Origin: a virus
DNA: 54,276 bases
Strand: one strand, 5' to 3'
Virus record (IMG/VR): IMGVR_UViG_3300044627_001883
Span: 1 to 54,276 of that record
In this document: piece by piece, positions 1 to 54,276 of the stretch
Layout: every line of letters starts with the position of its first letter
Position numbering within the stretch: position 1 is the stretch's first letter
Translations under genes and position numbers: made by a program
The notes under the pieces: generated by a model
What the model was told of the DNA's origin: nothing
Seen by the model: the letters and a program-made list of their open reading frames with translations, nothing else
Database searches by the model: none

Positions 1-130
1 CAGCGTCAACCGGCTGGATCTCCAGGTTGCGCACCAGGATGGCATTGGCAGCGCCAGTGGGCGTCGGATCCGTGGCGTAGGTGGTCTCGGTCTTAGCGAG
101 CAGGACTCGCTTGTTATAGAGCAGGGGCAT
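1..130 (-). CDS. Tail tube protein, N-terminal fragment (duplicate of gene at 53282-54229)
   Basis: This is the first 43 codons of the major tail protein, starting at the ATG read at 130-128 and running off the left edge. The full copy is at 53282-54229. It is an artefact of linearising a circle, not a second gene. It shows that the gene order continues unbroken across the window ends. Confidence 0.95.
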   Translation of the reverse strand, partial: MPLLYNKRVLLAKTETTYATDPTPTGAANAILVRNLEIQPVDA

Positions 131-177
131 GGCCGGTTACCTCAAGGCTTGGAGGTGGGTTCAGGGGCAGGCTCGGG
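1..177. repeat. Left copy of the 177-bp terminal overlap
   Basis: These bases match 54100-54276 at every position except base 50 (A here, G at 54149). The copy falls in the coding start of the tail tube gene, and the difference is a silent alanine codon change (GCT/GCC). This is what a circular or permuted phage genome looks like when the assembler leaves an overlap. A true short direct terminal repeat is less likely, because the repeat cuts through a gene. Confidence 0.95.
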
Positions 178-330
178 AGCCTTGGGGGGTGCGGCTGCGG
201 GCGCAGTCTCCGCCTCCAGCTCCGCTTGCGTCGGTTGAGGCTCCGTGCGGGAGCCGTCTACCAGCGTGCGCTTGCCGGACTTGGGATTGACCTCGTAGGT
301 GCCGCCCTTGCCGTGGTGTTCGTCTACCAT
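142..330 (-). CDS. Small proline/alanine-rich protein between tail terminator and tail tube genes
   Basis: A 62-residue protein starting MVDEHHGKGG. A GAGG ribosome site six bases before the ATG favours this start over the upstream TTG. The N-terminal half is charged and glycine-rich. The C-terminal third is an alanine/proline/glutamate tail without predicted fold. It lies between the tail terminator and the tail tube gene in the same operon. No family recognised; it may be a small virion or assembly accessory protein. Confidence 0.65.
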   Translation of the reverse strand: MVDEHHGKGGTYEVNPKSGKRTLVDGSRTEPQPTQAELEAETAPAAAPPKAPEPAPEPTSKP

Positions 331-338
331 GCTACGCC

Positions 339-764
339 TCAAGTTAGAGAGAGGTCAGCAGCCTGGGTTCGGTAACGGATGGAATAATCCATCATCACCA
401 CGCCGGCAGGCTGGTCTGCGTCCATGTTATCGAAGGTCACGCGCACCGGGACGAGATCAATGACCATGCCGGTCAAGGTGGCGTTATTTAGCAGCTTCTT
501 GTGAACGTCTTCCACAATCGGATCCGCTACCTGATCCGGGACGTTGCCACGCACGATGATGGCGATGCGGACAATGAGCCGCCAATCCAGCTTGGGCACC
601 ACGCTGTTGTCAGCGTCATCCGTGAGCGGCTCCACCACGATGGCGGGGGACTCCTGACGGGCCAGCGGCTCCACCCGGCTGCGGTAGATGCGGGTGCCTA
701 CACCGGCCGTATTGATCAGTGCCGTGCGCACAGCCGCCAGGATCGTTTCGCGTCGGGTTGCCAT
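339..764 (-). CDS. Tail terminator / gpU-like minor tail protein
   Basis: 141 residues beginning MATRRETILAAVRTAL, a helical start followed by alternating beta strands, the layout of lambda gpU / HK97 gp10-type tail terminators that cap the tail tube and join it to the head. Its position just before the tail tube gene is the lambda order. The stop overlaps the leader of the 142-330 gene. Assignment rests on length, layout and synteny rather than on a diagnostic motif. Confidence 0.65.
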   Translation of the reverse strand: MATRRETILAAVRTALINTAGVGTRIYRSRVEPLARQESPAIVVEPLTDDADNSVVPKLDWRLIVRIAIIVRGNVPDQVADPIVEDVHKKLLNNATLTGMVIDLVPVRVTFDNMDADQPAGVVMMDYSIRYRTQAADLSLT

Positions 765-815
765 GGCAGCAGATTAGCGGTGGGGGACGTACTGGCGCTC
801 GGGCAAAGCCGTGAG

Positions 816-1091
816 TTAGCTGGCCTGCAGCAACAGCTCCGAGAAGGCGCCGTCATCCAGCTTCCGGGCCTCCCGGACGGTGTAGTTGATGCCGTTCACG
901 GTGATGGCGTCGCCGTACAGCAAGCCGCCGAAATCAGCGGTGCGCACCAGCAGGCTGTAGTCAGTGGTGATGACCATGCCGTCCGCAATCACCTGCCCGG
1001 GCATATCAAGGATGCCCTTGGCGGTGATGGCTCCAGCGGTGCAGGTGACGCCGAAGTCCTCCAGGAACAGGTTGTAGTCTTCCGTGATCAC
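816..1091 (-). CDS. Head-tail joining protein (lambda FII-like)
   Basis: 91 residues of mostly beta structure, including a conserved-looking core (YGDAITVNGINYTVRE) typical of the gpFII / Gifsy-2-type head-tail connector that sits at the neck. The start is GTG and overlaps the stop of the upstream gene (GTGA), so translation is probably coupled. Its place after the capsid gene and before the tail terminator fits. The 50 bases up to the next gene hold nothing I recognise. Confidence 0.7.
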   Translation of the reverse strand: MITEDYNLFLEDFGVTCTAGAITAKGILDMPGQVIADGMVITTDYSLLVRTADFGGLLYGDAITVNGINYTVREARKLDDGAFSELLLQAS

Positions 1092-2098
1092 AGCGCCACC
1101 GCCTTGCCTCGGGCAATCAGGTCAGCGGCATCTGAGCGCAGCAGAGCCACCTCAGTCCCAGCATAGGCCGGCTGTCCTTTGACCAGGATGTTGCCGGTCA
1201 ACCGGACCAGCAGTTCGTTGCGGTGCGTCGGACGGGGGCGGGTCGGGACGAGATCCTCGATGGCGAACTCCGCCACGGCCACACTGGCGTCATTGCGGCC
1301 GTAGGACAGGAGCGCACGGTCATCTTGAACCTCTAAGCCACCGGGGAAGACGCACAGCGGCGCCCACTTCTCGCCAGTCGGGCGGCCCCAGTCTTCCTGT
1401 GCGGTCAGGACGGGTCCGCTGGAAATCAGGCGGGGGGCGTGGGGGGCCGCAGCGTCAAACGCCACAAAGCCCATGTGGTAGATGCGGTTGCGCCCGGGGT
1501 GTTTCTCCCAGGAGTGGAACGCGGTGAGCAGCTGATCCCGCCACGGCACCGCGGGGGAACCACCGGACATGCGGCCATGACCCCAGGCCACCGCATGATG
1601 CCGCCACTCATTCACCACCTGTGCGCCGTTCAGCTCCAGGACGCGCCAGCCGGCGGTGCCCATGTCGTAGATGCAGCGCAGGGCGCCCTCAGCCTCAAAA
1701 AACGTCCAGTTTTTCTCCTTGGAGCTCCAATCATTGGAGCCGTAGGCGGGGATGTGAACCTTGGGTAGGGTCCAGTTCTTGCGCTTGCTGAGCCGGCCGT
1801 AAGCCTGCACGCAGCGCCATCCTTGCTTGGTGTTGTAGTTGGCGATGCTGAAGGCGATGTGGAGCTGATCCCGGTGCCAGAACAGCCGAGGATCCTCCAG
1901 GGAGTGATGCGCCTCAGTTCCGGGAACCTTGAGCCGCTGATTGCTCAGCACGTTCATGTCCCGGTCCAGCTCCGCCAGCACGATCTCACTGACGGTGAAG
2001 TCCTTGGGCTCAGAGCGGTACGCCAACAGAAAGCCCTCCCCGGCCGAAACCAGGGAGGGGTTGTAGTTCCGCTTGGCCTTGATCAGCCCAGCGATCAT
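1088..2098 (-). CDS. GH130-like five-bladed beta-propeller protein in the head operon
   Basis: 336 residues from ATG at 2098, three bases after the capsid stop. The order of short motifs (YNPSLV, LLAYR, EDPRLF, EKNW.F, GGSPAV, FHSW, YHMGF, FPGGL, SYGRND) matches the repeated blades of GH130/GH43-like glycoside hydrolase or phosphorylase propellers. The last ~55 residues (LTGNILVKGQPAYAGTEVAL) look like a separate small domain seen next to capsid genes in other phages, giving a fusion. Possible roles: capsid decoration that binds or trims glycans, or an enzyme acting on host polysaccharide. An enzyme for DNA modification is also conceivable. Whether it is catalytic cannot be told from sequence alone. 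Confidence 0.6.
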   Translation of the reverse strand: MIAGLIKAKRNYNPSLVSAGEGFLLAYRSEPKDFTVSEIVLAELDRDMNVLSNQRLKVPGTEAHHSLEDPRLFWHRDQLHIAFSIANYNTKQGWRCVQAYGRLSKRKNWTLPKVHIPAYGSNDWSSKEKNWTFFEAEGALRCIYDMGTAGWRVLELNGAQVVNEWRHHAVAWGHGRMSGGSPAVPWRDQLLTAFHSWEKHPGRNRIYHMGFVAFDAAAPHAPRLISSGPVLTAQEDWGRPTGEKWAPLCVFPGGLEVQDDRALLSYGRNDASVAVAEFAIEDLVPTRPRPTHRNELLVRLTGNILVKGQPAYAGTEVALLRSDAADLIARGKAVAL

Positions 2099-2100
2099 GC

Positions 2101-4395
2101 TCAGCTCAGGGCACCGGTGCCGTAGCAGAAGGCGCCAGCCTGCTTGATGGCGAAGTCCACATCCTGGAGAGCCACGATGCGCACGGTGCCGCTGGTAGCA
2201 CCGGCGTAGGGGTCCAGGGTGAGGTCCAGGCCGCTCCACATGCCCATGATCATCTGATCAAAAGCACCGAAGATGATGTCATCCAGGGTGAGCTGGTTGG
2301 ACACCACCACGGGGTAGCCGTTCACCTCGTCATCCTCGTACACGAAGCCAGCGGCAACGGCGGAGGCGGACTTAGGAGTGGCCTTCAGAGCGCCGCGGGC
2401 AGCAGCGTTCATCAGGTAGAACAGCGAACCGGCGTCGGCGTTGTCCTTAGCCACCTCGGTCTCCATGCTGATCAGCTCAGCAAAGGTGCCGTAGTTGGTG
2501 AGGTTGACGGTGTTGATGCCGGTCTGGTTCACCAGGCCCTTGGGCTGGTTGGAGGTGCCGGAGCCGTAGAGGCCAGCGCGGTCGATCTCGAGCGCGATCA
2601 CGCGAGCCAGGTCGTTGCGCACCATCTGCTCCACGTCGATGGAGCTCTGGAGCAGCAGGCGGCGGGAGTAGTCCACGTAGGCGCCCACGGTCTTGGGCGA
2701 CATGGTGACCTGCTCCAGGGTCTGCTGGCTCTCGGTGGGAGCGTTGCCCTCACCCACCCAGTAAGCGGTGGAGGCCGCCGACTGCTTGGGAATAGCAATG
2801 TTGCCCTGGAGGCCGGACAGGATGGTGGCGCCCACCTGAGCCAGGGCCAGCTTGTTGCGCAGCAGCTCAATGAAGCTGCCGGCCAGCAGGTCGGTGGCGA
2901 CGGTGAAACCACCAGCGGAGTTGGTGCCGGCGGTGAGGTCACGCTTGAGGACCTCGTTGGGCACCATCAGGCCGTTGGCGGGCTTGCCGTAAGCCTTGGC
3001 AGCAGCCTCAGAAACCTCACGCTCATAGGCGGCGGCTTCAGCGGCCTGCTTGTCGCCGGGGTTGGCGAGGTAGTTCAGGGCACGCAGGAAGGAGTAGCTG
3101 CGGGCCTCCTTGTCGCTCAGGCCCACTTCAGCCTTGGGCTCAGCGATGCGGTGGGGGGCGGACTTGGCCGAACGGGCTTCCATTTTCTCCAGGATCGCAG
3201 TGCGGGCTTCAGAAAGGTCTTTGCCGCCGTCGATCAGTTCACGGGCCAGGTCGGCCATACCGAACTTCTCGCCAAGGGCGGAAATCTGGGCGATACGGGT
3301 GCGCTCGGCCTCAGCGGCCTTGGACCGGATCACCTCCACGTCAGGGGTGTTCTCCATGGGAACCTCAGTGTCAGGTTGAGGGGTGGGTGATGCGGCGGTG
3401 GCCGCTGGTTCTTCCGCCACGCCCTCAACGGGAGCGTCGGAATCGGTGGTGATCTCTGCTGAAACAGCAGGGACCTCTTCGCTCATGCTATCGCCTTCCT
3501 GGAGAGCGCGACCCAAGCCAACAGAGTTGTCGGCTGGGATTGAGACCAGGCTGACTTCCAGCGGAGTCCATTTGGTGACGACGATGTTTTCGCCACGCTC
3601 CTCAACTTCGTCGATGGAGTAGGCGAACGAGACGTTGCGCAGGATGCCGTCTTCAACGTCTTGGCGCTTCTCTTGCGCCATGGCGTTGCGGGACCACTTC
3701 ACTTTGGAGTAGCCGCGGCGGTCATCACCCATGCGTGCGCTCTGGACCACGCCCAGCACCGCATCACGGTCGTGATTCCACAGGAAGGGAGCGCCGTTGT
3801 TGAGCCGCTCCAGGTTGGCGGACCCAGCTTCGTGGGAGAGGATCTCGGTGCCGAAGTACCGCTCAACGGGTTGCTCTGAGCTGAAGCTGAACTCCATCTC
3901 ATCGCCTTCACCGGCACGGACCTGAACACTGGCCTCGCGGCGTTGGATCAGGGTGCCGCCTTTGCCGCGTGACTGAAGGTCCTTCAGCTCCAGGGAGCGG
4001 GCGGACGGCAGGATCACCTCTACCTCAATCTCCTCTTCGTCATCCTCCTCCTCGCCCGGCTCCTCCGGCTCCTCCGGCTCCTCAGCGGCACGCAGGGGCT
4101 CAATCTTGGTGAGGGTGGACAGCTTGTGACCCACCAGGCGGTCGCTCGGCTCCCAGCCATCAGCGCCTTCTTGGAAGACACGGATCAGCGCAGCGGGGTC
4201 ATCCTCGCTGGCCTCAATCACAAAGCTGGAGTCAGGAACATCCAGGCTGCCTTCGCGCACGATCTTCTCAATGCGGCCACGAGCGGTGCCGCCGGAGCTA
4301 CCCCAGCTCACGTAGTCGCCAGTCTTTAGATCCTGGCCCGGGGCCTTTTCGTTCTCCACGGTCGGCGTATCGGACGTTGTCAACAGTCTATTCAT
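2101..4395 (-). CDS. TUDOR-like domain / prohead protease / major capsid protein fusion
   Basis: 764 residues with three parts. Residues ~20-95 (GDYVSWGSSGGTARGRI) resemble the DUF2945/HVA1 TUDOR-like domain. An acidic linker (~98-122) follows. Residues ~130-295 are an HK97-type prohead protease (LNNGAPFLWNHD, then EVSLVSIPADNS). Residues ~435-764 are an HK97-fold capsid protein (AGTNSAGGFTVATDLL, WVGEGNAPTES, LYGSGTSNQPKGL, DPYAGATSGTVRI). The protease should cut itself from the capsid protein during maturation. A Glu/Ala-rich helical stretch (~350-430) between them is the likely delta/scaffold region. The ATG overlaps the portal stop (TAATG). Confidence 0.9.
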   Translation of the reverse strand: MNRLLTTSDTPTVENEKAPGQDLKTGDYVSWGSSGGTARGRIEKIVREGSLDVPDSSFVIEASEDDPAALIRVFQEGADGWEPSDRLVGHKLSTLTKIEPLRAAEEPEEPEEPGEEEDDEEEIEVEVILPSARSLELKDLQSRGKGGTLIQRREASVQVRAGEGDEMEFSFSSEQPVERYFGTEILSHEAGSANLERLNNGAPFLWNHDRDAVLGVVQSARMGDDRRGYSKVKWSRNAMAQEKRQDVEDGILRNVSFAYSIDEVEERGENIVVTKWTPLEVSLVSIPADNSVGLGRALQEGDSMSEEVPAVSAEITTDSDAPVEGVAEEPAATAASPTPQPDTEVPMENTPDVEVIRSKAAEAERTRIAQISALGEKFGMADLARELIDGGKDLSEARTAILEKMEARSAKSAPHRIAEPKAEVGLSDKEARSYSFLRALNYLANPGDKQAAEAAAYEREVSEAAAKAYGKPANGLMVPNEVLKRDLTAGTNSAGGFTVATDLLAGSFIELLRNKLALAQVGATILSGLQGNIAIPKQSAASTAYWVGEGNAPTESQQTLEQVTMSPKTVGAYVDYSRRLLLQSSIDVEQMVRNDLARVIALEIDRAGLYGSGTSNQPKGLVNQTGINTVNLTNYGTFAELISMETEVAKDNADAGSLFYLMNAAARGALKATPKSASAVAAGFVYEDDEVNGYPVVVSNQLTLDDIIFGAFDQMIMGMWSGLDLTLDPYAGATSGTVRIVALQDVDFAIKQAGAFCYGTGALS

Positions 4396-5888
4396 TACGC
4401 CTCCGCAGGATTAGCTGGCGGCGGAGCGGCTCCGCCTTTCTTGTCCGCATCCAGCGTGAGGCCGAGATCCAGGGCGAGCTGCTGCTCTTGGGCTATCTGC
4501 TGGAGGTTGTCGTCCAGGTCTGCGCCGAGCTGCGCGACGATCTGACTCTTGGTGAGGTAGCCGGCTGCTTCTGCCTCGCGGAATGCCTGCACCTCCTTAA
4601 GCGGATCCACCCAAGACCACCCACGGGCCTGCCAGCGGGGGCGGTCGTATCGCTCGGGACGGAGCTCAAAGTCAGGCAGCTCCAGGACGCCTGACAGCAC
4701 CGCAGCATTCAGCCACTCTTCGTAGATGCGCTGGTGGAAGTTCTCGATCAGGTACGCCTGGATGACGCGCCAGTGGTCACGGTCCTCCAGCAGGCTGAGG
4801 CGGGAGCTGGAGTAGTTGGTTTCGCTGAAGTCCCGGGACAGGGTTTCGTAGGAGCACCCGAAGCCAGCCGCAAAGCGGCGGGCCTTGGCGCGAATGAACA
4901 TCTCGTACTGGCTGTCCGGAGCCGAGAGGTTGGGAATGGTGATGCTCTGGCCCGGATCCAGGTAGCGGAACACGCCAGGCTCAAACTCCTGGATGCGCTC
5001 ACCTTGCTCAACGTCATCCGCCTGAAGCTCACCTTCAGGGGACGTGATGAAGCCCATGAGGGAGCTGGCGGCCCGGGCACGGACCACGGCAGCCTGCTCG
5101 TAGCCCTGGAGCTGGTGCGCGTCATCCATGACGGAGGCGAACCAGGGCACACCGCGGTTCTGACCGGGACGCTCACGCAGGAACAGGTGGATCACATCCG
5201 CGGCAGGGAGGAACTCATGCCGGACGTTCTCCTGATCAGCGCCTTGGAACCAGTAGTCACCGGGGTGACGGGTGCGGAATGCGTAGCGGAGCGGGCGGCC
5301 CCATTCGTCAATCTCCACGCCCATGCGCCACTCACGGCCGCGGCCAGAGGTTGGGCCGGCGTACTCCTCATCCAGCAGGTCGCTCTCAATCACCTCCAGG
5401 GCGATGGGCACCTTGCTGCGGCCGAACTTGCGCCGGACGATCCTGAAGATGATCTCGCCGGACTCCGGCAGGGCGCCGGCAATCAGGTTCTCAAAGGAGT
5501 AGAAGCTGTTGAGGCCAGCCACGTCGCAGCTGTCAGAGCGACACCACCGCTCCCAGGCGCCTTCAATGACGCCATTGAGCTTCTGGTCCAGCTTCTTGCC
5601 GCGCACCATCGGCACCTGGGCCTGCATCTTGATGCCGTGGCCGATGACGTTGATCTGGGTGGTGCGCTTGGCCTGGCGTGCGTAGGGGTTATCCCGGACC
5701 AGCTGCCGGGACCGGTCACGCAGCAGACGGATGCTGGTGCGGATTTCGGCGTCGGCGGATGTTTGGGCCGTGAACCAATCACTGGTCAGCCTGGTGATCC
5801 GGGCGCCTTGGTACATGCGCCGGCGACGCTTGGGCGGCTCCTTGGCACCAAAGCCGAAGGCTTGCATCAACCGTGTGCGGAGGCCCAT
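4395..5888 (-). CDS. Portal protein (lambda gpB family)
   Basis: 497 residues with features of lambda-type portals: a basic N-terminus, SIRLLRDRSRQLVRDNPYA, EVIESDLLDEEY in the middle and HLFLRERPGQNRGVPW. Twelve copies would form the DNA channel at one capsid vertex. The gene lies between a gpW-like gene and the protease-capsid fusion, the lambda order. Its TAA stop shares a base with the capsid ATG. There is no separate internal-start scaffold gene inside it, because the protease is in the next gene. Confidence 0.9.
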   Translation of the reverse strand: MGLRTRLMQAFGFGAKEPPKRRRRMYQGARITRLTSDWFTAQTSADAEIRTSIRLLRDRSRQLVRDNPYARQAKRTTQINVIGHGIKMQAQVPMVRGKKLDQKLNGVIEGAWERWCRSDSCDVAGLNSFYSFENLIAGALPESGEIIFRIVRRKFGRSKVPIALEVIESDLLDEEYAGPTSGRGREWRMGVEIDEWGRPLRYAFRTRHPGDYWFQGADQENVRHEFLPAADVIHLFLRERPGQNRGVPWFASVMDDAHQLQGYEQAAVVRARAASSLMGFITSPEGELQADDVEQGERIQEFEPGVFRYLDPGQSITIPNLSAPDSQYEMFIRAKARRFAAGFGCSYETLSRDFSETNYSSSRLSLLEDRDHWRVIQAYLIENFHQRIYEEWLNAAVLSGVLELPDFELRPERYDRPRWQARGWSWVDPLKEVQAFREAEAAGYLTKSQIVAQLGADLDDNLQQIAQEQQLALDLGLTLDADKKGGAAPPPANPAEA

Positions 5889-6511
5889 CAGCGGTTACCA
5901 AAGCGAATGAAGACGGAGTGGGGGTTGCCCAGGCCGTTGGCGATCATGTTCGCCTTCTGCTCACGGACCACCTGCGCCTTCAGTCTGTCGCGGAGCACGA
6001 GCAGTTCACCCAGCTCGTACCGCTTCAGTGACCGGGTGCCGATGCGGTACTCCTGGACTCCACCACCGGAGCTGAGGGAACGGATAGCGGCCTCAACGGT
6101 CTCCAGGTCCTTCTGCGCCTGAGTGCGGCCGTCAAATGCTGCGGGGCTGCCGGCGTAGGACAGGCTCGGCAGGACCGTGAGCTGGCCGGAGCCGAGCGTG
6201 ATCTTGTCACCGCCAACCAGTGCGGTGGCCTGCGCTTGGAAGTACCAGGTGCCGGCATTCATTCCGGCGGAGGTGCCGGAGGGGATGGTGGACAGCCAAT
6301 CACTGCCGCTGTCAGTGGCGACCACCGTCACGCCTTCGTGGTTGGCGTTGAAGCGGAGGTAGTAGATCAGGCTGTGGGTGTCATTGCTGACCGGGGTGCC
6401 CAGCGAATCCTGCATGGGCGGGTCAAGCCACTTGATGGTGTCGCCGGCCCGGAGTTGAGATGGGATCTTCACGGCTTCACCAGTTGCGGACGAAGCTACG
6501 CTGAGCTCCAC
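5888..6511 (-). CDS. gpW-like head completion protein with N-terminal beta domain
   Basis: 207 residues. The C-terminal ~65 residues (SLKRYELGELLVLRDRLKAQ) match the short lambda gpW pattern that closes the portal. The preceding ~130 residues (GDTIKWLDPPM, YLRFNANHEGVTVVA, GTWYFQAQA) look like an Ig-like beta sandwich, much longer than normal gpW of about 68 residues. The start is GTG and overlaps the terminase end by 35 bases. The extra domain could be surface-exposed at the portal or act in host contact; this is inference. Confidence 0.65.
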   Translation of the reverse strand: MELSVASSATGEAVKIPSQLRAGDTIKWLDPPMQDSLGTPVSNDTHSLIYYLRFNANHEGVTVVATDSGSDWLSTIPSGTSAGMNAGTWYFQAQATALVGGDKITLGSGQLTVLPSLSYAGSPAAFDGRTQAQKDLETVEAAIRSLSSGGGVQEYRIGTRSLKRYELGELLVLRDRLKAQVVREQKANMIANGLGNPHSVFIRFGNR

Positions 6512-8348
6512 CTGATCTTAGCGATGGTGAGCGCCGCTTCTCTACTGGAGCTTTGAGCCGCTTTTCCAGCTGATCCCAGATGGTTCTCCGGTCTCGCAGC
6601 TGATACATGCGATTCAATCCGGCGTAGGCGTAGACCAGGGTGTCCAACGCCTCATTCCGCTCACTGGGCTTCTTGACGAACTCCCGGATGGCGAAGCCCC
6701 GCACAAAGCGGATCTGCTGTTTCTCGGAGGTGAGCTGAGCGAAATACTCCTCGTTGCAGCCGGTGTGGAAGTGGAGGTAGCCGGGGCCAGGTTCGTTGTG
6801 CTTCAGCCGCCCAAACAGCGTCACCTTCACCGTGTCAGTGCCGACGAGGAACAGCTCCACCCCATCCTTCAGCACCCGTCCACGGGCATTCACGTCCACC
6901 TTGCTGGGCTTGCCGATGACGGGCTTGTTGCGGGTGGCGGCACCTTTGATGGGGATGACGCCTTTGCTGCGCCGCTCCCGGGCGTACTGGTAGACCTCGG
7001 CGGTGAAGTGACCACCGGAGTCAATGCAGACCACATCCGCAGGCAGGGTCCCTCCACTGGCGTGCGGGAACGGCTCCAGGATGATCTCGTCAAGCTGCCG
7101 CCACAGCTCCGGACGGGACGGGTCGCCGTAGATCTCTTGGTGATCAACCAGCCAGCCCTCCTCTTCACGGCCCCAGGCCCACACGCTCACCGCCAGGCGG
7201 TTGTCCTGAACGTCCACGCCGACCGTGACAGCCAGGCCGCCATCCGGCACCACCCGCGGTTCGTAGAGCTCCACCCGCTCCATCAGCGCCGATGCGCCGA
7301 CCTTGTTGGCGTAGTTGTCCTCAAAGGTCTCACCCAGGACGGTGTTGACCCAGGTTTTGAGCATCGGGGCGTCAGCCTTGGCCTTCAGGAACTCACCCAC
7401 AATGTCCGCCCATGACTTCCAGCCCAGGGGGGAGTAGAGGGAGCTGAGGTGGAAGCCGGCAGTAAGCCCATCAGACGGAGCGGTAGCCCGCCACTCACCA
7501 GCCGCCAGCATGTCCGTCTTGTGGCGCTCGGGGATGAGCACGCCGCAGCTCTCGCAGCAGTAGGCCGCAGTCTTGGGGTCGTCGTCTTGCCAGCGGATGT
7601 TGCCGAACTGGAGCCACTGCATGTGGCCGCAGTCCGGGCAGGGGACGAAGTAGCGGCGCTGATCACTCGCCAGGTACTCCGCCTCAATCCGGCTGAAGTC
7701 CTTGATGGTTGGGGTGGAGCACAGGAACACCTTGCGCCGGCTGAAGGTGGTGGTGCGGCGTTCCGCCAGGCTCACCGGGTCACCTTCACCGTCCAGGTCC
7801 ACGGGGTAGGCGTCCACCTCATCACAGAACAGGTTCTTGATGGGCATGGAGCGGAGGCCCGCGCCAGAGTTGGCCCCGCCGATCATCAGGATTCCGCCAG
7901 GGAACTCCTTGCTGAAGAGGCTGTTGCCGCTGTCCCGCTCCCGGGGCGGCCGCACCCGTTGGCGGAGCCGGGGGCACTCCTCAATCAGCGGGTTGAGGCG
8001 CTGCTTAGAGAACCGCTTGGCAATGTCCACCGTGGGCATCACGCACAGTGACGGTCCCGGGGTGGCGTCAATGATGTAGCCCAACCAGTTGTTGCCGCAC
8101 TCCGTCTTGCCCACCTGAGCGCCGGCCATGAACACCACCCGCTGGATGGGGGAGGTGGTGCTGAGGCAATCCATGATCTCGCGCAGGAAGGGCGTGCGCT
8201 CCGTGCGCCACTTGCCTGGTTCTGCGGAGGCCCGCTGGGAGAGCATCCGATGCTCATCCGCCCATTCGCTCACGGTCAAGATGGGGTCAGGGCGTAGCCC
8301 AGCACGGAAGCTGGGGACCAGATCCCGCTCAGCGTTCGCTAGCACCAT
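6477..8348 (-). CDS. terL: Terminase large subunit (lambda gpA family)
   Basis: 623 residues. The ATPase has a Walker A at ~75-85 (GAQVGKTECGNN) and a Walker B at ~174 (LFCDEVDAYP). The nuclease half follows, with acidic residues in VTVGVDVQDN (~375) and VVCIDSGGH (~440). This gpA-type enzyme cuts and pumps DNA into the prohead. The ATG at 8348 lies inside the end of the small subunit gene. In this family DNA is often cut at cos, but no cos site could be identified by eye. Confidence 0.92.
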   Translation of the reverse strand: MVLANAERDLVPSFRAGLRPDPILTVSEWADEHRMLSQRASAEPGKWRTERTPFLREIMDCLSTTSPIQRVVFMAGAQVGKTECGNNWLGYIIDATPGPSLCVMPTVDIAKRFSKQRLNPLIEECPRLRQRVRPPRERDSGNSLFSKEFPGGILMIGGANSGAGLRSMPIKNLFCDEVDAYPVDLDGEGDPVSLAERRTTTFSRRKVFLCSTPTIKDFSRIEAEYLASDQRRYFVPCPDCGHMQWLQFGNIRWQDDDPKTAAYCCESCGVLIPERHKTDMLAAGEWRATAPSDGLTAGFHLSSLYSPLGWKSWADIVGEFLKAKADAPMLKTWVNTVLGETFEDNYANKVGASALMERVELYEPRVVPDGGLAVTVGVDVQDNRLAVSVWAWGREEEGWLVDHQEIYGDPSRPELWRQLDEIILEPFPHASGGTLPADVVCIDSGGHFTAEVYQYARERRSKGVIPIKGAATRNKPVIGKPSKVDVNARGRVLKDGVELFLVGTDTVKVTLFGRLKHNEPGPGYLHFHTGCNEEYFAQLTSEKQQIRFVRGFAIREFVKKPSERNEALDTLVYAYAGLNRMYQLRDRRTIWDQLEKRLKAPVEKRRSPSLRSGGAQRSFVRNW

Positions 8349-9006
8349 CGCTCAACTCATCCAGGACAACGGTGATCTCTTGTTGCAGCAGCAGCAGGAT
8401 GGCGTGCCGCTTCTCGGGTGAGACTTCGCCCACCAAGCCTGCCAACTGATCGGTGATGCGTGCAGGGACGTTCAGCAGGGCATCGCGGATCCGGCGGGCT
8501 TCATTGAACCACTGGACCTTCACTTCATTGGCTGAGACCAGTTCGCCGGCCCTCTCGGCGTACTCCAGCTTGGCCATCTGCGCCGCAAACGCTTCCCGAA
8601 TGGCCCGAGAGCGGGCGTAGGGCGGCACGTTGTCGGACGTGGTGGGGACGCTGGCGGCAGCCCGGCGTTCCACCGCCTCGGGCTCCTCGGGTGGCGCTTC
8701 GCGTTCTTCCGCCAGGAGCTCCCGGCTGATGGCCCGCTCCTCAGCGGAATCAAACCGCTCGGGTGGCTGCGCTTCATCTGGCTTGGGTCCCAGCTTCTTG
8801 CCGCGGCCACGGTCGTAGGGCAGCACACTTTTCTTCCACGTCCTGGCGGCCAGTTCCGGGTCCGCAATCTTGGGGTGGCCCTTGTGGTCGTAGGTGATGG
8901 CCTCCGGAGGGATGTGACCGGCCTCAATCGCCTTGCGCACCGCGGTGTGTGACACGGGCGGGTCCAGGGACTCGGCAAAGCCGCGCAGGCTGACAGGTTC
9001 ACTCAT
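8329..9006 (-). CDS. terS: Terminase small subunit (Nu1-like)
   Basis: 225 residues. An N-terminal helix-turn-helix (SLRGFAESLDPPVSHTAVRK) would recognise the packaging site. A charged Glu/Pro-rich linker and a helical C-terminal part (NEARRIRDALLNVPARITDQ) resembling other gpNu1/DUF1441-type small terminase subunits follow. It overlaps the large subunit start. It directly follows the modification genes, so base modification and packaging share one operon. Confidence 0.75.
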   Translation of the reverse strand: MSEPVSLRGFAESLDPPVSHTAVRKAIEAGHIPPEAITYDHKGHPKIADPELAARTWKKSVLPYDRGRGKKLGPKPDEAQPPERFDSAEERAISRELLAEEREAPPEEPEAVERRAAASVPTTSDNVPPYARSRAIREAFAAQMAKLEYAERAGELVSANEVKVQWFNEARRIRDALLNVPARITDQLAGLVGEVSPEKRHAILLLLQQEITVVLDELSDGASER

Positions 9007-9536
9007 GTCCGCAGCGCCGGTACGGCGTCCAGCAGTTCACGGGTCATGGCCTCGGGGGACTGGTCGGCGCGGATCATCACCGCACCCCACTCCTGCGCAA
9101 TGCGCTGCGCCTTGGTCAGGCGGCCCTTCACCCACTGTGGATTCTGAAGGCTGGTGCCGTGTTGCTGCGCCCGTGCGGCCCGGCGGTCAGCAGCCATGCG
9201 CGACGGCAAGCCCAGGTAGATCAGCCGGAGCTGGTAGCCGGCCTCTGCTGCAGCGGTGAAAAATGCGGGGTAGGACAGGCGGTCGCCCTCACCAATCACC
9301 AACGGGAATGGGCGGGAGCGGATCCAGTTCTCTGCCGTCCGGGCCACGTTCATGGGGAGCGTGTCGGTTCCGCCGAATGGCGGCCGGCGGCGGCCAAGGA
9401 TCGCGGCCTGGAGCTCCGGGAGCTCCTCGTGCGCCAGCGGCTGCTCCCGTTCAATCCGCTCACGACCCGCCAATGCGTTCTCCAACAGCGTGGTCTTGCC
9501 CGCACCCGGCGGGCCAATCAGGTACAGCAGCTCCAT
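9003..9536 (-). CDS. P-loop kinase, 5-hydroxymethyl-dU DNA kinase-like
   Basis: 177 residues with a P-loop at the N-terminus (GPPGAGKTTLL), the GGTDTLPMNVA segment and an acidic VIGEGDRLSY stretch. This pattern fits the small kinases of phage thymine hypermodification systems, which phosphorylate 5-hydroxymethyl-dU in DNA to create a leaving group. Neighbours are a PLP enzyme and an AADT-like transferase, the expected partners. A generic nucleotide or adenylate-type kinase is the alternative; context makes the DNA kinase more likely. Confidence 0.7.
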   Translation of the reverse strand: MELLYLIGPPGAGKTTLLENALAGRERIEREQPLAHEELPELQAAILGRRRPPFGGTDTLPMNVARTAENWIRSRPFPLVIGEGDRLSYPAFFTAAAEAGYQLRLIYLGLPSRMAADRRAARAQQHGTSLQNPQWVKGRLTKAQRIAQEWGAVMIRADQSPEAMTRELLDAVPALRT

Positions 9537-9537
9537 C

Positions 9538-10584
9538 TCACTGAAGGTGGCGGGTCATGGCGCCGGCAGTGGGCTTGGAGCCGACGATCCAGAACAGCGT
9601 TTTGCCGTCGCCCTCCCACCACTCCGAGAACGTGTCCCGGTGCTCCGCCATGTAGGTCAGGCACTTGCCTTCGTAGGTCGGGTGGAAGTCGATCCCGTCC
9701 AAGCTGAAGGGCTTGCGGTCGGCGTACTTGACGTAGCCGGTGGAGTGGAGGTCGTAGTGCTCCAGCTCGTAGGGCGCATCCCGGCGGTGCGCCGGCTCCA
9801 GATCCGGGTGCTGGTGGTAGCGGGGGCGGAATAGCCCCATCACATCCACCCCGGTGGCCTGGTGGATGCTTTCCATGCGGTCTTCAATCCACCGGAGCCG
9901 GGTGGGACCGATGCCGAGCAGCGTCACCTTGCGGAGCGCCTTGGGCCGGTGCTGCGCGATGCCGAAGAGGACGGACGTGCAGGAGTTGCACGAGCCGGCC
10001 GGCATGATCAGGTGCTCAATGTCATCCGGGATGTTGGCGGCCTGGGGGGCGCCGACCGCATGGAAGCCCGCCACGTCACGGGCGGTGGCCGCCTCCGGCG
10101 TGGTGATGCCGTAGTGGAGGCGGAAATAGTCCTTGAGCTGGGGCTCCTGCGCCAGCTTGCCCACGGACCGCTGGAGGGTGGGGTTGAAGCCCACCGGCAC
10201 GTAGCTGAAGGTGGCCCCAGCGCGGGCGGCGATGGCGACGTTCTCGTGCTTGATGGACGTTTCGGGCTTGCTGCCGCCCAGCACCATCAGCGCCGGAAGC
10301 TCATAGTGCGCCGCCACCAACGCAGCCATGCTGATCTGTGGGCTGAGCACGGATGCGCCAGTGATCAAGCCGGCCCGGCCACCGGATTGGCGGTAGTTCT
10401 GGACCAGGTAGATGAGCTGGCGGAGCTTAGAGCCGTTGATGCCGCCATAGCCCAGCGGGGCAAAGAAGTCCTCACGCTTGTATGCCCGGCCGTTCACGCG
10501 GGTGATGGGCGTGAGCGTGCCCAGGTACTGCTCCCATTGGACCTGAGAGCGGGAGAGGGACTGAACGGGGAAGACGGTACGCAT
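9538..10584 (-). CDS. PLP-dependent enzyme of the tryptophan synthase beta / ACC deaminase fold
   Basis: 348 residues. K53 in GGINGSKLRQL sits where the PLP-binding lysine lies in fold-type II enzymes. ITGASVLSPQ (~75-83) and the PAGSCNSCTSV loop (~195-205) fit the phosphate cup. Enzymes of this kind occur in phage DNA base hypermodification clusters, where they are thought to act on an amino acid already joined to the base (for example by decarboxylation or elimination). It lies between the kinase and the transferase-like gene with two-base spacing. The exact reaction cannot be read from sequence. Confidence 0.75.
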   Translation of the reverse strand: MRTVFPVQSLSRSQVQWEQYLGTLTPITRVNGRAYKREDFFAPLGYGGINGSKLRQLIYLVQNYRQSGGRAGLITGASVLSPQISMAALVAAHYELPALMVLGGSKPETSIKHENVAIAARAGATFSYVPVGFNPTLQRSVGKLAQEPQLKDYFRLHYGITTPEAATARDVAGFHAVGAPQAANIPDDIEHLIMPAGSCNSCTSVLFGIAQHRPKALRKVTLLGIGPTRLRWIEDRMESIHQATGVDVMGLFRPRYHQHPDLEPAHRRDAPYELEHYDLHSTGYVKYADRKPFSLDGIDFHPTYEGKCLTYMAEHRDTFSEWWEGDGKTLFWIVGSKPTAGAMTRHLQ

Positions 10585-10586
10585 GA

Positions 10587-11669
10587 CTACCTCCAGCGGG
10601 GGAACAGCTGGTCACGCACCGCATCGTTGAAGTCGTTGCGGAACTCGGGGTAGTCGCGGTCCATCATGATGACTTGGCCGGTCAGCCGGTAGTGGTTTTG
10701 CTTGATTGGGACGCAGCCCGGGTCGTGCGGGTTGTCCTCCAGCCGCAGGTAGTCCGGGAGGTAGCGGCGCCGCGCCTCCCAGAACACGCTCAGATCCTCA
10801 CCAGGCCAGCGGGCCTGCGTGGCACGGATCCGGTCATGGAACATGTCGTTGTAGACGTTGGGGTAGCGCCGGTTCACGCGGTGCCAGGACTTGTAGGTGC
10901 AGAGCGCCGACTCCATCGTGAAGTAGCTCACGTCATGGGCGTAGTCGGTGCCGGCGGCCAGCTCTCGCGCCTCCGCCAGGATCGCGGCACCCTCCTCCTC
11001 CAGCCAGTTCAACGTCTGCTTGGGGTAGGTCCCGTCAAAGTCTGGGTTGCTGGAGTGCCAATCCAGGTCATCTCGACCCAGCACCTTGCACAGCCCGTTG
11101 CGGTGTGACTTGGAGCCGGAGCGGTCATCCAGGAACAGCGTGTCGCAATCGAACGGGGCGCCGGTAATGCGCAGGTACTCGCTGAAGCTGAACGCTGACA
11201 GCCGGCCAAAAGACGGGATGGCGGTCGCCACCGCCCAGATGCCCCCGAAGCCGCGTTGCGCAGCCTCGCCCCACAGCTCCAGCTGAGTGCGGCCGCGCAG
11301 CAGCTTGCGGTAGCCCTCCACTGCCTGCGGCAGCATCTTCTTGTGATGCCGGCGGTCCGTATCAAACGCCAGCTGTGCGTAGTTGGCCCGATACCACTCC
11401 AGCATCGGTTCCGCCGCATCCACTGACGGGAACCTCCGGTGAAGGATCCAGCTGGTTAGCGGGTGCTGGGTATTGCCGTTGAGGAAGGCAAACCACAGGG
11501 CCTCTTCGGCGGTCCAACCCTGCTGCTCTGCCAGGAAGGGGAGCACGTAGTAGACGGCACCAGGATGCGCCCGGTACTTCAGGTGGAACTGGTAGAAGCG
11601 ATGGAACACCGTCCGGCGGAGCTCCGGCACCCGGAAATCCATCCCAGGCCGCAGGTCCGTCAATCCCAT
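10587..11669 (-). CDS. Amino acid:DNA transferase-like protein (aGPT-pyrophosphorylase family)
   Basis: 360 residues from ATG at 11669, inside the end of the dioxygenase gene; an upstream in-frame extension is antisense-like and not used. The helical sequence with SKSHRNGLCKVLGRDD (~186-201), the aromatic N-terminus (VFHRFYQFHLKYR) and a basic C-terminus resembles the aGPT-Pplase/AADT clade. Those proteins replace the phosphate of phosphorylated 5-hydroxymethyl-dU with an amino acid. Neighbours on both sides are predicted pathway partners. The donor amino acid is unknown. Confidence 0.65.
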   Translation of the reverse strand: MGLTDLRPGMDFRVPELRRTVFHRFYQFHLKYRAHPGAVYYVLPFLAEQQGWTAEEALWFAFLNGNTQHPLTSWILHRRFPSVDAAEPMLEWYRANYAQLAFDTDRRHHKKMLPQAVEGYRKLLRGRTQLELWGEAAQRGFGGIWAVATAIPSFGRLSAFSFSEYLRITGAPFDCDTLFLDDRSGSKSHRNGLCKVLGRDDLDWHSSNPDFDGTYPKQTLNWLEEEGAAILAEARELAAGTDYAHDVSYFTMESALCTYKSWHRVNRRYPNVYNDMFHDRIRATQARWPGEDLSVFWEARRRYLPDYLRLEDNPHDPGCVPIKQNHYRLTGQVIMMDRDYPEFRNDFNDAVRDQLFPRWR

Positions 11670-12565
11670 AGAGGATCGCCAGGCTTGCGGTTCTTGGCGC
11701 GGTCCAGCTCCTGCTGCGCGGTGCCGCAATGGATCATCTTCTCGCGGTAGTAGAAGACCTGCGTGAGCCGGCGGAACCGCTTGGGGTTGCCCACCATGGC
11801 GGTGTTGCCGTGCCACTGGTGCACGTCAAACAGCAGCACGTCACAGGACGTGGGCGCCACGCCTACCCGGTACTTCGGCATGACCAGGTGGCCACCTTGG
11901 AACGTGCCGGAGGTGAGGCAGGCCATCACGCCAAAGCCATCGCGGAAGTCACCCGCATCCTTGTGCGTCGCGGTCCGCCAGGACTCATTCACCGTGATGG
12001 TGGTGAAGGCGGTGTCTTTGATCACGAAGTCCTGGCTGGTGCGGTCCGCAATGTCCCGCTGCCTGGCGTACTGCTCCGGCAGATGCTCAGCGAACACCCG
12101 GTCCACGTGCCGGATGTAGGGCTGAAGGTTGTGCCACTGCTCCGGGTTGTCCCGGGTGTAGTTGCACAGCCGGCAGAACGGCATCCGGGTGTACCGGTCG
12201 AAGTAGCCGATGATGGCGCTGCGCACCGGATTGGCCGACACGCGGGTGTTGCTCCGGGTGCCCTTCTGCGTGGGGCGGTAGACCGCCAGGTTGCCCTGCT
12301 CGTCATAGCCACCGGCAATGCCGCGGTTGCGGCTGCCTTGGTCGCCGTAGTCGATGGTCTCCGTCAGGATCTGATACGCCGCAGCACCCAGCTCTGCCGG
12401 GATGGCGTTGCGGACGTAGACCAGCAGCGGGGAGCCGTCAGGCTTGTTCACCCGGGTGGTCTCACCCTCCACCAGCAGGTCGTAGTGCTCTGGGGTGAGG
12501 AAGTGACCAGCCAGGTGGTCCACCTCCTCGTCAGGGAGCTCAACAGGAGCGGTCAGGATCCTCAC
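11660..12565 (-). CDS. TET/JBP-family 2-oxoglutarate/Fe(II) DNA base dioxygenase
   Basis: 301 residues. Iron ligands are visible as H201-x-D203 (ATHKDAGDF) and a distal histidine, probably H252 (DVHQWHGNT), with basic residues R262/R265/R266 placed to bind 2-oxoglutarate. FGVMACLTSGTFQGGHLVMP between them is the usual TET/JBP sheet. The N-terminal half (SRNRGIAGG, YFDRYTRMPFCR) also fits. The protein would oxidise the methyl group of thymine or 5-methylcytosine in DNA. No cytosine-5 methyltransferase is visible in this genome, so thymine is favoured. The GTG start overlaps the ParB-like stop (GTGA). Confidence 0.85.
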   Translation of the reverse strand: MRILTAPVELPDEEVDHLAGHFLTPEHYDLLVEGETTRVNKPDGSPLLVYVRNAIPAELGAAAYQILTETIDYGDQGSRNRGIAGGYDEQGNLAVYRPTQKGTRSNTRVSANPVRSAIIGYFDRYTRMPFCRLCNYTRDNPEQWHNLQPYIRHVDRVFAEHLPEQYARQRDIADRTSQDFVIKDTAFTTITVNESWRTATHKDAGDFRDGFGVMACLTSGTFQGGHLVMPKYRVGVAPTSCDVLLFDVHQWHGNTAMVGNPKRFRRLTQVFYYREKMIHCGTAQQELDRAKNRKPGDPLWD

Positions 12566-13293
12566 AGGCCCTCCAGCACATCCTTCAGCGCCGCAAACAC
12601 GCAGTCAGTCTGGTTGCTGGTGCCGTAGTGCTTGTTGAGCCGGTCAATCATGCGGCCCCATTCCGTGTGCTGGTCCAGGCTCATGAACAGCTGCACCACG
12701 CGGGTCGCGGCTGGCGGGAGGCTGAATGCCTCCTCATCCTCATCCTCATCCCCTTCATCCACCACTCCAGCAGGGAAGGAACTGGGTGCGGGACTGTCAG
12801 GGAGGGGCGAGGCGCCAGCCGCGGCCAGCGGGGTGCCCGGGGTGCCCGGGGTAGGGGCGTTGAAGGTGGGCGTCGGGACGTTGGTGGCTACGTCATCCAG
12901 CAGGCCGCCCAGCTCAGCGTCCGAGAAGCCGGTCAGCTCCAGGTCAAAGTCAAAGTCGCGCAGGTCCGCCAACTCACCGGACAGCAAGCTCATGTCCCAG
13001 CCGGCCAGCTCCGCCAGCTTGTTGTCCGCAATGACGTAGGCACGCTTCTGCGCTGCGGAGAGGTGGTCAAGAACCACCACCGGCACCTCCGTCAGGCCCA
13101 GCTCCTTGGCCGCGGCCAAACGGCCATGCCCGGCAATCACCCCAGCGTCACCGTCCACCAAGACGGGGTTGACGAAGCCGAACTCCACGATGGAAGCCGC
13201 CAGCTGCGACACCTGCGCCCGGCTGTGGGTGCGGGGGTTCTTGTCGTAGGCAACGAGCTTGCTCACCGGCCACAGCTCAATGCGCTTTGCCAT
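12562..13293 (-). CDS. ParB/sulfiredoxin-fold domain protein
   Basis: 243 residues starting MAKRIELWPVSKLVAYDKNP. The ParB N-terminal domain is clear: RTHSRAQVSQLAASI, then VIAGHGRLAAAKELGL with the GHGR nucleotide-binding motif, then AYVIADNKLAELAGWD. A Pro/Ala/acidic linker and a short helical C-terminus (MSLDQHTEWGRMIDRLN) follow. Such ParB-like proteins often accompany phage DNA methylation or hypermodification genes. A role in targeting the dioxygenase is plausible. Another in-frame ATG exists at 13317; neither start has a strong ribosome site. Confidence 0.8.
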   Translation of the reverse strand: MAKRIELWPVSKLVAYDKNPRTHSRAQVSQLAASIVEFGFVNPVLVDGDAGVIAGHGRLAAAKELGLTEVPVVVLDHLSAAQKRAYVIADNKLAELAGWDMSLLSGELADLRDFDFDLELTGFSDAELGGLLDDVATNVPTPTFNAPTPGTPGTPLAAAGASPLPDSPAPSSFPAGVVDEGDEDEDEEAFSLPPAATRVVQLFMSLDQHTEWGRMIDRLNKHYGTSNQTDCVFAALKDVLEGL

Positions 13294-13317
13294 GGCGGGA
13301 GTGAGGGTGGATCTCAT

Positions 13318-13644
13318 CCGGAATAGTCCAGTGGAAACCGTGTGTTGGAAACTATAGGGGCGCCTTTGTGCCGGTTTCCATCTGATAGGCGGGGAATAGC
13401 GGGAACCTACCTGAAGGCCGAGACGCTGGCTGAAGCGGGGGCCTGCGAAACACCCACGGCCTCTAGGCCCCACAGGGACCCGCAGGCGGCCCTAGGGGGA
13501 CTAGGGGGGGGGAGGGGGAGCCCCTAGAGGCTCTAGGGCTACCCCTGGGGCGCCAGGGCGGCGCAGCGCAGGGCCTGGGGGCAGCGGTCCAGGGGTTGAC
13601 CTAGCGGCCGGGCTCCAGGGGGCGTCCTGGGGCTGGGAGCGGCC
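13318..13644. other. Non-coding G-rich palindromic region upstream of the modification operon
   Basis: No convincing gene is present on either strand. On the plus strand there are three G runs (5, 9 and 5) at 13495-13518 separated by ACTA and A, which could form a G-quadruplex. A near-perfect inverted repeat (AGCCCCTAGAG / CTCTAGGGCT) lies at 13519-13540, and several CTAG and CCTGGGG-type palindromes follow. A motif GGGGAATAGCGGGAACC near 13390 resembles the repeats beside the integrase. Promoter, terminator or packaging-site roles are possible. Confidence 0.5.
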
Positions 13645-14355
13645 TCAGCGGAAGCCTGCGCGTTGGAGCTCAGCGGTGAAGGCGGAGCGGAGTGCGCCTG
13701 GCCAGGCGGTGCTGAAGGCACGGTCCAGCAGCTGCTCTAGGGGCAGGCGGCGCTGGCGGGTGACGGGTGTGGGGTCGATGGTGAAGACACGCCTGGTGTT
13801 GGACTCCAGGGTGGAGGTGCGGCCGATGAAGCCGGTGGTGCGCTGGAAGACGGCCATGGTGGTGGAGCCACGCTTCACAGGGGCGACGAAGTAGCCGGCC
13901 TGCTTGGTGCGGGCACCGCCAATGATCTTGGCGTAGTTGGACAGGGTGACGTTGCCGTACTGGTTGATGGGCGCGACGCCCTTGGTCGGGACCAGGACAG
14001 CGGAGGAGGGGACGCCAGCCAGTGCCGCAGCGGAGCGGTCCACGGGCTTCACGACGGGCCTGGTGCCTTGGATGAGCGGCTGGAGGTAGCGACCAGCAGC
14101 GTTGCTGGCATCAGAGCGCAGGCCCACCTCAGCGGTGAGGTCACCAGCCCGAGCGAACTTGGCGTAGGCGGAGTTGATGGTCCAGCGGGTTGGGCGGTCG
14201 ATGTAGCTGGGCAGGTCCTGCTTGAGCTGCTCCCGGCTGGCGATGACGGCTTGGGTCATGGCCTTGGCGACGGCGTAGCGCAGCTGGGTGTCCGTGAGCA
14301 GGCGGAGGCTGTCGCCCAGCTTGTCGATGTCGGAGGTGACGGAGCGGCTGGCCAT
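13645..14355 (-). CDS. Z-like tail completion / minor tail protein, displaced from the tail module
   Basis: 236 residues from ATG at 14355 (MASRSVTSDIDKLGDSLRLL). A helical N-terminus with LRYAVAKAMTQAVIASREQL is followed by DRPTRWTINSAYAKFARAGD, the pattern of lambda gpZ-like proteins. A basic stretch and a C-terminal helix (LPLEQLLDRAFSTAWPGALRS) also match that layout. In lambda, Z lies between FII and U; here it sits 12-13 kb upstream, between replication and DNA modification genes. Confidence is moderate because no catalytic or diagnostic motif exists for this family. Confidence 0.5.
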   Translation of the reverse strand: MASRSVTSDIDKLGDSLRLLTDTQLRYAVAKAMTQAVIASREQLKQDLPSYIDRPTRWTINSAYAKFARAGDLTAEVGLRSDASNAAGRYLQPLIQGTRPVVKPVDRSAAALAGVPSSAVLVPTKGVAPINQYGNVTLSNYAKIIGGARTKQAGYFVAPVKRGSTTMAVFQRTTGFIGRTSTLESNTRRVFTIDPTPVTRQRRLPLEQLLDRAFSTAWPGALRSAFTAELQRAGFR

Positions 14356-14438
14356 GTGTGGACTCTGCGCCAGCAGGGGGGAAGAGTGAAGCCCCACCGT
14401 GTGCTGCGGCGGGGGGGACCCAAAAGACCACGCCAAGC

Positions 14439-14591
14439 CTACCGGATGTTGCGGGGGTCGTAGACGGCGATGGTGCCGCGGTTGGGGAGCTCCACGAGGA
14501 AGGCAGTGGGTGTGCGGCGGATGAAGGTGCCGCTGGCCCAGCCAGCTCCCATGAAGACCTTGACGGCTTGACCGCGCCTGAAGTCCTGCAT
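14439..14591 (-). CDS. 50-residue SH3/KOW-like beta-barrel protein
   Basis: A short protein MQDFRRGQAVKVFMGAGWAS followed by GTFIRRTPTAFLVELP and GTIAVYDPRNIR. The spacing of strands and glycines resembles a small SH3 or KOW-type barrel that binds nucleic acid. An AGGA ribosome site lies upstream of the ATG at 14591. It sits between the repeat array and the Z-like gene. Function unknown. Confidence 0.6.
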   Translation of the reverse strand: MQDFRRGQAVKVFMGAGWASGTFIRRTPTAFLVELPNRGTIAVYDPRNIR

Positions 14592-14605
14592 GGGGTGATC
14601 CTGGC

Positions 14606-14990
14606 ACGTCCTATCACGTCCCAAGGCTTGGGACGCCCCACACCCCAGGCCAGCACTGGCTTCCCTCTATCCGTCCTATCGTCCTATCTCTTCTGAAGAA
14701 TCTATTGATAAATAGGGAAGGGGGTCAGGGGTAAGAAATCCCCCCTATTAGCGGGGCACCTCAGGGAGGACGAGGTTAGGACGGATCCTCCAAACCCTTT
14801 CCAGCGCAATGGATTCCGCCGTCCTGACCCTTGGGACGGACAGAGCGCGAAATTCGGGGGCGATCTGCGAAATAGATAGGACGTTGGGACGTTGGGACGG
14901 GGAAGGGGCCAAAAACGACCAGCCCTGGGACGGACCGGAGCACTACGGCCTGATCTCCAAAACAGATAGGACGTTGGGACGTTGGGACGG
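14606..14990. repeat. Iteron-like array of GGGACG/AGGACG words: candidate origin or operator
   Basis: Around sixteen GGGACG or AGGACG words occur on the two strands in less than 400 bases with no real gene. Two long copies at 14862-14900 and 14952-14990 are 90 bp apart. Each ends in AGATAGGACG then two TTGGGACG units, and they differ at only three positions. There is a perfect 9+1+9 palindrome at 14617-14635 (CGTCCCAAG / CTTGGGACG) and inverted AGGACG copies at 14671-14689. The array lies immediately downstream of the primase-helicase stop, where a replication origin would be expected. A repressor operator is the alternative. Confidence 0.75.
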
Positions 14991-15039
14991 CACAGGGCAC
15001 AAAAGAGCCCCGGTGGTGTGCCGGGGCCGAGGAGCTGGA

Positions 15040-17157
15040 TCAGTCCAGACGTGGGGCGTAGATCCATCGCCTTCGGCCGGTGGTCTCCCGGCGGCGTTCA
15101 AAGCCCAGGTCCTTGAGCAGCTGACCCACGGCGATCTGGTCCGCACGGGTCTGCCGCTCCACCGGCTTCATGATGGCGTTGGTGAGCAGCTCCTCGATGG
15201 TGAGCGGCTCAATGGATGCCCGCTTCTCCAGGTAGGTCTGAACGACGGTCTGCCAGGGGTTGTTGACCATGTAGTTGGCGTTCTCCCGCTCCACTTGAAC
15301 CTGCTGCTTGGCGGTGAGGTGGTTGCGTTCACCGGAACGGTAAGCATGGACGGCGGCAGACCAGATCGCGTCGCGCTCCAGCAGCAGGCCCTCCACGTCA
15401 ATCATGTCCAGCTGGGTGGCGGTGACGGGGATCACCCAGAAGCGGCGGTTGCCGGTGTCATCCACCAGGAAGCCGGTGTCACGGTTGGTGGAGCCAACAA
15501 TGATGGTGCGGCGGGGGAATGAATCAGTGGAGCGTGCGTAGGGCATCCGGAACGTGTCCACGGCCTGGGACAGGAATGCCTTGACCTGCCCGGCGTGCTT
15601 GCGGGAGGTCACGTAGTCCAGCTCCGCCCATTCCATGATCCAGGAGCGGTGAAGGATGAGCAGGTCATCCTTGGAGCTGATGTCCCGGAGCGCATCACTG
15701 AAATAGGGTCCGCCCAGGTTGCGCCAGAACGTGGACTTGCCGCAGCCCTGATCACCCAGCAGCACGCAGGCGGAGTCGTGCTTGGCACCGGGGTCGTAGA
15801 TGCGGCGCACCGCTGCGATCAGCGTGCGCTTGATCATCTCGTCGTAGATGGTGCCGGGGGTGTCCTCACGACGGAGGTAGGCAGTGGCCAGGTGATCAAT
15901 GGAGGTGGGTGGGACGGTCTCTGCGACGCCATCCAGGTAGACGCGCACCGGGTCGTAGATGTTCTCCCGGGCCACGGCAATGAGCGCATCAACGGCCAGG
16001 TCCTTGGAGACCTTGAAGCCCATCTGCGCGAACTTCAGGTAGTAGAGCTCAATCTGCTGGATGGGCTTCTGGTCCAGCTCAATCTCCTGGGTGAAGACAT
16101 TCCACCGGAGCCGGCCGGCCATGTGAGTGCGGAGCACTCGCAGCAGGTCGTCAGCCTCCAGGCGTGAGAGGCGACCGGGCGTGGCGCCGGCCGGTGCTGC
16201 GGCGGGGTCCGGCTGATCTCCCTGCCGTGGGGCAGGTGGGATGAGCTGCCGGCGGGTGTGGAAGCGGAGCCGGTCCAGCAGCTTGGCTTCTGGCGTGGAG
16301 GGGGAAGGGCTGTGCTCCGGGGCGCCTTCAAAGCGGTGCCATGCTTTGCGTTCGCTGAAGTCAGGCGCCAGGCGGCGTGCGGCAGCGATGTGCTGGGCGA
16401 AGGCATCCTTGGCGGTGAGGTCTGGGGTGGCGCCATTGGAGCGGAGCCATTCCTCAGTGCCGATCAGATCCAGGGCCAGCTTCAGCTGGTCGTCATTCCA
16501 AAAGCCTGGTGTGCCACCGGATTCAATCAGCTTGCGGCTTTCGCGGCTGATGAACTCCAGGAGGGGGACCGGGCCACCACTGGCCACCACGATGGATGGC
16601 GTGAGGAGGGGTGGTTGCTCCGGAGCACGGAGCATCTGCTGAAGCAAGACGGATGGCGCCTCAGCCAGCGGCAGATCAGCGGGTGAGCGGCTGCCAACCC
16701 AGCGGTATGAGTTGCCGGAAGGGTGAGCGCCGATGACGACGGACTGACAGCCAACCCACCGGAGCTCCAGCTGCTCACCATCGACGGGGGACTTGATGCG
16801 CTTGGTTTTGATCTGTGACCAGAACGCCTCCGGCACGCGGTAGATGATCTGGAGCCGGGCATCACGACCGGAGGTGACAGCCCAGGACTTGGGGAGATCA
16901 CGGAGCGGTGCGCCGATCTGCTCCAGGACGGTGGAAGCACCCAGGCCGTCATGGTCAACGAACAGCAGGCCACCGGACGCTGGACCAGCGATGACGCCCA
17001 CGGCCTTGGCACGTCCGGCGGTGATCTCCTCCTCTACCTGTGCCTTGGTGAGGGGATGCTTCTGCCATTCCGGCTGGTAGGGGCGCTTGTCACTACCGAC
17101 AGCAACGAGCCCCCAGGAATCAGGGAGTGCAGCAAGCTGCTCCAGGAGGTCAGCCAC
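15040..17157 (-). CDS. Primase-polymerase / VirE-type helicase replication protein
   Basis: 705 residues. The N-terminal ~200 residues resemble a bifunctional primase-polymerase domain (VGVIAGPASGG then LFVDHDG with the metal-binding aspartates; later VIGAHPSGNSYRW). The C-terminal half is a VirE/D5-like P-loop helicase: Walker A LLGDQGCGKSTFW at ~465, IMEWAELDYV at ~510 and sensor IIVGSTNRDTGFL at ~555. It would open the origin and prime phage DNA synthesis using the host replisome. It is adjacent to the iteron-like array and to a VRR-NUC nuclease and SF2 helicase. Confidence 0.85.
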   Translation of the reverse strand: MADLLEQLAALPDSWGLVAVGSDKRPYQPEWQKHPLTKAQVEEEITAGRAKAVGVIAGPASGGLLFVDHDGLGASTVLEQIGAPLRDLPKSWAVTSGRDARLQIIYRVPEAFWSQIKTKRIKSPVDGEQLELRWVGCQSVVIGAHPSGNSYRWVGSRSPADLPLAEAPSVLLQQMLRAPEQPPLLTPSIVVASGGPVPLLEFISRESRKLIESGGTPGFWNDDQLKLALDLIGTEEWLRSNGATPDLTAKDAFAQHIAAARRLAPDFSERKAWHRFEGAPEHSPSPSTPEAKLLDRLRFHTRRQLIPPAPRQGDQPDPAAAPAGATPGRLSRLEADDLLRVLRTHMAGRLRWNVFTQEIELDQKPIQQIELYYLKFAQMGFKVSKDLAVDALIAVARENIYDPVRVYLDGVAETVPPTSIDHLATAYLRREDTPGTIYDEMIKRTLIAAVRRIYDPGAKHDSACVLLGDQGCGKSTFWRNLGGPYFSDALRDISSKDDLLILHRSWIMEWAELDYVTSRKHAGQVKAFLSQAVDTFRMPYARSTDSFPRRTIIVGSTNRDTGFLVDDTGNRRFWVIPVTATQLDMIDVEGLLLERDAIWSAAVHAYRSGERNHLTAKQQVQVERENANYMVNNPWQTVVQTYLEKRASIEPLTIEELLTNAIMKPVERQTRADQIAVGQLLKDLGFERRRETTGRRRWIYAPRLD

Positions 17158-17190
17158 AGGCTGCCTCCACGGTGAATTGGGTCACTTGGG

Positions 17191-17580
17191 TCATTGGGGT
17201 CCGGCGAGATTCTGGCTGACGGAGGCAAAATCGGAAACCAGTGCGGCGGCATCCGCCTCAGATCGGACCACGCCGGCAATGCCTCCATCTGCCCGGACTG
17301 CTTGGAGCCAATGGCGTTGCGGTGCGGAGAGGCGACCGGTGGATGTTTTGATTTCCATGGAGACAAACAGCGCGACGCGCTGGCCAACCATGTCCGGGGT
17401 GACGACAACAGTGCGCCAACCCACCAGGTCAGCGGAGCCCTTGGCCAGGCCGAACGTGACCAGCCGTCCAGTGCGGGGATCAGGGAGGGAGCCGGTGTTG
17501 TTGCGGAACAGGCGCAGCCCCGGCACCTGACCCAAGGCCAGGCGGATCCGCTGCTGGATGACGGTCTCTTGGTTGCTCAT
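17191..17580 (-). CDS. VRR-NUC domain nuclease
   Basis: 129 residues. The PD-(D/E)xK core of VRR-NUC enzymes is visible as GSADLVGW (~49-56) and FVSMEIKTSTGRLS (~72-85), with QRHWLQAVRADGGIAGVV after it. These stand-alone phage nucleases resemble Holliday-junction or flap-cutting enzymes. The start overlaps the SF2 helicase stop. It would resolve replication or recombination intermediates before packaging. Confidence 0.85.
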   Translation of the reverse strand: MSNQETVIQQRIRLALGQVPGLRLFRNNTGSLPDPRTGRLVTFGLAKGSADLVGWRTVVVTPDMVGQRVALFVSMEIKTSTGRLSAPQRHWLQAVRADGGIAGVVRSEADAAALVSDFASVSQNLAGPQ

Positions 17581-18956
17581 GCGCGGTGACGTGCGGCGTA
17601 GAGCCGGCGTGCCCAGTTGGGGTGGTAGCCACGTTGACGGGCCACGGCGAGCAGCTCATCCAGCGTGCGTGCGGAGCCTACTTGGCGCCGCTGCTCACGG
17701 CGGAGTTGCTCGCGCTGGAGCTCCTGGAGCTCACCTTCACGCTGCTGGATCTCACGCACTGAGAGCTGGGATGGTGTGCCGCACACCGGGCAGACGGGTT
17801 GCGGCGGGAAGGCAGCAAAGCACACGCCACATTGCCGGACGATGGGCGCCTTCTCAGTGTCCAGGCGGCCGGTGCCTTCATCCCGTCCATCCAGGCTCCA
17901 GTCACGGTCATCATCCGGGAAGCCGTGAGTGATGACGTTGCCGACGTGATCCAGGATCAGCGCCTCGGCCTTGCCGGGTGCTGGGCGGAGGCAGCGGCCC
18001 ACCTGCTGGAGGTAGAGGCCCTCGGACATGGTGGGGCGGAGGAGGATGGCGGCGGTGACGGATGGAACGTCGGTGCCTTCCGAGACCACATCCACAGACA
18101 CCAGGACCCGAAGGGCGCCGGTGCCCAGGTCCCGGATCATCGCCTCACGCTCCTCCACCGGGGTGGTGCCCAGGATCACGGCGGAGCGGATACCAGAGGA
18201 GCGGAATTGTTCGGAAACGTGCTGAGCGTGTTGCGCAGTGCAGCAGAAGGCGATGGCTGGTGCGCCGCGGCATAGACGTTGGTAATGGCTAATCGCATCA
18301 CCGGTCACTGTTGGCCGGTCCATGCGACGACTTGCCTCAGCGGCTTGATAATCCCCTGCTTGTTTCTGTAGCTTCGTCAAATCGGCTTTAACCGGTGGTG
18401 CATAAACTCGTGCCGGTGAGAGAAACCCCTGAGCAGTGAGGTCGCGGACGGTCGGCCCTTGAACCAGCCGATCAAACATGGCGCTCAAGCCGCGGCCGTC
18501 TTGACGGACGGGTGTGGCGGTGACGCCCAAGCGAAGAGCTGCAGGCCAATGCTCCAGCACCTTTGACCAGGTGCTGCCAGCAACAGCGTGATGAGCTTCA
18601 TCGATAACGATGAGATCGGGCGCCCATTCCATGCGTCCGAGGCGGCGGGCCAGTGTTTGGACCGACGCGACTTGAACAGATTGCGGGGTGCCCGGGAAAC
18701 CGGCGGCAATCACCCCATGCGGTACCCCGAGCTGGCCCAGCTTGCTGCTGGCCTGCCGGATCAATTCACGACGATGGACCAGGACCAGGACGTGGTGGCC
18801 GCGGGCTGATGCCCCGTGCGCCACGTGGCTGAACACGACTGTCTTGCCGCCTCCGGTCGGCAGGACCAGGAGGGGTGCGCGTGAGCCTTGGCGGTACGCA
18901 TCACGCAGATCCCCGACTGCGCGGGCCTGGTACGGACGGAGCGTGGGAATCGACAA
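17577..18956 (-). CDS. SF2 DEAD/DEAH-box helicase with C-terminal zinc ribbon
   Basis: 459 residues. Motif I is LVLPTGGGKTVVFS (~31-43), motif II VIDEAHHAV (~118), motif III VTATPVRQ and motif VI QQVGRCLRPAPGK. A zinc ribbon (CGVCFAAF, then CPVCGTPS) lies near 375-395. The start is TTG at 18956, supported by a GGAGG ribosome site eight bases upstream. It is the first gene of the minus arm. About 18250-18430 has visibly lower GC than the rest of the gene, perhaps a recombinant patch. Confidence 0.88.
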   Translation of the reverse strand: MSIPTLRPYQARAVGDLRDAYRQGSRAPLLVLPTGGGKTVVFSHVAHGASARGHHVLVLVHRRELIRQASSKLGQLGVPHGVIAAGFPGTPQSVQVASVQTLARRLGRMEWAPDLIVIDEAHHAVAGSTWSKVLEHWPAALRLGVTATPVRQDGRGLSAMFDRLVQGPTVRDLTAQGFLSPARVYAPPVKADLTKLQKQAGDYQAAEASRRMDRPTVTGDAISHYQRLCRGAPAIAFCCTAQHAQHVSEQFRSSGIRSAVILGTTPVEEREAMIRDLGTGALRVLVSVDVVSEGTDVPSVTAAILLRPTMSEGLYLQQVGRCLRPAPGKAEALILDHVGNVITHGFPDDDRDWSLDGRDEGTGRLDTEKAPIVRQCGVCFAAFPPQPVCPVCGTPSQLSVREIQQREGELQELQREQLRREQRRQVGSARTLDELLAVARQRGYHPNWARRLYAARHRA

Positions 18957-19117
18957 ACCAGTTGCCTCCGGGCGGCGGAAGTATTAGCAGGGACTGGACA
19001 GCAAGCGTGAAGGTCAAACCCGGTAAAAACCGGGAACTTCAGCGAAGAGATGGGGGAGACGGTGAAACGGCGTGACGAGGGGTTAAAGTTCCGGAGCCCA
19101 AAGACTACGGCGCCTCT
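18957..19117. promoter_or_regulatory. Divergent early control region
   Basis: This spacer separates the two transcription arms. It contains a hairpin CCCGGT-AAAA-ACCGGG at 19019-19034. A GGGGTTAAAGT box (TAAAGT at 19084-19089) shares its -10-like core with the six promoter cassettes further along the plus arm, but lacks their GGCGCC box. It probably carries the promoter of the recombination genes and, on the other strand, that of the helicase operon. Confidence 0.55.
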
Positions 19118-20020
19118 ATGCTACTTGCTACGGGTGCAGGTCCCATGCTGAGGGATGCTGCGCTCACCAACGAGGAGTACCACGGCCTGACCACCGTGAT
19201 CTCCAAGTCACACCTGGATGAGATCAACCGGAGCCCGGCCCACTACTGGGCACGGTACGTGGATCCAGGCCGGGAGCCGGAACCACCCACGGACGCCATG
19301 CTGCTTGGCACGGCGCTTCATACGGCGGTGCTGGAACCGGAGCTGTGGGACGCGCAGATCATCCTGCCGCCCACGGACGCACCCAAGCGACCCAGCATCA
19401 CCCAGCGCAACGCTGCCAAGCCGTCAGCCGCCACATTGGAGGCCATCGAGTTCTGGGATGCGTTTGACGCCGCAGCAGCCGGCAAGATCCTCCTGACCAG
19501 GGAGGATGCGGAGCGGGTCCAGGCCATGGCCACCGCAGTGCGGCAGCACCCTGCTGCGTCAATCCTGCTGGGCCAAGGCGGAGTGCGTGAGCAGTCATAC
19601 CTGTGGACGGACTCCGCCACTGGGTTGGACTGCAAGATCAGGCCGGACTGGCACAGCGCCGACCGGCGGATCATTGCGGACGTGAAGACCACCGAGGACG
19701 CATCACCAGCGGGGTTTGCCCGCTCGGTGGCCAAGTTCCGGTATCACGTCCAGGCAGCGTTTTACGGCGATGCGCTGGGGGCTGAGCAGTTCCTGTTCAT
19801 TGCTGTTGAGAAGCGCAAGCCGTTCCTGGTGGCGGTCTACGCCGCATCCTCCGCAATGGTGGAACAGGGACGCGCTGAAGCCGCGGCCAACATGCGGCTG
19901 ATTGCTGATTGCCGCGCCGCTGATCAGTGGCCTGGCTACAGCGACACCATTGAGCTGATCGACCTCCCGCGATGGGCTCAACAACACACCGATTCACACG
20001 TTCTGGAGATTGATTTCTGA
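19118..20020 (+). CDS. RecE/exonuclease VIII-like PD-(D/E)xK nuclease
   Basis: 300 residues (292 if the second ATG at 19145, which has a nearby AGG, is used). The active site is visible as GLDCKIRPDW (~168-177) and IIADVKTTEDAS (~184-195) with the D-x-K pair, followed by FRYHVQAAFYGDAL. N-terminal EYHGLTTVISKSHLDEINRS is typical of this family. It would resect double-strand ends to give 3' single strands. The next gene is a Sak4-like ATPase and then SSB, a standard phage recombination set. Confidence 0.82.
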   Translation: MLLATGAGPMLRDAALTNEEYHGLTTVISKSHLDEINRSPAHYWARYVDPGREPEPPTDAMLLGTALHTAVLEPELWDAQIILPPTDAPKRPSITQRNAAKPSAATLEAIEFWDAFDAAAAGKILLTREDAERVQAMATAVRQHPAASILLGQGGVREQSYLWTDSATGLDCKIRPDWHSADRRIIADVKTTEDASPAGFARSVAKFRYHVQAAFYGDALGAEQFLFIAVEKRKPFLVAVYAASSAMVEQGRAEAAANMRLIADCRAADQWPGYSDTIELIDLPRWAQQHTDSHVLEIDF

Positions 20021-20973
20021 TGGGAGCATTCAAGAAGGCCACCAAGAGCCAGGCCAAGCTCCGTGCGGCCATTTTCGGCCCGTCTGGTGCGGGGAAGACG
20101 TACACCAGCCTGCGCATAGCAACGGGCATGGGTGGGTCCATCGCTGTCATTGACAGTGAGAGGGGCAGCGCCAGCAAGTACGCCGACCGGTTCAGCTTTG
20201 ATGTTGCGGAGCTGCACGACAAAAGCATCAGCAGCTACGTCAACACGCTCAAGGAGGCCGCTGGTCACTATGACGTGGTGATCATTGACAGCCTCAGCCA
20301 TGCGTGGAGTGAGCTGCTGACGGAGATCGACCGGCTGGCCAATGCCAAGTACCGGGGCAACACCTGGTCAGCGTGGAGTGAGGGGACGCCCAAGCAGCGG
20401 CTGCTGGTGGACGCCATCTTGGACTTCCCGGGCCACGTCATTGCCACCATGCGTGCCAAGACGGAGTGGCAGACCGAAACCGGCAACGGCGGCAAGAGTC
20501 GCCCGGTGCGGGTGGGGATGAGCCCGGAGCAAGGCAAGGGCATTGAGTACGAGTTCGACGTGCTGTTTGAGCTGAGCACTGATCACATCGTCAACGTGAT
20601 CAAGGACCGCTCCGGCAAGTTCCAAGATCGGCTGATCCAGTTCCCGGGTGAGGAGTTCGGCAAGGAGCTGGCCACCTGGCTCAGCGACGGCGACCAACCC
20701 AAGCCTGAGAGCGAACTGGTCAAGAAGGCACGCCAAGCCATCACCGGAGCCACCAAGCCTGAGCAGCTTGAAAAGGTGAAGGGGCTGCTGGCGGAGCGGC
20801 TGAAGACCAAACACATCACCCCTGACGACCACGGTGTGCTGTCGGGGATGATCCAGGCCCGCCTGGATGGAATGACCGCAGCTCAGCCGGCTGCGGTGGC
20901 AGAGCTCAATGCGCAGATAAAGGAGGGGGCTAATGAGCAGCCCGCAGCAGTCGCCGCTGAAGCCATGTTCTAA
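20020..20973 (+). CDS. Sak4-like RecA-family ATPase
   Basis: 317 residues. Walker A FGPSGAGKTYTSL (~19-31), IAVIDSERGSASKYAD (~43-58) and Walker B YDVVIIDSLSHAW (~84-96) match the Sak4-type single-strand annealing ATPases. A C-terminal helical extension (KARQAITGATKPEQLEKVKG) follows. The start overlaps the exonuclease stop (TGATG). It would promote annealing or strand exchange on SSB-coated DNA. Confidence 0.85.
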   Translation: MGAFKKATKSQAKLRAAIFGPSGAGKTYTSLRIATGMGGSIAVIDSERGSASKYADRFSFDVAELHDKSISSYVNTLKEAAGHYDVVIIDSLSHAWSELLTEIDRLANAKYRGNTWSAWSEGTPKQRLLVDAILDFPGHVIATMRAKTEWQTETGNGGKSRPVRVGMSPEQGKGIEYEFDVLFELSTDHIVNVIKDRSGKFQDRLIQFPGEEFGKELATWLSDGDQPKPESELVKKARQAITGATKPEQLEKVKGLLAERLKTKHITPDDHGVLSGMIQARLDGMTAAQPAAVAELNAQIKEGANEQPAAVAAEAMF

Positions 20974-21172
20974 CTACCTCACCGCCAAGGAGTTGGCGGA
21001 GCGGTGGCGGCATATCGTCAGCCTCAGCACGCTTGACAACTGGCGCTCCCAAGGGCGTGGCCCTCGCTACTTCAAGGCCGGCGGCCGGGTGCTCTACCCA
21101 TTGGCCGAGGTCATCAACTACGAGCAGCGCAACATGCGCGGCTTCCCAAACACACCTACCTCACGAAACTGA
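20933..21172 (+). CDS. Small helix-turn-helix protein (AlpA/excisionase-like)
   Basis: 79 residues with YLTAKELAERWRHIVSLSTL followed by GRGPRYFKAGGRVLYPLAEV, the winged-helix pattern of MerR/AlpA/excisionase-type DNA-binding proteins. It overlaps the end of the ATPase gene by 41 bases and ends in the SSB start. Because the phage has an integrase, an excisionase role is attractive. An early transcription regulator is equally possible. Confidence 0.72.
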   Translation: MSSPQQSPLKPCSNYLTAKELAERWRHIVSLSTLDNWRSQGRGPRYFKAGGRVLYPLAEVINYEQRNMRGFPNTPTSRN

Positions 21173-21591
21173 TGTTCAACGCAACCCTGACCGGCAACCT
21201 TGGCCGTGACCCTGAGCTCCGCTCGTTTGAGAGCGGGCAGATGACTTGCTCACTGAGCGTGGCGGTACGCCAGCCCAAGCGCAAGGCACAGGACGGCTCC
21301 TACACCGACGCACCGGCCTTCTGGGTGAAGGTGGAGGTATGGGGCAAGCAGGCGGAGTATTGCGCCGACTTTCTCAAGAAGGGTGCGCCCGTGTGCTGCA
21401 CGGGTGTCATCGCTCAAGAGGAGTGGACCGACAAGAACACTGGCGAACAACGCCGGGGAGTGGTGATGAAGAATGCCTCGGTGGAGGGATGGTCCAGCAA
21501 GGGTGATCAGCCTGCGCAGGCCGCCCAAACCGTCCAGCGTGGCGCTCAATCACTGGCGGATGCGTTCGGCGGGGAGGACATCCCGTTCTGA
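21172..21591 (+). CDS. ssb: Single-stranded DNA-binding protein
   Basis: 139 residues with the OB-fold order of bacterial SSB (FNATLTGNLGRDPELRSFES, FWVKVEVWGKQAEYCADFLK, GEQRRGVVMKNASVEGW). A short linker leads to an acidic tip ending DIPF, the partner-binding tail. It coats single strands made by the RecE-like nuclease and recruits the Sak4-like ATPase. Confidence 0.92.
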   Translation: MFNATLTGNLGRDPELRSFESGQMTCSLSVAVRQPKRKAQDGSYTDAPAFWVKVEVWGKQAEYCADFLKKGAPVCCTGVIAQEEWTDKNTGEQRRGVVMKNASVEGWSSKGDQPAQAAQTVQRGAQSLADAFGGEDIPF

Positions 21592-21785
21592 GCATCCATC
21601 AGCAGGAGCTCCAGGCGCATGATCTCGTTCGTGGCCCGCTGAAGAGCATCCTGCTGTGAGTAGCAGAGCCTGAGGAGAGCAGCCAACCTTGGACCACCAT
21701 CGGCGGCTGCCTCCCGGCATTCCTTTTCGATCCGCAGTTCTTCCTCGAGGGGAATGCTGGGGATCAACCACTGCCCGAAATCCAT
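21546..21785 (-). CDS. Antisense small protein in the early arm (cyanobacterial-type conserved hypothetical)
   Basis: 79 residues, MDFGQWLIPSIPLEEELRIE followed by alanine-rich helices (RLAALLRLCYSQQDALQRAT). The pattern SIPLEE.LR.EK followed by a long helix resembles small conserved hypothetical proteins I recall from marine and freshwater Synechococcus. It is on the opposite strand to its neighbours, overlaps the SSB end by 46 bases, and shares the CATG of its start with the plus-strand gene at 21784. Could be a host-derived regulator; could also be a chance ORF. Confidence 0.55.
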   Translation of the reverse strand: MDFGQWLIPSIPLEEELRIEKECREAAADGGPRLAALLRLCYSQQDALQRATNEIMRLELLLMDAQNGMSSPPNASASD

Positions 21786-22122
21786 GAATTGCCCCCACTG
21801 CCAATCAAAGGAACTTGCTCAAGTTTGGACCCGACAGACTGACGCGACCACTACACGCAGGCGCCGCGTGTGCCTGACGTGCGGGGGGAAGTTCTACACG
21901 GTGGAACAGGTGGAGGGTGCGGCGGCCGCACCGGAGCCGTCAGCACCGCGTGGACCGGCTGGGAGCCGCAACGTAGCGGCCCGGCTGACAGAGGCGCAGG
22001 TGCGGGAGCTGCGTGAGCAGGCCGGACGGGGGACAGGACGCGAGGAGCTGGCCCAGCGGTACGGGATCAGCAAGGACACGGTGAGCCGGATTGTCCGGCG
22101 GAAACTATGGGCGCACGTATGA
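21784..22122 (+). CDS. NrdR-type zinc ribbon fused to a helix-turn-helix
   Basis: 112 residues. MNCPHCQSKEL and RRRRVCLTCGGKFYTVE form a four-cysteine zinc ribbon like that of NrdR. The C-terminus (LTEAQVRELREQAG, then YGISKDTVSRIVRRKLW) is a resolvase-type helix-turn-helix. It lacks the ATP-cone of NrdR. It is likely a phage transcription regulator. Its ATG overlaps the antisense gene ATG; no strong ribosome site is visible. Confidence 0.72.
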   Translation: MNCPHCQSKELAQVWTRQTDATTTRRRRVCLTCGGKFYTVEQVEGAAAAPEPSAPRGPAGSRNVAARLTEAQVRELREQAGRGTGREELAQRYGISKDTVSRIVRRKLWAHV

Positions 22123-22223
22123 CCTGGTGGCTGGTGACTTGGGGTATGGGGTCGGTGGGATTCCTGCTGGGGTGCTGGTGGGCGAGAGTGCCACGGGAGG
22201 ACGATCCGCAAACCGGACCCTGA
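22119..22223 (+). CDS. 34-residue single-pass membrane protein
   Basis: MTWWLVTWGMGSVGFLLGCW followed by WARVPREDDPQTGP: one hydrophobic segment (~2-22) and a charged tail. The ATG overlaps the upstream stop (ATGA), and the stop lies inside the first promoter cassette. Short phage membrane peptides of this kind often alter host membranes or exclude rivals; no function can be assigned. Confidence 0.6.
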   Translation: MTWWLVTWGMGSVGFLLGCWWARVPREDDPQTGP

Positions 22224-22278
22224 GAGAGGCGCCGGACCGGGGCGCCGGGGTTAAAGTCTGGGGGTCAGCAACGGACCC
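22203..22278 (+). promoter_or_regulatory. Promoter-like cassette copy 1
   Basis: AACCGG at 22211-22216, GGCGCC at 22228-22233 and TAAAGT at 22252-22257, with exactly 18 bp between GGCGCC and TAAAGT. The downstream gene starts at 22279 after GCAACGGACCC. The -10-like box fits the cyanobacterial TAnnnT form, and GGCGCC takes the -35 position. Confidence 0.75.
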
Positions 22279-22500
22279 ATGACCACCACCCGCCACGCCA
22301 TGACGACCAGTGAGCTCACCCTCTGGGATCAGGCCACGGACTTCATCTGGGACGCCATCACCCAACTGGATGCCGCCGGCTGGACCCGTGAAGCCGCAGA
22401 CCTGGAGCGCGACACCATGCAGATCGTCACCCTGGCGGACGCAATCATGACCCGCGAAGACGCCCGCTATCAGCTTGAGTGCCTCGCTGCCAACTCCTGA
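22279..22500 (+). CDS. Hypothetical early protein (73 aa)
   Basis: Helical acidic protein (WDQATDFIWDAITQLDAAGW, then REAADLERDTMQIVTLADAI). It is the first gene after promoter cassette 1, with the ATG one base after the conserved cassette tail. No family recognised. Its helical, acidic character would suit a protein-binding host-takeover factor. Confidence 0.6.
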   Translation: MTTTRHAMTTSELTLWDQATDFIWDAITQLDAAGWTREAADLERDTMQIVTLADAIMTREDARYQLECLAANS

Positions 22501-22503
22501 CCC

Positions 22504-22695
22504 ATGACCGCCACCATCCTCTTCATCATCTGGAAGCTGCTGCTGCCGCTCCTGTTCGTCATCGCTGTTGTGGACGTGCTCACGCAGTCCCCACAGCAAC
22601 GCATCCGCCGGCTGCGCTCCGCTGGCCACTCCTACCGCGCCATCTCCGCCCGCCTGGGCATCTCCGTCTACCAAGTACGCAAGGCCATCGCATGA
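22504..22695 (+). CDS. Membrane-anchored helix-turn-helix protein (63 aa)
   Basis: The first ~27 residues (ILFIIWKLLLPLLFVIAVVD) are a membrane helix. The rest (RIRRLRSAGHSYRAISARLG then ISVYQVRKAIA) is a resolvase/Hin-type helix-turn-helix. Together they suggest a DNA-binding domain tethered to the inner membrane, which is unusual at this size. The next gene overlaps its stop (ATGA). Confidence 0.65.
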   Translation: MTATILFIIWKLLLPLLFVIAVVDVLTQSPQQRIRRLRSAGHSYRAISARLGISVYQVRKAIA

Positions 22696-22970
22696 ATCTC
22701 GTCATCCTCACCAACGACCGTGTGGCACCTGTGGTGCCCACCTCCGAGCACAAGTCCACCTACGCCCCACGCGGTGTCCGGACGCCCATGTGGCAGTTCC
22801 AGCCTGGTGATCGCGTCTACGTCCGGGACTGGATTGGCTCCGGCCTGATCATGGAGCGGGTGTCAGGCTTGGCCTGGCCCCACTACCTGATCATGAACGG
22901 CGAGGGGCACCTCTACCGTGTCTCGCAGATCATGCTGGCCTCCCGTCCGCTGTGGGATGGCCCCGCATGA
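22692..22970 (+). CDS. Hypothetical SH3-like protein (92 aa)
   Basis: A beta-rich protein with MWQFQPGDRVYVRDWIGSGL and a second block (HYLIMNGEGHLYRVSQIML), like a small barrel domain. Overlaps both neighbours by ATGA. Function unknown; nucleic-acid or protein binding is possible. Confidence 0.6.
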   Translation: MNLVILTNDRVAPVVPTSEHKSTYAPRGVRTPMWQFQPGDRVYVRDWIGSGLIMERVSGLAWPHYLIMNGEGHLYRVSQIMLASRPLWDGPA

Positions 22971-23650
22971 GCACGCTCCTCGTCAACCTCCCGCCCATCA
23001 AAGTCTGGGTGCGCAAGGAGTACCTCTACGACCTCCGCCGCGGCCACGGGGAATACACCCCTGGCTACTGGGTGGCGGCCAAGTCCCTCCCAGGCCGTGC
23101 GCTCTACTTTGAGACCTACCTCACCCAGTACGGGGCGCTCTACGACAAGCTGCCCATCAGTGCCTTCCTGGCCTGGGACAGTGACCACCCGGACGGCCCG
23201 GTGCCACCCAGTCCGGACCTGCCGCTGTCTGACCTCCAGTTCTGGAACAGCTTCGACACCGGCATCACCGCCATCCACAAATCACTCATCGCCAACATGG
23301 CGTTTGAGGTCCGGACCCGCTCCCATGGCGTGATGCCTGGCAGCTACCTGTTCACGCTCGACAACTACCACCCCCACGTCAACGAGATCGACGTGGAGTT
23401 CGCTGAGGTCCCGGATGAGCACAAGTCCCACAACGTGGTGGTGCTGGCCAACGGGCAGATCGGTGCCTACCCCAACAACCGCTGCCGGATGGTGGATAGC
23501 TCACTCACGCCTGAGGAGCTCCTGACGCCTGACTTCAAGGTCAGCACCCGCTACTTCAACGTGGAGCACGCTCCCAAGTGGGGACGGCTGGGGGGTGAGG
23601 ACGAATACTTCTGGACCACGCCGACGGAGCGGCAGGAGGTGGCGCAATGA
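22967..23650 (+). CDS. Conserved phage protein of unknown function (227 aa)
   Basis: Distinct blocks include WVRKEYLYDLRRGHGEYTPG, ALYFETYLTQYGALYDKLPI and PDEHKSHNVVVLANGQIGAY then PNNRCRMVDSSLTPEEL. I recall the same block order in hypothetical proteins of many aquatic phages, but no function is known to me. It has no signal peptide or membrane segment, and no obvious catalytic motif. It is by far the longest protein in this accessory block, so it may be an important host-takeover factor. Confidence 0.75.
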   Translation: MSTLLVNLPPIKVWVRKEYLYDLRRGHGEYTPGYWVAAKSLPGRALYFETYLTQYGALYDKLPISAFLAWDSDHPDGPVPPSPDLPLSDLQFWNSFDTGITAIHKSLIANMAFEVRTRSHGVMPGSYLFTLDNYHPHVNEIDVEFAEVPDEHKSHNVVVLANGQIGAYPNNRCRMVDSSLTPEELLTPDFKVSTRYFNVEHAPKWGRLGGEDEYFWTTPTERQEVAQ

Positions 23651-23832
23651 AGCCGCAACAGTTCCTCCGCTGGTATGAGGTGCTGCTGGTCCAGCTGTTG
23701 GTGCGCTCACCACGCGTGGAAGGCATCTTGGTGCGCTCTGCTGAGATGCCGGTGGCGTGGGTGCTGCGCAAGACCGTCAGCCAGGAATGCCGGGAGTCCT
23801 TAGAACGGTCCTACCGCGCCTCAAGCCCATGA
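23647..23832 (+). CDS. Hypothetical protein (61 aa)
   Basis: MKPQQFLRWYEVLLVQLLVR followed by a helical, basic C-terminus. The start overlaps the upstream stop (ATGA) and the end overlaps the next start. It is amphipathic rather than a clear membrane segment. No family recognised. Confidence 0.5.
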   Translation: MKPQQFLRWYEVLLVQLLVRSPRVEGILVRSAEMPVAWVLRKTVSQECRESLERSYRASSP

Positions 23833-23975
23833 CGCTGACGGATGACCAGCTCTTTGAGCTGTGGGATGTCGCCATGTTCCGCGCCACCACCAAAGGCACG
23901 GACCCAGTGCTGGAGTACGCCCGTCTGATCCTTGAACAATGTCCGAACGCAAGACCGACTTCGCCGTCGTCCTGA
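23829..23975 (+). CDS. Hypothetical protein (48 aa)
   Basis: MTLTDDQLFELWDVAMFRAT then DPVLEYARLILEQCP, two helices. Similar short proteins with this start occur in phage accessory regions from memory. Overlaps both neighbours. Function unknown. Confidence 0.55.
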   Translation: MTLTDDQLFELWDVAMFRATTKGTDPVLEYARLILEQCPNARPTSPSS

Positions 23976-24175
23976 GCTGGTTCAACGTTGAACAGCCCAA
24001 CTTGGGAGATGGCATCAGCAGGCCCAGACCTGATCAACGCACCAAGCCATTTCGGCTGAAGGTGCGCCGTCCGCACGAACAGCCGATGACCGTCACGTTG
24101 CAGGCACCCAACAAGAAGGAGGCGCTGCGCTACGCACAGAACCGCTGGCCATCCGCAACGGTGGAGGCGGTATGA
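23939..24175 (+). CDS. Hypothetical protein (78 aa)
   Basis: A basic protein whose C-terminal half (KPFRLKVRRPHEQPMTVTLQ then NKKEALRYAQNRWPSATV) looks like a short strand-helix motif. It overlaps the previous gene by 37 bases and the next by 4. Function unknown. Confidence 0.5.
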   Translation: MSERKTDFAVVLSWFNVEQPNLGDGISRPRPDQRTKPFRLKVRRPHEQPMTVTLQAPNKKEALRYAQNRWPSATVEAV

Positions 24176-24495
24176 CCTTGGGACCGCTGTTCGACCACGG
24201 CGAGAGGCTCAAGGATGACGCCATCGCCACCGTCTTGGAGAATGCTGGCCAGCAGTGGCAGGCCGCCGCTACGCAGCTGATCCAGGACTGCCTCGCGGGG
24301 CAAGAGGTGCTGGCGGAGGAGTGGCGACTGCTGTGCGCTGAGCACGGGCTCACGCCGCATCACCCCAACGCATGGGGCGGACTGACCAACAGCCTGATCC
24401 GCTCCGGAGTGATCATTGACACCGGCCGGCTGGCCAAGTCCCGGGATCCCCGGAGTCATGCCCGCCGACAACCGGTGTGGAGGGTGAGGGGATGA
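24172..24495 (+). CDS. Winged-helix-like phage protein (107 aa)
   Basis: A helical N-terminus is followed by GLTPHHPNAWGGLTNSLIRS and RDPRSHARRQPVWRVRG. The latter arrangement recurs in small phage proteins that look like winged-helix DNA-binding domains. It could help at origins or promoters. No closer assignment is possible by eye. Confidence 0.6.
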   Translation: MTLGPLFDHGERLKDDAIATVLENAGQQWQAAATQLIQDCLAGQEVLAEEWRLLCAEHGLTPHHPNAWGGLTNSLIRSGVIIDTGRLAKSRDPRSHARRQPVWRVRG

Positions 24496-24581
24496 GCCTT
24501 GCCGCTGCTGTCTACCTGTCAATCACCGCCTGGATCACCGTGACCCTGCTGGTGCTGATCTACCGCAAGCTCAACACATGA
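24492..24581 (+). CDS. 29-residue membrane peptide
   Basis: MSLAAAVYLSITAWITVTLL then VLIYRKLNT: one membrane helix with a short basic tail (positive-inside, C-terminus in the cytoplasm). It has ATGA overlaps at both ends, which supports translation. Function unknown. Confidence 0.55.
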   Translation: MSLAAAVYLSITAWITVTLLVLIYRKLNT

Positions 24582-25006
24582 AGACTGAACCCTGGAGTGA
24601 CCTAGAGGCCCTGGCCTTCAAGTCCGGCCGCATGACCGTGCCCACGCATAACGACTACACCAAGTGCATCCTGGAGCTGCGCGCCAGGGTCGAGACACTG
24701 GAAGCTGCGGCTCACGAGCACATCGTCGAAACCAGCGCCAACATCTTGGCTTTGGCGAGCCGGGTCGAGGCGCTGGAGGCCAACTCCAAGCCAACTCCAA
24801 ATCCACGCCAAATCAGGAGTTCGCTGGTGGAGCGGGTGGCCCTTGCCATCAGCGGAATCGAAGACAGTTCCTGCTGGGATGAGGAGGCTGTCAACTGGGC
24901 ACCTGAAGCCCGCGCCGCGATCCGCGAGGTGGCGGCGTGGTTGCGGGAGCAACATGACGGCGACCTGGTCGCAGCGACCGTGCTTGATCGGGAGGCCGGG
25001 CTATGA
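24578..25006 (+). CDS. Coiled-coil phage protein (142 aa)
   Basis: Residues ~25-70 (ELRARVETLEAAAHEHIVET then ALASRVEALEANS) form a short coiled coil. The C-terminal half is helical and acidic (DEEAVNWAPEARAAIREVAA). Similar architectures occur in cyanophage hypothetical proteins. Overlaps neighbours at both ends. Function unknown. Confidence 0.6.
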   Translation: MKTEPWSDLEALAFKSGRMTVPTHNDYTKCILELRARVETLEAAAHEHIVETSANILALASRVEALEANSKPTPNPRQIRSSLVERVALAISGIEDSSCWDEEAVNWAPEARAAIREVAAWLREQHDGDLVAATVLDREAGL

Positions 25007-25185
25007 CTGGCTTCCACCCCGCACCATTCCATGACTTCTCCACCGAGCTGCGCGACCCGTGGCCGGTAGTTGAACGCCTACGCATGGCACTGCGCGAAGC
25101 CGAGCGCTATTGCCTCGGCGCTGAGAACACCACCGGCCACTGCATCGCATCCCTTCTTGAAATCCTGCCTGACGAAGATGACTGA
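25003..25185 (+). CDS. Hypothetical protein (60 aa)
   Basis: A short helical protein (DPWPVVERLRMALREAERYC then HCIASLLEILPDEDD) with an acidic end, overlapping both neighbours. The closing LPDEDD resembles the C-termini of other cyanophage accessory proteins. Function unknown. Confidence 0.55.
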   Translation: MTGFHPAPFHDFSTELRDPWPVVERLRMALREAERYCLGAENTTGHCIASLLEILPDEDD

Positions 25186-25402
25186 CTACAAGTTCGTACC
25201 CGATTCCAGGCTTCAAGAATTTCACGCAACCTCTGCTCAACTCATTCGCGCTGTTATCTACAACGCCATCAAAGACACCGCCGATTGTCATTGGCGTGTT
25301 GCTGAAGGACCAGAAGAAGGCAGTCAAATGGTGCGTGTTGGCGATCTACTGGCATGGGCTGAACAAACCGCGTCTAACCTAGAGAAAACTGATGACAACT
25401 GA
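25178..25402 (+). CDS. Hypothetical protein in a low-GC patch (74 aa)
   Basis: MTDYKFVPDSRLQEFHATSA followed by LLAWAEQTASNLEK. From here to about 25700 the third-position base use is clearly more AT-rich than in surrounding genes, a sign of recent transfer. It overlaps the next gene by 11 bases. Confidence 0.6.
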   Translation: MTDYKFVPDSRLQEFHATSAQLIRAVIYNAIKDTADCHWRVAEGPEEGSQMVRVGDLLAWAEQTASNLEKTDDN

Positions 25403-25748
25403 ACTTGTGTTCACCCCACCAAAAAGTGATCTTATTCGACAATGGATGGAAAAAGCAGGTGTGTACCAACAGGAGGAATGGTATTACGAAGCAAATCTTG
25501 CCATTCAAGCCGCTGAATGGGGCTACCAGCAAGGAGCTGATGCCGAGCTAAACGAGTGCTGTAAGTGGTTGCCTAACCTGCCGCCATGGAGCGCAGATGA
25601 TCTGCGTAAACATCGCCGCCCAAAACCGCCGAGCTTGAAGGAGCAAGCGCTAACTGCGCTGACGCGGTACACGACTGGTGAAACAATCCTCACCAACGAA
25701 TCTGTTGACACCATCCGCCGCGCACTGGAGGCCCTGCCCGATGACTGA
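25392..25748 (+). CDS. Cyanophage-type accessory protein (118 aa)
   Basis: Contains TPPKSDLIRQWMEKAG, GADAELNECCKWLP and the block RRPKPPSLKEQALTALTRYT with a final RRALEALPDD. I recognise this block order from a family frequent in Synechococcus phages and their hosts, which is the best single host clue here (from memory, not a search). It lies in the lower-GC patch. Function unknown. Confidence 0.7.
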   Translation: MTTELVFTPPKSDLIRQWMEKAGVYQQEEWYYEANLAIQAAEWGYQQGADAELNECCKWLPNLPPWSADDLRKHRRPKPPSLKEQALTALTRYTTGETILTNESVDTIRRALEALPDD

Positions 25749-25941
25749 CGCCGAACGCCAGGTGGCCTTTGCCACCATGACCGCCATTGACCGGATCTCA
25801 GGGAGCCGGGCACGCAAGGGCGCTGCGGCCGCCATCATGTCTGCCCTGGCACAGGTGCCCCACTACCGCAATGCGTCGGGGGACTTCGTAGCCGTGGCTG
25901 ACCTGGAGACCATCGCCCGCACCCTGAATGAGCTGCCCTGA
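25741..25941 (+). CDS. Hypothetical protein (66 aa)
   Basis: Helical, alanine-rich (MTDAERQVAFATMTAIDRIS then RKGAAAAIMSALAQ) with ADLETIARTLNELP at the end. It starts eight bases before the previous stop, and normal high GC returns. No family recognised. Confidence 0.55.
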   Translation: MTDAERQVAFATMTAIDRISGSRARKGAAAAIMSALAQVPHYRNASGDFVAVADLETIARTLNELP

Positions 25942-26263
25942 ATGCCGCTACCCCAGGTACAAAGCCACCGAGAGTCATTACGTCATGCGGGGCGAAGCCC
26001 GGCGGGTTCGCCGTCGCTGCGCCAGCTGCGGACACACCGGCACCATCTATGAAGTCAGCAAGGCGCTGCTGGATGAGCTGACGGAGCTCCGCACGCTCCG
26101 CTCCAAGGTCCAGGAGTTGCTCGGCGGTGGCGGTGAACCCGCTGGCGGTGGCCCGTATTGCGTGGAATGCAAGCACTGGGGTCCGGACGGCTGCGGCCTG
26201 GACCTACCTGAAGCCGGTGGCGGCTTTGCTGCTGAATGTTCAACCTTCAACCCAGGACCATGA
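25928..26263 (+). CDS. Double zinc-finger protein (111 aa)
   Basis: N-terminal MSCPECRYPRYKATESHYVM then RRRCASCGHTGTIYEVS is a four-cysteine ribbon similar to that of NrdR. The C-terminus has a second cysteine cluster (YCVECKHWGPDGCGLDL and FAAECSTF). The two are joined by a helix and a glycine-rich linker. It is a candidate regulator or RNA-polymerase binder. Overlaps both neighbours. Confidence 0.65.
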   Translation: MSCPECRYPRYKATESHYVMRGEARRVRRRCASCGHTGTIYEVSKALLDELTELRTLRSKVQELLGGGGEPAGGGPYCVECKHWGPDGCGLDLPEAGGGFAAECSTFNPGP

Positions 26264-26406
26264 CCGAACACGAGAGGGATCTCCAGACCTGGGCCAACCA
26301 GGTGACGCAGGCGATCAAGGATCTTCACCACCGGCTGGCGGAGGCGGAGTGGGAAATTGAGAACATGAAGGCGCGGCTGTCGGAGTGGGAGGCCGGACCC
26401 CACTGA
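26260..26406 (+). CDS. Coiled-coil peptide (48 aa)
   Basis: MTEHERDLQTWANQVTQAIK then DLHHRLAEAEWEIENMKARL, a continuous amphipathic helix with heptad character. The ATGA overlap with the previous gene supports it. The stop is nine bases before promoter cassette 2. Could dimerise with another small protein. Confidence 0.55.
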   Translation: MTEHERDLQTWANQVTQAIKDLHHRLAEAEWEIENMKARLSEWEAGPH

Positions 26407-26415
26407 CCAGGGGCC

Positions 26416-26490
26416 GATCCGCAAACCGGTCCCGGTTCCGGCGCCGCTCCGTTCCGCGGGGGTTAAAGTAGGTTCATCCGCAACGGACCA
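26416..26490 (+). promoter_or_regulatory. Promoter-like cassette copy 2
   Basis: AACCGG at 26424-26429, GGCGCC at 26440-26445 and TAAAGT at 26464-26469 with 18-bp spacing. Here the AACCGG is followed by CCGGTT, forming a palindrome. The downstream ATG at 26491 follows directly after GCAACGGACCA. Confidence 0.78.
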
Positions 26491-26682
26491 ATGAACGACT
26501 TCACCATCACCGCTCCCAACAACACCGAGTACCGCTACACCGTGTCCGGTGACGACACCTACGACTTCGTGCAGCTCCGCAACGGCAAGATCCTGGTGTG
26601 CACCGAGGTGCCCGCATCCTCCGCTGCCGGGATGCGCCGCCTGGCTGCCTCCAAGCACTGGCCCATCATCAACGCCCGCTGA
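26491..26682 (+). CDS. Hypothetical protein (63 aa)
   Basis: MNDFTITAPNNTEYRYTVSG then DTYDFVQLRNGKILVCTEVP, beta-rich N-terminus and a short helix at the end. First gene after promoter cassette 2. No family recognised. Confidence 0.6.
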   Translation: MNDFTITAPNNTEYRYTVSGDDTYDFVQLRNGKILVCTEVPASSAAGMRRLAASKHWPIINAR

Positions 26683-26717
26683 TCAGCTCCGCTCCGCCTG
26701 CCCCCACTCCAAGACCC

Positions 26718-26978
26718 ATGACCACCCTTCCCACCATCCACCTCAACGGCACCGGAGCCGACAGCCTGCTGGAGGAATACGCCGCTGCCGCCGACGCCGC
26801 CAACCTCGCCATCGGGACCTTGGCCCAGGCTACCTGCAATGCCCGCGACTTCTACCCGCAAGGCGATGCCGCCTGGAGCGCCGCACGGGCTGAGCGAGAG
26901 GCTGCGCTCACCAAGCTGCGCGAGGTCCACTCCTACCTGATGGACTGGGCTGTCCACGCTGCGGATCACGCTTTATGA
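26718..26978 (+). CDS. Conserved small phage protein (86 aa)
   Basis: TIHLNGTGADSLLEEYAAAA then ATCNARDFYPQGDAAW, a mainly helical protein. The HLNGT...NARDFY order is, from memory, shared by many phage accessory proteins of unknown function. The leader ends in AAGACCC before the ATG, as at 28238. Confidence 0.65.
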   Translation: MTTLPTIHLNGTGADSLLEEYAAAADAANLAIGTLAQATCNARDFYPQGDAAWSAARAEREAALTKLREVHSYLMDWAVHAADHAL

Positions 26979-27349
26979 ATCCACCCATGACCGACTTCTC
27001 TGACGCCCACGCCTGCCTCCACACCCTGGTCCAGGCTCACCGGGATGCCGTGCTGGGTTGTGACTGGGACGAGCAGCGCGATGACGTGGAGGAGGCGAGC
27101 CGTACCCTCTGTTACTCCGTCGCCGTCCGCTCTGGCTGGACCTGCCCCGGGGGCACCATGCTGCCTGATGAGTTTCGGCTGCTGCTGGCCGGTGGCGGAC
27201 CCACCGTGGAGGTGGCTGGGGAGCTGGACGGGATGTTCCAGCCAGGAGAGGTGGAGCTGCTGCTCAATGACCAGCGGGTGCCGGACCTGACGGATGAACA
27301 GCGTGCTGCGCTGGAGTGGTTCGCCGGCCTGTTCAGCTACCACGCCTGA
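26975..27349 (+). CDS. Hypothetical protein (124 aa)
   Basis: An acidic, mainly helical protein (LHTLVQAHRDAVLGCDWDEQ, then DLTDEQRAALEWFAGLFSYH). A second in-frame ATG at 26987 is an alternative start. Overlaps both neighbours. Function unknown. Confidence 0.55.
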   Translation: MNPPMTDFSDAHACLHTLVQAHRDAVLGCDWDEQRDDVEEASRTLCYSVAVRSGWTCPGGTMLPDEFRLLLAGGGPTVEVAGELDGMFQPGEVELLLNDQRVPDLTDEQRAALEWFAGLFSYHA

Positions 27350-27639
27350 TGAAACTCACCGTCACCACGCAATCCCGCCTCGAGGGGATCTTGCGCCGGA
27401 TGCGCAACCACTGCCGGAGCCGCTCTGATGGACTGTGGCGGCTGGGAATGCCGGCCAGCACGCAGCTGACCTGGGAGCTGAACGGACGGCAGGTGTGCGC
27501 CAGGTTCGTCCGGGGGCAAGTCAGGTTCTGGGTGGACGAGGAGCGGACGCCAGTGAGCAAGATCGGGACAGCACTGGGAGTGGGGGCCGATTCCCAAACC
27601 GGACCCCAGAGAGGCGCCGCTCAGTTCCCGGGAGGTTAA
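27349..27639 (+). CDS. Basic hypothetical protein ending inside a promoter cassette (96 aa)
   Basis: MKLTVTTQSRLEGILRRMRN and LTWELNGRQVCARFVRGQVR give a helix-plus-sheet protein rich in arginine. The last ~20 residues are encoded by promoter cassette 3, so the end of the protein is probably non-functional sequence created by cassette insertion. Confidence 0.55.
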   Translation: MKLTVTTQSRLEGILRRMRNHCRSRSDGLWRLGMPASTQLTWELNGRQVCARFVRGQVRFWVDEERTPVSKIGTALGVGADSQTGPQRGAAQFPGG

Positions 27640-27650
27640 AGTAGGTTCAC
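27589..27650 (+). promoter_or_regulatory. Promoter-like cassette copy 3
   Basis: AACCGG at 27597-27602, GGCGCC at 27613-27618 and TAAAGT at 27637-27642, spacing 18. It overlaps the 3' end of the previous gene and drives toward the 27695 gene. The region after TAAAGT (AGGTTCACCGGGG) matches copy 6. Confidence 0.75.
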
Positions 27651-27694
27651 CGGGGGCAAGACCTCCACACGGCAGCCCGGGGGCTGCACCTTCG

Positions 27695-27958
27695 ATGTTC
27701 CTGCTGAGCTGCTCCGGCACTGGCGCACTGACTGTCCTGGACACCGCCACTGGCGAGTCCCAATCCTTCAGCACGCTGGAGGCCGCAGTGGTGGCTCACG
27801 CCGATCACGTCCAGGAGTGCGCCTGGGCTGACCGCGGCTCGGCCCGTGACTACTACTTCTACGACTTCGCCTGGGGGCAGGCGGTGGAGTCGGTCACGGT
27901 GCCCGTGGGTGAGGCCAAGGAGCTGCTCACCATCCGCAAGCCGGCCCACGCCGGGTGA
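27695..27958 (+). CDS. Hypothetical protein (87 aa) flanked by two promoter cassettes
   Basis: SGTGALTVLDTATGESQSFS then SARDYYFYDFAWGQAVESVT, an alpha/beta protein. It sits alone between cassettes 3 and 4 and behaves like a self-contained promoter-plus-gene unit. Function unknown. Confidence 0.6.
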   Translation: MFLLSCSGTGALTVLDTATGESQSFSTLEAAVVAHADHVQECAWADRGSARDYYFYDFAWGQAVESVTVPVGEAKELLTIRKPAHAG

Positions 27959-27963
27959 GCCGG

Positions 27964-28042
27964 CCGGTTCACGAACCGGACCCCGGGAGGCGCCGCCGTT
28001 CTCTCCGGGGGTTAAACTTATGGGGTCAACCGCACCGGACCC
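27964..28042 (+). promoter_or_regulatory. Promoter-like cassette copy 4
   Basis: CCGGTT-CACG-AACCGG at 27964-27979 (perfect 6-bp stem), GGCGCC at 27989-27994 and TAAACT at 28013-28018, spacing 18. The downstream leader CCGCACCGGACCC precedes the ATG at 28043. The stem may act as operator or as terminator of the upstream unit. Confidence 0.75.
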
Positions 28043-28186
28043 ATGACCGAACGGCAGGCCCTCGCCGTCATCAAGCGGTACTACCGCGACGATCCCGAGG
28101 GAATGGAGAGTGACCGCGAGATCACTCTCCAGCGAGGCGAAACGGTTCAGCAGTGGGCTGAGTCTCTGCTCGATCCACTCTCGTAA
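28043..28186 (+). CDS. Hypothetical protein (47 aa)
   Basis: MTERQALAVIKRYYRDDPEG then ITLQRGETVQQWAESLLD. The TERQALAVI start resembles that of the 29461 gene (TKRQALSLF), so the two may be related. First gene after cassette 4. No function known. Confidence 0.55.
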   Translation: MTERQALAVIKRYYRDDPEGMESDREITLQRGETVQQWAESLLDPLS

Positions 28187-28237
28187 CGCCAGGCCAGCCG
28201 GGAGCCCATCCCGGCACCTCCTCACCACCCAAGACCC
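28187..28237 (+). promoter_or_regulatory. Intergenic hairpin with ACCACCCAA leader, copy A
   Basis: CCGGGA-GCCCA-TCCCGG stem, then CACCACCCAAGACCC up to the next ATG. A similar hairpin and leader lies at 30335-30392. It could be a terminator or an RNA processing signal; there is no T-run. Confidence 0.5.
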
Positions 28238-28651
28238 ATGACCGCCACCTTCATCCCGGTCTCCACCGCACTCCGGACCCTTACCGCCAAGGGCCACACC
28301 GTCCAGAAGCTCACCCGCAAGCAGGCCATGACCATGGGTCGCTGGGATGCGCTCTACGTGGTGGACGGCACCCGCTACGACCTCGCCGGCATCCGGCTCC
28401 TGGCCCAGCAAGAGGCTGACCGCAGCCTGGAGCGCGAGACCACTCCCACTGGCCCCAAGGCTGAGCGCGAGATCGACCGCCTGGCTGCCGTGTTCCACGC
28501 CAAGACCACTGCGGTGATCGCCACCGGGCTTGGTGGCCGCGGCCTCAACGGATTGGTGACCTACCCAGTGATCAAGAAGCCCGGTGCCCGTCCTGTCTAC
28601 ATGACCGTCCAGCAAATCCGCCGCGACGCCAAGCGGCTGGGGCTCATCTGA
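28238..28651 (+). CDS. Hypothetical protein (137 aa)
   Basis: Two parts are visible: an N-terminal strand-rich half (VSTALRTLTAKGHTVQKLTR, MGRWDALYVVDGTRYDLAGI) and a basic C-terminus (VYMTVQQIRRDAKRLGLI). A glycine-rich loop (IATGLGGRGLNGLV) lies between. No catalytic motif recognised. Precedes promoter cassette 5. Confidence 0.6.
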   Translation: MTATFIPVSTALRTLTAKGHTVQKLTRKQAMTMGRWDALYVVDGTRYDLAGIRLLAQQEADRSLERETTPTGPKAEREIDRLAAVFHAKTTAVIATGLGGRGLNGLVTYPVIKKPGARPVYMTVQQIRRDAKRLGLI

Positions 28652-28662
28652 ACCCGGCTGGG

Positions 28663-28741
28663 GACCGGTCAGCGAACCGGCCCCCAATCCGGCGCCGGTT
28701 CTCTCTCCCGGGGTTAAGACAGTTTCATCCGCAAGAGACCC
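28663..28741 (+). promoter_or_regulatory. Promoter-like cassette copy 5
   Basis: CCGGT-CAGCGA-ACCGG stem, AACCGG at 28675-28680, GGCGCC at 28691-28696 and TAAGAC at 28715-28720, spacing 18. The -10 box is the weakest match of the six. The ATG follows at 28742. Confidence 0.72.
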
Positions 28742-28924
28742 ATGACCACCGCTCAAGCCAATCAGTTCCTCGCCAAGTACGGCGTGACCCTGACCCAGCG
28801 CCAGCTGCCCGGCGGCTTCATTCAGTGCACCACCGCCGACCGCTTCGGCAACCTCACCGACTGGTACGCCGGCCAAACCGCTGAGTGCGTGGTCGCCGCC
28901 TGCCGGGCCACCCACGGCTTCTGA
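28742..28924 (+). CDS. Hypothetical protein (60 aa)
   Basis: MTTAQANQFLAKYGVTLTQR then QLPGGFIQCTTADRFGNLTD: a helix followed by strands. First gene after cassette 5. No family recognised. Confidence 0.6.
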   Translation: MTTAQANQFLAKYGVTLTQRQLPGGFIQCTTADRFGNLTDWYAGQTAECVVAACRATHGF

Positions 28925-28988
28925 TCTCCATTCCCGGCGGCAGCGGATCCAGCTATGGTCCGCCGCCTCGGCATAGGAATGAATCCCC

Positions 28989-29231
28989 ATGAACCTGATC
29001 CAATACACGCTGCCGGCGCACTGGGCCAGCGCCCTGATCAACGGCGACTTCACCGGCCTCGAGGACGACGACGAACGCCAGCTGATGGCGGTCATGACCG
29101 GGGAGGACCTCCCAGGCCCGGTCAGCTGCTCCGGTGACCCGGAGTTCATGACCTACCACGACGCCAGGCCCTACGGAGTCCTCGCCTGCGACTGCCTCAC
29201 CTACGACTTCCTGATCCCGGATCCCCAATGA
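28989..29231 (+). CDS. Conserved small phage protein (80 aa)
   Basis: MNLIQYTLPAHWASALINGD then GLEDDDERQLMAVMTG. This N-terminal pattern is, from memory, shared by a widespread phage protein family of unknown function. It overlaps the next ATG. The 64-bp spacer before it has no clear cassette. Confidence 0.65.
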   Translation: MNLIQYTLPAHWASALINGDFTGLEDDDERQLMAVMTGEDLPGPVSCSGDPEFMTYHDARPYGVLACDCLTYDFLIPDPQ

Positions 29232-29464
29232 CCACCACCGCCACCAAACTCCTGCCCGGCACCCGCTGCCGCTTCAACAAGGCATTCCTCCAGTCCACCT
29301 GCCAGTACACCGGCCCGGTGGCGCCCACCTCCACTGGACCGTTCGCCCGGGGGACCGTCGTTGGCCAAGAGCCGCTTGGCGGCTGGCTGCTGATCCGGGT
29401 GGCCTGGGATGACGGCACCACCACCAACGTCAACGCCAACAACTTGGAGCCGTCCGCCCGATGA
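29228..29464 (+). CDS. SH3-like hypothetical protein (78 aa)
   Basis: LLPGTRCRFNKAFLQSTCQY, RGTVVGQEPLGGWLLIRVAW and TNVNANNLEPSAR suggest a small beta-barrel. Overlaps both neighbours by ATGA. Function unknown. Confidence 0.6.
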   Translation: MTTTATKLLPGTRCRFNKAFLQSTCQYTGPVAPTSTGPFARGTVVGQEPLGGWLLIRVAWDDGTTTNVNANNLEPSAR

Positions 29465-29631
29465 CCAAGCGCCAAGCCCTCAGCCTGTTCCTTGAAGCCT
29501 GGGCTGCCACCGGCATCCGCAACGATCCCATCGCCAAGCGCACTGCGTGGAATGACTTCGTGGATCAGCTGAACAAGGACCGCCAGATCACCGACCGCCA
29601 AGCCTTCACCTGGAGCAACCCTTTCCCATGA
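29461..29631 (+). CDS. Cyanophage-type small protein (56 aa)
   Basis: MTKRQALSLFLEAWAATGIR, then TAWNDFVDQLNKDRQITDRQ and a WSNPFP end. The order W..F.D.L..D..IT...W.NPF is a pattern I recall from small phage proteins of aquatic bacteria. ATGA overlaps at both ends. Function unknown. Confidence 0.65.
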   Translation: MTKRQALSLFLEAWAATGIRNDPIAKRTAWNDFVDQLNKDRQITDRQAFTWSNPFP

Positions 29632-29930
29632 AGCTGATCACCAAGGCCATCGCCGCCAAGCTGCCTCCGCTCTACGCCCAAGACGGCAAGGGCATGGAGG
29701 CCACCGCCTACCTCAAGCTGTTCACGCCCTGGAGCAACTGGACCTGGTACGTCACGGAGATGGACCCTGCGACGGGGGAGTGCTTCGGGCTGGTCCAGGG
29801 CTTTGAGACGGAGCTGGGCTACTTCAGCCTCCCGGAGCTGGAGAGCATCACTGGACCCTTCGGGCTGAAGGTGGAGAGGGACCTGAGCTTTGATCCCACT
29901 CCGCTCAGCCGGTTGACGAACCGGCCCTGA
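29628..29930 (+). CDS. DUF2958-like protein (100 aa)
   Basis: MKLITKAIAAKLPPLYAQDG, WTWYVTEMDPATGECFGLVQ and ELGYFSLPELESITGPFGLK then VERDL are the recognisable blocks of DUF2958, a family found on plasmids and phages, of unknown function. The last residues are encoded inside promoter cassette 6. Confidence 0.75.
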   Translation: MKLITKAIAAKLPPLYAQDGKGMEATAYLKLFTPWSNWTWYVTEMDPATGECFGLVQGFETELGYFSLPELESITGPFGLKVERDLSFDPTPLSRLTNRP

Positions 29931-29970
29931 TTCCGGCGCCGGTTCTCTCTGCGGGGGTTAAAGTAGGTTC
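29909..29970 (+). promoter_or_regulatory. Promoter-like cassette copy 6
   Basis: CCGGTT-GACG-AACCGG at 29909-29924 (perfect 6-bp stem), GGCGCC at 29935-29940 and TAAAGT at 29959-29964, spacing 18. It overlaps the 3' end of the DUF2958-like gene and precedes the last block of the arm. Confidence 0.78.
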
Positions 29971-30016
29971 ACCGGGGCGGAGAGCTCCACTCGGCGGGCC
30001 AGAGCCCGCAACTCAA

Positions 30017-30334
30017 ATGCAAACCGCCACCGCGGTCCTGAGCACCCTCTCCACCCTGGAGCGGTTGCCCCGCAAGCAGGCCGAGCTGGCCAACTCCCAG
30101 CTCGTCATCCTGGGTGACTTCAGCAGCGACTTCACCGTCAAGCTGCTGGCCCAGGGTGTGCGCTACGCCGACAGCACCGGCCGCATCGGCGGGACCCTCT
30201 CCATGGCCCTCCGCCGCGCCACTCCCTGGCAGGCTGCCCAGCTCGTCGCCGCCATGCTGCGCGATGGCCTCAGCCTCCAGTCGGAAGTGCCGGCCTGGCT
30301 CAACGCCAACGGCCTGGCCCTCCTGGCGGCCTGA
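30017..30334 (+). CDS. Hypothetical protein (105 aa)
   Basis: Helical, serine/leucine-rich start (MQTATAVLSTLSTLERLPRK) then QLVILGDFSSDFTVKLLAQG. First gene after cassette 6. No recognised family. Confidence 0.55.
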   Translation: MQTATAVLSTLSTLERLPRKQAELANSQLVILGDFSSDFTVKLLAQGVRYADSTGRIGGTLSMALRRATPWQAAQLVAAMLRDGLSLQSEVPAWLNANGLALLAA

Positions 30335-30392
30335 GCTGCCGCGGCCCACCGGGAGCCGCACCCAATCCCGGCCCACTCCACTCACCACCCAA
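30335..30392 (+). promoter_or_regulatory. Intergenic hairpin with ACCACCCAA leader, copy B
   Basis: CCGGGA and TCCCGG arms separated by 11 bases, followed by CTCACCACCCAA directly before the next ATG. It matches the organisation of 28187-28237. Confidence 0.5.
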
Positions 30393-30665
30393 ATGACCAG
30401 ATTCATCGCCGCCGCAGCACTGCTGCTGGCTGCCTCCATCCCAGCCCAAGCCGGCACCATCCTTCCCTACACCTACGCCAAGACGTTCTGCGAACTGCGC
30501 ATCGCTGGTGCTTCAAAAGATGACGCAGTGAAGGCTGCCGTCAAAGCCGCCTTCATTTCTGGCGATGATTGGACTCAAGTCACCATCGACGGCAAGCAAT
30601 ACCAATCCGACACCATCCTCGCCGTCCGCACTGCCTTTGACCTCTGCCCGGAGCTGTTCAAGTGA
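30393..30665 (+). CDS. Small exported protein with signal peptide (90 aa)
   Basis: MTRFIAAAALLLAASIPAQA is a classic Sec signal peptide with an AQA cleavage site. The mature part (~70 residues) has two cysteines (FCELRIAG and FDLCPELFK) that could form a disulphide in the periplasm. A role in superinfection exclusion or lysis timing is possible. The next gene overlaps by GTGA. Confidence 0.68.
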   Translation: MTRFIAAAALLLAASIPAQAGTILPYTYAKTFCELRIAGASKDDAVKAAVKAAFISGDDWTQVTIDGKQYQSDTILAVRTAFDLCPELFK

Positions 30666-30790
30666 TTGACCGCATCAACAACGCCATCTGCCTACTGATT
30701 GCCGCCTCCGTCTTCGCCATGATCGGCGTTGAAGGTGGCGCCCACCACAGCCCCACACACTCCGGCACGCAGCAGGTGGTGCGCAAATGA
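30662..30790 (+). CDS. 42-residue membrane protein
   Basis: MIDRINNAICLLIAASVFAM gives one membrane helix or uncleaved signal, followed by a histidine-rich tail (GAHHSPTHSGTQQ). The GTG start is four-base coupled to the exported protein gene, so the two may act together in the envelope. Confidence 0.55.
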   Translation: MIDRINNAICLLIAASVFAMIGVEGGAHHSPTHSGTQQVVRK

Positions 30791-30951
30791 CCTCACGCCG
30801 CTTCTACTTCACCATCAAAGAAGCCAACGTGTTTGAGTGCGTCTGGGCCAGGACCTTGGCCGAGGCACGGCTGGAAATCTTCCATGACTGGCTTCCCTTC
30901 TGGGACCAGATTGAATGGCTCAACCCTGAGGACACCGCCCGCCAATCATGA
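30787..30951 (+). CDS. Hypothetical protein (54 aa)
   Basis: MTSRRFYFTIKEANVFECVW then ARTLAEARLEIFHDWLPFWD: strand followed by helix. ATGA overlaps on both sides. No family recognised. Confidence 0.58.
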   Translation: MTSRRFYFTIKEANVFECVWARTLAEARLEIFHDWLPFWDQIEWLNPEDTARQS

Positions 30952-31145
30952 CTGAATCCACCCGCCAGCGGCTTGAAGCGTTGATCTCTGATTCCGGTCA
31001 GTTCTCGGCCGGAGCGCAGCATGAGCGGGAGCGCATCCGCGCCATCATCAAGCTGCGCCAGCAGGACCTTGACGTGCGCTCAGCGGAACACCGCGAGTGC
31101 GTCGCCATCCTTCACGCCATCGCCCGCCTCAGTGATCCGCGCTGA
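30948..31145 (+). CDS. Hypothetical helical protein (65 aa)
   Basis: Charged helices (STRQRLEALISDSGQFSAGA, then ERERIRAIIKLRQQDLDVRS) suggest a coiled coil. Overlaps the next GTG start. Function unknown. Confidence 0.55.
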   Translation: MTESTRQRLEALISDSGQFSAGAQHERERIRAIIKLRQQDLDVRSAEHRECVAILHAIARLSDPR

Positions 31146-31347
31146 AGCCGGCATCTACGCCGGTCAACGCCATCCCTGCTACGGCGCCCACCAGATGGTC
31201 TGGGGTATCCACACCTGGCATCGCCCCTGGGTGTTTGACGGCTCTACCGTCTGGTGGGGTCCAGCCCTGGGCACCCGTTCTGATGCTCTTGAGTTCGCTC
31301 GTATTCACGCCAATGAAGTCATTCCAACTGGATCAGCAACGCGCTGA
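31132..31347 (+). CDS. Hypothetical protein with GTG start (71 aa)
   Basis: IRAEAGIYAGQRHPCYGAHQ, MVWGIHTWHRPWVFDGSTVW and ARIHANEVIPTG. Rich in tryptophan and histidine. The GTG start lies in the end of the previous gene; it is the best start of this frame. Low certainty. Confidence 0.45.
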   Translation: MIRAEAGIYAGQRHPCYGAHQMVWGIHTWHRPWVFDGSTVWWGPALGTRSDALEFARIHANEVIPTGSATR

Positions 31348-31600
31348 CATGCTGGAGTCCCTCTACCAACACTCCGGCAGGGACCAGCTGCCCGAGGGCC
31401 ACCCACTCCGCTGCACCTATACCGGGTTGTGGGAGGAGTTCTGCCGCGACATGGCGGCCAACTTCCGCGACACCGACTACGCCGAGCTGCTGGCGGATGT
31501 GATGAGCGGAATGGATGAGACGCAATCAGTCATGAGCGAGCCCCAGGCCAAAGCCGCCATCGCCGTCTGCCGCAAGCACCTGCTGGGACGCTGGGCATGA
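31313..31600 (+). CDS. Hypothetical protein (95 aa)
   Basis: MKSFQLDQQRADMLESLYQH, then PLRCTYTGLWEEFCRDMAAN and a helical C-terminus ending LLGRWA. The stop overlaps the ThyX start (ATGA), so it is probably translated with ThyX. No recognised family. Confidence 0.6.
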   Translation: MKSFQLDQQRADMLESLYQHSGRDQLPEGHPLRCTYTGLWEEFCRDMAANFRDTDYAELLADVMSGMDETQSVMSEPQAKAAIAVCRKHLLGRWA

Positions 31601-32223
31601 GCGTCACGCTGATCCACGCCACACCGGACGCCGAGCGGTTGATCGTCAAGATGGCCCGGGTGTCCAACCCAGCCAACCAGGACAACCAGGAGACTGCTCC
31701 CAGGCTGCTCCGCTACCTCATCCGCCACCAACACTGGTCGCCGTTTGAGATGGCGTCCATGTGCGTGGAAATCTCCACCGAGCGCGACATTACCGCTCAG
31801 ATCCTCCGCCACCGTAGCTTCAGCTTCCAGGAGTTCAGCACCCGCTATGCCCGGAGCTCCCGGGCACAGGTGCCTTCATTCCGCCGTCAGGACGAGGCCA
31901 ACCGCCAGGCCAGTCACGATGACCTGCCGCTGGAGGTTCAGTCCATGGCGCGTGACGCTGCGGACCGGGTGATTGGCTCTGCCTATGAGCTGTACTACGA
32001 CCTGCTCCAGCAAGGCGTTGCCCGGGAGACTGCCCGCCGCATCCTGCCGCTCTGCACGCCCACCACCATCTACATGCACGGCACCCTGCGCTCCTGGATT
32101 CACTACATCAATGTGCGGACGGACCCGGGCACCCAACTGGAGCACCGGCAGGTGGCTCAAGCGTGCCGTGAAATCTTCACCGAGCAGTTCCCCTTCATCG
32201 CTGAAGCCGCCTTCAATGACTGA
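31597..32223 (+). CDS. thyX: Flavin-dependent thymidylate synthase
   Basis: 208 residues. The ThyX signature RHRSFSFQEFSTRYA is at ~71-85, with HQHWSPFEMASMCVEIST before it. RSWIHYINVRTDPGTQLEHR near the C-terminus completes the substrate site. It makes dTMP from dUMP with methylene-tetrahydrofolate and FAD. With dCTP deaminase feeding dUMP, the phage can raise thymidine supply, which fits a genome whose thymines may be modified. Most host picocyanobacteria also use ThyX. Confidence 0.95.
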   Translation: MSVTLIHATPDAERLIVKMARVSNPANQDNQETAPRLLRYLIRHQHWSPFEMASMCVEISTERDITAQILRHRSFSFQEFSTRYARSSRAQVPSFRRQDEANRQASHDDLPLEVQSMARDAADRVIGSAYELYYDLLQQGVARETARRILPLCTPTTIYMHGTLRSWIHYINVRTDPGTQLEHRQVAQACREIFTEQFPFIAEAAFND

Positions 32224-32494
32224 CTCCATCACCTCCACCCTCCAGGAGCGGGGGAGTCGCTACGGCAGCTTCACCGGTCACGCCCAGATCACCATGACCC
32301 TCAAGCGGTTCCTCCACGAGGCCATCGCGGAGCGGGGCAAGGTGCTGGCGGATGACCAGCTGGAAGCCCTCCACATGATCTGCCACAAGCTCGGCCGAAT
32401 CGTAAATGGGGACCCGGACTACGCCGACTCCTGGCATGACATTGCGGGCTACGCCCAGCTGGTAGCGGATCGCCTCAACGGCACCTCCCGCTAA
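32216..32494 (+). CDS. DUF6378-like phage protein (92 aa)
   Basis: QERGSRYGSFTGHAQITMTL, DQLEALHMICHKLGRIVNGD and DYADSWHDIAGYAQLVADRL are the blocks of a widespread phage family (DUF6378, from memory) of unknown function, often next to nucleotide metabolism genes. It overlaps the thyX end by eight bases. Confidence 0.78.
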   Translation: MTDSITSTLQERGSRYGSFTGHAQITMTLKRFLHEAIAERGKVLADDQLEALHMICHKLGRIVNGDPDYADSWHDIAGYAQLVADRLNGTSR

Positions 32495-32503
32495 CCTGCG
32501 GGC

Positions 32504-32653
32504 ATGAGCATGTTTGACCTGCCCTTCCATCGGCGGATCCGCCTGGCGCCTGCCCACTTCCGGGGGCTGCTGGACATTGGCCGCGGCCAGTTGTCGTTCA
32601 CCACTCGGCTCCGGGTGGCGCTCAAGCTCACCTGGATCCTGCTGACGCCATGA
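32504..32653 (+). CDS. Hypothetical protein (49 aa)
   Basis: MSMFDLPFHRRIRLAPAHFR then GQLSFTTRLRVALKLTWILL. The hydrophobic C-terminus may associate with membrane. Coupled by ATGA to the next gene. Confidence 0.5.
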   Translation: MSMFDLPFHRRIRLAPAHFRGLLDIGRGQLSFTTRLRVALKLTWILLTP

Positions 32654-32823
32654 CGGAGCCGGTGGTCATCTCCCGCACCGACCGCGATGGCGGCTTCATT
32701 GAGACGCTGGAACCAGCTGCCGGTGGGGAGCTCTACTACCGCTCCTGCGCTCACGGCATCTGCCGCTACTCCAGTGACCTGTGGCAAGCGGAGCTCTACC
32801 TGGACCACCTGCTGGCGCAATGA
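32650..32823 (+). CDS. Hypothetical protein (57 aa)
   Basis: MTEPVVISRTDRDGGFIETL and YYRSCAHGICRYSSDLWQAE. Two cysteines and one histidine could bind metal. ATGA overlaps on both sides. No family recognised. Confidence 0.55.
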   Translation: MTEPVVISRTDRDGGFIETLEPAAGGELYYRSCAHGICRYSSDLWQAELYLDHLLAQ

Positions 32824-32918
32824 CCCGGCGCGAGCGGTGGTTGCTTGAGGTGGCGTACCTGGTGACCAATGCCTTCATCGTTGCTGGCGTGATCCGCCAC
32901 TGGAGTGACGTAGGCTGA
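32820..32918 (+). CDS. 32-residue membrane peptide
   Basis: MTRRERWLLEVAYLVTNAFI then VAGVIRHWSDVG: one membrane helix with a basic N-terminus. Last gene of the accessory block before the tRNA-like element. Confidence 0.5.
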   Translation: MTRRERWLLEVAYLVTNAFIVAGVIRHWSDVG

Positions 32919-32949
32919 CCCAGTTCCCGCTCTGCTCCGGCATCGGGCA

Positions 32950-33020
32950 GGAAGCGTAGCCCAAGCAGAGGCAGCCAGGACAACTGGAGCTCAGTGCTGG
33001 TTCAAGTCCAGCCGCTTCCC
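32950..33020 (+). tRNA. Degenerate tRNA-like element, possibly tRNA-Val(GAC)-derived
   Basis: Acceptor arms GGAAGCG (32950-32956) and CGCTTCC (33013-33019) pair perfectly. TA at positions 8-9 is normal. The T arm GCTGG-TTCAAGT-CCAGC (32996-33012) is canonical. The D arm (GCC/GGC) has a loop shortened by about three bases. The anticodon stem CCAG/CTGG (32975-32978 and 32984-32987) encloses only five bases, GACAA, as if C32 and U33 were missing from a CT-GAC-AA loop. No CCA is encoded. It may be a decayed tRNA, a tRNA mimic or an attachment-site relic. Confidence 0.5.
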
Positions 33021-33033
33021 TTCAAACCACAAA

Positions 33034-33053
33034 GCCCCGGCGTGAACCGGGGC
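33034..33053. terminator. Hairpin terminator between converging units
   Basis: GCCCCGG-CGTGAA-CCGGGGC is a perfect 7-bp stem. On the minus strand it is followed by TTTGTGG, so it can end transcription of the HNH gene pair. On the plus strand it would close the accessory operon, without a T-run. Confidence 0.65.
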
Positions 33054-33156
33054 CATGCTGGGCTTCATACCGGCCGACGCCGGCAGATGCGGTAGCCGGT
33101 GGTGGGTCCTCGCGCGGTGTCCACCTTTTTGCCCGCAGCCGGCTGCTACTGGACCG

Positions 33157-33182
33157 CCTAGATCCCTCAAAAAAGGTCTAGG
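33157..33182. repeat. Inverted repeat CCTAGA-N14-TCTAGG
   Basis: The arms CCTAGA and TCTAGG flank a core containing six A's (TCCCTCAAAAAAGG). It lies in the untranslated stretch downstream of the HNH gene. A weak terminator or a recombination core are both possible; nothing decides. Confidence 0.4.
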
Positions 33183-33198
33183 GCGACAGATTAGCCCA

Positions 33199-33513
33199 TC
33201 AGGACTGCTTGCCGTCCTTCAGCAGCCAGTTGATCAGCCGCTGCTGCTGCATCGGGTCCCAGTGCCCGGAGTTACGCCACCAGCCGAACACCTCCTGCGC
33301 ACCCTTGGCCCGGTTACACGGCGCACATGCCGGCACCAGGTTCTGCCGTACCGTCAGCCCACCCTTCAACTTTGGGTGGACGTGATCCAACGTGTCAGCC
33401 ACCTCTCCGCAGTAGCAGCATTGACCTCCCCAAGCCTCAAAGATGCCTTTGCGGAATCTGGTCTTGGTCGCCCGCTTGGTGACCAGCTCGGAGCCGTCAA
33501 TCTGATGATCCAC
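33199..33513 (-). CDS. HNH endonuclease
   Basis: 104 residues from a GTG at 33513. The zinc-binding HNH motif is clear: QCCYCGEVADTLDHVHPK, then NLVPACAPCNRAKG. It is on the minus strand inside the plus arm, together with the 33497 gene, and overlaps that gene's stop. Could be a free-standing homing-type enzyme, or a packaging or recombination nuclease; a role beside terminase is unlikely from position. Confidence 0.8.
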   Translation of the reverse strand: MDHQIDGSELVTKRATKTRFRKGIFEAWGGQCCYCGEVADTLDHVHPKLKGGLTVRQNLVPACAPCNRAKGAQEVFGWWRNSGHWDPMQQQRLINWLLKDGKQS

Positions 33514-33715
33514 TGGATTCGTCAGGCAAGGTGAACGCTTCCACGCCCAGGTCCAGGATGTCCTCATCCCGGCGGACGTGTTCACTGATGCGCGAATAAA
33601 TGTCCGCGCAAAGCTGCTCTGGGTCCCGGCTGCTCCGCACCAGCACCTTTGCCTCAATCTCAATGAGGTAGTGGTGCCGCCGCAAATCCAAGGGGGGTTG
33701 GGCTGGTTGGTCCAT
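33497..33715 (-). CDS. Hypothetical acidic protein paired with HNH (72 aa)
   Basis: MDQPAQPPLDLRRHHYLIEI then EAKVLVRSSRDPEQLCADIY and an acidic tail (RRDEDILDLGVEAFTLPDES). A strand-helix layout. It overlaps the HNH start by 17 bases, so the two are co-translated. Could be a regulator or partner of the nuclease. Confidence 0.6.
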   Translation of the reverse strand: MDQPAQPPLDLRRHHYLIEIEAKVLVRSSRDPEQLCADIYSRISEHVRRDEDILDLGVEAFTLPDESSGSSD

Positions 33716-33779
33716 GCCTTCCCCGGCCTGGTGGTGTCATCGTAGCCACCGCCACCATGTTCACGTTTCCTTCCACTCC

Positions 33780-33983
33780 ATGACCTACTACCTCACCATC
33801 CACCGCCCAGCTGACCGGAACGGCTCCTGGTTTGTCGGTCCATTCCCCACGCACATCGCCGCGCAGCATTGGGCAGAGTCCCATGCGCTGGATGAATGGG
33901 ACATGGAGCGGCTGTGGGATCCGGCAGAGGCCGGTGGCCGTGCAGCGGGAATACAGCGGGAACGTGCTGGAGCGGGGGAATAG
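33780..33983 (+). CDS. Hypothetical protein (67 aa)
   Basis: MTYYLTIHRPADRNGSWFVG then HIAAQHWAESHALDEWDMER. Strand-rich start and helical middle. The C-terminal ~13 residues are encoded by the repeat region beside the integrase. Low certainty of function. Confidence 0.55.
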   Translation: MTYYLTIHRPADRNGSWFVGPFPTHIAAQHWAESHALDEWDMERLWDPAEAGGRAAGIQRERAGAGE

Positions 33984-34204
33984 CGGCTCAGCTAAGTCCT
34001 TGAAACTTCAGAGAGAACTTCCTCGGCGTGACCGCCCACCTTCACCTTTGGCCCCGGCATTCGCCAGTATCACGGTGGCTCCCGGATGTTCACTCTGGTT
34101 CCCGCAATCGTTGATTCTCCACGGGTTCGGCTGGTTTCCTTTTCACGCGACTTCAGCGATAGTCCCGGCGGTTTCGGGAAATCAGCGGGAATGCAGCGGG
34201 AACG
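33942..34204. repeat. Repeated AGCGGGAAY motifs upstream of integrase: candidate attP arm sites
   Basis: Direct repeats CAGCGGGAATACAGCGGGAA (33942-33961) and CAGCGGGAATGCAGCGGGAA (34183-34202) differ at one base. GGGGAATAGCGG (from about 33975) and an inverted GGTTCCCGC (from about 34098) lie between. Such spaced arm-type sites beside a tyrosine integrase are typical of attP. The 20-30 bp core shared with the host chromosome cannot be recognised without the host. Confidence 0.55.
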
Positions 34205-34213
34205 GAGAGCACC

Positions 34214-35920
34214 ATGCAGAACACCTCCCCACTCACCAAATCAACCATCGCCAATGCCAGGCCCAGCTCCAAGAAATACTGGATGCGGGACGGCAAGGTG
34301 CCGGGCCTCGGCGTGCTGGTCCTGCCCTCCGGAGTGAAGACCTGGTATCTGCGCTACGACACCGCTGCTGGCCGGGAGCGGCAGCACAAGATCGGCCGCG
34401 CTGACACCCTCTCGCCGGAGGTGGCCCGGGAACAGGCGCACAAGCTGCTGGGTGCCGCGGCCAAGGGGGAGGACCCCACCACCGCACGGCAGCAGCTGCG
34501 GGCCAGCCCCACCCTTCGTGAGTTCCAGGCGCTTCTGGAGCGCCGGCACTACTACACGATGGCCAAGGGCACCCAAGCCAACTACGAGGTCATCTGGCGC
34601 CTGCATGTGCTGCCCTTCATGGGCGGGATGCGGGTGGCGGAGGTGACGCCCGCGCACATTGCCGACCTGCTGGCCCACAAGCGGCAGACCGGTGGGACGG
34701 AGTTCAACGTCACCAAAATCCGCATGATGCTCAGCGCCGCCTTCAACCTGGCGGAGACATGGGGGCTGCGGCCGCAACACGCCAATCCATGCCGGCTGGT
34801 GAAGGTCCGCCAGGACAAGGCACGCCGCAGGTACTTAAAGCCCGCTGAAACCGTCCGCCTAGGCCAAGCCCTAGACCAGTGGGCGAACACGCCTCAGCGG
34901 TGGCTTTTCGCGTGCCTCGTGCGCCTTCTGCTTTTCACTGGCGCCCGGCTGCGCGAGATCATGGAGTGCCGCTGGGAATGGGTGGACCTGGATGCTGGGC
35001 TCATCTCCATCCCCCCAGAGCACCACAAGACCGGTGGCCGCACGGGTGACGACCGGCTGATCCACCTGCCGCCTGAGGCCGTGGACATACTGGGCCAGCT
35101 CCGCCGCTTCTCTGACAGCGCCTGGATCATCCCGGGGCAGGATCCGTCCAAGCCGTTCAATGGCTACCGCCGACTCTGGCTTCAGGTGCTGGAGGTCGCG
35201 CAGATCAAGAACCTGCGCGTCCATGACCTGCGCCACAGCTTCGCCTCCTACGCCATCAGCTACGGCGGACTCAACCTGCCGGCCGTGGGGCAGCTGCTGG
35301 GGCACACCAGCGCCGCCACCACCAACCGCTACGCACACCTGATCACGGAGGCCGCAGCAGCTCACGCCGCCAAGACCACCAAGCTGATCACCTCAGCCCT
35401 TGCTGGCGGTGACAGCCTGATCCCCGTTGTACCGGCCCGTGACCGCATAGCTCCGCTCCACCACGCCGGAGATCAGGTGGAAGACCATCTGGCCAATCTT
35501 CATCCCCGGCCACAGGCGGACGGGGTGGAAGCGCCTGGCATTCTGGAGCTCCAGGGTGAGCCGGCTGCCGTTCCACCCTGGGTCGCAGTACCCGGCCAAG
35601 AGGTGCTCCAACCCCTCCCGCGCACGGGAGCTCTTGAGGACGAACTGCCCCGCGACGTGCGGCGGCAGGCTGAAGGTCTCCAAGGTCTCAGCCAGGACGA
35701 ACTGCCCGGGCATCAGCAGGAACGGATCCTCAGCCGTGCGGTCGGCAATGGAGTGGATCTGGAGACACTCGTGCTCCTCTTGCTCCACCAGCAGACGCTC
35801 CCCCAAGGTCAGGTCCAGGGAGGCGGGGTTCAGGAGCTCCTCGCGGAACGGCTTCACCAGGCCGTGCTGAAGGCACAGGCGGCGGATCTCGTGGTCAGGA
35901 AGGATCATGCCTTGAGTTGA
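34214..35920 (+). CDS. int: Tyrosine integrase with antisense C-terminal extension
   Basis: 568 residues. Typical integrase is ~1-395: arm-binding N-terminus (GKVPGLGVLVLPSGVKTWYL), catalytic R in LLFTGARLREI (~240), HDLRHSFAS (~337), LLGHTSAATTNRYAHL with the nucleophile Y (~372). Homologues normally stop soon after ITSALAG. Here no stop occurs, and the frame runs ~170 residues antisense through the dcd gene to 35920. The extra part is Gln/Pro/Leu-rich and looks non-globular. The protein would integrate the phage at an attB site. Confidence 0.88.
   Translation: MQNTSPLTKSTIANARPSSKKYWMRDGKVPGLGVLVLPSGVKTWYLRYDTAAGRERQHKIGRADTLSPEVAREQAHKLLGAAAKGEDPTTARQQLRASPTLREFQALLERRHYYTMAKGTQANYEVIWRLHVLPFMGGMRVAEVTPAHIADLLAHKRQTGGTEFNVTKIRMMLSAAFNLAETWGLRPQHANPCRLVKVRQDKARRRYLKPAETVRLGQALDQWANTPQRWLFACLVRLLLFTGARLREIMECRWEWVDLDAGLISIPPEHHKTGGRTGDDRLIHLPPEAVDILGQLRRFSDSAWIIPGQDPSKPFNGYRRLWLQVLEVAQIKNLRVHDLRHSFASYAISYGGLNLPAVGQLLGHTSAATTNRYAHLITEAAAAHAAKTTKLITSALAGGDSLIPVVPARDRIAPLHHAGDQVEDHLANLHPRPQADGVEAPGILELQGEPAAVPPWVAVPGQEVLQPLPRTGALEDELPRDVRRQAEGLQGLSQDELPGHQQERILSRAVGNGVDLETLVLLLLHQQTLPQGQVQGGGVQELLAERLHQAVLKAQAADLVVRKDHALS
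35393..35908 (-). CDS. dcd: dCTP deaminase
   Basis: 171 residues from ATG at 35908 (MILPDHEIRRLCLQHGLVKP). VLKSSRAREGLEH (~90-103) and GYCDPGWNGSRLTLELQNAR (~107-126) are the Dcd/dUTPase-fold active-site blocks, with E and S/R where catalysis is expected. It converts dCTP to dUTP (or dUMP in the bifunctional form). With ThyX it favours thymidine synthesis. It is entirely antisense to the integrase extension. ATGA overlap with the upstream gene. Confidence 0.88.
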   Translation of the reverse strand: MILPDHEIRRLCLQHGLVKPFREELLNPASLDLTLGERLLVEQEEHECLQIHSIADRTAEDPFLLMPGQFVLAETLETFSLPPHVAGQFVLKSSRAREGLEHLLAGYCDPGWNGSRLTLELQNARRFHPVRLWPGMKIGQMVFHLISGVVERSYAVTGRYNGDQAVTASKG

Positions 35921-36069
35921 GAGGCGAGCCAGCGCCTGGCGTGCTCTTCGGAATAGGTGAAGAGTACCTCGGGGTTGCGCGTGGCCATCCACACCGTCAC
36001 CCCGGTGTCCAGCCTGGTCAGTTGCATCAGGCCCGGTTCAACCTCCCGGGCCACGGCTCGCATATTCAT
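35905..36069 (-). CDS. Hypothetical protein (54 aa) between lysozyme and dcd
   Basis: MNMRAVAREVEPGLMQLTRL then TGVTVWMATRNPEVLFTYSE and a helix (EEHARRWLASQLKA). The start overlaps the endolysin stop (TGATG) and the end overlaps dcd. Similar small strand-helix proteins occur in phages. Function unknown. Confidence 0.58.
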   Translation of the reverse strand: MNMRAVAREVEPGLMQLTRLDTGVTVWMATRNPEVLFTYSEEHARRWLASQLKA

Positions 36070-37151
36070 CAGTAGTCCCAGCGGACGCGGGGGCGACCTT
36101 TGCGAATGCCCAGGTGGACGAAGCCCTTGGGAGCTCCGTAGCCCAAGCTGTACGGCCAGAACTTATCGCACCACGCCTGAAGCGTGTAGATGTCCACTCC
36201 GTCAATCAGGAAGTCCACCGCTCCCACTCCGGGAGCGTCGTAGAGGTGCTCTGATCCGCTGGCCCCACCCACTGAGCGGTTGATGGCGGCCGGACGGTAG
36301 CCGGAGGTGATCTGGACAGCCTTGCCGCCAAACTCACGCCGCGCACGCTCCATGAATGCGGCCAGCTCCGCTGCGGTGTCCACCTGATGCTGATGCCGGA
36401 AGCGCCGCGCCTCCTGATCCAGCGCGAACTCGCCCAGGCGGATGTGCGGGGTGATCCTTGCGGTGAACGGAGATGACGGGGACAGCTTGGAGGGGACGGG
36501 TTCCGCCTTGGGCAGGCCCTGCCCCCACAGGTTGCCCTCCGCCTCCCTGCGTCGGCGCAATCCAGCCTCCACGGACGTGCCGGGGTTGCGGTACAGCAGC
36601 ATGGCCTCCGGCACCCGTGCCCACTCCTTGTCGCGGAGCCGTGCGGTGATGGTCTCAAAGCCTGCTGCGCCGTAGAAGCCGGCGCCCAGGTTGTAAGCAA
36701 AGCTCACCAGTGCGCACCGCTGCGGGGTGCTCATCTCCCGCCAGTGCGGGACCGTGGCGGCCAGCTTGGTGGCAATCTGCTCCGCTTCACGCCGCAGCAG
36801 GCTCTCAGCGTCCACCGCGGTCAGCTTGTCGCCCCGCTCTACCTTGCGCCCGTCTGGGTAGCGCGTGGTGCCGTAGCCGATGGTGGCCACTGACCAGCCG
36901 TGAAGCGGGTCCGGATAAGCCTCCAGGTGGCAGCCCTCAAAGGACTTGATCAACTGGACGGCTGGCCCCAGGTCCACCTGCTTGCCGCCTTGCGACCAGA
37001 TGCCGAACCATGCCCGGTCACGCCGCATAGCGGTGTCGTACCCATTGGCCTTCAGGTCTGCTTCCAGCTCCGGAATCGCGGCAAGCTGATGAGGCAGCGC
37101 ACGCCAGAACCTGAACAGCTGGTCCAGGGTTACGGGAGCTTCGTTGCTCAT
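36069..37151 (-). CDS. Bifunctional endolysin: GH24 lysozyme fused to M15 peptidase
   Basis: 360 residues from ATG at 37151. The GH24 domain has LIKSFEGCHLEAYPDPLHG with Glu and Asp nine apart and VATIGYG (roughly 65-205), as in T4-type lysozymes. The C-terminal ~125 residues are an M15A-type D,D-peptidase: QITSGYRPAAINRSVGG, SEHLYDAPGVGAVDFL and FVHLGIRKGR supply the zinc ligands His-Asp-His. The fusion would cut both glycan and peptide of the wall. A short helical N-terminus precedes; no signal peptide, so a holin is needed. Confidence 0.88.
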   Translation of the reverse strand: MSNEAPVTLDQLFRFWRALPHQLAAIPELEADLKANGYDTAMRRDRAWFGIWSQGGKQVDLGPAVQLIKSFEGCHLEAYPDPLHGWSVATIGYGTTRYPDGRKVERGDKLTAVDAESLLRREAEQIATKLAATVPHWREMSTPQRCALVSFAYNLGAGFYGAAGFETITARLRDKEWARVPEAMLLYRNPGTSVEAGLRRRREAEGNLWGQGLPKAEPVPSKLSPSSPFTARITPHIRLGEFALDQEARRFRHQHQVDTAAELAAFMERARREFGGKAVQITSGYRPAAINRSVGGASGSEHLYDAPGVGAVDFLIDGVDIYTLQAWCDKFWPYSLGYGAPKGFVHLGIRKGRPRVRWDY

Positions 37152-37153
37152 GC

Positions 37154-37339
37154 TCAACGCTTAGCGAGCGGGGTGATGATGCCGGCCAGGATCTCCAGCG
37201 CCCGGTATGAGCGGACGCCCAGCTTGCGTGCCGTGCTCAGCGCCTCGTTGTCCTTGGGCGTTGGGGTGAGATTGACGATCACCACAGCAATGCCGTGGAT
37301 GGCAACGATCAGCGCAACGTAGTCAGCAAAGCGGTCCAT
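37154..37339 (-). CDS. Small membrane protein, holin candidate (61 aa)
   Basis: MDRFADYVALIVAIHGIAVV then IVNLTPTPKDNEAL. One N-terminal membrane helix followed by a charged C-terminus. Its position directly before the endolysin makes it the first candidate for holin or anti-holin. Confidence 0.6.
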   Translation of the reverse strand: MDRFADYVALIVAIHGIAVVIVNLTPTPKDNEALSTARKLGVRSYRALEILAGIITPLAKR

Positions 37340-37362
37340 GGTGGAGCCCTGTCTGCCCCAGG

Positions 37363-37635
37363 CTACCGAGTTGGCGTCAAGACGGGTGCGGTGGGCTGAG
37401 TGAGCTGCAACCGGGTCCGCTCCGCCAGGAAGGAAATGATGGATGGAAGGATCAAGCTGGCCAGCACCGCAATCAGCACCACCTGCGCCATGCGGTTCTC
37501 CAGCAGGCCCAGCCTTCGGAACATATCTGCCTTGTCCTGGTCGTCCTTAGTGCGATGGAGGATCAGGCTGTCCATCTTGCCCTGGAGTACGCCGAGCTCC
37601 CGGTAGATCTCAGCGTGGGATACCTCGCGCTCCAT
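37363..37635 (-). CDS. Coiled-coil plus membrane-anchor protein, lysis candidate (90 aa)
   Basis: An N-terminal amphipathic coil (YRELGVLQGKMDSLILHRTK) and one membrane helix (MAQVVLIAVLASLILPSIIS) with a short Thr/Pro tail. It could be a second holin component or a spanin-like protein. It forms the lysis cassette with the 37154 and 36069 genes. Confidence 0.6.
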   Translation of the reverse strand: MEREVSHAEIYRELGVLQGKMDSLILHRTKDDQDKADMFRRLGLLENRMAQVVLIAVLASLILPSIISFLAERTRLQLTQPTAPVLTPTR

Positions 37636-37646
37636 GGGGTCCCTGC

Positions 37647-37799
37647 TCAACCCTCAGATCCTATCGACGGATGGGGGAGAGGATCAGGCAGGCCGCGCAT
37701 GATGGCAACGGCCCGCCTGTAGTACCAGTTGTCGGTCTTGCCTGCCCGCTCCAGCGCATCCTTGATCTTGCGCCAGTTCTCGCGGGTTTCGGCGTCCAT
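37647..37799 (-). CDS. Small helical protein (50 aa)
   Basis: MDAETRENWRKIKDALERAG then KTDNWYYRRAVAIMRGLPDP. Two helices with basic faces. The start overlaps the stop of the upstream basic protein (TAATG). A similar sequence pattern is familiar from cyanobacterial and cyanophage genomes. Confidence 0.6.
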   Translation of the reverse strand: MDAETRENWRKIKDALERAGKTDNWYYRRAVAIMRGLPDPLPHPSIGSEG

Positions 37800-37951
37800 T
37801 ACCGGCCCTGCCCGCGGTATCGCTTCCGGCGACCGTTTCGGGATGTTGCGCTCAGCAGGCTCCGGACGGAGCTGCCTTGCCGTGTCTTCTTGGGAGCACC
37901 GGGAACATGCCCGGTGCGTCCCAGGGAGCCGGTTTTAGCCTTCGTCGCCAT
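37799..37951 (-). CDS. Very basic cyanophage-type protein (50 aa)
   Basis: MATKAKTGSLGRTGHVPGAP then KKTRQGSSVRSLLSATSRNG and a RRKRYRGQGR end. About one third Lys/Arg. The KKTRQG...YRGQGR order is one I recall from cyanophage hypothetical proteins. Likely binds nucleic acid or the virion; function unknown. Confidence 0.65.
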   Translation of the reverse strand: MATKAKTGSLGRTGHVPGAPKKTRQGSSVRSLLSATSRNGRRKRYRGQGR

Positions 37952-38117
37952 CGCCCTCTGCGGCAGGCTCAACCACCACGTCAGTGCTGACGGTGCAGTT
38001 CTCCAAGAAGCCGATCAAGCCGGAGCCGGCGGACTGGACCAGCAGGTTGTTGCCGGTGGCGCGGGCGACGGCGTAAGCCTCGATCAGTTCAGTCAGCTGC
38101 TGCTTGGGGTCAGGCAT
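37935..38117 (-). CDS. Small helical protein with acidic tail (60 aa)
   Basis: MPDPKQQLTELIEAYAVARA then TGNNLLVQSAGSGLIGFLEN and an acidic C-terminus. This pattern is common in cyanophage tail-fibre neighbourhoods from memory. Overlaps both neighbours. Confidence 0.6.
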   Translation of the reverse strand: MPDPKQQLTELIEAYAVARATGNNLLVQSAGSGLIGFLENCTVSTDVVVEPAAEGDGDEG

Positions 38118-38304
38118 TGGTGTCCTCATTGGCGGTTGGAGTATAGGTCCAGCCGATTGCAGTGGCGTCATCCGGACGCCCGGTGAGTTCCACGTACAGC
38201 TCGGCGTCGGCTTCGGTGAAGGTATCTGTGGTGTCGTCGTCGTAAGTGAGGACGATCTCCTTGGGTTCGGTGATGTAGGTGTAGCTGATGATCTGCTTGG
38301 TCAT
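38110..38304 (-). CDS. Small acidic beta protein next to the tail fibre (64 aa)
   Basis: MTKQIISYTYITEPKEIVLT then YDDDTTDTFTEADAELYVEL. It follows the tail fibre gene directly and may be a fibre chaperone or accessory. Function unknown. Confidence 0.6.
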   Translation of the reverse strand: MTKQIISYTYITEPKEIVLTYDDDTTDTFTEADAELYVELTGRPDDATAIGWTYTPTANEDTNA

Positions 38305-38306
38305 GA

Positions 38307-41300
38307 TCAAATCCGGTACGAGAAGGACAGGCCGCAGGAGCGGCTGGTGCCGGTGGTCGTGGAGCGACCGATGAAGGCCACGACCGTCGTACTGCCAACC
38401 GAAACAACCCTGCCGTTAATGGTATTGCCGTCGTCCCCGGCAACACCGTGAGCCTGCGTTGTATTGGCGAAAGTAGCCGGAGCAATCGGCAAGGTGATAC
38501 GCAGTTCAAAGTTTGCGGTGCTGCTGCTTGGCGTGAGCGAAACCGTGCCACAGATGGACACGATGTTGCCGACCCTTTGGTATTGGAAATTGCCACTTCC
38601 AACGTTGCTGGCGGAGATGTTGGCGGTGTTGGTGAGTGTCGGCGTGTAAGTGCCGCTTGTTACGTTAGTGAGAGTGCTGGTGTCGTGGTTGTGGCTGTTA
38701 TCGCTTACTTGAGCACTTATCGTGAATCCGGTTGAAAGGTCAGCGTTGACGCTTCCCGACAAGTCTCCAGTCAGTTGGAATGTGCGGGAGCTGGAGAGTT
38801 TGGTTGCTGTGGCCGAGTTGCCAATGCAACTTCCTGAGTCACCGGAAATGTTGCCCAGGATGGTTGACGTGGCCGCGTTGAAAGCCAGCGTCCCGAAGCC
38901 GGCAGTGTTGATCCGCAGCTGACGGTTGCCCGCTGCGTTTGAGTTGACCATCGGGATGTAGAACGTGCCCGTGCCGGTGGCGTCCTGGATGGTCGAGACC
39001 AGCGTGGCGGAGGCTGCGTTGCCGGAGCAGGCGGATGCAGTTGTCGCGGTTGCCGCGTTGCCTGAGCAGCTGGAGGAAGTTGCTGCGTTGCCGCTGATGC
39101 TGGTCGCCAGGACGTTTGTGCTGGCGTTGTAGACCAGTCCGGCGTCGGTCTTTGCCGCCTGGTTGCCGGTCGCCGCCTCCGCAAACAGGACGTAGTTAGT
39201 GGCCGCTGTACCGGCCGTGAGCGCCACGTTGCTGGCGTTGGTCGCGGAGCCTGCGCTGCCTGTGACCGAGATGCCCCAGGTGCCGGAGGCGTTGGCGCCC
39301 GTCGTGCTGGGCGCACCGATGGTGTTGTAGCTGACGGTGAGCGCCGTGCCGCCGTTGTATGTGCTGCCGGAGGCTCCGCCGGCTCCACCGTTATTGAAGG
39401 TGATTGAGCTGGCAGAGGCGGTTGCAATGGTGATGTTTGCGGTGCCGTCGAACGCCACGCCGTTGATCGTGCGGGCGGTCGCCAGTGCCGTTGCGGTTCC
39501 AGCATTGCCGGTGACACTGATGCCCCAGGTGCCGGTGGCGCCAGTGCCGGTTGTCGGCACCATCGTGCCGCTCACCAGCGTGACGCTGGCATCCGGAAGA
39601 GTGATAGTCCGGTTGGCGGTCGGTTGCCCCGAGAAGTCGTGATAGAACGTGCCGGCGGAGTTGTAGAGCCGGAGGTTGCCGTTGGTGTCGAACGCACCGG
39701 CCAGGGCTCCTCCGGTGACGATTCCCAACAGGTCTGCATCGGCGGAATACAAGCCCGTGTTGGTGTCGCTGTTGAACGCCAGGGATGGCGTGCCAACTGA
39801 GCCCGCACCGAGCTGGACCTGCCCGTTGAAGAAGTTGGGCGCAGTTCCGCCCATGTAGCAGTTCCAGTTGCCGGTGCCGGAGGCAATGTTGCCGAAGAAC
39901 CCGTAGTCGTTGGTGGCGCCGTCAATGGAGGAGCTGGCGACGAAGCCGTACTGGTTCGTGATGGCCGTGCTGGCGCCCAGAGTGCCGGTGCCGGCTTGGA
40001 AGTGGATCAGGCTGGCCAGCGTGACGCTCGCCGCTGTGCCGATGCCGCTCTGATACCCAACCGCCGAAGTTGTGACATCGGCCTGCACCGCACCATCGGT
40101 CAGGTTCCCCCAGGCTGTTGTGCCTCCGGTGATGCTCTTGGCGTGGCGGAACCCGACGTTGGCGTTGGTGCCGGTGGAGCCCAGCGCGAGACCATCAGCG
40201 GCAGTGATCCGCAGCGCCTCCCCGCCAGCACTGGCGAACGCCAGCACGCCCGTCGCCGGACGGAACAGGCCGGTGCCGGCCTCTCCCACCGCAATACCCG
40301 GAGCCGAGACGGTGCCCGCTGCGCCAATCAGCGCACCGCTCAGCGTGCCGCCGGTCAGGGCCAGGTTGCCGGAGGCGGTGCCGGTGAGGCTGGCTGTGAT
40401 GGTGCCTGCGCTGAAGTTGCCGGAGCCGTCACGCGCCACCACCTTGCTGACCGTGTTGGCGCTGGTGGCGTCCACCGCAAAGGTCCGGGCTACGGAGCCG
40501 TCGTAGGTGCCCGTGGACGTGAGGTAGGTGCCTGCCGTGAGCGGGTTGGTCAGCGCACCAGATGTGATCGTGATGTCGGCGGAGCCGTCAAACGGCACGC
40601 CATTGATGGTCCGGGCAGTGGCCAGCTTGGTGGCGGTAGCGGCGTTGCCGCTGATGGAAATACTCCAGGTGCCCGTGGCTCCGGTGCCGTTCTTCAGCGG
40701 TGCGTCATTGCTGATCTGCGCCAGCACAAATGCCGTGGTGGCCAGCTGCGTCGTATTGGTGCTGACTGCCGCCGTGGGCGCCGCTGGAGTACCCGTGAAC
40801 GTGGGGCTGGCCAGCGGAGCCCGGCTGGTGTCCGTTGGGTGAACGTGATCACCGCGTGCAAACTCCAGCGATGTGCCCACCTCCGCCGTTCCAGCCATCA
40901 GTGGCGTGCTGTCGGCGCCCTGGCTGATGACGAACGCCGTGGTGGCGATCTGCGTGGTGTTGGTGTTCAGCGCCGCTGTGGGAGCCGTAGGAGTGCCGGT
41001 GAAGGCAGGTGACGCCAGCCCGGCATACGCCTGTGCCCGGACGTAGGCGGTGGTGGCTACCGCTGTGCTGTTGTCGTTGGTGGCCGGAGTGGTAGCCGTG
41101 GCCGCCGCCAGCGCAGTGGTGCCCGTGACCGCCAGCGTGCCGCCGATGCTGGCGTTGCCGGTGGTGCTCAGGCCCGTCAAGGCGTAGGTGGTGGTCAGCT
41201 CCGCCCAGGCTGACCCGCTCCACTTCTGCCAGCGGTTCGCGCTGCTGCTCCACCGGATGGCGCCCGTAATCAGGTTGCTGACCGTCTGGCCGTCAAACTG

Positions 41301-41387
41301 CTTGGCCAGGTCCTCATCCCGCGCCTTCAGCTCCGCCAGGAAGTCGGTGTAGAGCGACGTGAGGGTAGGGTTGCTCCAGTTGGCCAT
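38307..41387 (-). CDS. Tail fibre protein
   Basis: 1026 residues. The N-terminus (MANWSNPTLTSLYTDFLAEL, then IRWSSSANRWQKWSGS) attaches to the tail. The shaft has repeated modules such as SPTFTGTPAAPTAAVSTNTT followed by QLATTAFV (two copies), GTGATGTWSISISGNAATAT with TARTINGVPFDGSADITI (two diverged copies), and DHVHPTDTS. The C-terminus (IVSICGTVSLTPSSSTANFE) is a beta tip. The repetitive DNA favours recombination and host-range change. Confidence 0.85.
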   Translation of the reverse strand: MANWSNPTLTSLYTDFLAELKARDEDLAKQFDGQTVSNLITGAIRWSSSANRWQKWSGSAWAELTTTYALTGLSTTGNASIGGTLAVTGTTALAAATATTPATNDNSTAVATTAYVRAQAYAGLASPAFTGTPTAPTAALNTNTTQIATTAFVISQGADSTPLMAGTAEVGTSLEFARGDHVHPTDTSRAPLASPTFTGTPAAPTAAVSTNTTQLATTAFVLAQISNDAPLKNGTGATGTWSISISGNAATATKLATARTINGVPFDGSADITITSGALTNPLTAGTYLTSTGTYDGSVARTFAVDATSANTVSKVVARDGSGNFSAGTITASLTGTASGNLALTGGTLSGALIGAAGTVSAPGIAVGEAGTGLFRPATGVLAFASAGGEALRITAADGLALGSTGTNANVGFRHAKSITGGTTAWGNLTDGAVQADVTTSAVGYQSGIGTAASVTLASLIHFQAGTGTLGASTAITNQYGFVASSSIDGATNDYGFFGNIASGTGNWNCYMGGTAPNFFNGQVQLGAGSVGTPSLAFNSDTNTGLYSADADLLGIVTGGALAGAFDTNGNLRLYNSAGTFYHDFSGQPTANRTITLPDASVTLVSGTMVPTTGTGATGTWGISVTGNAGTATALATARTINGVAFDGTANITIATASASSITFNNGGAGGASGSTYNGGTALTVSYNTIGAPSTTGANASGTWGISVTGSAGSATNASNVALTAGTAATNYVLFAEAATGNQAAKTDAGLVYNASTNVLATSISGNAATSSSCSGNAATATTASACSGNAASATLVSTIQDATGTGTFYIPMVNSNAAGNRQLRINTAGFGTLAFNAATSTILGNISGDSGSCIGNSATATKLSSSRTFQLTGDLSGSVNADLSTGFTISAQVSDNSHNHDTSTLTNVTSGTYTPTLTNTANISASNVGSGNFQYQRVGNIVSICGTVSLTPSSSTANFELRITLPIAPATFANTTQAHGVAGDDGNTINGRVVSVGSTTVVAFIGRSTTTGTSRSCGLSFSYRI

Positions 41388-42424
41388 CAGACTCCTCGGG
41401 CGCTCCAGCTGAACGGTCCGCTCACCCGGTTGCCGCTGGTGTCAAAGAGAAGCACCTTGAAGCTCGTCGGGAAGGGGGCGTCCAGGAAATCATAGATGGC
41501 AATTCTGGGCGTAGTCCCGGAAGGTGTCACGCTGATTGCCTCCACGTCAACGAAGTCAACGCCGAAGTTCACGGTGGTTCCTCCCGTATCTCCCGCGTTC
41601 GCTGTGCCTGTTCCAAAGTCATTCCGCAGCTTGGAGTCCAACCGATAGTTGAGGTTGGCCAGCAGCATCAGGTCATCACCGCCGGCACTGTTGAAGTCGT
41701 ACCGGAACTTGATGTAGCGGAAGTCAGTGGCGTAGACCTGATCCACGCCGTCGTAGTCGGTCCAGGGGTCCGTGTTGAGCTTGCGGACGCTGAGCTTGGG
41801 CACGACGCTGAATGATCCAGCTACCACGGTGCTGGTGAGTGTTTGAGTCACCTTGCTGGAGCCGATCACAGCTCCGTAGTCCACAACCTCCTCGTAAGAG
41901 GCGGTGGTGGTAGACGGCATGATCCAGCGGGAGTAGCCGGCATCAATCTGGTCTTGCGGGCTGTCCCAGCTGCGGGTGGTGAAGTGGTCCTCGTATGTCT
42001 CGGTCAGGTTCACGCCCAGCAGCACGAAGCCGGCTTCATTGAAGGTGGCGTTGACTCGCGTGCCTGACCATGTGGTGTTCTGGTCCAGCCTCAAGAAGTA
42101 GTCAGGAGGCTGGCTGACCACCGCCGAAACGCTGCCCGGAGTGCCGTAGTTACCTGCGCTGTCGATCCCCGCCAGCCAGTAGGTGTAGGTCCCTCCGGTG
42201 GTCTCAAAGACGGACGTGAACCGGCCGGACTTGGTGCCAATCAGCGCAGCACCTTCCCACGTCACTCCCCGCCGCAGTTCGTAGGTGTCGATGGGGAGCG
42301 TGGTAGTGCAGTCGTTCCACCGCAGCAACACGCTGTTGTCCACCACCTGCTGCGTGATGAGCGGTTGCGACGGTGCCAGCACCGTTACGTCAACTGATAC
42401 CTCTTCGCCCAGTCCGTCGCTCAT
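41387..42424 (-). CDS. Tail-tip J C-terminal cistron
   Basis: 345 residues. It begins MSDGLGEEVSVDVTVLAPSQ with one FN3-like repeat (TYELRRGVTWEGAALIGTKS, YWLAGIDSAGNYGTPGSV) that continues the repeat series of the J-like protein. A beta-rich C-terminal domain (FRYIKFRYDFNSAGGDDLML, then VDFVDVEAISVTPSG) follows. The ATG overlaps the J stop in ATGA. It is either a separate protein or is joined to J by a frameshift. Confidence 0.7.
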   Translation of the reverse strand: MSDGLGEEVSVDVTVLAPSQPLITQQVVDNSVLLRWNDCTTTLPIDTYELRRGVTWEGAALIGTKSGRFTSVFETTGGTYTYWLAGIDSAGNYGTPGSVSAVVSQPPDYFLRLDQNTTWSGTRVNATFNEAGFVLLGVNLTETYEDHFTTRSWDSPQDQIDAGYSRWIMPSTTTASYEEVVDYGAVIGSSKVTQTLTSTVVAGSFSVVPKLSVRKLNTDPWTDYDGVDQVYATDFRYIKFRYDFNSAGGDDLMLLANLNYRLDSKLRNDFGTGTANAGDTGGTTVNFGVDFVDVEAISVTPSGTTPRIAIYDFLDAPFPTSFKVLLFDTSGNRVSGPFSWSARGV

Positions 42425-45400
42425 GATCCCGCCGCCCCGTAGAGGCCGTTCACGTCAACTGCCACCACCCAGAACTTCTGGGTGCCAACCCAGTTTGCCC
42501 TGGCAGTGAAGTAGGTGGCATTCACCCGGCCCAACACCGTGGCGGTAGCGAAGGTCGTGCCCCGGCGTACCTCGTAGTAGGCGGTCTCCAGCGTGCCCTT
42601 CACCGGCTCCCAGCTGATCTGCATTTGACCGCCATTGAAGGTCACGCCCAGGGATGGAGCAGGAGCCCGGGCAATGTTGGTGACCACGCTGCCGGGGGTG
42701 CCGTAGTTGCCGTTGGCATCCACCGCAGCCACCCAGAACGTGCGGAGGCCGGACCACTTGGCGTCCAGGGAGTAGCCGGTGCCGTCTGCGCTGATCTTGG
42801 CCAGGGTTGTCGCCGTGGCCCATGTCGCGCCTTGGCGGATCTCGTAGAACACTGACCGGAGCGTGCCGTTAACGGCATTCCACGTGAGTGCGCAGCTGCG
42901 GCCGTAGAAGGCGGCAGAGATGCTTGGTGCGGCCGCAGGCGTGATGGTGACGTTGCGGGACCCAGCGGCGCCCGTATTGCCCGCTGGATCCACGCCAGCC
43001 ACCCAGAAGCTGCGCGTGCCGCTCCAGGTTACGGGGACGTTGTAGCTGTTGCCGTAGACACGGGCGACGCTGACACCCGACCCGAAGCTGGCCCCGTAGC
43101 GGAGTTCGTAGTAGTCGGGGGTATAGGTGCCACGCGGTGTGCTCCAGGTGATGGCCGCAACCGGATCCTCAATGCTGTGTGTGACATTGGGCTCACCGGG
43201 CGGAGTCACGGTGACGGCTGCGCTGGCAGCACTGCTGCTCAACACGTTGCTGGTGTCCCGCGCTTTCACCCGGTAGACGGTGGTGCTGGGATCCAGCAGG
43301 CCCAGCACGTAGCGGGTGGTCTTCGCGTAGGCCACGAATGTCGCGCTGTCCCATCCAGTGCCGCCGGTCCTGATCTCGTAGTCCCTCAGGTCCAGGTCCG
43401 TCACGGGATCCCAGCTGAGTGTCACGCCCAGGTCTTTGTCGATCACCGCCGTTAGGCCAGTGACGTTACTGGGGGGAGCCGTCTTGCCCAGTGCGTTGAT
43501 GGTCCCGGTGAGCGCATTGGCTGATGCTTTGCCCGTCGCGCTGAGGCTGTAGACCTCAATGTCAAAGGAGCCGGGACTGATGTTCAAGATCTCGTAGTCG
43601 GGACCCTGAACCCTGATGGTGTTCCAGTTGCCATTTTCCTTCCGCCACCGCACGCGGTAGTAGTTGACGCCGGCCACCGGACGCCAGTTGGCGATCACCT
43701 TGGCCCGCACCTCGGATTGATAGGTGTAGAGCGCCTCTGAGAGCACTAGCGCGGTGGGCGGTGACGGCACCTCATCCAGCACGGTGACATCCCGGAACTT
43801 CAGTGGACGGTCCCGCTCGATGTAGTTGTACTTGCTGGCGTTGTAGCTCAGCGCCGTGATGGCGTAGCGGGAGCCGTCCTGCTCCTCAACGGCCAGCACC
43901 CGCCACTTGGAGGTCTGCACTACCGCGCCGCCGCTGTAGATCCAGACGGAGTTGGCGCCCGGGGCCTCCGCCAGGGCAGGGCTGATTGTGAGCACCGTGC
44001 CGCTCCGGCTGGCGAGCGAACGCGACTGAACGGTGCCATCCTTCATCACCACCGAGACGGAGCCGCCGCTGCTGGGCAGGTCCTGCGCGGAATCCACCGT
44101 GACTGACGTTGCGGTTGCCGCCACAATCCGGCCGCCGCGACGGACTCCCGCACGCACCGGGTCCGCAATGTCAATGATCTGCCCCGGACGGACGATGATG
44201 CCGGCGTCAATGGAGGCGGTGAACTTGACCACCTCGGTTTCGTACTGCGCGGAGTAGAGCAGCCACTCACCAATACGGTTTGCTTGGCCTCGGCTGGTGC
44301 AGGCAAAGGCTGACACCTGCGTGGTCTGGATGCCGTACTTGGCGATGGCAGCGCGGTCCTCCACCTGCTCGTAGGACATTTCACGGGTGTCCAGGTCCAG
44401 GTAGGACACCAGTGCCACGGTGGGGCGCACCCTGGTGTCGCTGCCGCTGTAGACGAAACCCGGCTCCTCCACGTTCGCCAGCGTGAACAGGTAGGACGGA
44501 TCCGCTGGCCTGTCCTGGCTGAGCGTGAGCGTGCCCTGTGCCCAATACGGCATGGCCCGGAACACCGAGCACAGGTCATTGATCAGCTTGTATGCCTCCT
44601 CCTGCGTCTGGATGTTGACGTTGCAGGTGAAGCGGGGTTCATTGCCGCCAAAGCCAGTCGGGACCAGCTCATTGCAGTATTGGCTGGCTGAGTAGAACGT
44701 CCACTTGTCCAGGCTGGCGGACGTGATCTGATCACCAAAGCCGAACCGCTTGCTGGTGAGCAGGTCCCACAGGATCCAGGCCGGGTCAGCGCACCATTCA
44801 TTGGTCGCTTTGAAGGTCCCGTTCCACACGCCTGCGTAAGTCACCCGGCCGTTGGAGATGTTCACTGTGGCGTTGGACGGCAGCGCGATCTTGCGGCCCC
44901 GGATCAGGTACGCCCGGCTGGGGATGGAGTTGAACTGCTCCGCATCAATCCGCATTCCCACCAGTGCGCTGTGGGGGTAGCGGAGCCGCCGGGATGTGAT
45001 CTCGGTGTAGGAGGTCCAGCTGAAGGCGTTGACCAGCTTGGAGTTGGTGGAGTCGTCCGTCAGACGGCGGACCCTGATGCTGACGGGGTAGTTGGCGTTC
45101 TCATCCAGCGGGACCATGTAGTCACGCTGGTAAAGGTCGCCAGTACGGCCCTTGATCTCACCACCGGACACCGCTTGCCAGCCGCCGCCGTCGTACTGAA
45201 CATCAATGGACAGCTTGAAGCTGGCTCCTTTGATGTCACCGTTGCCCTCAAACTCCTGGAGCTGCGGCACTGAGATGGTGACCCGCACCGTGTCCACGCT
45301 CTCGTCAGTGATGGTGCGGATGATGGGGTAGTCCTTCTCCACCACCTCACCCACGGGGACCTCATTGCTGACGAAGCCGGAGCTGGTCGGCAGGATGATC

Positions 45401-45876
45401 ACTGGCTGCGTGCGAGTGCCGTAGCGGGTGCGGACGCTGGCCCCTACAAAGTTGAGCGCCGACGCCCGGATGTACGCGATCTCACCGGAGCGGGTGCTGT
45501 CATCACCCGTCGGGCAGGTGAAGGTGTTGGTGGTGACGCTGGAGATGGTGCGGACACCTCCAGATCCACCCGCTCCGCCGGTATTGACCCACAGGCAGAC
45601 CTTGCCGTTGGCTGACAGTCCGTGACCGGCGTAGGTGACGGTGATGTTGCCGCCGGCCTGGGAGTAGGTGGCAACGCGCACCGGCTCCGCCTGCGTCAGG
45701 ATCTGGCTGTTGTTGAGGTAAATGTCCTTCAGCAGGGCCAGGTTGTAGGCCGCGCTGTCACGGGTGAGGCCGGCTGCTGATGGCGTGGCGAAGCCCTCAA
45801 TCTCGCCCTCTGAGATCAGGTCAATGATCTCCGCGTAGGACGTGTTGTTGAGGCTGTCTTTGGCGGTGTTAGGCAT
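42421..45876 (-). CDS. Tail-tip attachment protein (lambda gpJ-like)
   Basis: 1151 residues. N-terminus [20 protein letters not shown] and ISEGEIEGFATPSAAG matches gpJ. The hub region holds VRTRYGTRTQP, RSFGFG-type text near KRFGFGDQITSASLDKWTF and SYLDLDTREMSYEQVEDRAA. FN3-like repeats start near residue 697 and repeat four to five times (IARAPAPSLGVTFNGGQM, AVDANGNYGTPGSVV). It forms the tail tip and binds the host receptor. It ends directly inside another FN3 repeat. Confidence 0.88.
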   Translation of the reverse strand: MPNTAKDSLNNTSYAEIIDLISEGEIEGFATPSAAGLTRDSAAYNLALLKDIYLNNSQILTQAEPVRVATYSQAGGNITVTYAGHGLSANGKVCLWVNTGGAGGSGGVRTISSVTTNTFTCPTGDDSTRSGEIAYIRASALNFVGASVRTRYGTRTQPVIILPTSSGFVSNEVPVGEVVEKDYPIIRTITDESVDTVRVTISVPQLQEFEGNGDIKGASFKLSIDVQYDGGGWQAVSGGEIKGRTGDLYQRDYMVPLDENANYPVSIRVRRLTDDSTNSKLVNAFSWTSYTEITSRRLRYPHSALVGMRIDAEQFNSIPSRAYLIRGRKIALPSNATVNISNGRVTYAGVWNGTFKATNEWCADPAWILWDLLTSKRFGFGDQITSASLDKWTFYSASQYCNELVPTGFGGNEPRFTCNVNIQTQEEAYKLINDLCSVFRAMPYWAQGTLTLSQDRPADPSYLFTLANVEEPGFVYSGSDTRVRPTVALVSYLDLDTREMSYEQVEDRAAIAKYGIQTTQVSAFACTSRGQANRIGEWLLYSAQYETEVVKFTASIDAGIIVRPGQIIDIADPVRAGVRRGGRIVAATATSVTVDSAQDLPSSGGSVSVVMKDGTVQSRSLASRSGTVLTISPALAEAPGANSVWIYSGGAVVQTSKWRVLAVEEQDGSRYAITALSYNASKYNYIERDRPLKFRDVTVLDEVPSPPTALVLSEALYTYQSEVRAKVIANWRPVAGVNYYRVRWRKENGNWNTIRVQGPDYEILNISPGSFDIEVYSLSATGKASANALTGTINALGKTAPPSNVTGLTAVIDKDLGVTLSWDPVTDLDLRDYEIRTGGTGWDSATFVAYAKTTRYVLGLLDPSTTVYRVKARDTSNVLSSSAASAAVTVTPPGEPNVTHSIEDPVAAITWSTPRGTYTPDYYELRYGASFGSGVSVARVYGNSYNVPVTWSGTRSFWVAGVDPAGNTGAAGSRNVTITPAAAPSISAAFYGRSCALTWNAVNGTLRSVFYEIRQGATWATATTLAKISADGTGYSLDAKWSGLRTFWVAAVDANGNYGTPGSVVTNIARAPAPSLGVTFNGGQMQISWEPVKGTLETAYYEVRRGTTFATATVLGRVNATYFTARANWVGTQKFWVVAVDVNGLYGAAGS

Positions 45877-46496
45877 CAGAGATCTGCCACGTCAACGGCC
45901 TGGCTGATGGTGACGGATCCCACCAGGGTCTGCCCGTAGACCACCGGAACCGGCACGCCATTGCGGGCGGTGTTTTGGATCCCGCTGAAGCTGTAGGACT
46001 TGCGGGGATCGTCCTCGCTGTCGGTGCCCAGGCTTTGAGGCTTGGGGACGGGGGTGAGCATCTGCGCTACGCCGCCCAGGATCAGGCTTGCGCCGATGCC
46101 GACCGCCAGGCTGGCGACGCTGATGGTGCCTGCGCCGAACAGGCCGATGGCGGCCGGGGCGCCAGCAAGGGCGAAGCCGCCAGTGGCAATGGTGAGCGCA
46201 ATCAACGCCACGCCGGCCAGGATCCGGCCCACGGCACCAGCACCAGCAGTGACGGGAATGATGCGAATCTCACTGGCGCCGGCCGGAGTGTGGAGCTGCT
46301 CGGGGTGGTCGCCTATCTCCAGCTCATCCTTGCCCAGGGCGACCTTGTAGTGCTGGTCGGCCATGTGCCTCTCCAGCTCTGGCCAGTTGGCCAGCAGGAA
46401 GCGGACTGCCTCAGCGGGAGTCGCCACATCGGCTTGGAGCACACGCTTGCCGATGAACTTCGCCAGTGCGCCGTAGAGCTTAATCCTGCGAAGCAT
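45876..46496 (-). CDS. Tail assembly protein (lambda gpI-like)
   Basis: 206 residues from ATG at 46496. The first part ([20 protein letters not shown], then [20 protein letters not shown]) is ubiquitin-like. Two alanine/glycine-rich hydrophobic segments ([20 protein letters not shown] and [19 protein letters not shown]) may insert into membrane. The C-terminus has the [11 protein letters not shown] end of gpI. Lies between K- and J-like genes, as in lambda. Confidence 0.82.
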
Positions 46497-47196
46497 GACG
46501 AAGCCTCCTCCCGACCGATTGTAGGAGCCATCCACCCAGCTGATCGCGGCTGCTGAGGCGGCCTTCTACGTGGTGGAGAATGTCTTGCCCGCCCAGATAC
46601 ACCGCGCAGTGGTTCAGGCCCGGCGAGGCCAGGGAGAGCAGCAGGAAGTCACCGTGCTGGAGCTCCTCGTCCTCCCGGAGCTCACGAAAGCCTGCCTCAG
46701 GCCAGCAGCGGTCAAAGATGGGGTCCGCCAGGAAATCAGCAGCCCGCGCCGGTCGCTCAAAGTCCGGCAGCAGCAGGTCCAGCTCCCGTGCGTACCAGTC
46801 CCGCGCCAAGGTCCAGCAGTCCGTCACGTTCCACACCCAGCACCGGCCGATCAGTGGGGCCTGGTAGCCATCCGGCTGGCAGCAGCCCCACTGCTCCGTG
46901 CGTGGGTTGACGATCCACCACGGCAGCCTTGAAGCCTCACATGCCACGCGGTCTGCGGTGCTGGGCTCCGGTGGCGTGTGCGGGTGGCTGTGAACCACCG
47001 CCAGGATCTCACCCTGGTCCTCACACCTGGCCCAATCCTCCGGATCCAGCACGAAGAACTCGTTGCCCTCCGCCAGGTTGGTACAGGGGACGTATCGCTC
47101 GCGGCCTTTGATGACCACCACCAGGCCGCACGCTTCACGCGGGTCCTCAGCCTTGGCGTGTTCCAGCACAGCCGCCTGTGACGCTGCGCTGATCAC
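46480..47196 (-). CDS. Tail tip assembly protease (lambda gpK-like): MPN + NlpC/P60
   Basis: 238 residues from a GTG at 47196. Residues 1-~110 are a JAMM/MPN domain ([24 protein letters not shown] with His-x-His...Asp). The C-terminal ~120 residues are NlpC/P60: [11 protein letters not shown] with the cysteine, then [20 protein letters not shown] with the histidine. It would trim tail protein and locally cut peptidoglycan during entry. Confidence 0.85.
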
Positions 47197-48740
47197 ACAT
47201 ACCCTCCAACGCCAGGGAATGAGCCAAAGGGCAGGGAGGCCAGGTCACGGGGGCGCACGGTGTACGCCGAGGACATAGTGAAGGTATAGGTGCTGGATGA
47301 CACCGTGGCCCGGACATAGAACGTGGCTGACAGGGACGTGCCGCTGGCGAGCGGAGCCTCCTTGGTGATGCGGGCTCCCAGGAAGCCAAAGAACGTGGTC
47401 AGCTGCTCAACCTTGGTGCCCTTCAAGATCCCGGTGCCCACCACGCGGTCATTGACGGTGATCCCGGTGTTGTTGTTGGTTTGAAGGAACGGGAAGAGGA
47501 ACCCAGTGATGCCAAGCATCCGGTAGGTGCAGGTGCGCGTCACGGCGGACGTGTACAACGCAGGGTTTTCAGAGATGCTGAGCGTGATGATGGTGCCGCT
47601 GATGGATGTGATCGTGGTTCCAGCGGGGATGTAGGGACCAGTCACTGTCATCCCGGGGACCAGTCCAGATGCGCTGGTCACTGACAGCGTGGTGCCATCC
47701 TCCACGCCGCTCACGTCCACCCTGAGCGTGCCCGTTTTCGTTGTGGTGGTGCTGGAGGTGGCCGCCACCGACAGCGTGAGCGATGACGCACTCTTGGCCG
47801 CCACCGTCGCGTTGGAGGGGAGTCCAGGGCCACGGATGGGATCACCCACGCTGATGCGGTTCAGCTCCGTGGTGCTCAGGCTGCCCATCGTGGTGCTGCC
47901 TTGCGTCACGGAACCCGTTACCCGCGCCGGCCCATAGCGCAGGTCACAGCTGTCCAGCGTCTTGCCGCACACGTCCACGTCCAGCGGCGAACTCTTGGAC
48001 ACGCCAGTACCCCATGCTCCTGCCGCCTTGGGGCCGTAGTAGAGGTTGTTGGTGAGGTCGTAGTAGAACTCACCGTCCACGCCCAAGCCGGCGGACGGCA
48101 CACCGCTGCCGGTGTGGATCGTCTTGTCCTCCGCCGTGAAGTAGGAGGCGCGGTTGTAGCCGCAGGTGTTGGCGTCGCGGTAGTTCCACTGGCAGACGTT
48201 GCTGATGCACCGCCGCTTGGGTGCCCGCACGCCCTGAAGGTCAAATGCGGCCGCCAGCTCAAACTCCACCCCCTCGCGGCTCTCAGTGACCTTGCGGCTG
48301 ATGTAGTAAACCTCCTCCGGGAACTCTGCGGTGGGGTCCGCCGAGGCGTTGCCGCCAGGGAAGTTGGTGGCATCCAGGAACTTGGCCAGCGTGCGGCGGC
48401 GGATCAGCTTGGCGCCCAGCAGGTCATTGCCTGGGGTGATGGCGTTGACGGACAGCAGGATGGCGGTGAGCGTGCCCATCACGTTGGCGGCCACCAGCTT
48501 GGGCTTGGGGAGCTGACCCGTGCCGGACCATTCAAAGCCGGCCGCCTCCACAGGGAAGGCGGTGTAGGTCTGCCCAGCCCAAACAATGTCACCAGCTGCG
48601 GGCTTGCTGTTCACTCCCGCATGGAAGCGGTAGACATCATTGGAGCCGTGAAGTGCCGCTACCAGTCGCAGCTCAAACAGCTCGATGATGGCGCTTGGCG
48701 CTACGTCTTGCAGCTCCCGGACAATCTTCTGATCAGCCAT
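47193..48740 (-). CDS. Minor tail protein L-like with large insertion
   Basis: 515 residues, about twice lambda gpL. The gpL body is at 1-~270. Cysteines at 178, 183, 193, 258 and 265 ([20 protein letters not shown], then [14 protein letters not shown]) could hold the iron-sulphur cluster known in lambda gpL. The usual end ([13 protein letters not shown]) is at 503-515. Between CDLRYG and that end is a ~230-residue beta-rich Thr/Ser insertion ([20 protein letters not shown]). It may be a surface loop at the tail tip. Confidence 0.8.
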
Positions 48741-49084
48741 CAGCCAGCCTCCGCAACCTGGCGGAACGTAGCCGTGACCGTGTTCAGGTTGTAGGCGTCA
48801 GCCGTGATCTGCCATTCCTCGCAGACGTACTGGCCGCTGGTTGCGGACCAGAGCGGAGGGGTCCAGGTGAAGGACTCGTAGCCGCCACGGGCCTGGAGGA
48901 AGTTGCGGATAGCGGTGGTCTCCGCATCACTCCGGGCCTTGAAGGTCAGCTGCCAGGTTTTGAGGTCCGTGTTGAGGCCAAAGCGAATCCGCTGCTCGTA
49001 GCCATCACCGAACTGCGCCTTGCGGATCCGGGGCTTACTGGCCTCGGATGGAGGGTATTCGGGGACCCAGGTGAAGGTGGCCAT
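48740..49084 (-). CDS. Minor tail protein M-like
   Basis: 114 residues: TWVPEYPPSEASKPRIRKAQ, FGDGYEQRIRFGLNT and WQLTFKARSDAETTAIRNFL with YESFTWTPP are the gpM blocks. It caps the tape measure end of the tail. Directly after the tape measure gene, as in lambda. Confidence 0.88.
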   Translation of the reverse strand: MATFTWVPEYPPSEASKPRIRKAQFGDGYEQRIRFGLNTDLKTWQLTFKARSDAETTAIRNFLQARGGYESFTWTPPLWSATSGQYVCEEWQITADAYNLNTVTATFRQVAEAG

Positions 49085-49086
49085 GA

Positions 49087-52000
49087 TCAGGCTGCCAGCA
49101 AACCGCCAGGACGTTTCTGGCGCAGGAGTTCATTCTGCACCGCCTGGGAGACGGCACGGCCCAGTGCGGCAGCCTGACCCGCATCTCCAGCCACTTGGCT
49201 GTTGCCGGAGGCATCCACGTTCACGGTGACGCTGGTGGAGCCGCCACCGTCCGCCTGCACACCCAGCTTGCCGTTGCGGCCCCGGCGCAGCGGGAGGATG
49301 GCCTCGGGGCCAGCCTCGCCCATGACGCCCATGCTGAAGCCGCCGCCGTTGGCGAAGGGGAAGATGGTGGGACGGTTGACGACGCCACCCGTGGCAAAGG
49401 GCACCAGGCCGCTCTGGTCAAAGGCGTTGCCGTTGGCGTTGAACAGGCTGTTGAGCCCGGAAGAGAGGCCCTTCACGATGGGCTGGATCACCATGATCTG
49501 CATGATCTGGCGGGCAATGTCCTTCAGGACGGTGGCGCCGATCTGCCGGAGGCTGTTGCCCCAGTTCTCGGTGCCATTGATGAGCACGTCCATGGCGGAG
49601 CCGAGGCCCTGGCCAATGGCGCCAGCGATGCCGGCCGCCAGCTGCTTGTTGCGCTCAATGGTTTCGTTGAGCTGCTTGAGCTTCTCGTTTTCAGCAACGA
49701 TCCCATCCACGATGCCCTTCTGCGCCTGCTGGCGGAGGATCGTGTTGGCCAGGATTTTCTCCAGCTTGATCCGGTTCTCTTCAGTGAAGGTGTTGCCTTG
49801 AAGGTCCAGCGTGAGTTGGTCGCGCAGTGCGCTGAGCCTCTCGTATCCAGCCCGGGCGGTGTTCTCGGCGTCCACCCGTACTTTGGCGGTCTCGGGGCTG
49901 ATCCCGGAGCGGATGAGGTCGTTAATGCGCTGCTGGTCGCGGAGCTGATCGGCTACGGACTTGGCTTGAGCGTCAAGGTCAGCGGTGAACTGACCAAATG
50001 CTGCGGTGCGGTCACTGATCAGTTTTTCAGCATTGGCCTGCTGCTGCTCCCGCGCATCTTTGCCGCTCAGCTCTCTGGTCTTGTCCACGGAGCCGGTGAG
50101 GCCTGCCATCAGCCCGGCCGCCTCTCCCGCGAAGCTGCCGGGAGCCGTGGCGGCTGCGCCGCTGCCGCCGATCAGTTGGCGGGCGCTGCCGACCGGGCGT
50201 GGGGCTCCCCCTTCCCAAATCCTGGTGATGGCGTCCAGAGCGTTCCAGGCGTCGCCCACTGACGCCCCATCGCGTGGGTTGACGTGAGTTGTGACGTGGG
50301 TGCCAAAGGTGCGCCCGGTGATCCCCTGCGTGCCCAGGGTTCCGCCTGCCGGCACCTTCATGCCAGGAGCAACGTCCACCCGGTCAAAGTGACCCAGCAG
50401 TAGCTCGTACTTCTTGCCGCCCAGCGTGAACTCGCCGGTGACCCAGTTGCCGTAGCCCCGTCCTGATGCGCCCGCTCCGCTGCCTTGGAAGCCTGTGCCG
50501 GTGATAGTCAGGTCCAGGGGGGCGTTGACGGCTGCGCCACGTCCGCCGGGCATCACAATGTCCCAGCCGGTTGCCTCACCGTCTGGATCGCGGGTGCGAT
50601 TCGTTCTGGCGCCGCCTGGGATGGCCCCGCCTGGAGGATTCTTGCCCAGGAACTTGCCGTCGCTGCGGCTGAAGTAGCCAACGCCAGGCTGGTGATAGGT
50701 GTCGTCTGACTTGCCCTTGGACCCGGGATTGCTCAGGGTGGCCGCAGCATTTGCTGCACCCTTTTCCATCTTCTCGGCCAGCTTGCGGCCTGCGTCTTGC
50801 AGGATCTCCGAGACCTTGCGTGCATAGCCCTCTTGGATCTTGCCGATCCCATCGGCTACCTGGACCTTAAACTCCTCCAGCTTGCGGGCCAGGTCGCGGT
50901 TGCGGTCGGTGGCCTGCTGCTCAATCTTGATGTTCTCCTCGGTGAAGCGGCGGGTTTGCTCGTTCAACAGCTTCTGAGCGTCAATGGCCTCGGTGCTCAG
51001 TCCCATGGCTGCGCGGCGCTGCCTTTCAGCCTCCAGCGCCCTGTCTTGGTCTGATGCGGCGATGCGCCTACGAGCCTCCCCAATGCTGCGCTCCAGCGCC
51101 AGCCGCTGGTCCGCCAGGTCCCGCTCATAGTCGGCTACCTGCTTTGCGGTCTGCTTGCGGAACTCCGCCAGCTCCCGGGCATGGTCCTCTGCCGCATCCG
51201 CCAGCTTGTCTTCAGCGTTCTGACGGATCTTGACCTCATCCTCCATGGCGGCCTTGGCTGCTGCTGCGCGAGCGGCCTCGCGCTCACGGTCTGCGTCTTT
51301 CTGAGCTTGGAGCTGCGCGGCTGTTGGGCCAGCTTGCTGCTTTGCCTTCGCCTTCTCAGCCTCAGCCGCCAGCCGGTTGCGCTCTTCCTCGAAGTTCTTG
51401 CGGAAGTCCGGGTTCAAGAAGCTGGCCAGCCCTCCAATGTTCTCGTTGCCATAGGTGCGCTTCATGGCGTTGCGCATCGCCTGTTCGTTGATGGCAATGT
51501 TTTCGCCGCGCTCATTGCGGTTCTTGTTGAACCGCTCCATGGCATCAGCGGCGGCATTGACCATGGCTGTGAAGCCCTTGATCAGGCCAACCGCAATCGG
51601 ACCGAACGCATCCCCCAATGCGACCTGCAGTTTGTTCGTGGCGGTGCCCAGGTCGGTGACCGCTTGCTTGCCGGTATCGAACTGCTCCTTGAGCTTGGGC
51701 AGCTCCGTCTCACCCAGCTGCTTCAGCGCCTCAATCAGAACGTCAGTGCTGATCTTGCCTTCAGCGCCGAGGTCCTTGAGTTGAGAGCGGGTGACCTTGC
51801 CGAAGGTGCCGAGCTTAGTCATCTGCTCCGCAACGGCCTGACCAAGCGCCGGAGCATTCTCCAGGATGGAGCGCAGTTCATCGCCTTGCGCCCTGCCTGA
51901 CACCAGCGCCTGCTTCAGCTGGGTCATGGCCGAAGAGGCTTCCTGCGCTGTGGCACCGCTCGTGCGGGCTGCCGCGCCGAAGCCGATCATGACGGTCTCA

Positions 52001-52617
52001 ATCTCCTTCAACCCAACACCAGTTGGGCGCAGACCGGCGTAGAGCTTGGCGAAGCTGTCTGTGGCCTCAGTGGTTGAGAGCCTCAGCGTGCTGGCGACAC
52101 GTGCGGCAATCTGCTGCGCCTGGTTGTACTCCCCGTAAACATCAGTGAGCGCCTTCAGTCGCACCCTGGCTGTTTCGGCTTCCATGCTGGCGTCACCGAT
52201 GGCGCGAACCACCTGCGTGACTCCACCGGCCACCGCCAAGCCGGCCAGCCCTTTCAGGCCACCTGCCAGGGCCATGAAGCCACCACCGCCACCGCCACCG
52301 GCTCCAGCTCCGCCGGCCTTGTCCAGCTGCGCCTGTAGGCCCTTCAGCTGCTGGGTGTAGAAGTTGAACTGCCGGCCGCCGATGACGGCTTCATTCCGCA
52401 GCGCCTGTAGCGCCTTGATCTGATTGTTGATGCTGGAGATGGAGTTGCCGGCCGCCTGGCTCAGCTTCCGGGTTTCGTTGTAGATCTTGTCCAGGTCCCG
52501 GCCAGCGACCTTGGACGTGGCCGACAGGCTCTGAAGCTGCCGCGCCAGGTTGCTCAGGTTCTGGGAGCCCTGAACGTCGGCGGTGATCCTGAGAGCGGCG
52601 GGGAAGTTCAGTGCCAT
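49087..52617 (-). CDS. Tape measure protein with M23-like domain
   Basis: 1176 residues. The TP901/lambda-type N-terminal tape measure domain is at ~120-340 (ATEATDSFAKLYAGLRPTG, AQEASSAMTQLKQALVSGRA, QGDELRSILENAPALGQAVA). A long Ala/Glu/Arg coiled coil follows (~400-640). A domain resembling M23 endopeptidase lies at ~680-780 (ELLLGHFDRVDVAPGMKVPA, GTLGTQGITGRTFGTHVTTH); the usual first His ligand is not evident. The lambda-H-like end (FANGGGFSMGVMGEAGPEAI) closes it. It sets tail length and may help cross the wall. Confidence 0.9.
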   Translation of the reverse strand: MALNFPAALRITADVQGSQNLSNLARQLQSLSATSKVAGRDLDKIYNETRKLSQAAGNSISSINNQIKALQALRNEAVIGGRQFNFYTQQLKGLQAQLDKAGGAGAGGGGGGGFMALAGGLKGLAGLAVAGGVTQVVRAIGDASMEAETARVRLKALTDVYGEYNQAQQIAARVASTLRLSTTEATDSFAKLYAGLRPTGVGLKEIETVMIGFGAAARTSGATAQEASSAMTQLKQALVSGRAQGDELRSILENAPALGQAVAEQMTKLGTFGKVTRSQLKDLGAEGKISTDVLIEALKQLGETELPKLKEQFDTGKQAVTDLGTATNKLQVALGDAFGPIAVGLIKGFTAMVNAAADAMERFNKNRNERGENIAINEQAMRNAMKRTYGNENIGGLASFLNPDFRKNFEEERNRLAAEAEKAKAKQQAGPTAAQLQAQKDADREREAARAAAAKAAMEDEVKIRQNAEDKLADAAEDHARELAEFRKQTAKQVADYERDLADQRLALERSIGEARRRIAASDQDRALEAERQRRAAMGLSTEAIDAQKLLNEQTRRFTEENIKIEQQATDRNRDLARKLEEFKVQVADGIGKIQEGYARKVSEILQDAGRKLAEKMEKGAANAAATLSNPGSKGKSDDTYHQPGVGYFSRSDGKFLGKNPPGGAIPGGARTNRTRDPDGEATGWDIVMPGGRGAAVNAPLDLTITGTGFQGSGAGASGRGYGNWVTGEFTLGGKKYELLLGHFDRVDVAPGMKVPAGGTLGTQGITGRTFGTHVTTHVNPRDGASVGDAWNALDAITRIWEGGAPRPVGSARQLIGGSGAAATAPGSFAGEAAGLMAGLTGSVDKTRELSGKDAREQQQANAEKLISDRTAAFGQFTADLDAQAKSVADQLRDQQRINDLIRSGISPETAKVRVDAENTARAGYERLSALRDQLTLDLQGNTFTEENRIKLEKILANTILRQQAQKGIVDGIVAENEKLKQLNETIERNKQLAAGIAGAIGQGLGSAMDVLINGTENWGNSLRQIGATVLKDIARQIMQIMVIQPIVKGLSSGLNSLFNANGNAFDQSGLVPFATGGVVNRPTIFPFANGGGFSMGVMGEAGPEAILPLRRGRNGKLGVQADGGGSTSVTVNVDASGNSQVAGDAGQAAALGRAVSQAVQNELLRQKRPGGLLAA

Positions 52618-52623
52618 GGGGTC

Positions 52624-53282
52624 TCAGTCGTCCTTGTTCATGGCCACCAGCGCCGCGCCTTCCATGACCTGAAGGTCCTCCAGCAGTGAACGCGGGTCCT
52701 CTACTTCGTACATCCTAAAGAGCCACGCCAACACCGAGTAATCCAGGCCACAGGCACCGCTGGCTCCGATTCTCCACTGGGTTTGGACGCGGCTCCACAT
52801 GACCACCGCATCCCAATTCTCCGGCCACACCTCAAAGTCATCTGAGGTTGGGGCGTCCACCTGAATGCCAAAAACGGCGAAATCCTCCGCCGTCTGGTCT
52901 TTGACTCCGCCGCTGACCCAGTATTCAGCGGCGGCGGTCAGTTTTTTCGCTTGCCCTTGTTGAGGCTGTCGAGCCAGGCCGTGACCAGTGCGCTGGCGAC
53001 CAAGGGGACGCCGAGCAGATCGGTCTTAGCTTTCTCGGAGTAGGGTACTTCCCCACCCTTGCCGTCCTGGATGCCGGCCCAGCCGACCAGCACCTCGTGG
53101 CACAGGTCGTCATCGCCCAGCTCCCCGGACTGGATGAGGTCCCAGATCTCGCGGATGCGGGGCTGGGAGATGCGCTTGAACTGCGCATCAAAGGTCTGCT
53201 TCTCAAACCGGCCACCGTCGATGGGAAACTCAACGGCGACCGGCCAGGTGTAGGAGTCGCTCTGAGACAGAACGAAGGGCAT
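52624..53282 (-). CDS. Tail chaperone GT frameshift product
   Basis: Frame -1 at the heptamer (52941-52947) joins the 114-residue G protein to a 105-residue T extension (LTAAAEYWVSGGVKDQTAED, then WSRVQTQWRIGASGACGLDY), about 219 residues in total. The T part looks like DUF1799-type gpT tails. In lambda, G and GT assemble the tape measure before tail tube polymerisation. T has no good independent start. Confidence 0.82.
52907..52947 (-). other. Programmed -1 ribosomal frameshift signal
   Basis: Slippery heptamer A AAA AAC (52947-52941) is in phase with the G frame and directly before its TGA stop. After a 6-base spacer lies a perfect 10-bp hairpin CCGCCGCTGA-N8-TCAGCGGCGG (52934-52907, minus strand). 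The downstream -1 frame is open and encodes the T domain. Confidence 0.9.
52938..53282 (-). CDS. Tail assembly chaperone G-like
   Basis: 114 residues: MPFVLSQSDSYTWPVAVEFP, FEKQTFDAQFKRISQPRIRE and DDLCHEVLVGWAGIQDGKGG. Matches gpG-type chaperones by fold, length and position between tail tube and tape measure. Ends KGKRKN at the slippery site. Confidence 0.85.
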   Translation of the reverse strand: MPFVLSQSDSYTWPVAVEFPIDGGRFEKQTFDAQFKRISQPRIREIWDLIQSGELGDDDLCHEVLVGWAGIQDGKGGEVPYSEKAKTDLLGVPLVASALVTAWLDSLNKGKRKN

Positions 53283-54229
53283 CAGAAGACCTCGATGGAG
53301 AACTCATCATCACCCACACCGTTGTTGGACGGCAGGGCAGTGAAGGGGATCGCGTACTGGGTGACGCGATCCTGCTCGGTGTAGTTGATGGTGGAGATGT
53401 TAGCCCTGGGCACGGTGACCTTCACCTTGTTCCCGGCGGTCGTGCCGTGGGTCACGGTGCAATTGCCGCTGACGCTGGTGATGGCGGAGGTGAAGTAGTC
53501 CTTGGTGGCCATCGTGACCGCGTCAAACTGGACGGTGCCAGCGGTGTTGCGGTCAGTGAGGAGCACCTCTCTGACGCTGCCGACCAGCTCCCGGTAAACC
53601 ATCTCCATGCCGATCTGCAGCTCCAGGCTGGACAGCTCAGGGGAGTAGCTGTGGAACGAGAAGCCAGTGCTGTTGGTGTTGTTGAACAGCTGTGGGGTCT
53701 GGAAGCCGTTGAAGTTGGTGGTGACGCTGGAGAAAGCTACGTCAGTGGGGCCGTTGTAGATCCCCATCAAATCAAACTGGTAGACCGGGATCTGGCTCAC
53801 GGTCATGTTCAAGGTCACGGTTCCACGGCAGCCCGTGACCGTGTGGTTCACGCCGTCAATGTTGACGTAGATGGTGCAGGAGCTGAACGACTCCGACACC
53901 GGGGCGTAGGTGACCTTGGTGCCTGCCGCGACGGTCTCGGACATGCCGCAAGCCTTGAGGAGCGGACCGTACTTGGGCACAGCTCCAGCGGACCCAGCGC
54001 CGGCCATTTCCACTTCAAACGTGACCCGGGAGCGCACGTTGGCGATCAAAATGTCGCTGGCACCCAGGTAAGGCCGGATCAGCTCCCGGCTGACCTGCTC
54101 AGCGTCAACCGGCTGGATCTCCAGGTTGCGCACCAGGATGGCATTGGCGGCGCCAGTGGGCGTCGGATCCGTGGCGTAGGTGGTCTCGGTCTTAGCGAGC
54201 AGGACTCGCTTGTTATAGAGCAGGGGCAT
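53282..54229 (-). CDS. Major tail (tube) protein
   Basis: 315 residues starting MPLLYNKRVLLAKTETTYAT. Tube-protein features include PTGAANAILVRNLEIQPVDA, FEVEMAGAGSAGAVPKYGPL (the GTPPYGPLL-like block) and TVTLNMTVSQIPVYQFDLMG. It would polymerise around the tape measure to form the flexible tail tube. Its N-terminal coding end is the sequence duplicated at the window's left edge. Confidence 0.85.
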   Translation of the reverse strand: MPLLYNKRVLLAKTETTYATDPTPTGAANAILVRNLEIQPVDAEQVSRELIRPYLGASDILIANVRSRVTFEVEMAGAGSAGAVPKYGPLLKACGMSETVAAGTKVTYAPVSESFSSCTIYVNIDGVNHTVTGCRGTVTLNMTVSQIPVYQFDLMGIYNGPTDVAFSSVTTNFNGFQTPQLFNNTNSTGFSFHSYSPELSSLELQIGMEMVYRELVGSVREVLLTDRNTAGTVQFDAVTMATKDYFTSAITSVSGNCTVTHGTTAGNKVKVTVPRANISTINYTEQDRVTQYAIPFTALPSNNGVGDDEFSIEVF

Positions 54230-54276
54230 GGCCGGTTACCTCAAGGCTTGGAGGTGGGTTCAGGGGCAGGCTCGGG
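54100..54276. repeat. Right copy of the 177-bp terminal overlap
   Basis: Identical to 1-177 apart from G at 54149 (A at 50). See the left copy for interpretation. Confidence 0.95.

Follow-up and report, generated by a model that had tools for sequence, protein, structure and literature searches.

The window analyzed here, the whole 54,276-nt stretch of IMG/VR record IMGVR_UViG_3300044627_001883 (positions 1-54,276), carries a 177-bp terminal repeat whose copies differ by a single mismatch, and a 43-kb record from an independent metagenome assembly (G001, 99.99% identical) crosses the terminal-repeat junction. The phage genome is therefore complete, as the initial annotation had taken it to be, and a fragmentary sequence concealing a thymidylate synthase-family (TS) or C5-cytosine methyltransferase (CMT) gene is ruled out. 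A Megablast search against phages retrieved no near relative, and metagenomes are the sole source from which this phage is known. The integrase gene suggests that the phage is temperate.

Five operon genes (9003-13293) and the two terminase genes lie on the - strand, in the 5'->3' order ParB, TET/JBP dioxygenase, amino acid:DNA transferase (AADT), PLP enzyme, P-loop kinase, TerS and TerL (Table 1). Their coordinates and the Pfam and PHROG matches agree with the families named in the initial annotation and with its placement of the five adjacent genes upstream of terminase. The overlaps it described are present at two of the four internal junctions, ParB/TET (4 bp) and TET/AADT (10 bp), whereas AADT and PLP are separated by a 2-nt gap and PLP and kinase by a 1-nt gap. 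The kinase gene overlaps TerS by 4 bp, which suggests that the packaging genes are coupled to the operon, and TerS overlaps TerL by 20 bp. The ParB, TET, AADT and kinase matches passed the curated Pfam thresholds, and the PLP enzyme match stayed below its threshold. Measured against G002/L008, a relative with ~90% identity, dN/dS was 0.13-0.20 for all five genes (0.20 for ParB) and 0.09-0.12 for the terminase genes, so the operon is under purifying selection. Artefactual or chance ORFs are ruled out by the domain matches, these ratios and the conservation of the operon across many contigs.

Table 1. Features of the phage genome, with the profile matches or motifs on which each assignment is based.
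Feature	Position	Strand	Match or motif
Terminal repeat, 177 bp	1..177 and 54100-54276		single mismatch
Terminase large subunit (TerL), GpA type	6477..8348	-	PF05876 3e-98, PF20454 2e-96
Terminase small subunit (TerS)	8329..9006	-	phrog_57 1.2e-17
P-loop kinase (Ploopntkinase3)	9003..9536	-	PF18751 2.1e-30
PLP enzyme, fold type II	9538..10584	-	PF00291 1.4e-5 (below cut-off); phrog_3650 2e-97
AADT amino acid:DNA transferase	10587..11669	-	PF18724 2.9e-17
TET/JBP 2-oxoglutarate/Fe(II) dioxygenase, GTG start	11660..12565	-	PF12851 1.1e-22
ParB_N-domain protein, first operon gene	12562..13293	-	PF02195 4e-7; phrog_620 2.5e-54
ThyX thymidylate synthase, canonical	31597..32223	+	TIGR02170 169 bits; RHRX7S motif
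Integrase	34214-35920		

Thymine hypermodification in studied phages begins with a special nucleotide pool. In the complete genome, PF00303 (thymidylate synthase/dUMP hydroxymethylase) and PF00145 (C5-cytosine methyltransferase) gave zero matches up to E=1, and home-made TS and CMT profile HMMs also found none. Both TS search methods were applied because a six-frame PF00303 scan alone overlooked the divergent TS genes L124 and L127, which the home-made HMM and hmmscan caught. Since the genome is complete, these absences, already noted in the initial annotation, are meaningful for this phage. ThyX would supply dTMP, as that annotation also proposed, and not hmdUMP; with its canonical motif, it is unlikely to act as a hydroxymethylase. 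None of the ORFs was seen to match a replicative DNA polymerase, and the largest replication protein is a PrimPol-VapE helicase.

The N-terminal region of the ParB protein also matches phrog_498 (2.8e-54), a DNA methyltransferase family sharing that N-terminal domain, and the protein is a probable DNA-targeting or recruiting subunit. The TET scored 80.4 bits against PF12851 (cut-off 34.9), and its HxD...H iron triad and 2OG Arg (H201, D203, H252 and R266) are invariant. With its AF2 model (pLDDT 90.3), Foldseek retrieved TET2 (7ne3, 3.5e-13), NgTET1 (4lt5, 7.4e-13) and CcTet, with prob 1.00. TET family members can oxidize 5-methylcytosine (5mC) or T, and the operon enzyme is predicted to convert thymine in DNA to 5-hydroxymethyluracil, with indirect support from the missing CMT, from its clade and from R274.

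R274 of the operon TET aligns with TET2 H1904, which contacts the base in the TET2-DNA structure. Among AADT-linked TETs, 50 of 52 have Arg or Leu here; all 5 FkbM-linked TETs have Arg, whereas CMT-linked TETs mostly have Asp (12/14). Most ParB-linked TETs have Arg, and Leu occurs in actinophage and some other AADT-linked enzymes. Arg 274 could donate to thymine O4 and Asp could accept from the cytosine amino group, suggesting a possible base-reading switch; the contrast may be partly phylogenetic, the CMT set being a single clade. In a quick TET tree, the CMT-linked enzymes form a separate clade (support 99), and those linked to AADT, FkbM and other partners are interleaved among the ParB-TETs.

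AADT scored 63.6 bits against PF18724 (cut-off 26.2). An AADT HMM built from this operon's family found Vi01_199 (4e-62; identity ~27%) and detected the M6 transferase (25 bits), with which AADT has Gly155, Glu253, Cys257, Tyr269 and Arg300 in common; the AADT query found nothing in plasmids. PDB sequence searches with AADT and with the kinase returned nothing useful, but the fold search did work for AADT. Its AF2 model (pLDDT 86) best matched 8z2m/8z2n (prob 1.00, TM up to 0.62, E 0.04), the solved structure of a phage 5-phosphomethyl-dU (5-PmdU) glycinyltransferase; a literature search found no paper on that structure. We infer that AADT swaps the phosphate of phosphorylated 5-hmdU for an amino acid. 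The amino acid and the product may differ from those of Vi01, whose AADT is only ~27% identical.

The PLP enzyme is homologous over its full length to Vi01_182 (39% identity, 380 columns, HMM E 1.6e-115). Both proteins conserve a GSxNS motif and the lysine motif GxNGSK(L/C)RQ, of a type expected of a fold-type-II PLP enzyme. The operon protein is a putative decarboxylase or trimming enzyme that would work on the amino acid once it is attached. The strongest single reason to favor thymine as the target is that the bases on which the AADT and PLP homologues act derive from hydroxymethyluracil.

The kinase scored 106.1 bits against PF18751 (cut-off 27) and has an intact Walker A motif (GPPGAGKT), but it does not match PF18747, the family of the ViI 5-hmdU kinase (HMUD2). 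Profile searches thus bore out the initial annotation for TET/JBP and AADT but placed the P-loop kinase outside the HMUDK family, and a ViI-type HMUDK is ruled out at the family level. The enzyme may still work like the ViI-type 5-hmdU kinase. A phrog_800 label would make it TerS, which is ruled out by the separate TerS gene that overlaps it. Its predicted role, phosphorylation of 5-hydroxymethylpyrimidine in DNA, is assigned from gene context, because it belongs to another Pfam family and has relatives next to terminase in TET-less mycobacteriophages: PF18751 genes precede terminase in cluster B mycobacteriophages without TET, including queuosine-type ones. In the kinase tree, these terminase-only kinases are nested within modification-linked kinases, suggesting that they were retained when the other genes were lost. 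The family is also found in 25 of 65 CMT+TET loci, as expected for a general hydroxymethylpyrimidine kinase.

Scanning IMG/VR, together with a small number of phage records, yielded 86 distinct TET+AADT loci, with the kinase present in 85, regardless of gene order, and ParB in 74. When AADTs were clustered at 80% identity, 41 of the 47 clusters had TET without TS, five (Vi01, Montesquieu, L124, L127 and L147) had TS without TET, none had both and one, a 4-kb fragment, had neither (Fisher p=4e-6, a guide only, like the p-value below, as related sequences are counted and the clusters are incompletely independent). Whole-record searches were consistent with this exclusion. Among TET clusters, 47 had AADT without CMT, 11 had CMT without AADT and none had both (p 3e-5), the CMT-linked sample having been gathered with one query and forming a single clade. 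AADT was found in none of the 65 CMT+TET loci (mostly of Melnitz type) and ParB in one.

The tail genes that follow ParB-TET are exchanged in a modular manner. AADT and kinase are accompanied by the PLP enzyme in 20 loci and by a class II glutamine amidotransferase in 39, usually with a GNAT protein (29); PLP and amidotransferase never share a locus. A TET-associated glycosyltransferase (TAGT) follows in 16 loci, none with AADT, and an FkbM methyltransferase in 15. A terminase gene is located no more than 6 kb downstream in 31 of the 41 AADT loci of sufficient length, in 8/8 FkbM loci and in 0/12 CMT loci, hinting that modification is coupled to packaging.

These data make it probable, in our judgment, that the operon oxidizes thymine in finished phage DNA and then attaches a trimmed amino acid. 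In the proposed pathway, (i) ParB would target or hold the complex on DNA; (ii) TET/JBP would hydroxylate the thymine methyl in finished DNA to give 5-hydroxymethyluracil; (iii) the P-loop kinase would phosphorylate the hydroxyl of that base; (iv) AADT would substitute an amino acid for the phosphate; and (v) the PLP enzyme, as the Vi01 enzyme homologue, would strip part of the amino acid, probably the carboxyl. The end product would likely be an amino-alkyl thymine of ViI type that shields the DNA from host nucleases; we tentatively name 5-(2-aminoethoxy)methyl-dU as a best guess. Hiding from bacterial defences is most likely the purpose of the operon, and the TET-type oxidase most likely stands in for the nucleotide-level enzyme of well-studied phages. 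The core of this model, which the initial annotation had set out as oxidation, phosphorylation, amino-acid replacement and PLP-dependent trimming, finds support for the most part in the protein domains, structure models, phylogeny and gene co-occurrence, with the kinase step, its least secure part, assigned by context.

TET might instead oxidize 5mC made by a host methyltransferase, with the kinase, AADT and PLP enzyme acting on hydroxymethylcytosine. The TET family can use either base, a host methyltransferase is possible, the phage TETs characterized in 2021 by Burke et al., a study cited in PMC12730594, reportedly act on 5mC, and the kinase family, being present in CMT+TET loci, is not thymine-specific. 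We nevertheless regard a cytosine target as quite improbable: the genome has no CMT, nor do 46 of 48 records with this transferase (the remaining two matches are partial), AADT is missing from all 65 CMT+TET loci, the AADT/PLP relatives of Vi01 and M6 use hmdU-derived bases, and the CMT-linked TETs form their own clade with another residue at position 274. It is highly improbable that hmdUMP is produced by ThyX or by an enzyme of the host and that the DNA is built with hmdU, leaving TET another job such as further oxidation. Neither TS search found a gene for such a route, ThyX is a canonical equivalog, no replicative polymerase ORF was seen and TET and TS never occur together with AADT, although TS-family genes do accompany the same or related tailoring genes in Vi01, M6 and Montesquieu.

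The pathway could also end elsewhere, at hmU, phospho-hmU, an uncut amino-acid adduct or a non-ViI product, if the operon kinase in fact partners terminase and the modification relies on a different kinase or on none. That it lies outside PF18747 and that Ploopntkinase3 is kept next to terminase in TET-less cluster B mycobacteriophages are consistent with such an outcome, which we consider unlikely in view of the kinase's presence in 85/86 TET+AADT loci in any gene order and the nesting of terminase-only kinases among modification-linked ones.

We lean slightly toward the view that a large class of thymine-specific ParB-linked phage TETs, which would read thymine through Arg or Leu at the His1904 position where CMT-linked enzymes mostly have Asp, replaces dUMP hydroxymethylase as the entry step. 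Small phages, here one without a recognized replicative polymerase, would thereby gain post-replicative T hypermodification with interchangeable tails (AADT+PLP, AADT+amidotransferase+GNAT, TAGT or FkbM). If true, a TET entry step would mean that thymine hypermodification starts on DNA that is already finished, so that small temperate phages could take up the pathway, and that the chemistry of prokaryotic TETs covers thymine as well as cytosine.

Among known systems, kinetoplastid JBP (base J) likewise employs a TET/JBP enzyme that hydroxylates T in DNA, but glucosylation follows and not amino-acid transfer. Phage CMT-TET systems of Melnitz type share a phage TET and often the same kinase family; they differ in an adjacent C5-methyltransferase, of which this genome has no PF00145 match, and in having usually no ParB, no AADT and mostly Asp at position 274.

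In Salmonella phage Vi01 (ViI), ~40% of thymidine is 5-(2-aminoethoxy)methyl-dU (5-NeOmdU; PMC11721090), and the ViI-type base arises when a kinase phosphorylates 5-hmdU within the DNA and amino-alkylation follows (PMC6449724, which also gives the nucleoside mass of 5-NeOmdU, 302.1 [M+H]+). The homologous AADT (Vi01_199) and PLP enzyme (Vi01_182), and post-replicative phosphorylation and amino-acid attachment, are common ground. Vi01 differs in its TS-family gene (W05 match), HMUD2 kinase, lack of a TET match and scattered genes, where the present operon is clustered; the TS-family dUMP hydroxymethylase of the 5-NeOmdU pathway has no PF00303 counterpart here. Glutamicibacter phage Montesquieu has AADT-PLP-kinase-kinase of the same families, with a TS/pyrimidine hydroxymethylase in place of TET.

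Mycobacterium phage Prince, Gordonia phage Wooper and Rhodococcus phage Tonitrus have the order ParB-TET-transferase-Ploopntkinase3-terminase (PMC11955845) without a ViI-type PLP enzyme. Prince AADT is ~48% identical to that of the operon, whereas its TET is ~24% identical, belongs to another clade and has Leu for Arg at position 274. In the literature searched, we found no chemical verification of these actinophage operons, nor any phage TET for which activity on thymine had been demonstrated biochemically. The initial annotation knew of no demonstrated system of exactly this design, in agreement with those searches, but the design itself is anticipated, by the actinophage operons, by Tonitrus, already published as a thymine hypermodification system, and by a 2013 prediction, in which TET-generated hydroxymethylpyrimidines were reportedly proposed as starting points. 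The TET/TS exclusion makes a prediction of that kind sharply testable, and cultured phages carrying relatives of the operon exist. On the unannotated Actinomycetota MAG contig RGDC01000007 (L256), the identical five-gene order (AADT 62% identical) is followed by a terminase of another family. Relative to the anticipated design, the TET front end joined to a ViI-type PLP step, the evidence for TET/TS interchange and the residue-274 contrast are new.

The full ParB-TET-AADT-PLP-kinase-terminase order of the window operon (AADT, amino acid:DNA transferase) was also present in the Actinomycetota MAG contig RGDC01000007, which is probably a contig of a phage or prophage. In five other loci (L071, L102, L021, L014 and L040), a class II glutamine amidotransferase, often accompanied by GNAT, was found between ParB-TET and AADT-kinase. 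This amidotransferase is an alternative to the PLP step in ParB-TET-AADT-kinase operons, and the two enzymes never co-occurred among the loci compared. At loci L029, L101, L067 and L002, ParB-TET was followed by a TET-associated glycosyltransferase (TAGT) or an FkbM methyltransferase, which are probable other thymine tails.

Features in the window and in phages compared with it
Feature	Location	Match, existing label or source
Protein, 232 aa	window 22952-23650	phrog_3704 ('ferredoxin'), 8.6e-95
Integrase, 568 aa	window 34214-35920	phrog_1, 3e-64
AADT, gene 3	L004 1750-2826	Mycobacterium phage Prince; DNA glycosylase
HhaI-type C5-cytosine methyltransferase, TET, 427-aa protein of unknown kind, Ploopntkinase3	L166 4010-8087	Methylophilales phage Melnitz-3

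Elsewhere in the window, the 232-aa protein had no match in Pfam or NCBIfam families. The window phage is probably temperate, because it carries an integrase. A temperate lifestyle is unexpected for a phage with hypermodified DNA.

The existing label of Prince gene 3 is wrong, and its homology begins about 100 bp before the annotated start. Ploopntkinase3 (PF18751), the family of the window kinase, is kept immediately upstream of terminase in three mycobacteriophages without TET (L162, L164 and L165), whose annotations call it either an adenylate kinase or a small terminase subunit. The Melnitz-3 locus is a possible route to phosphorylated hydroxymethylcytosine.
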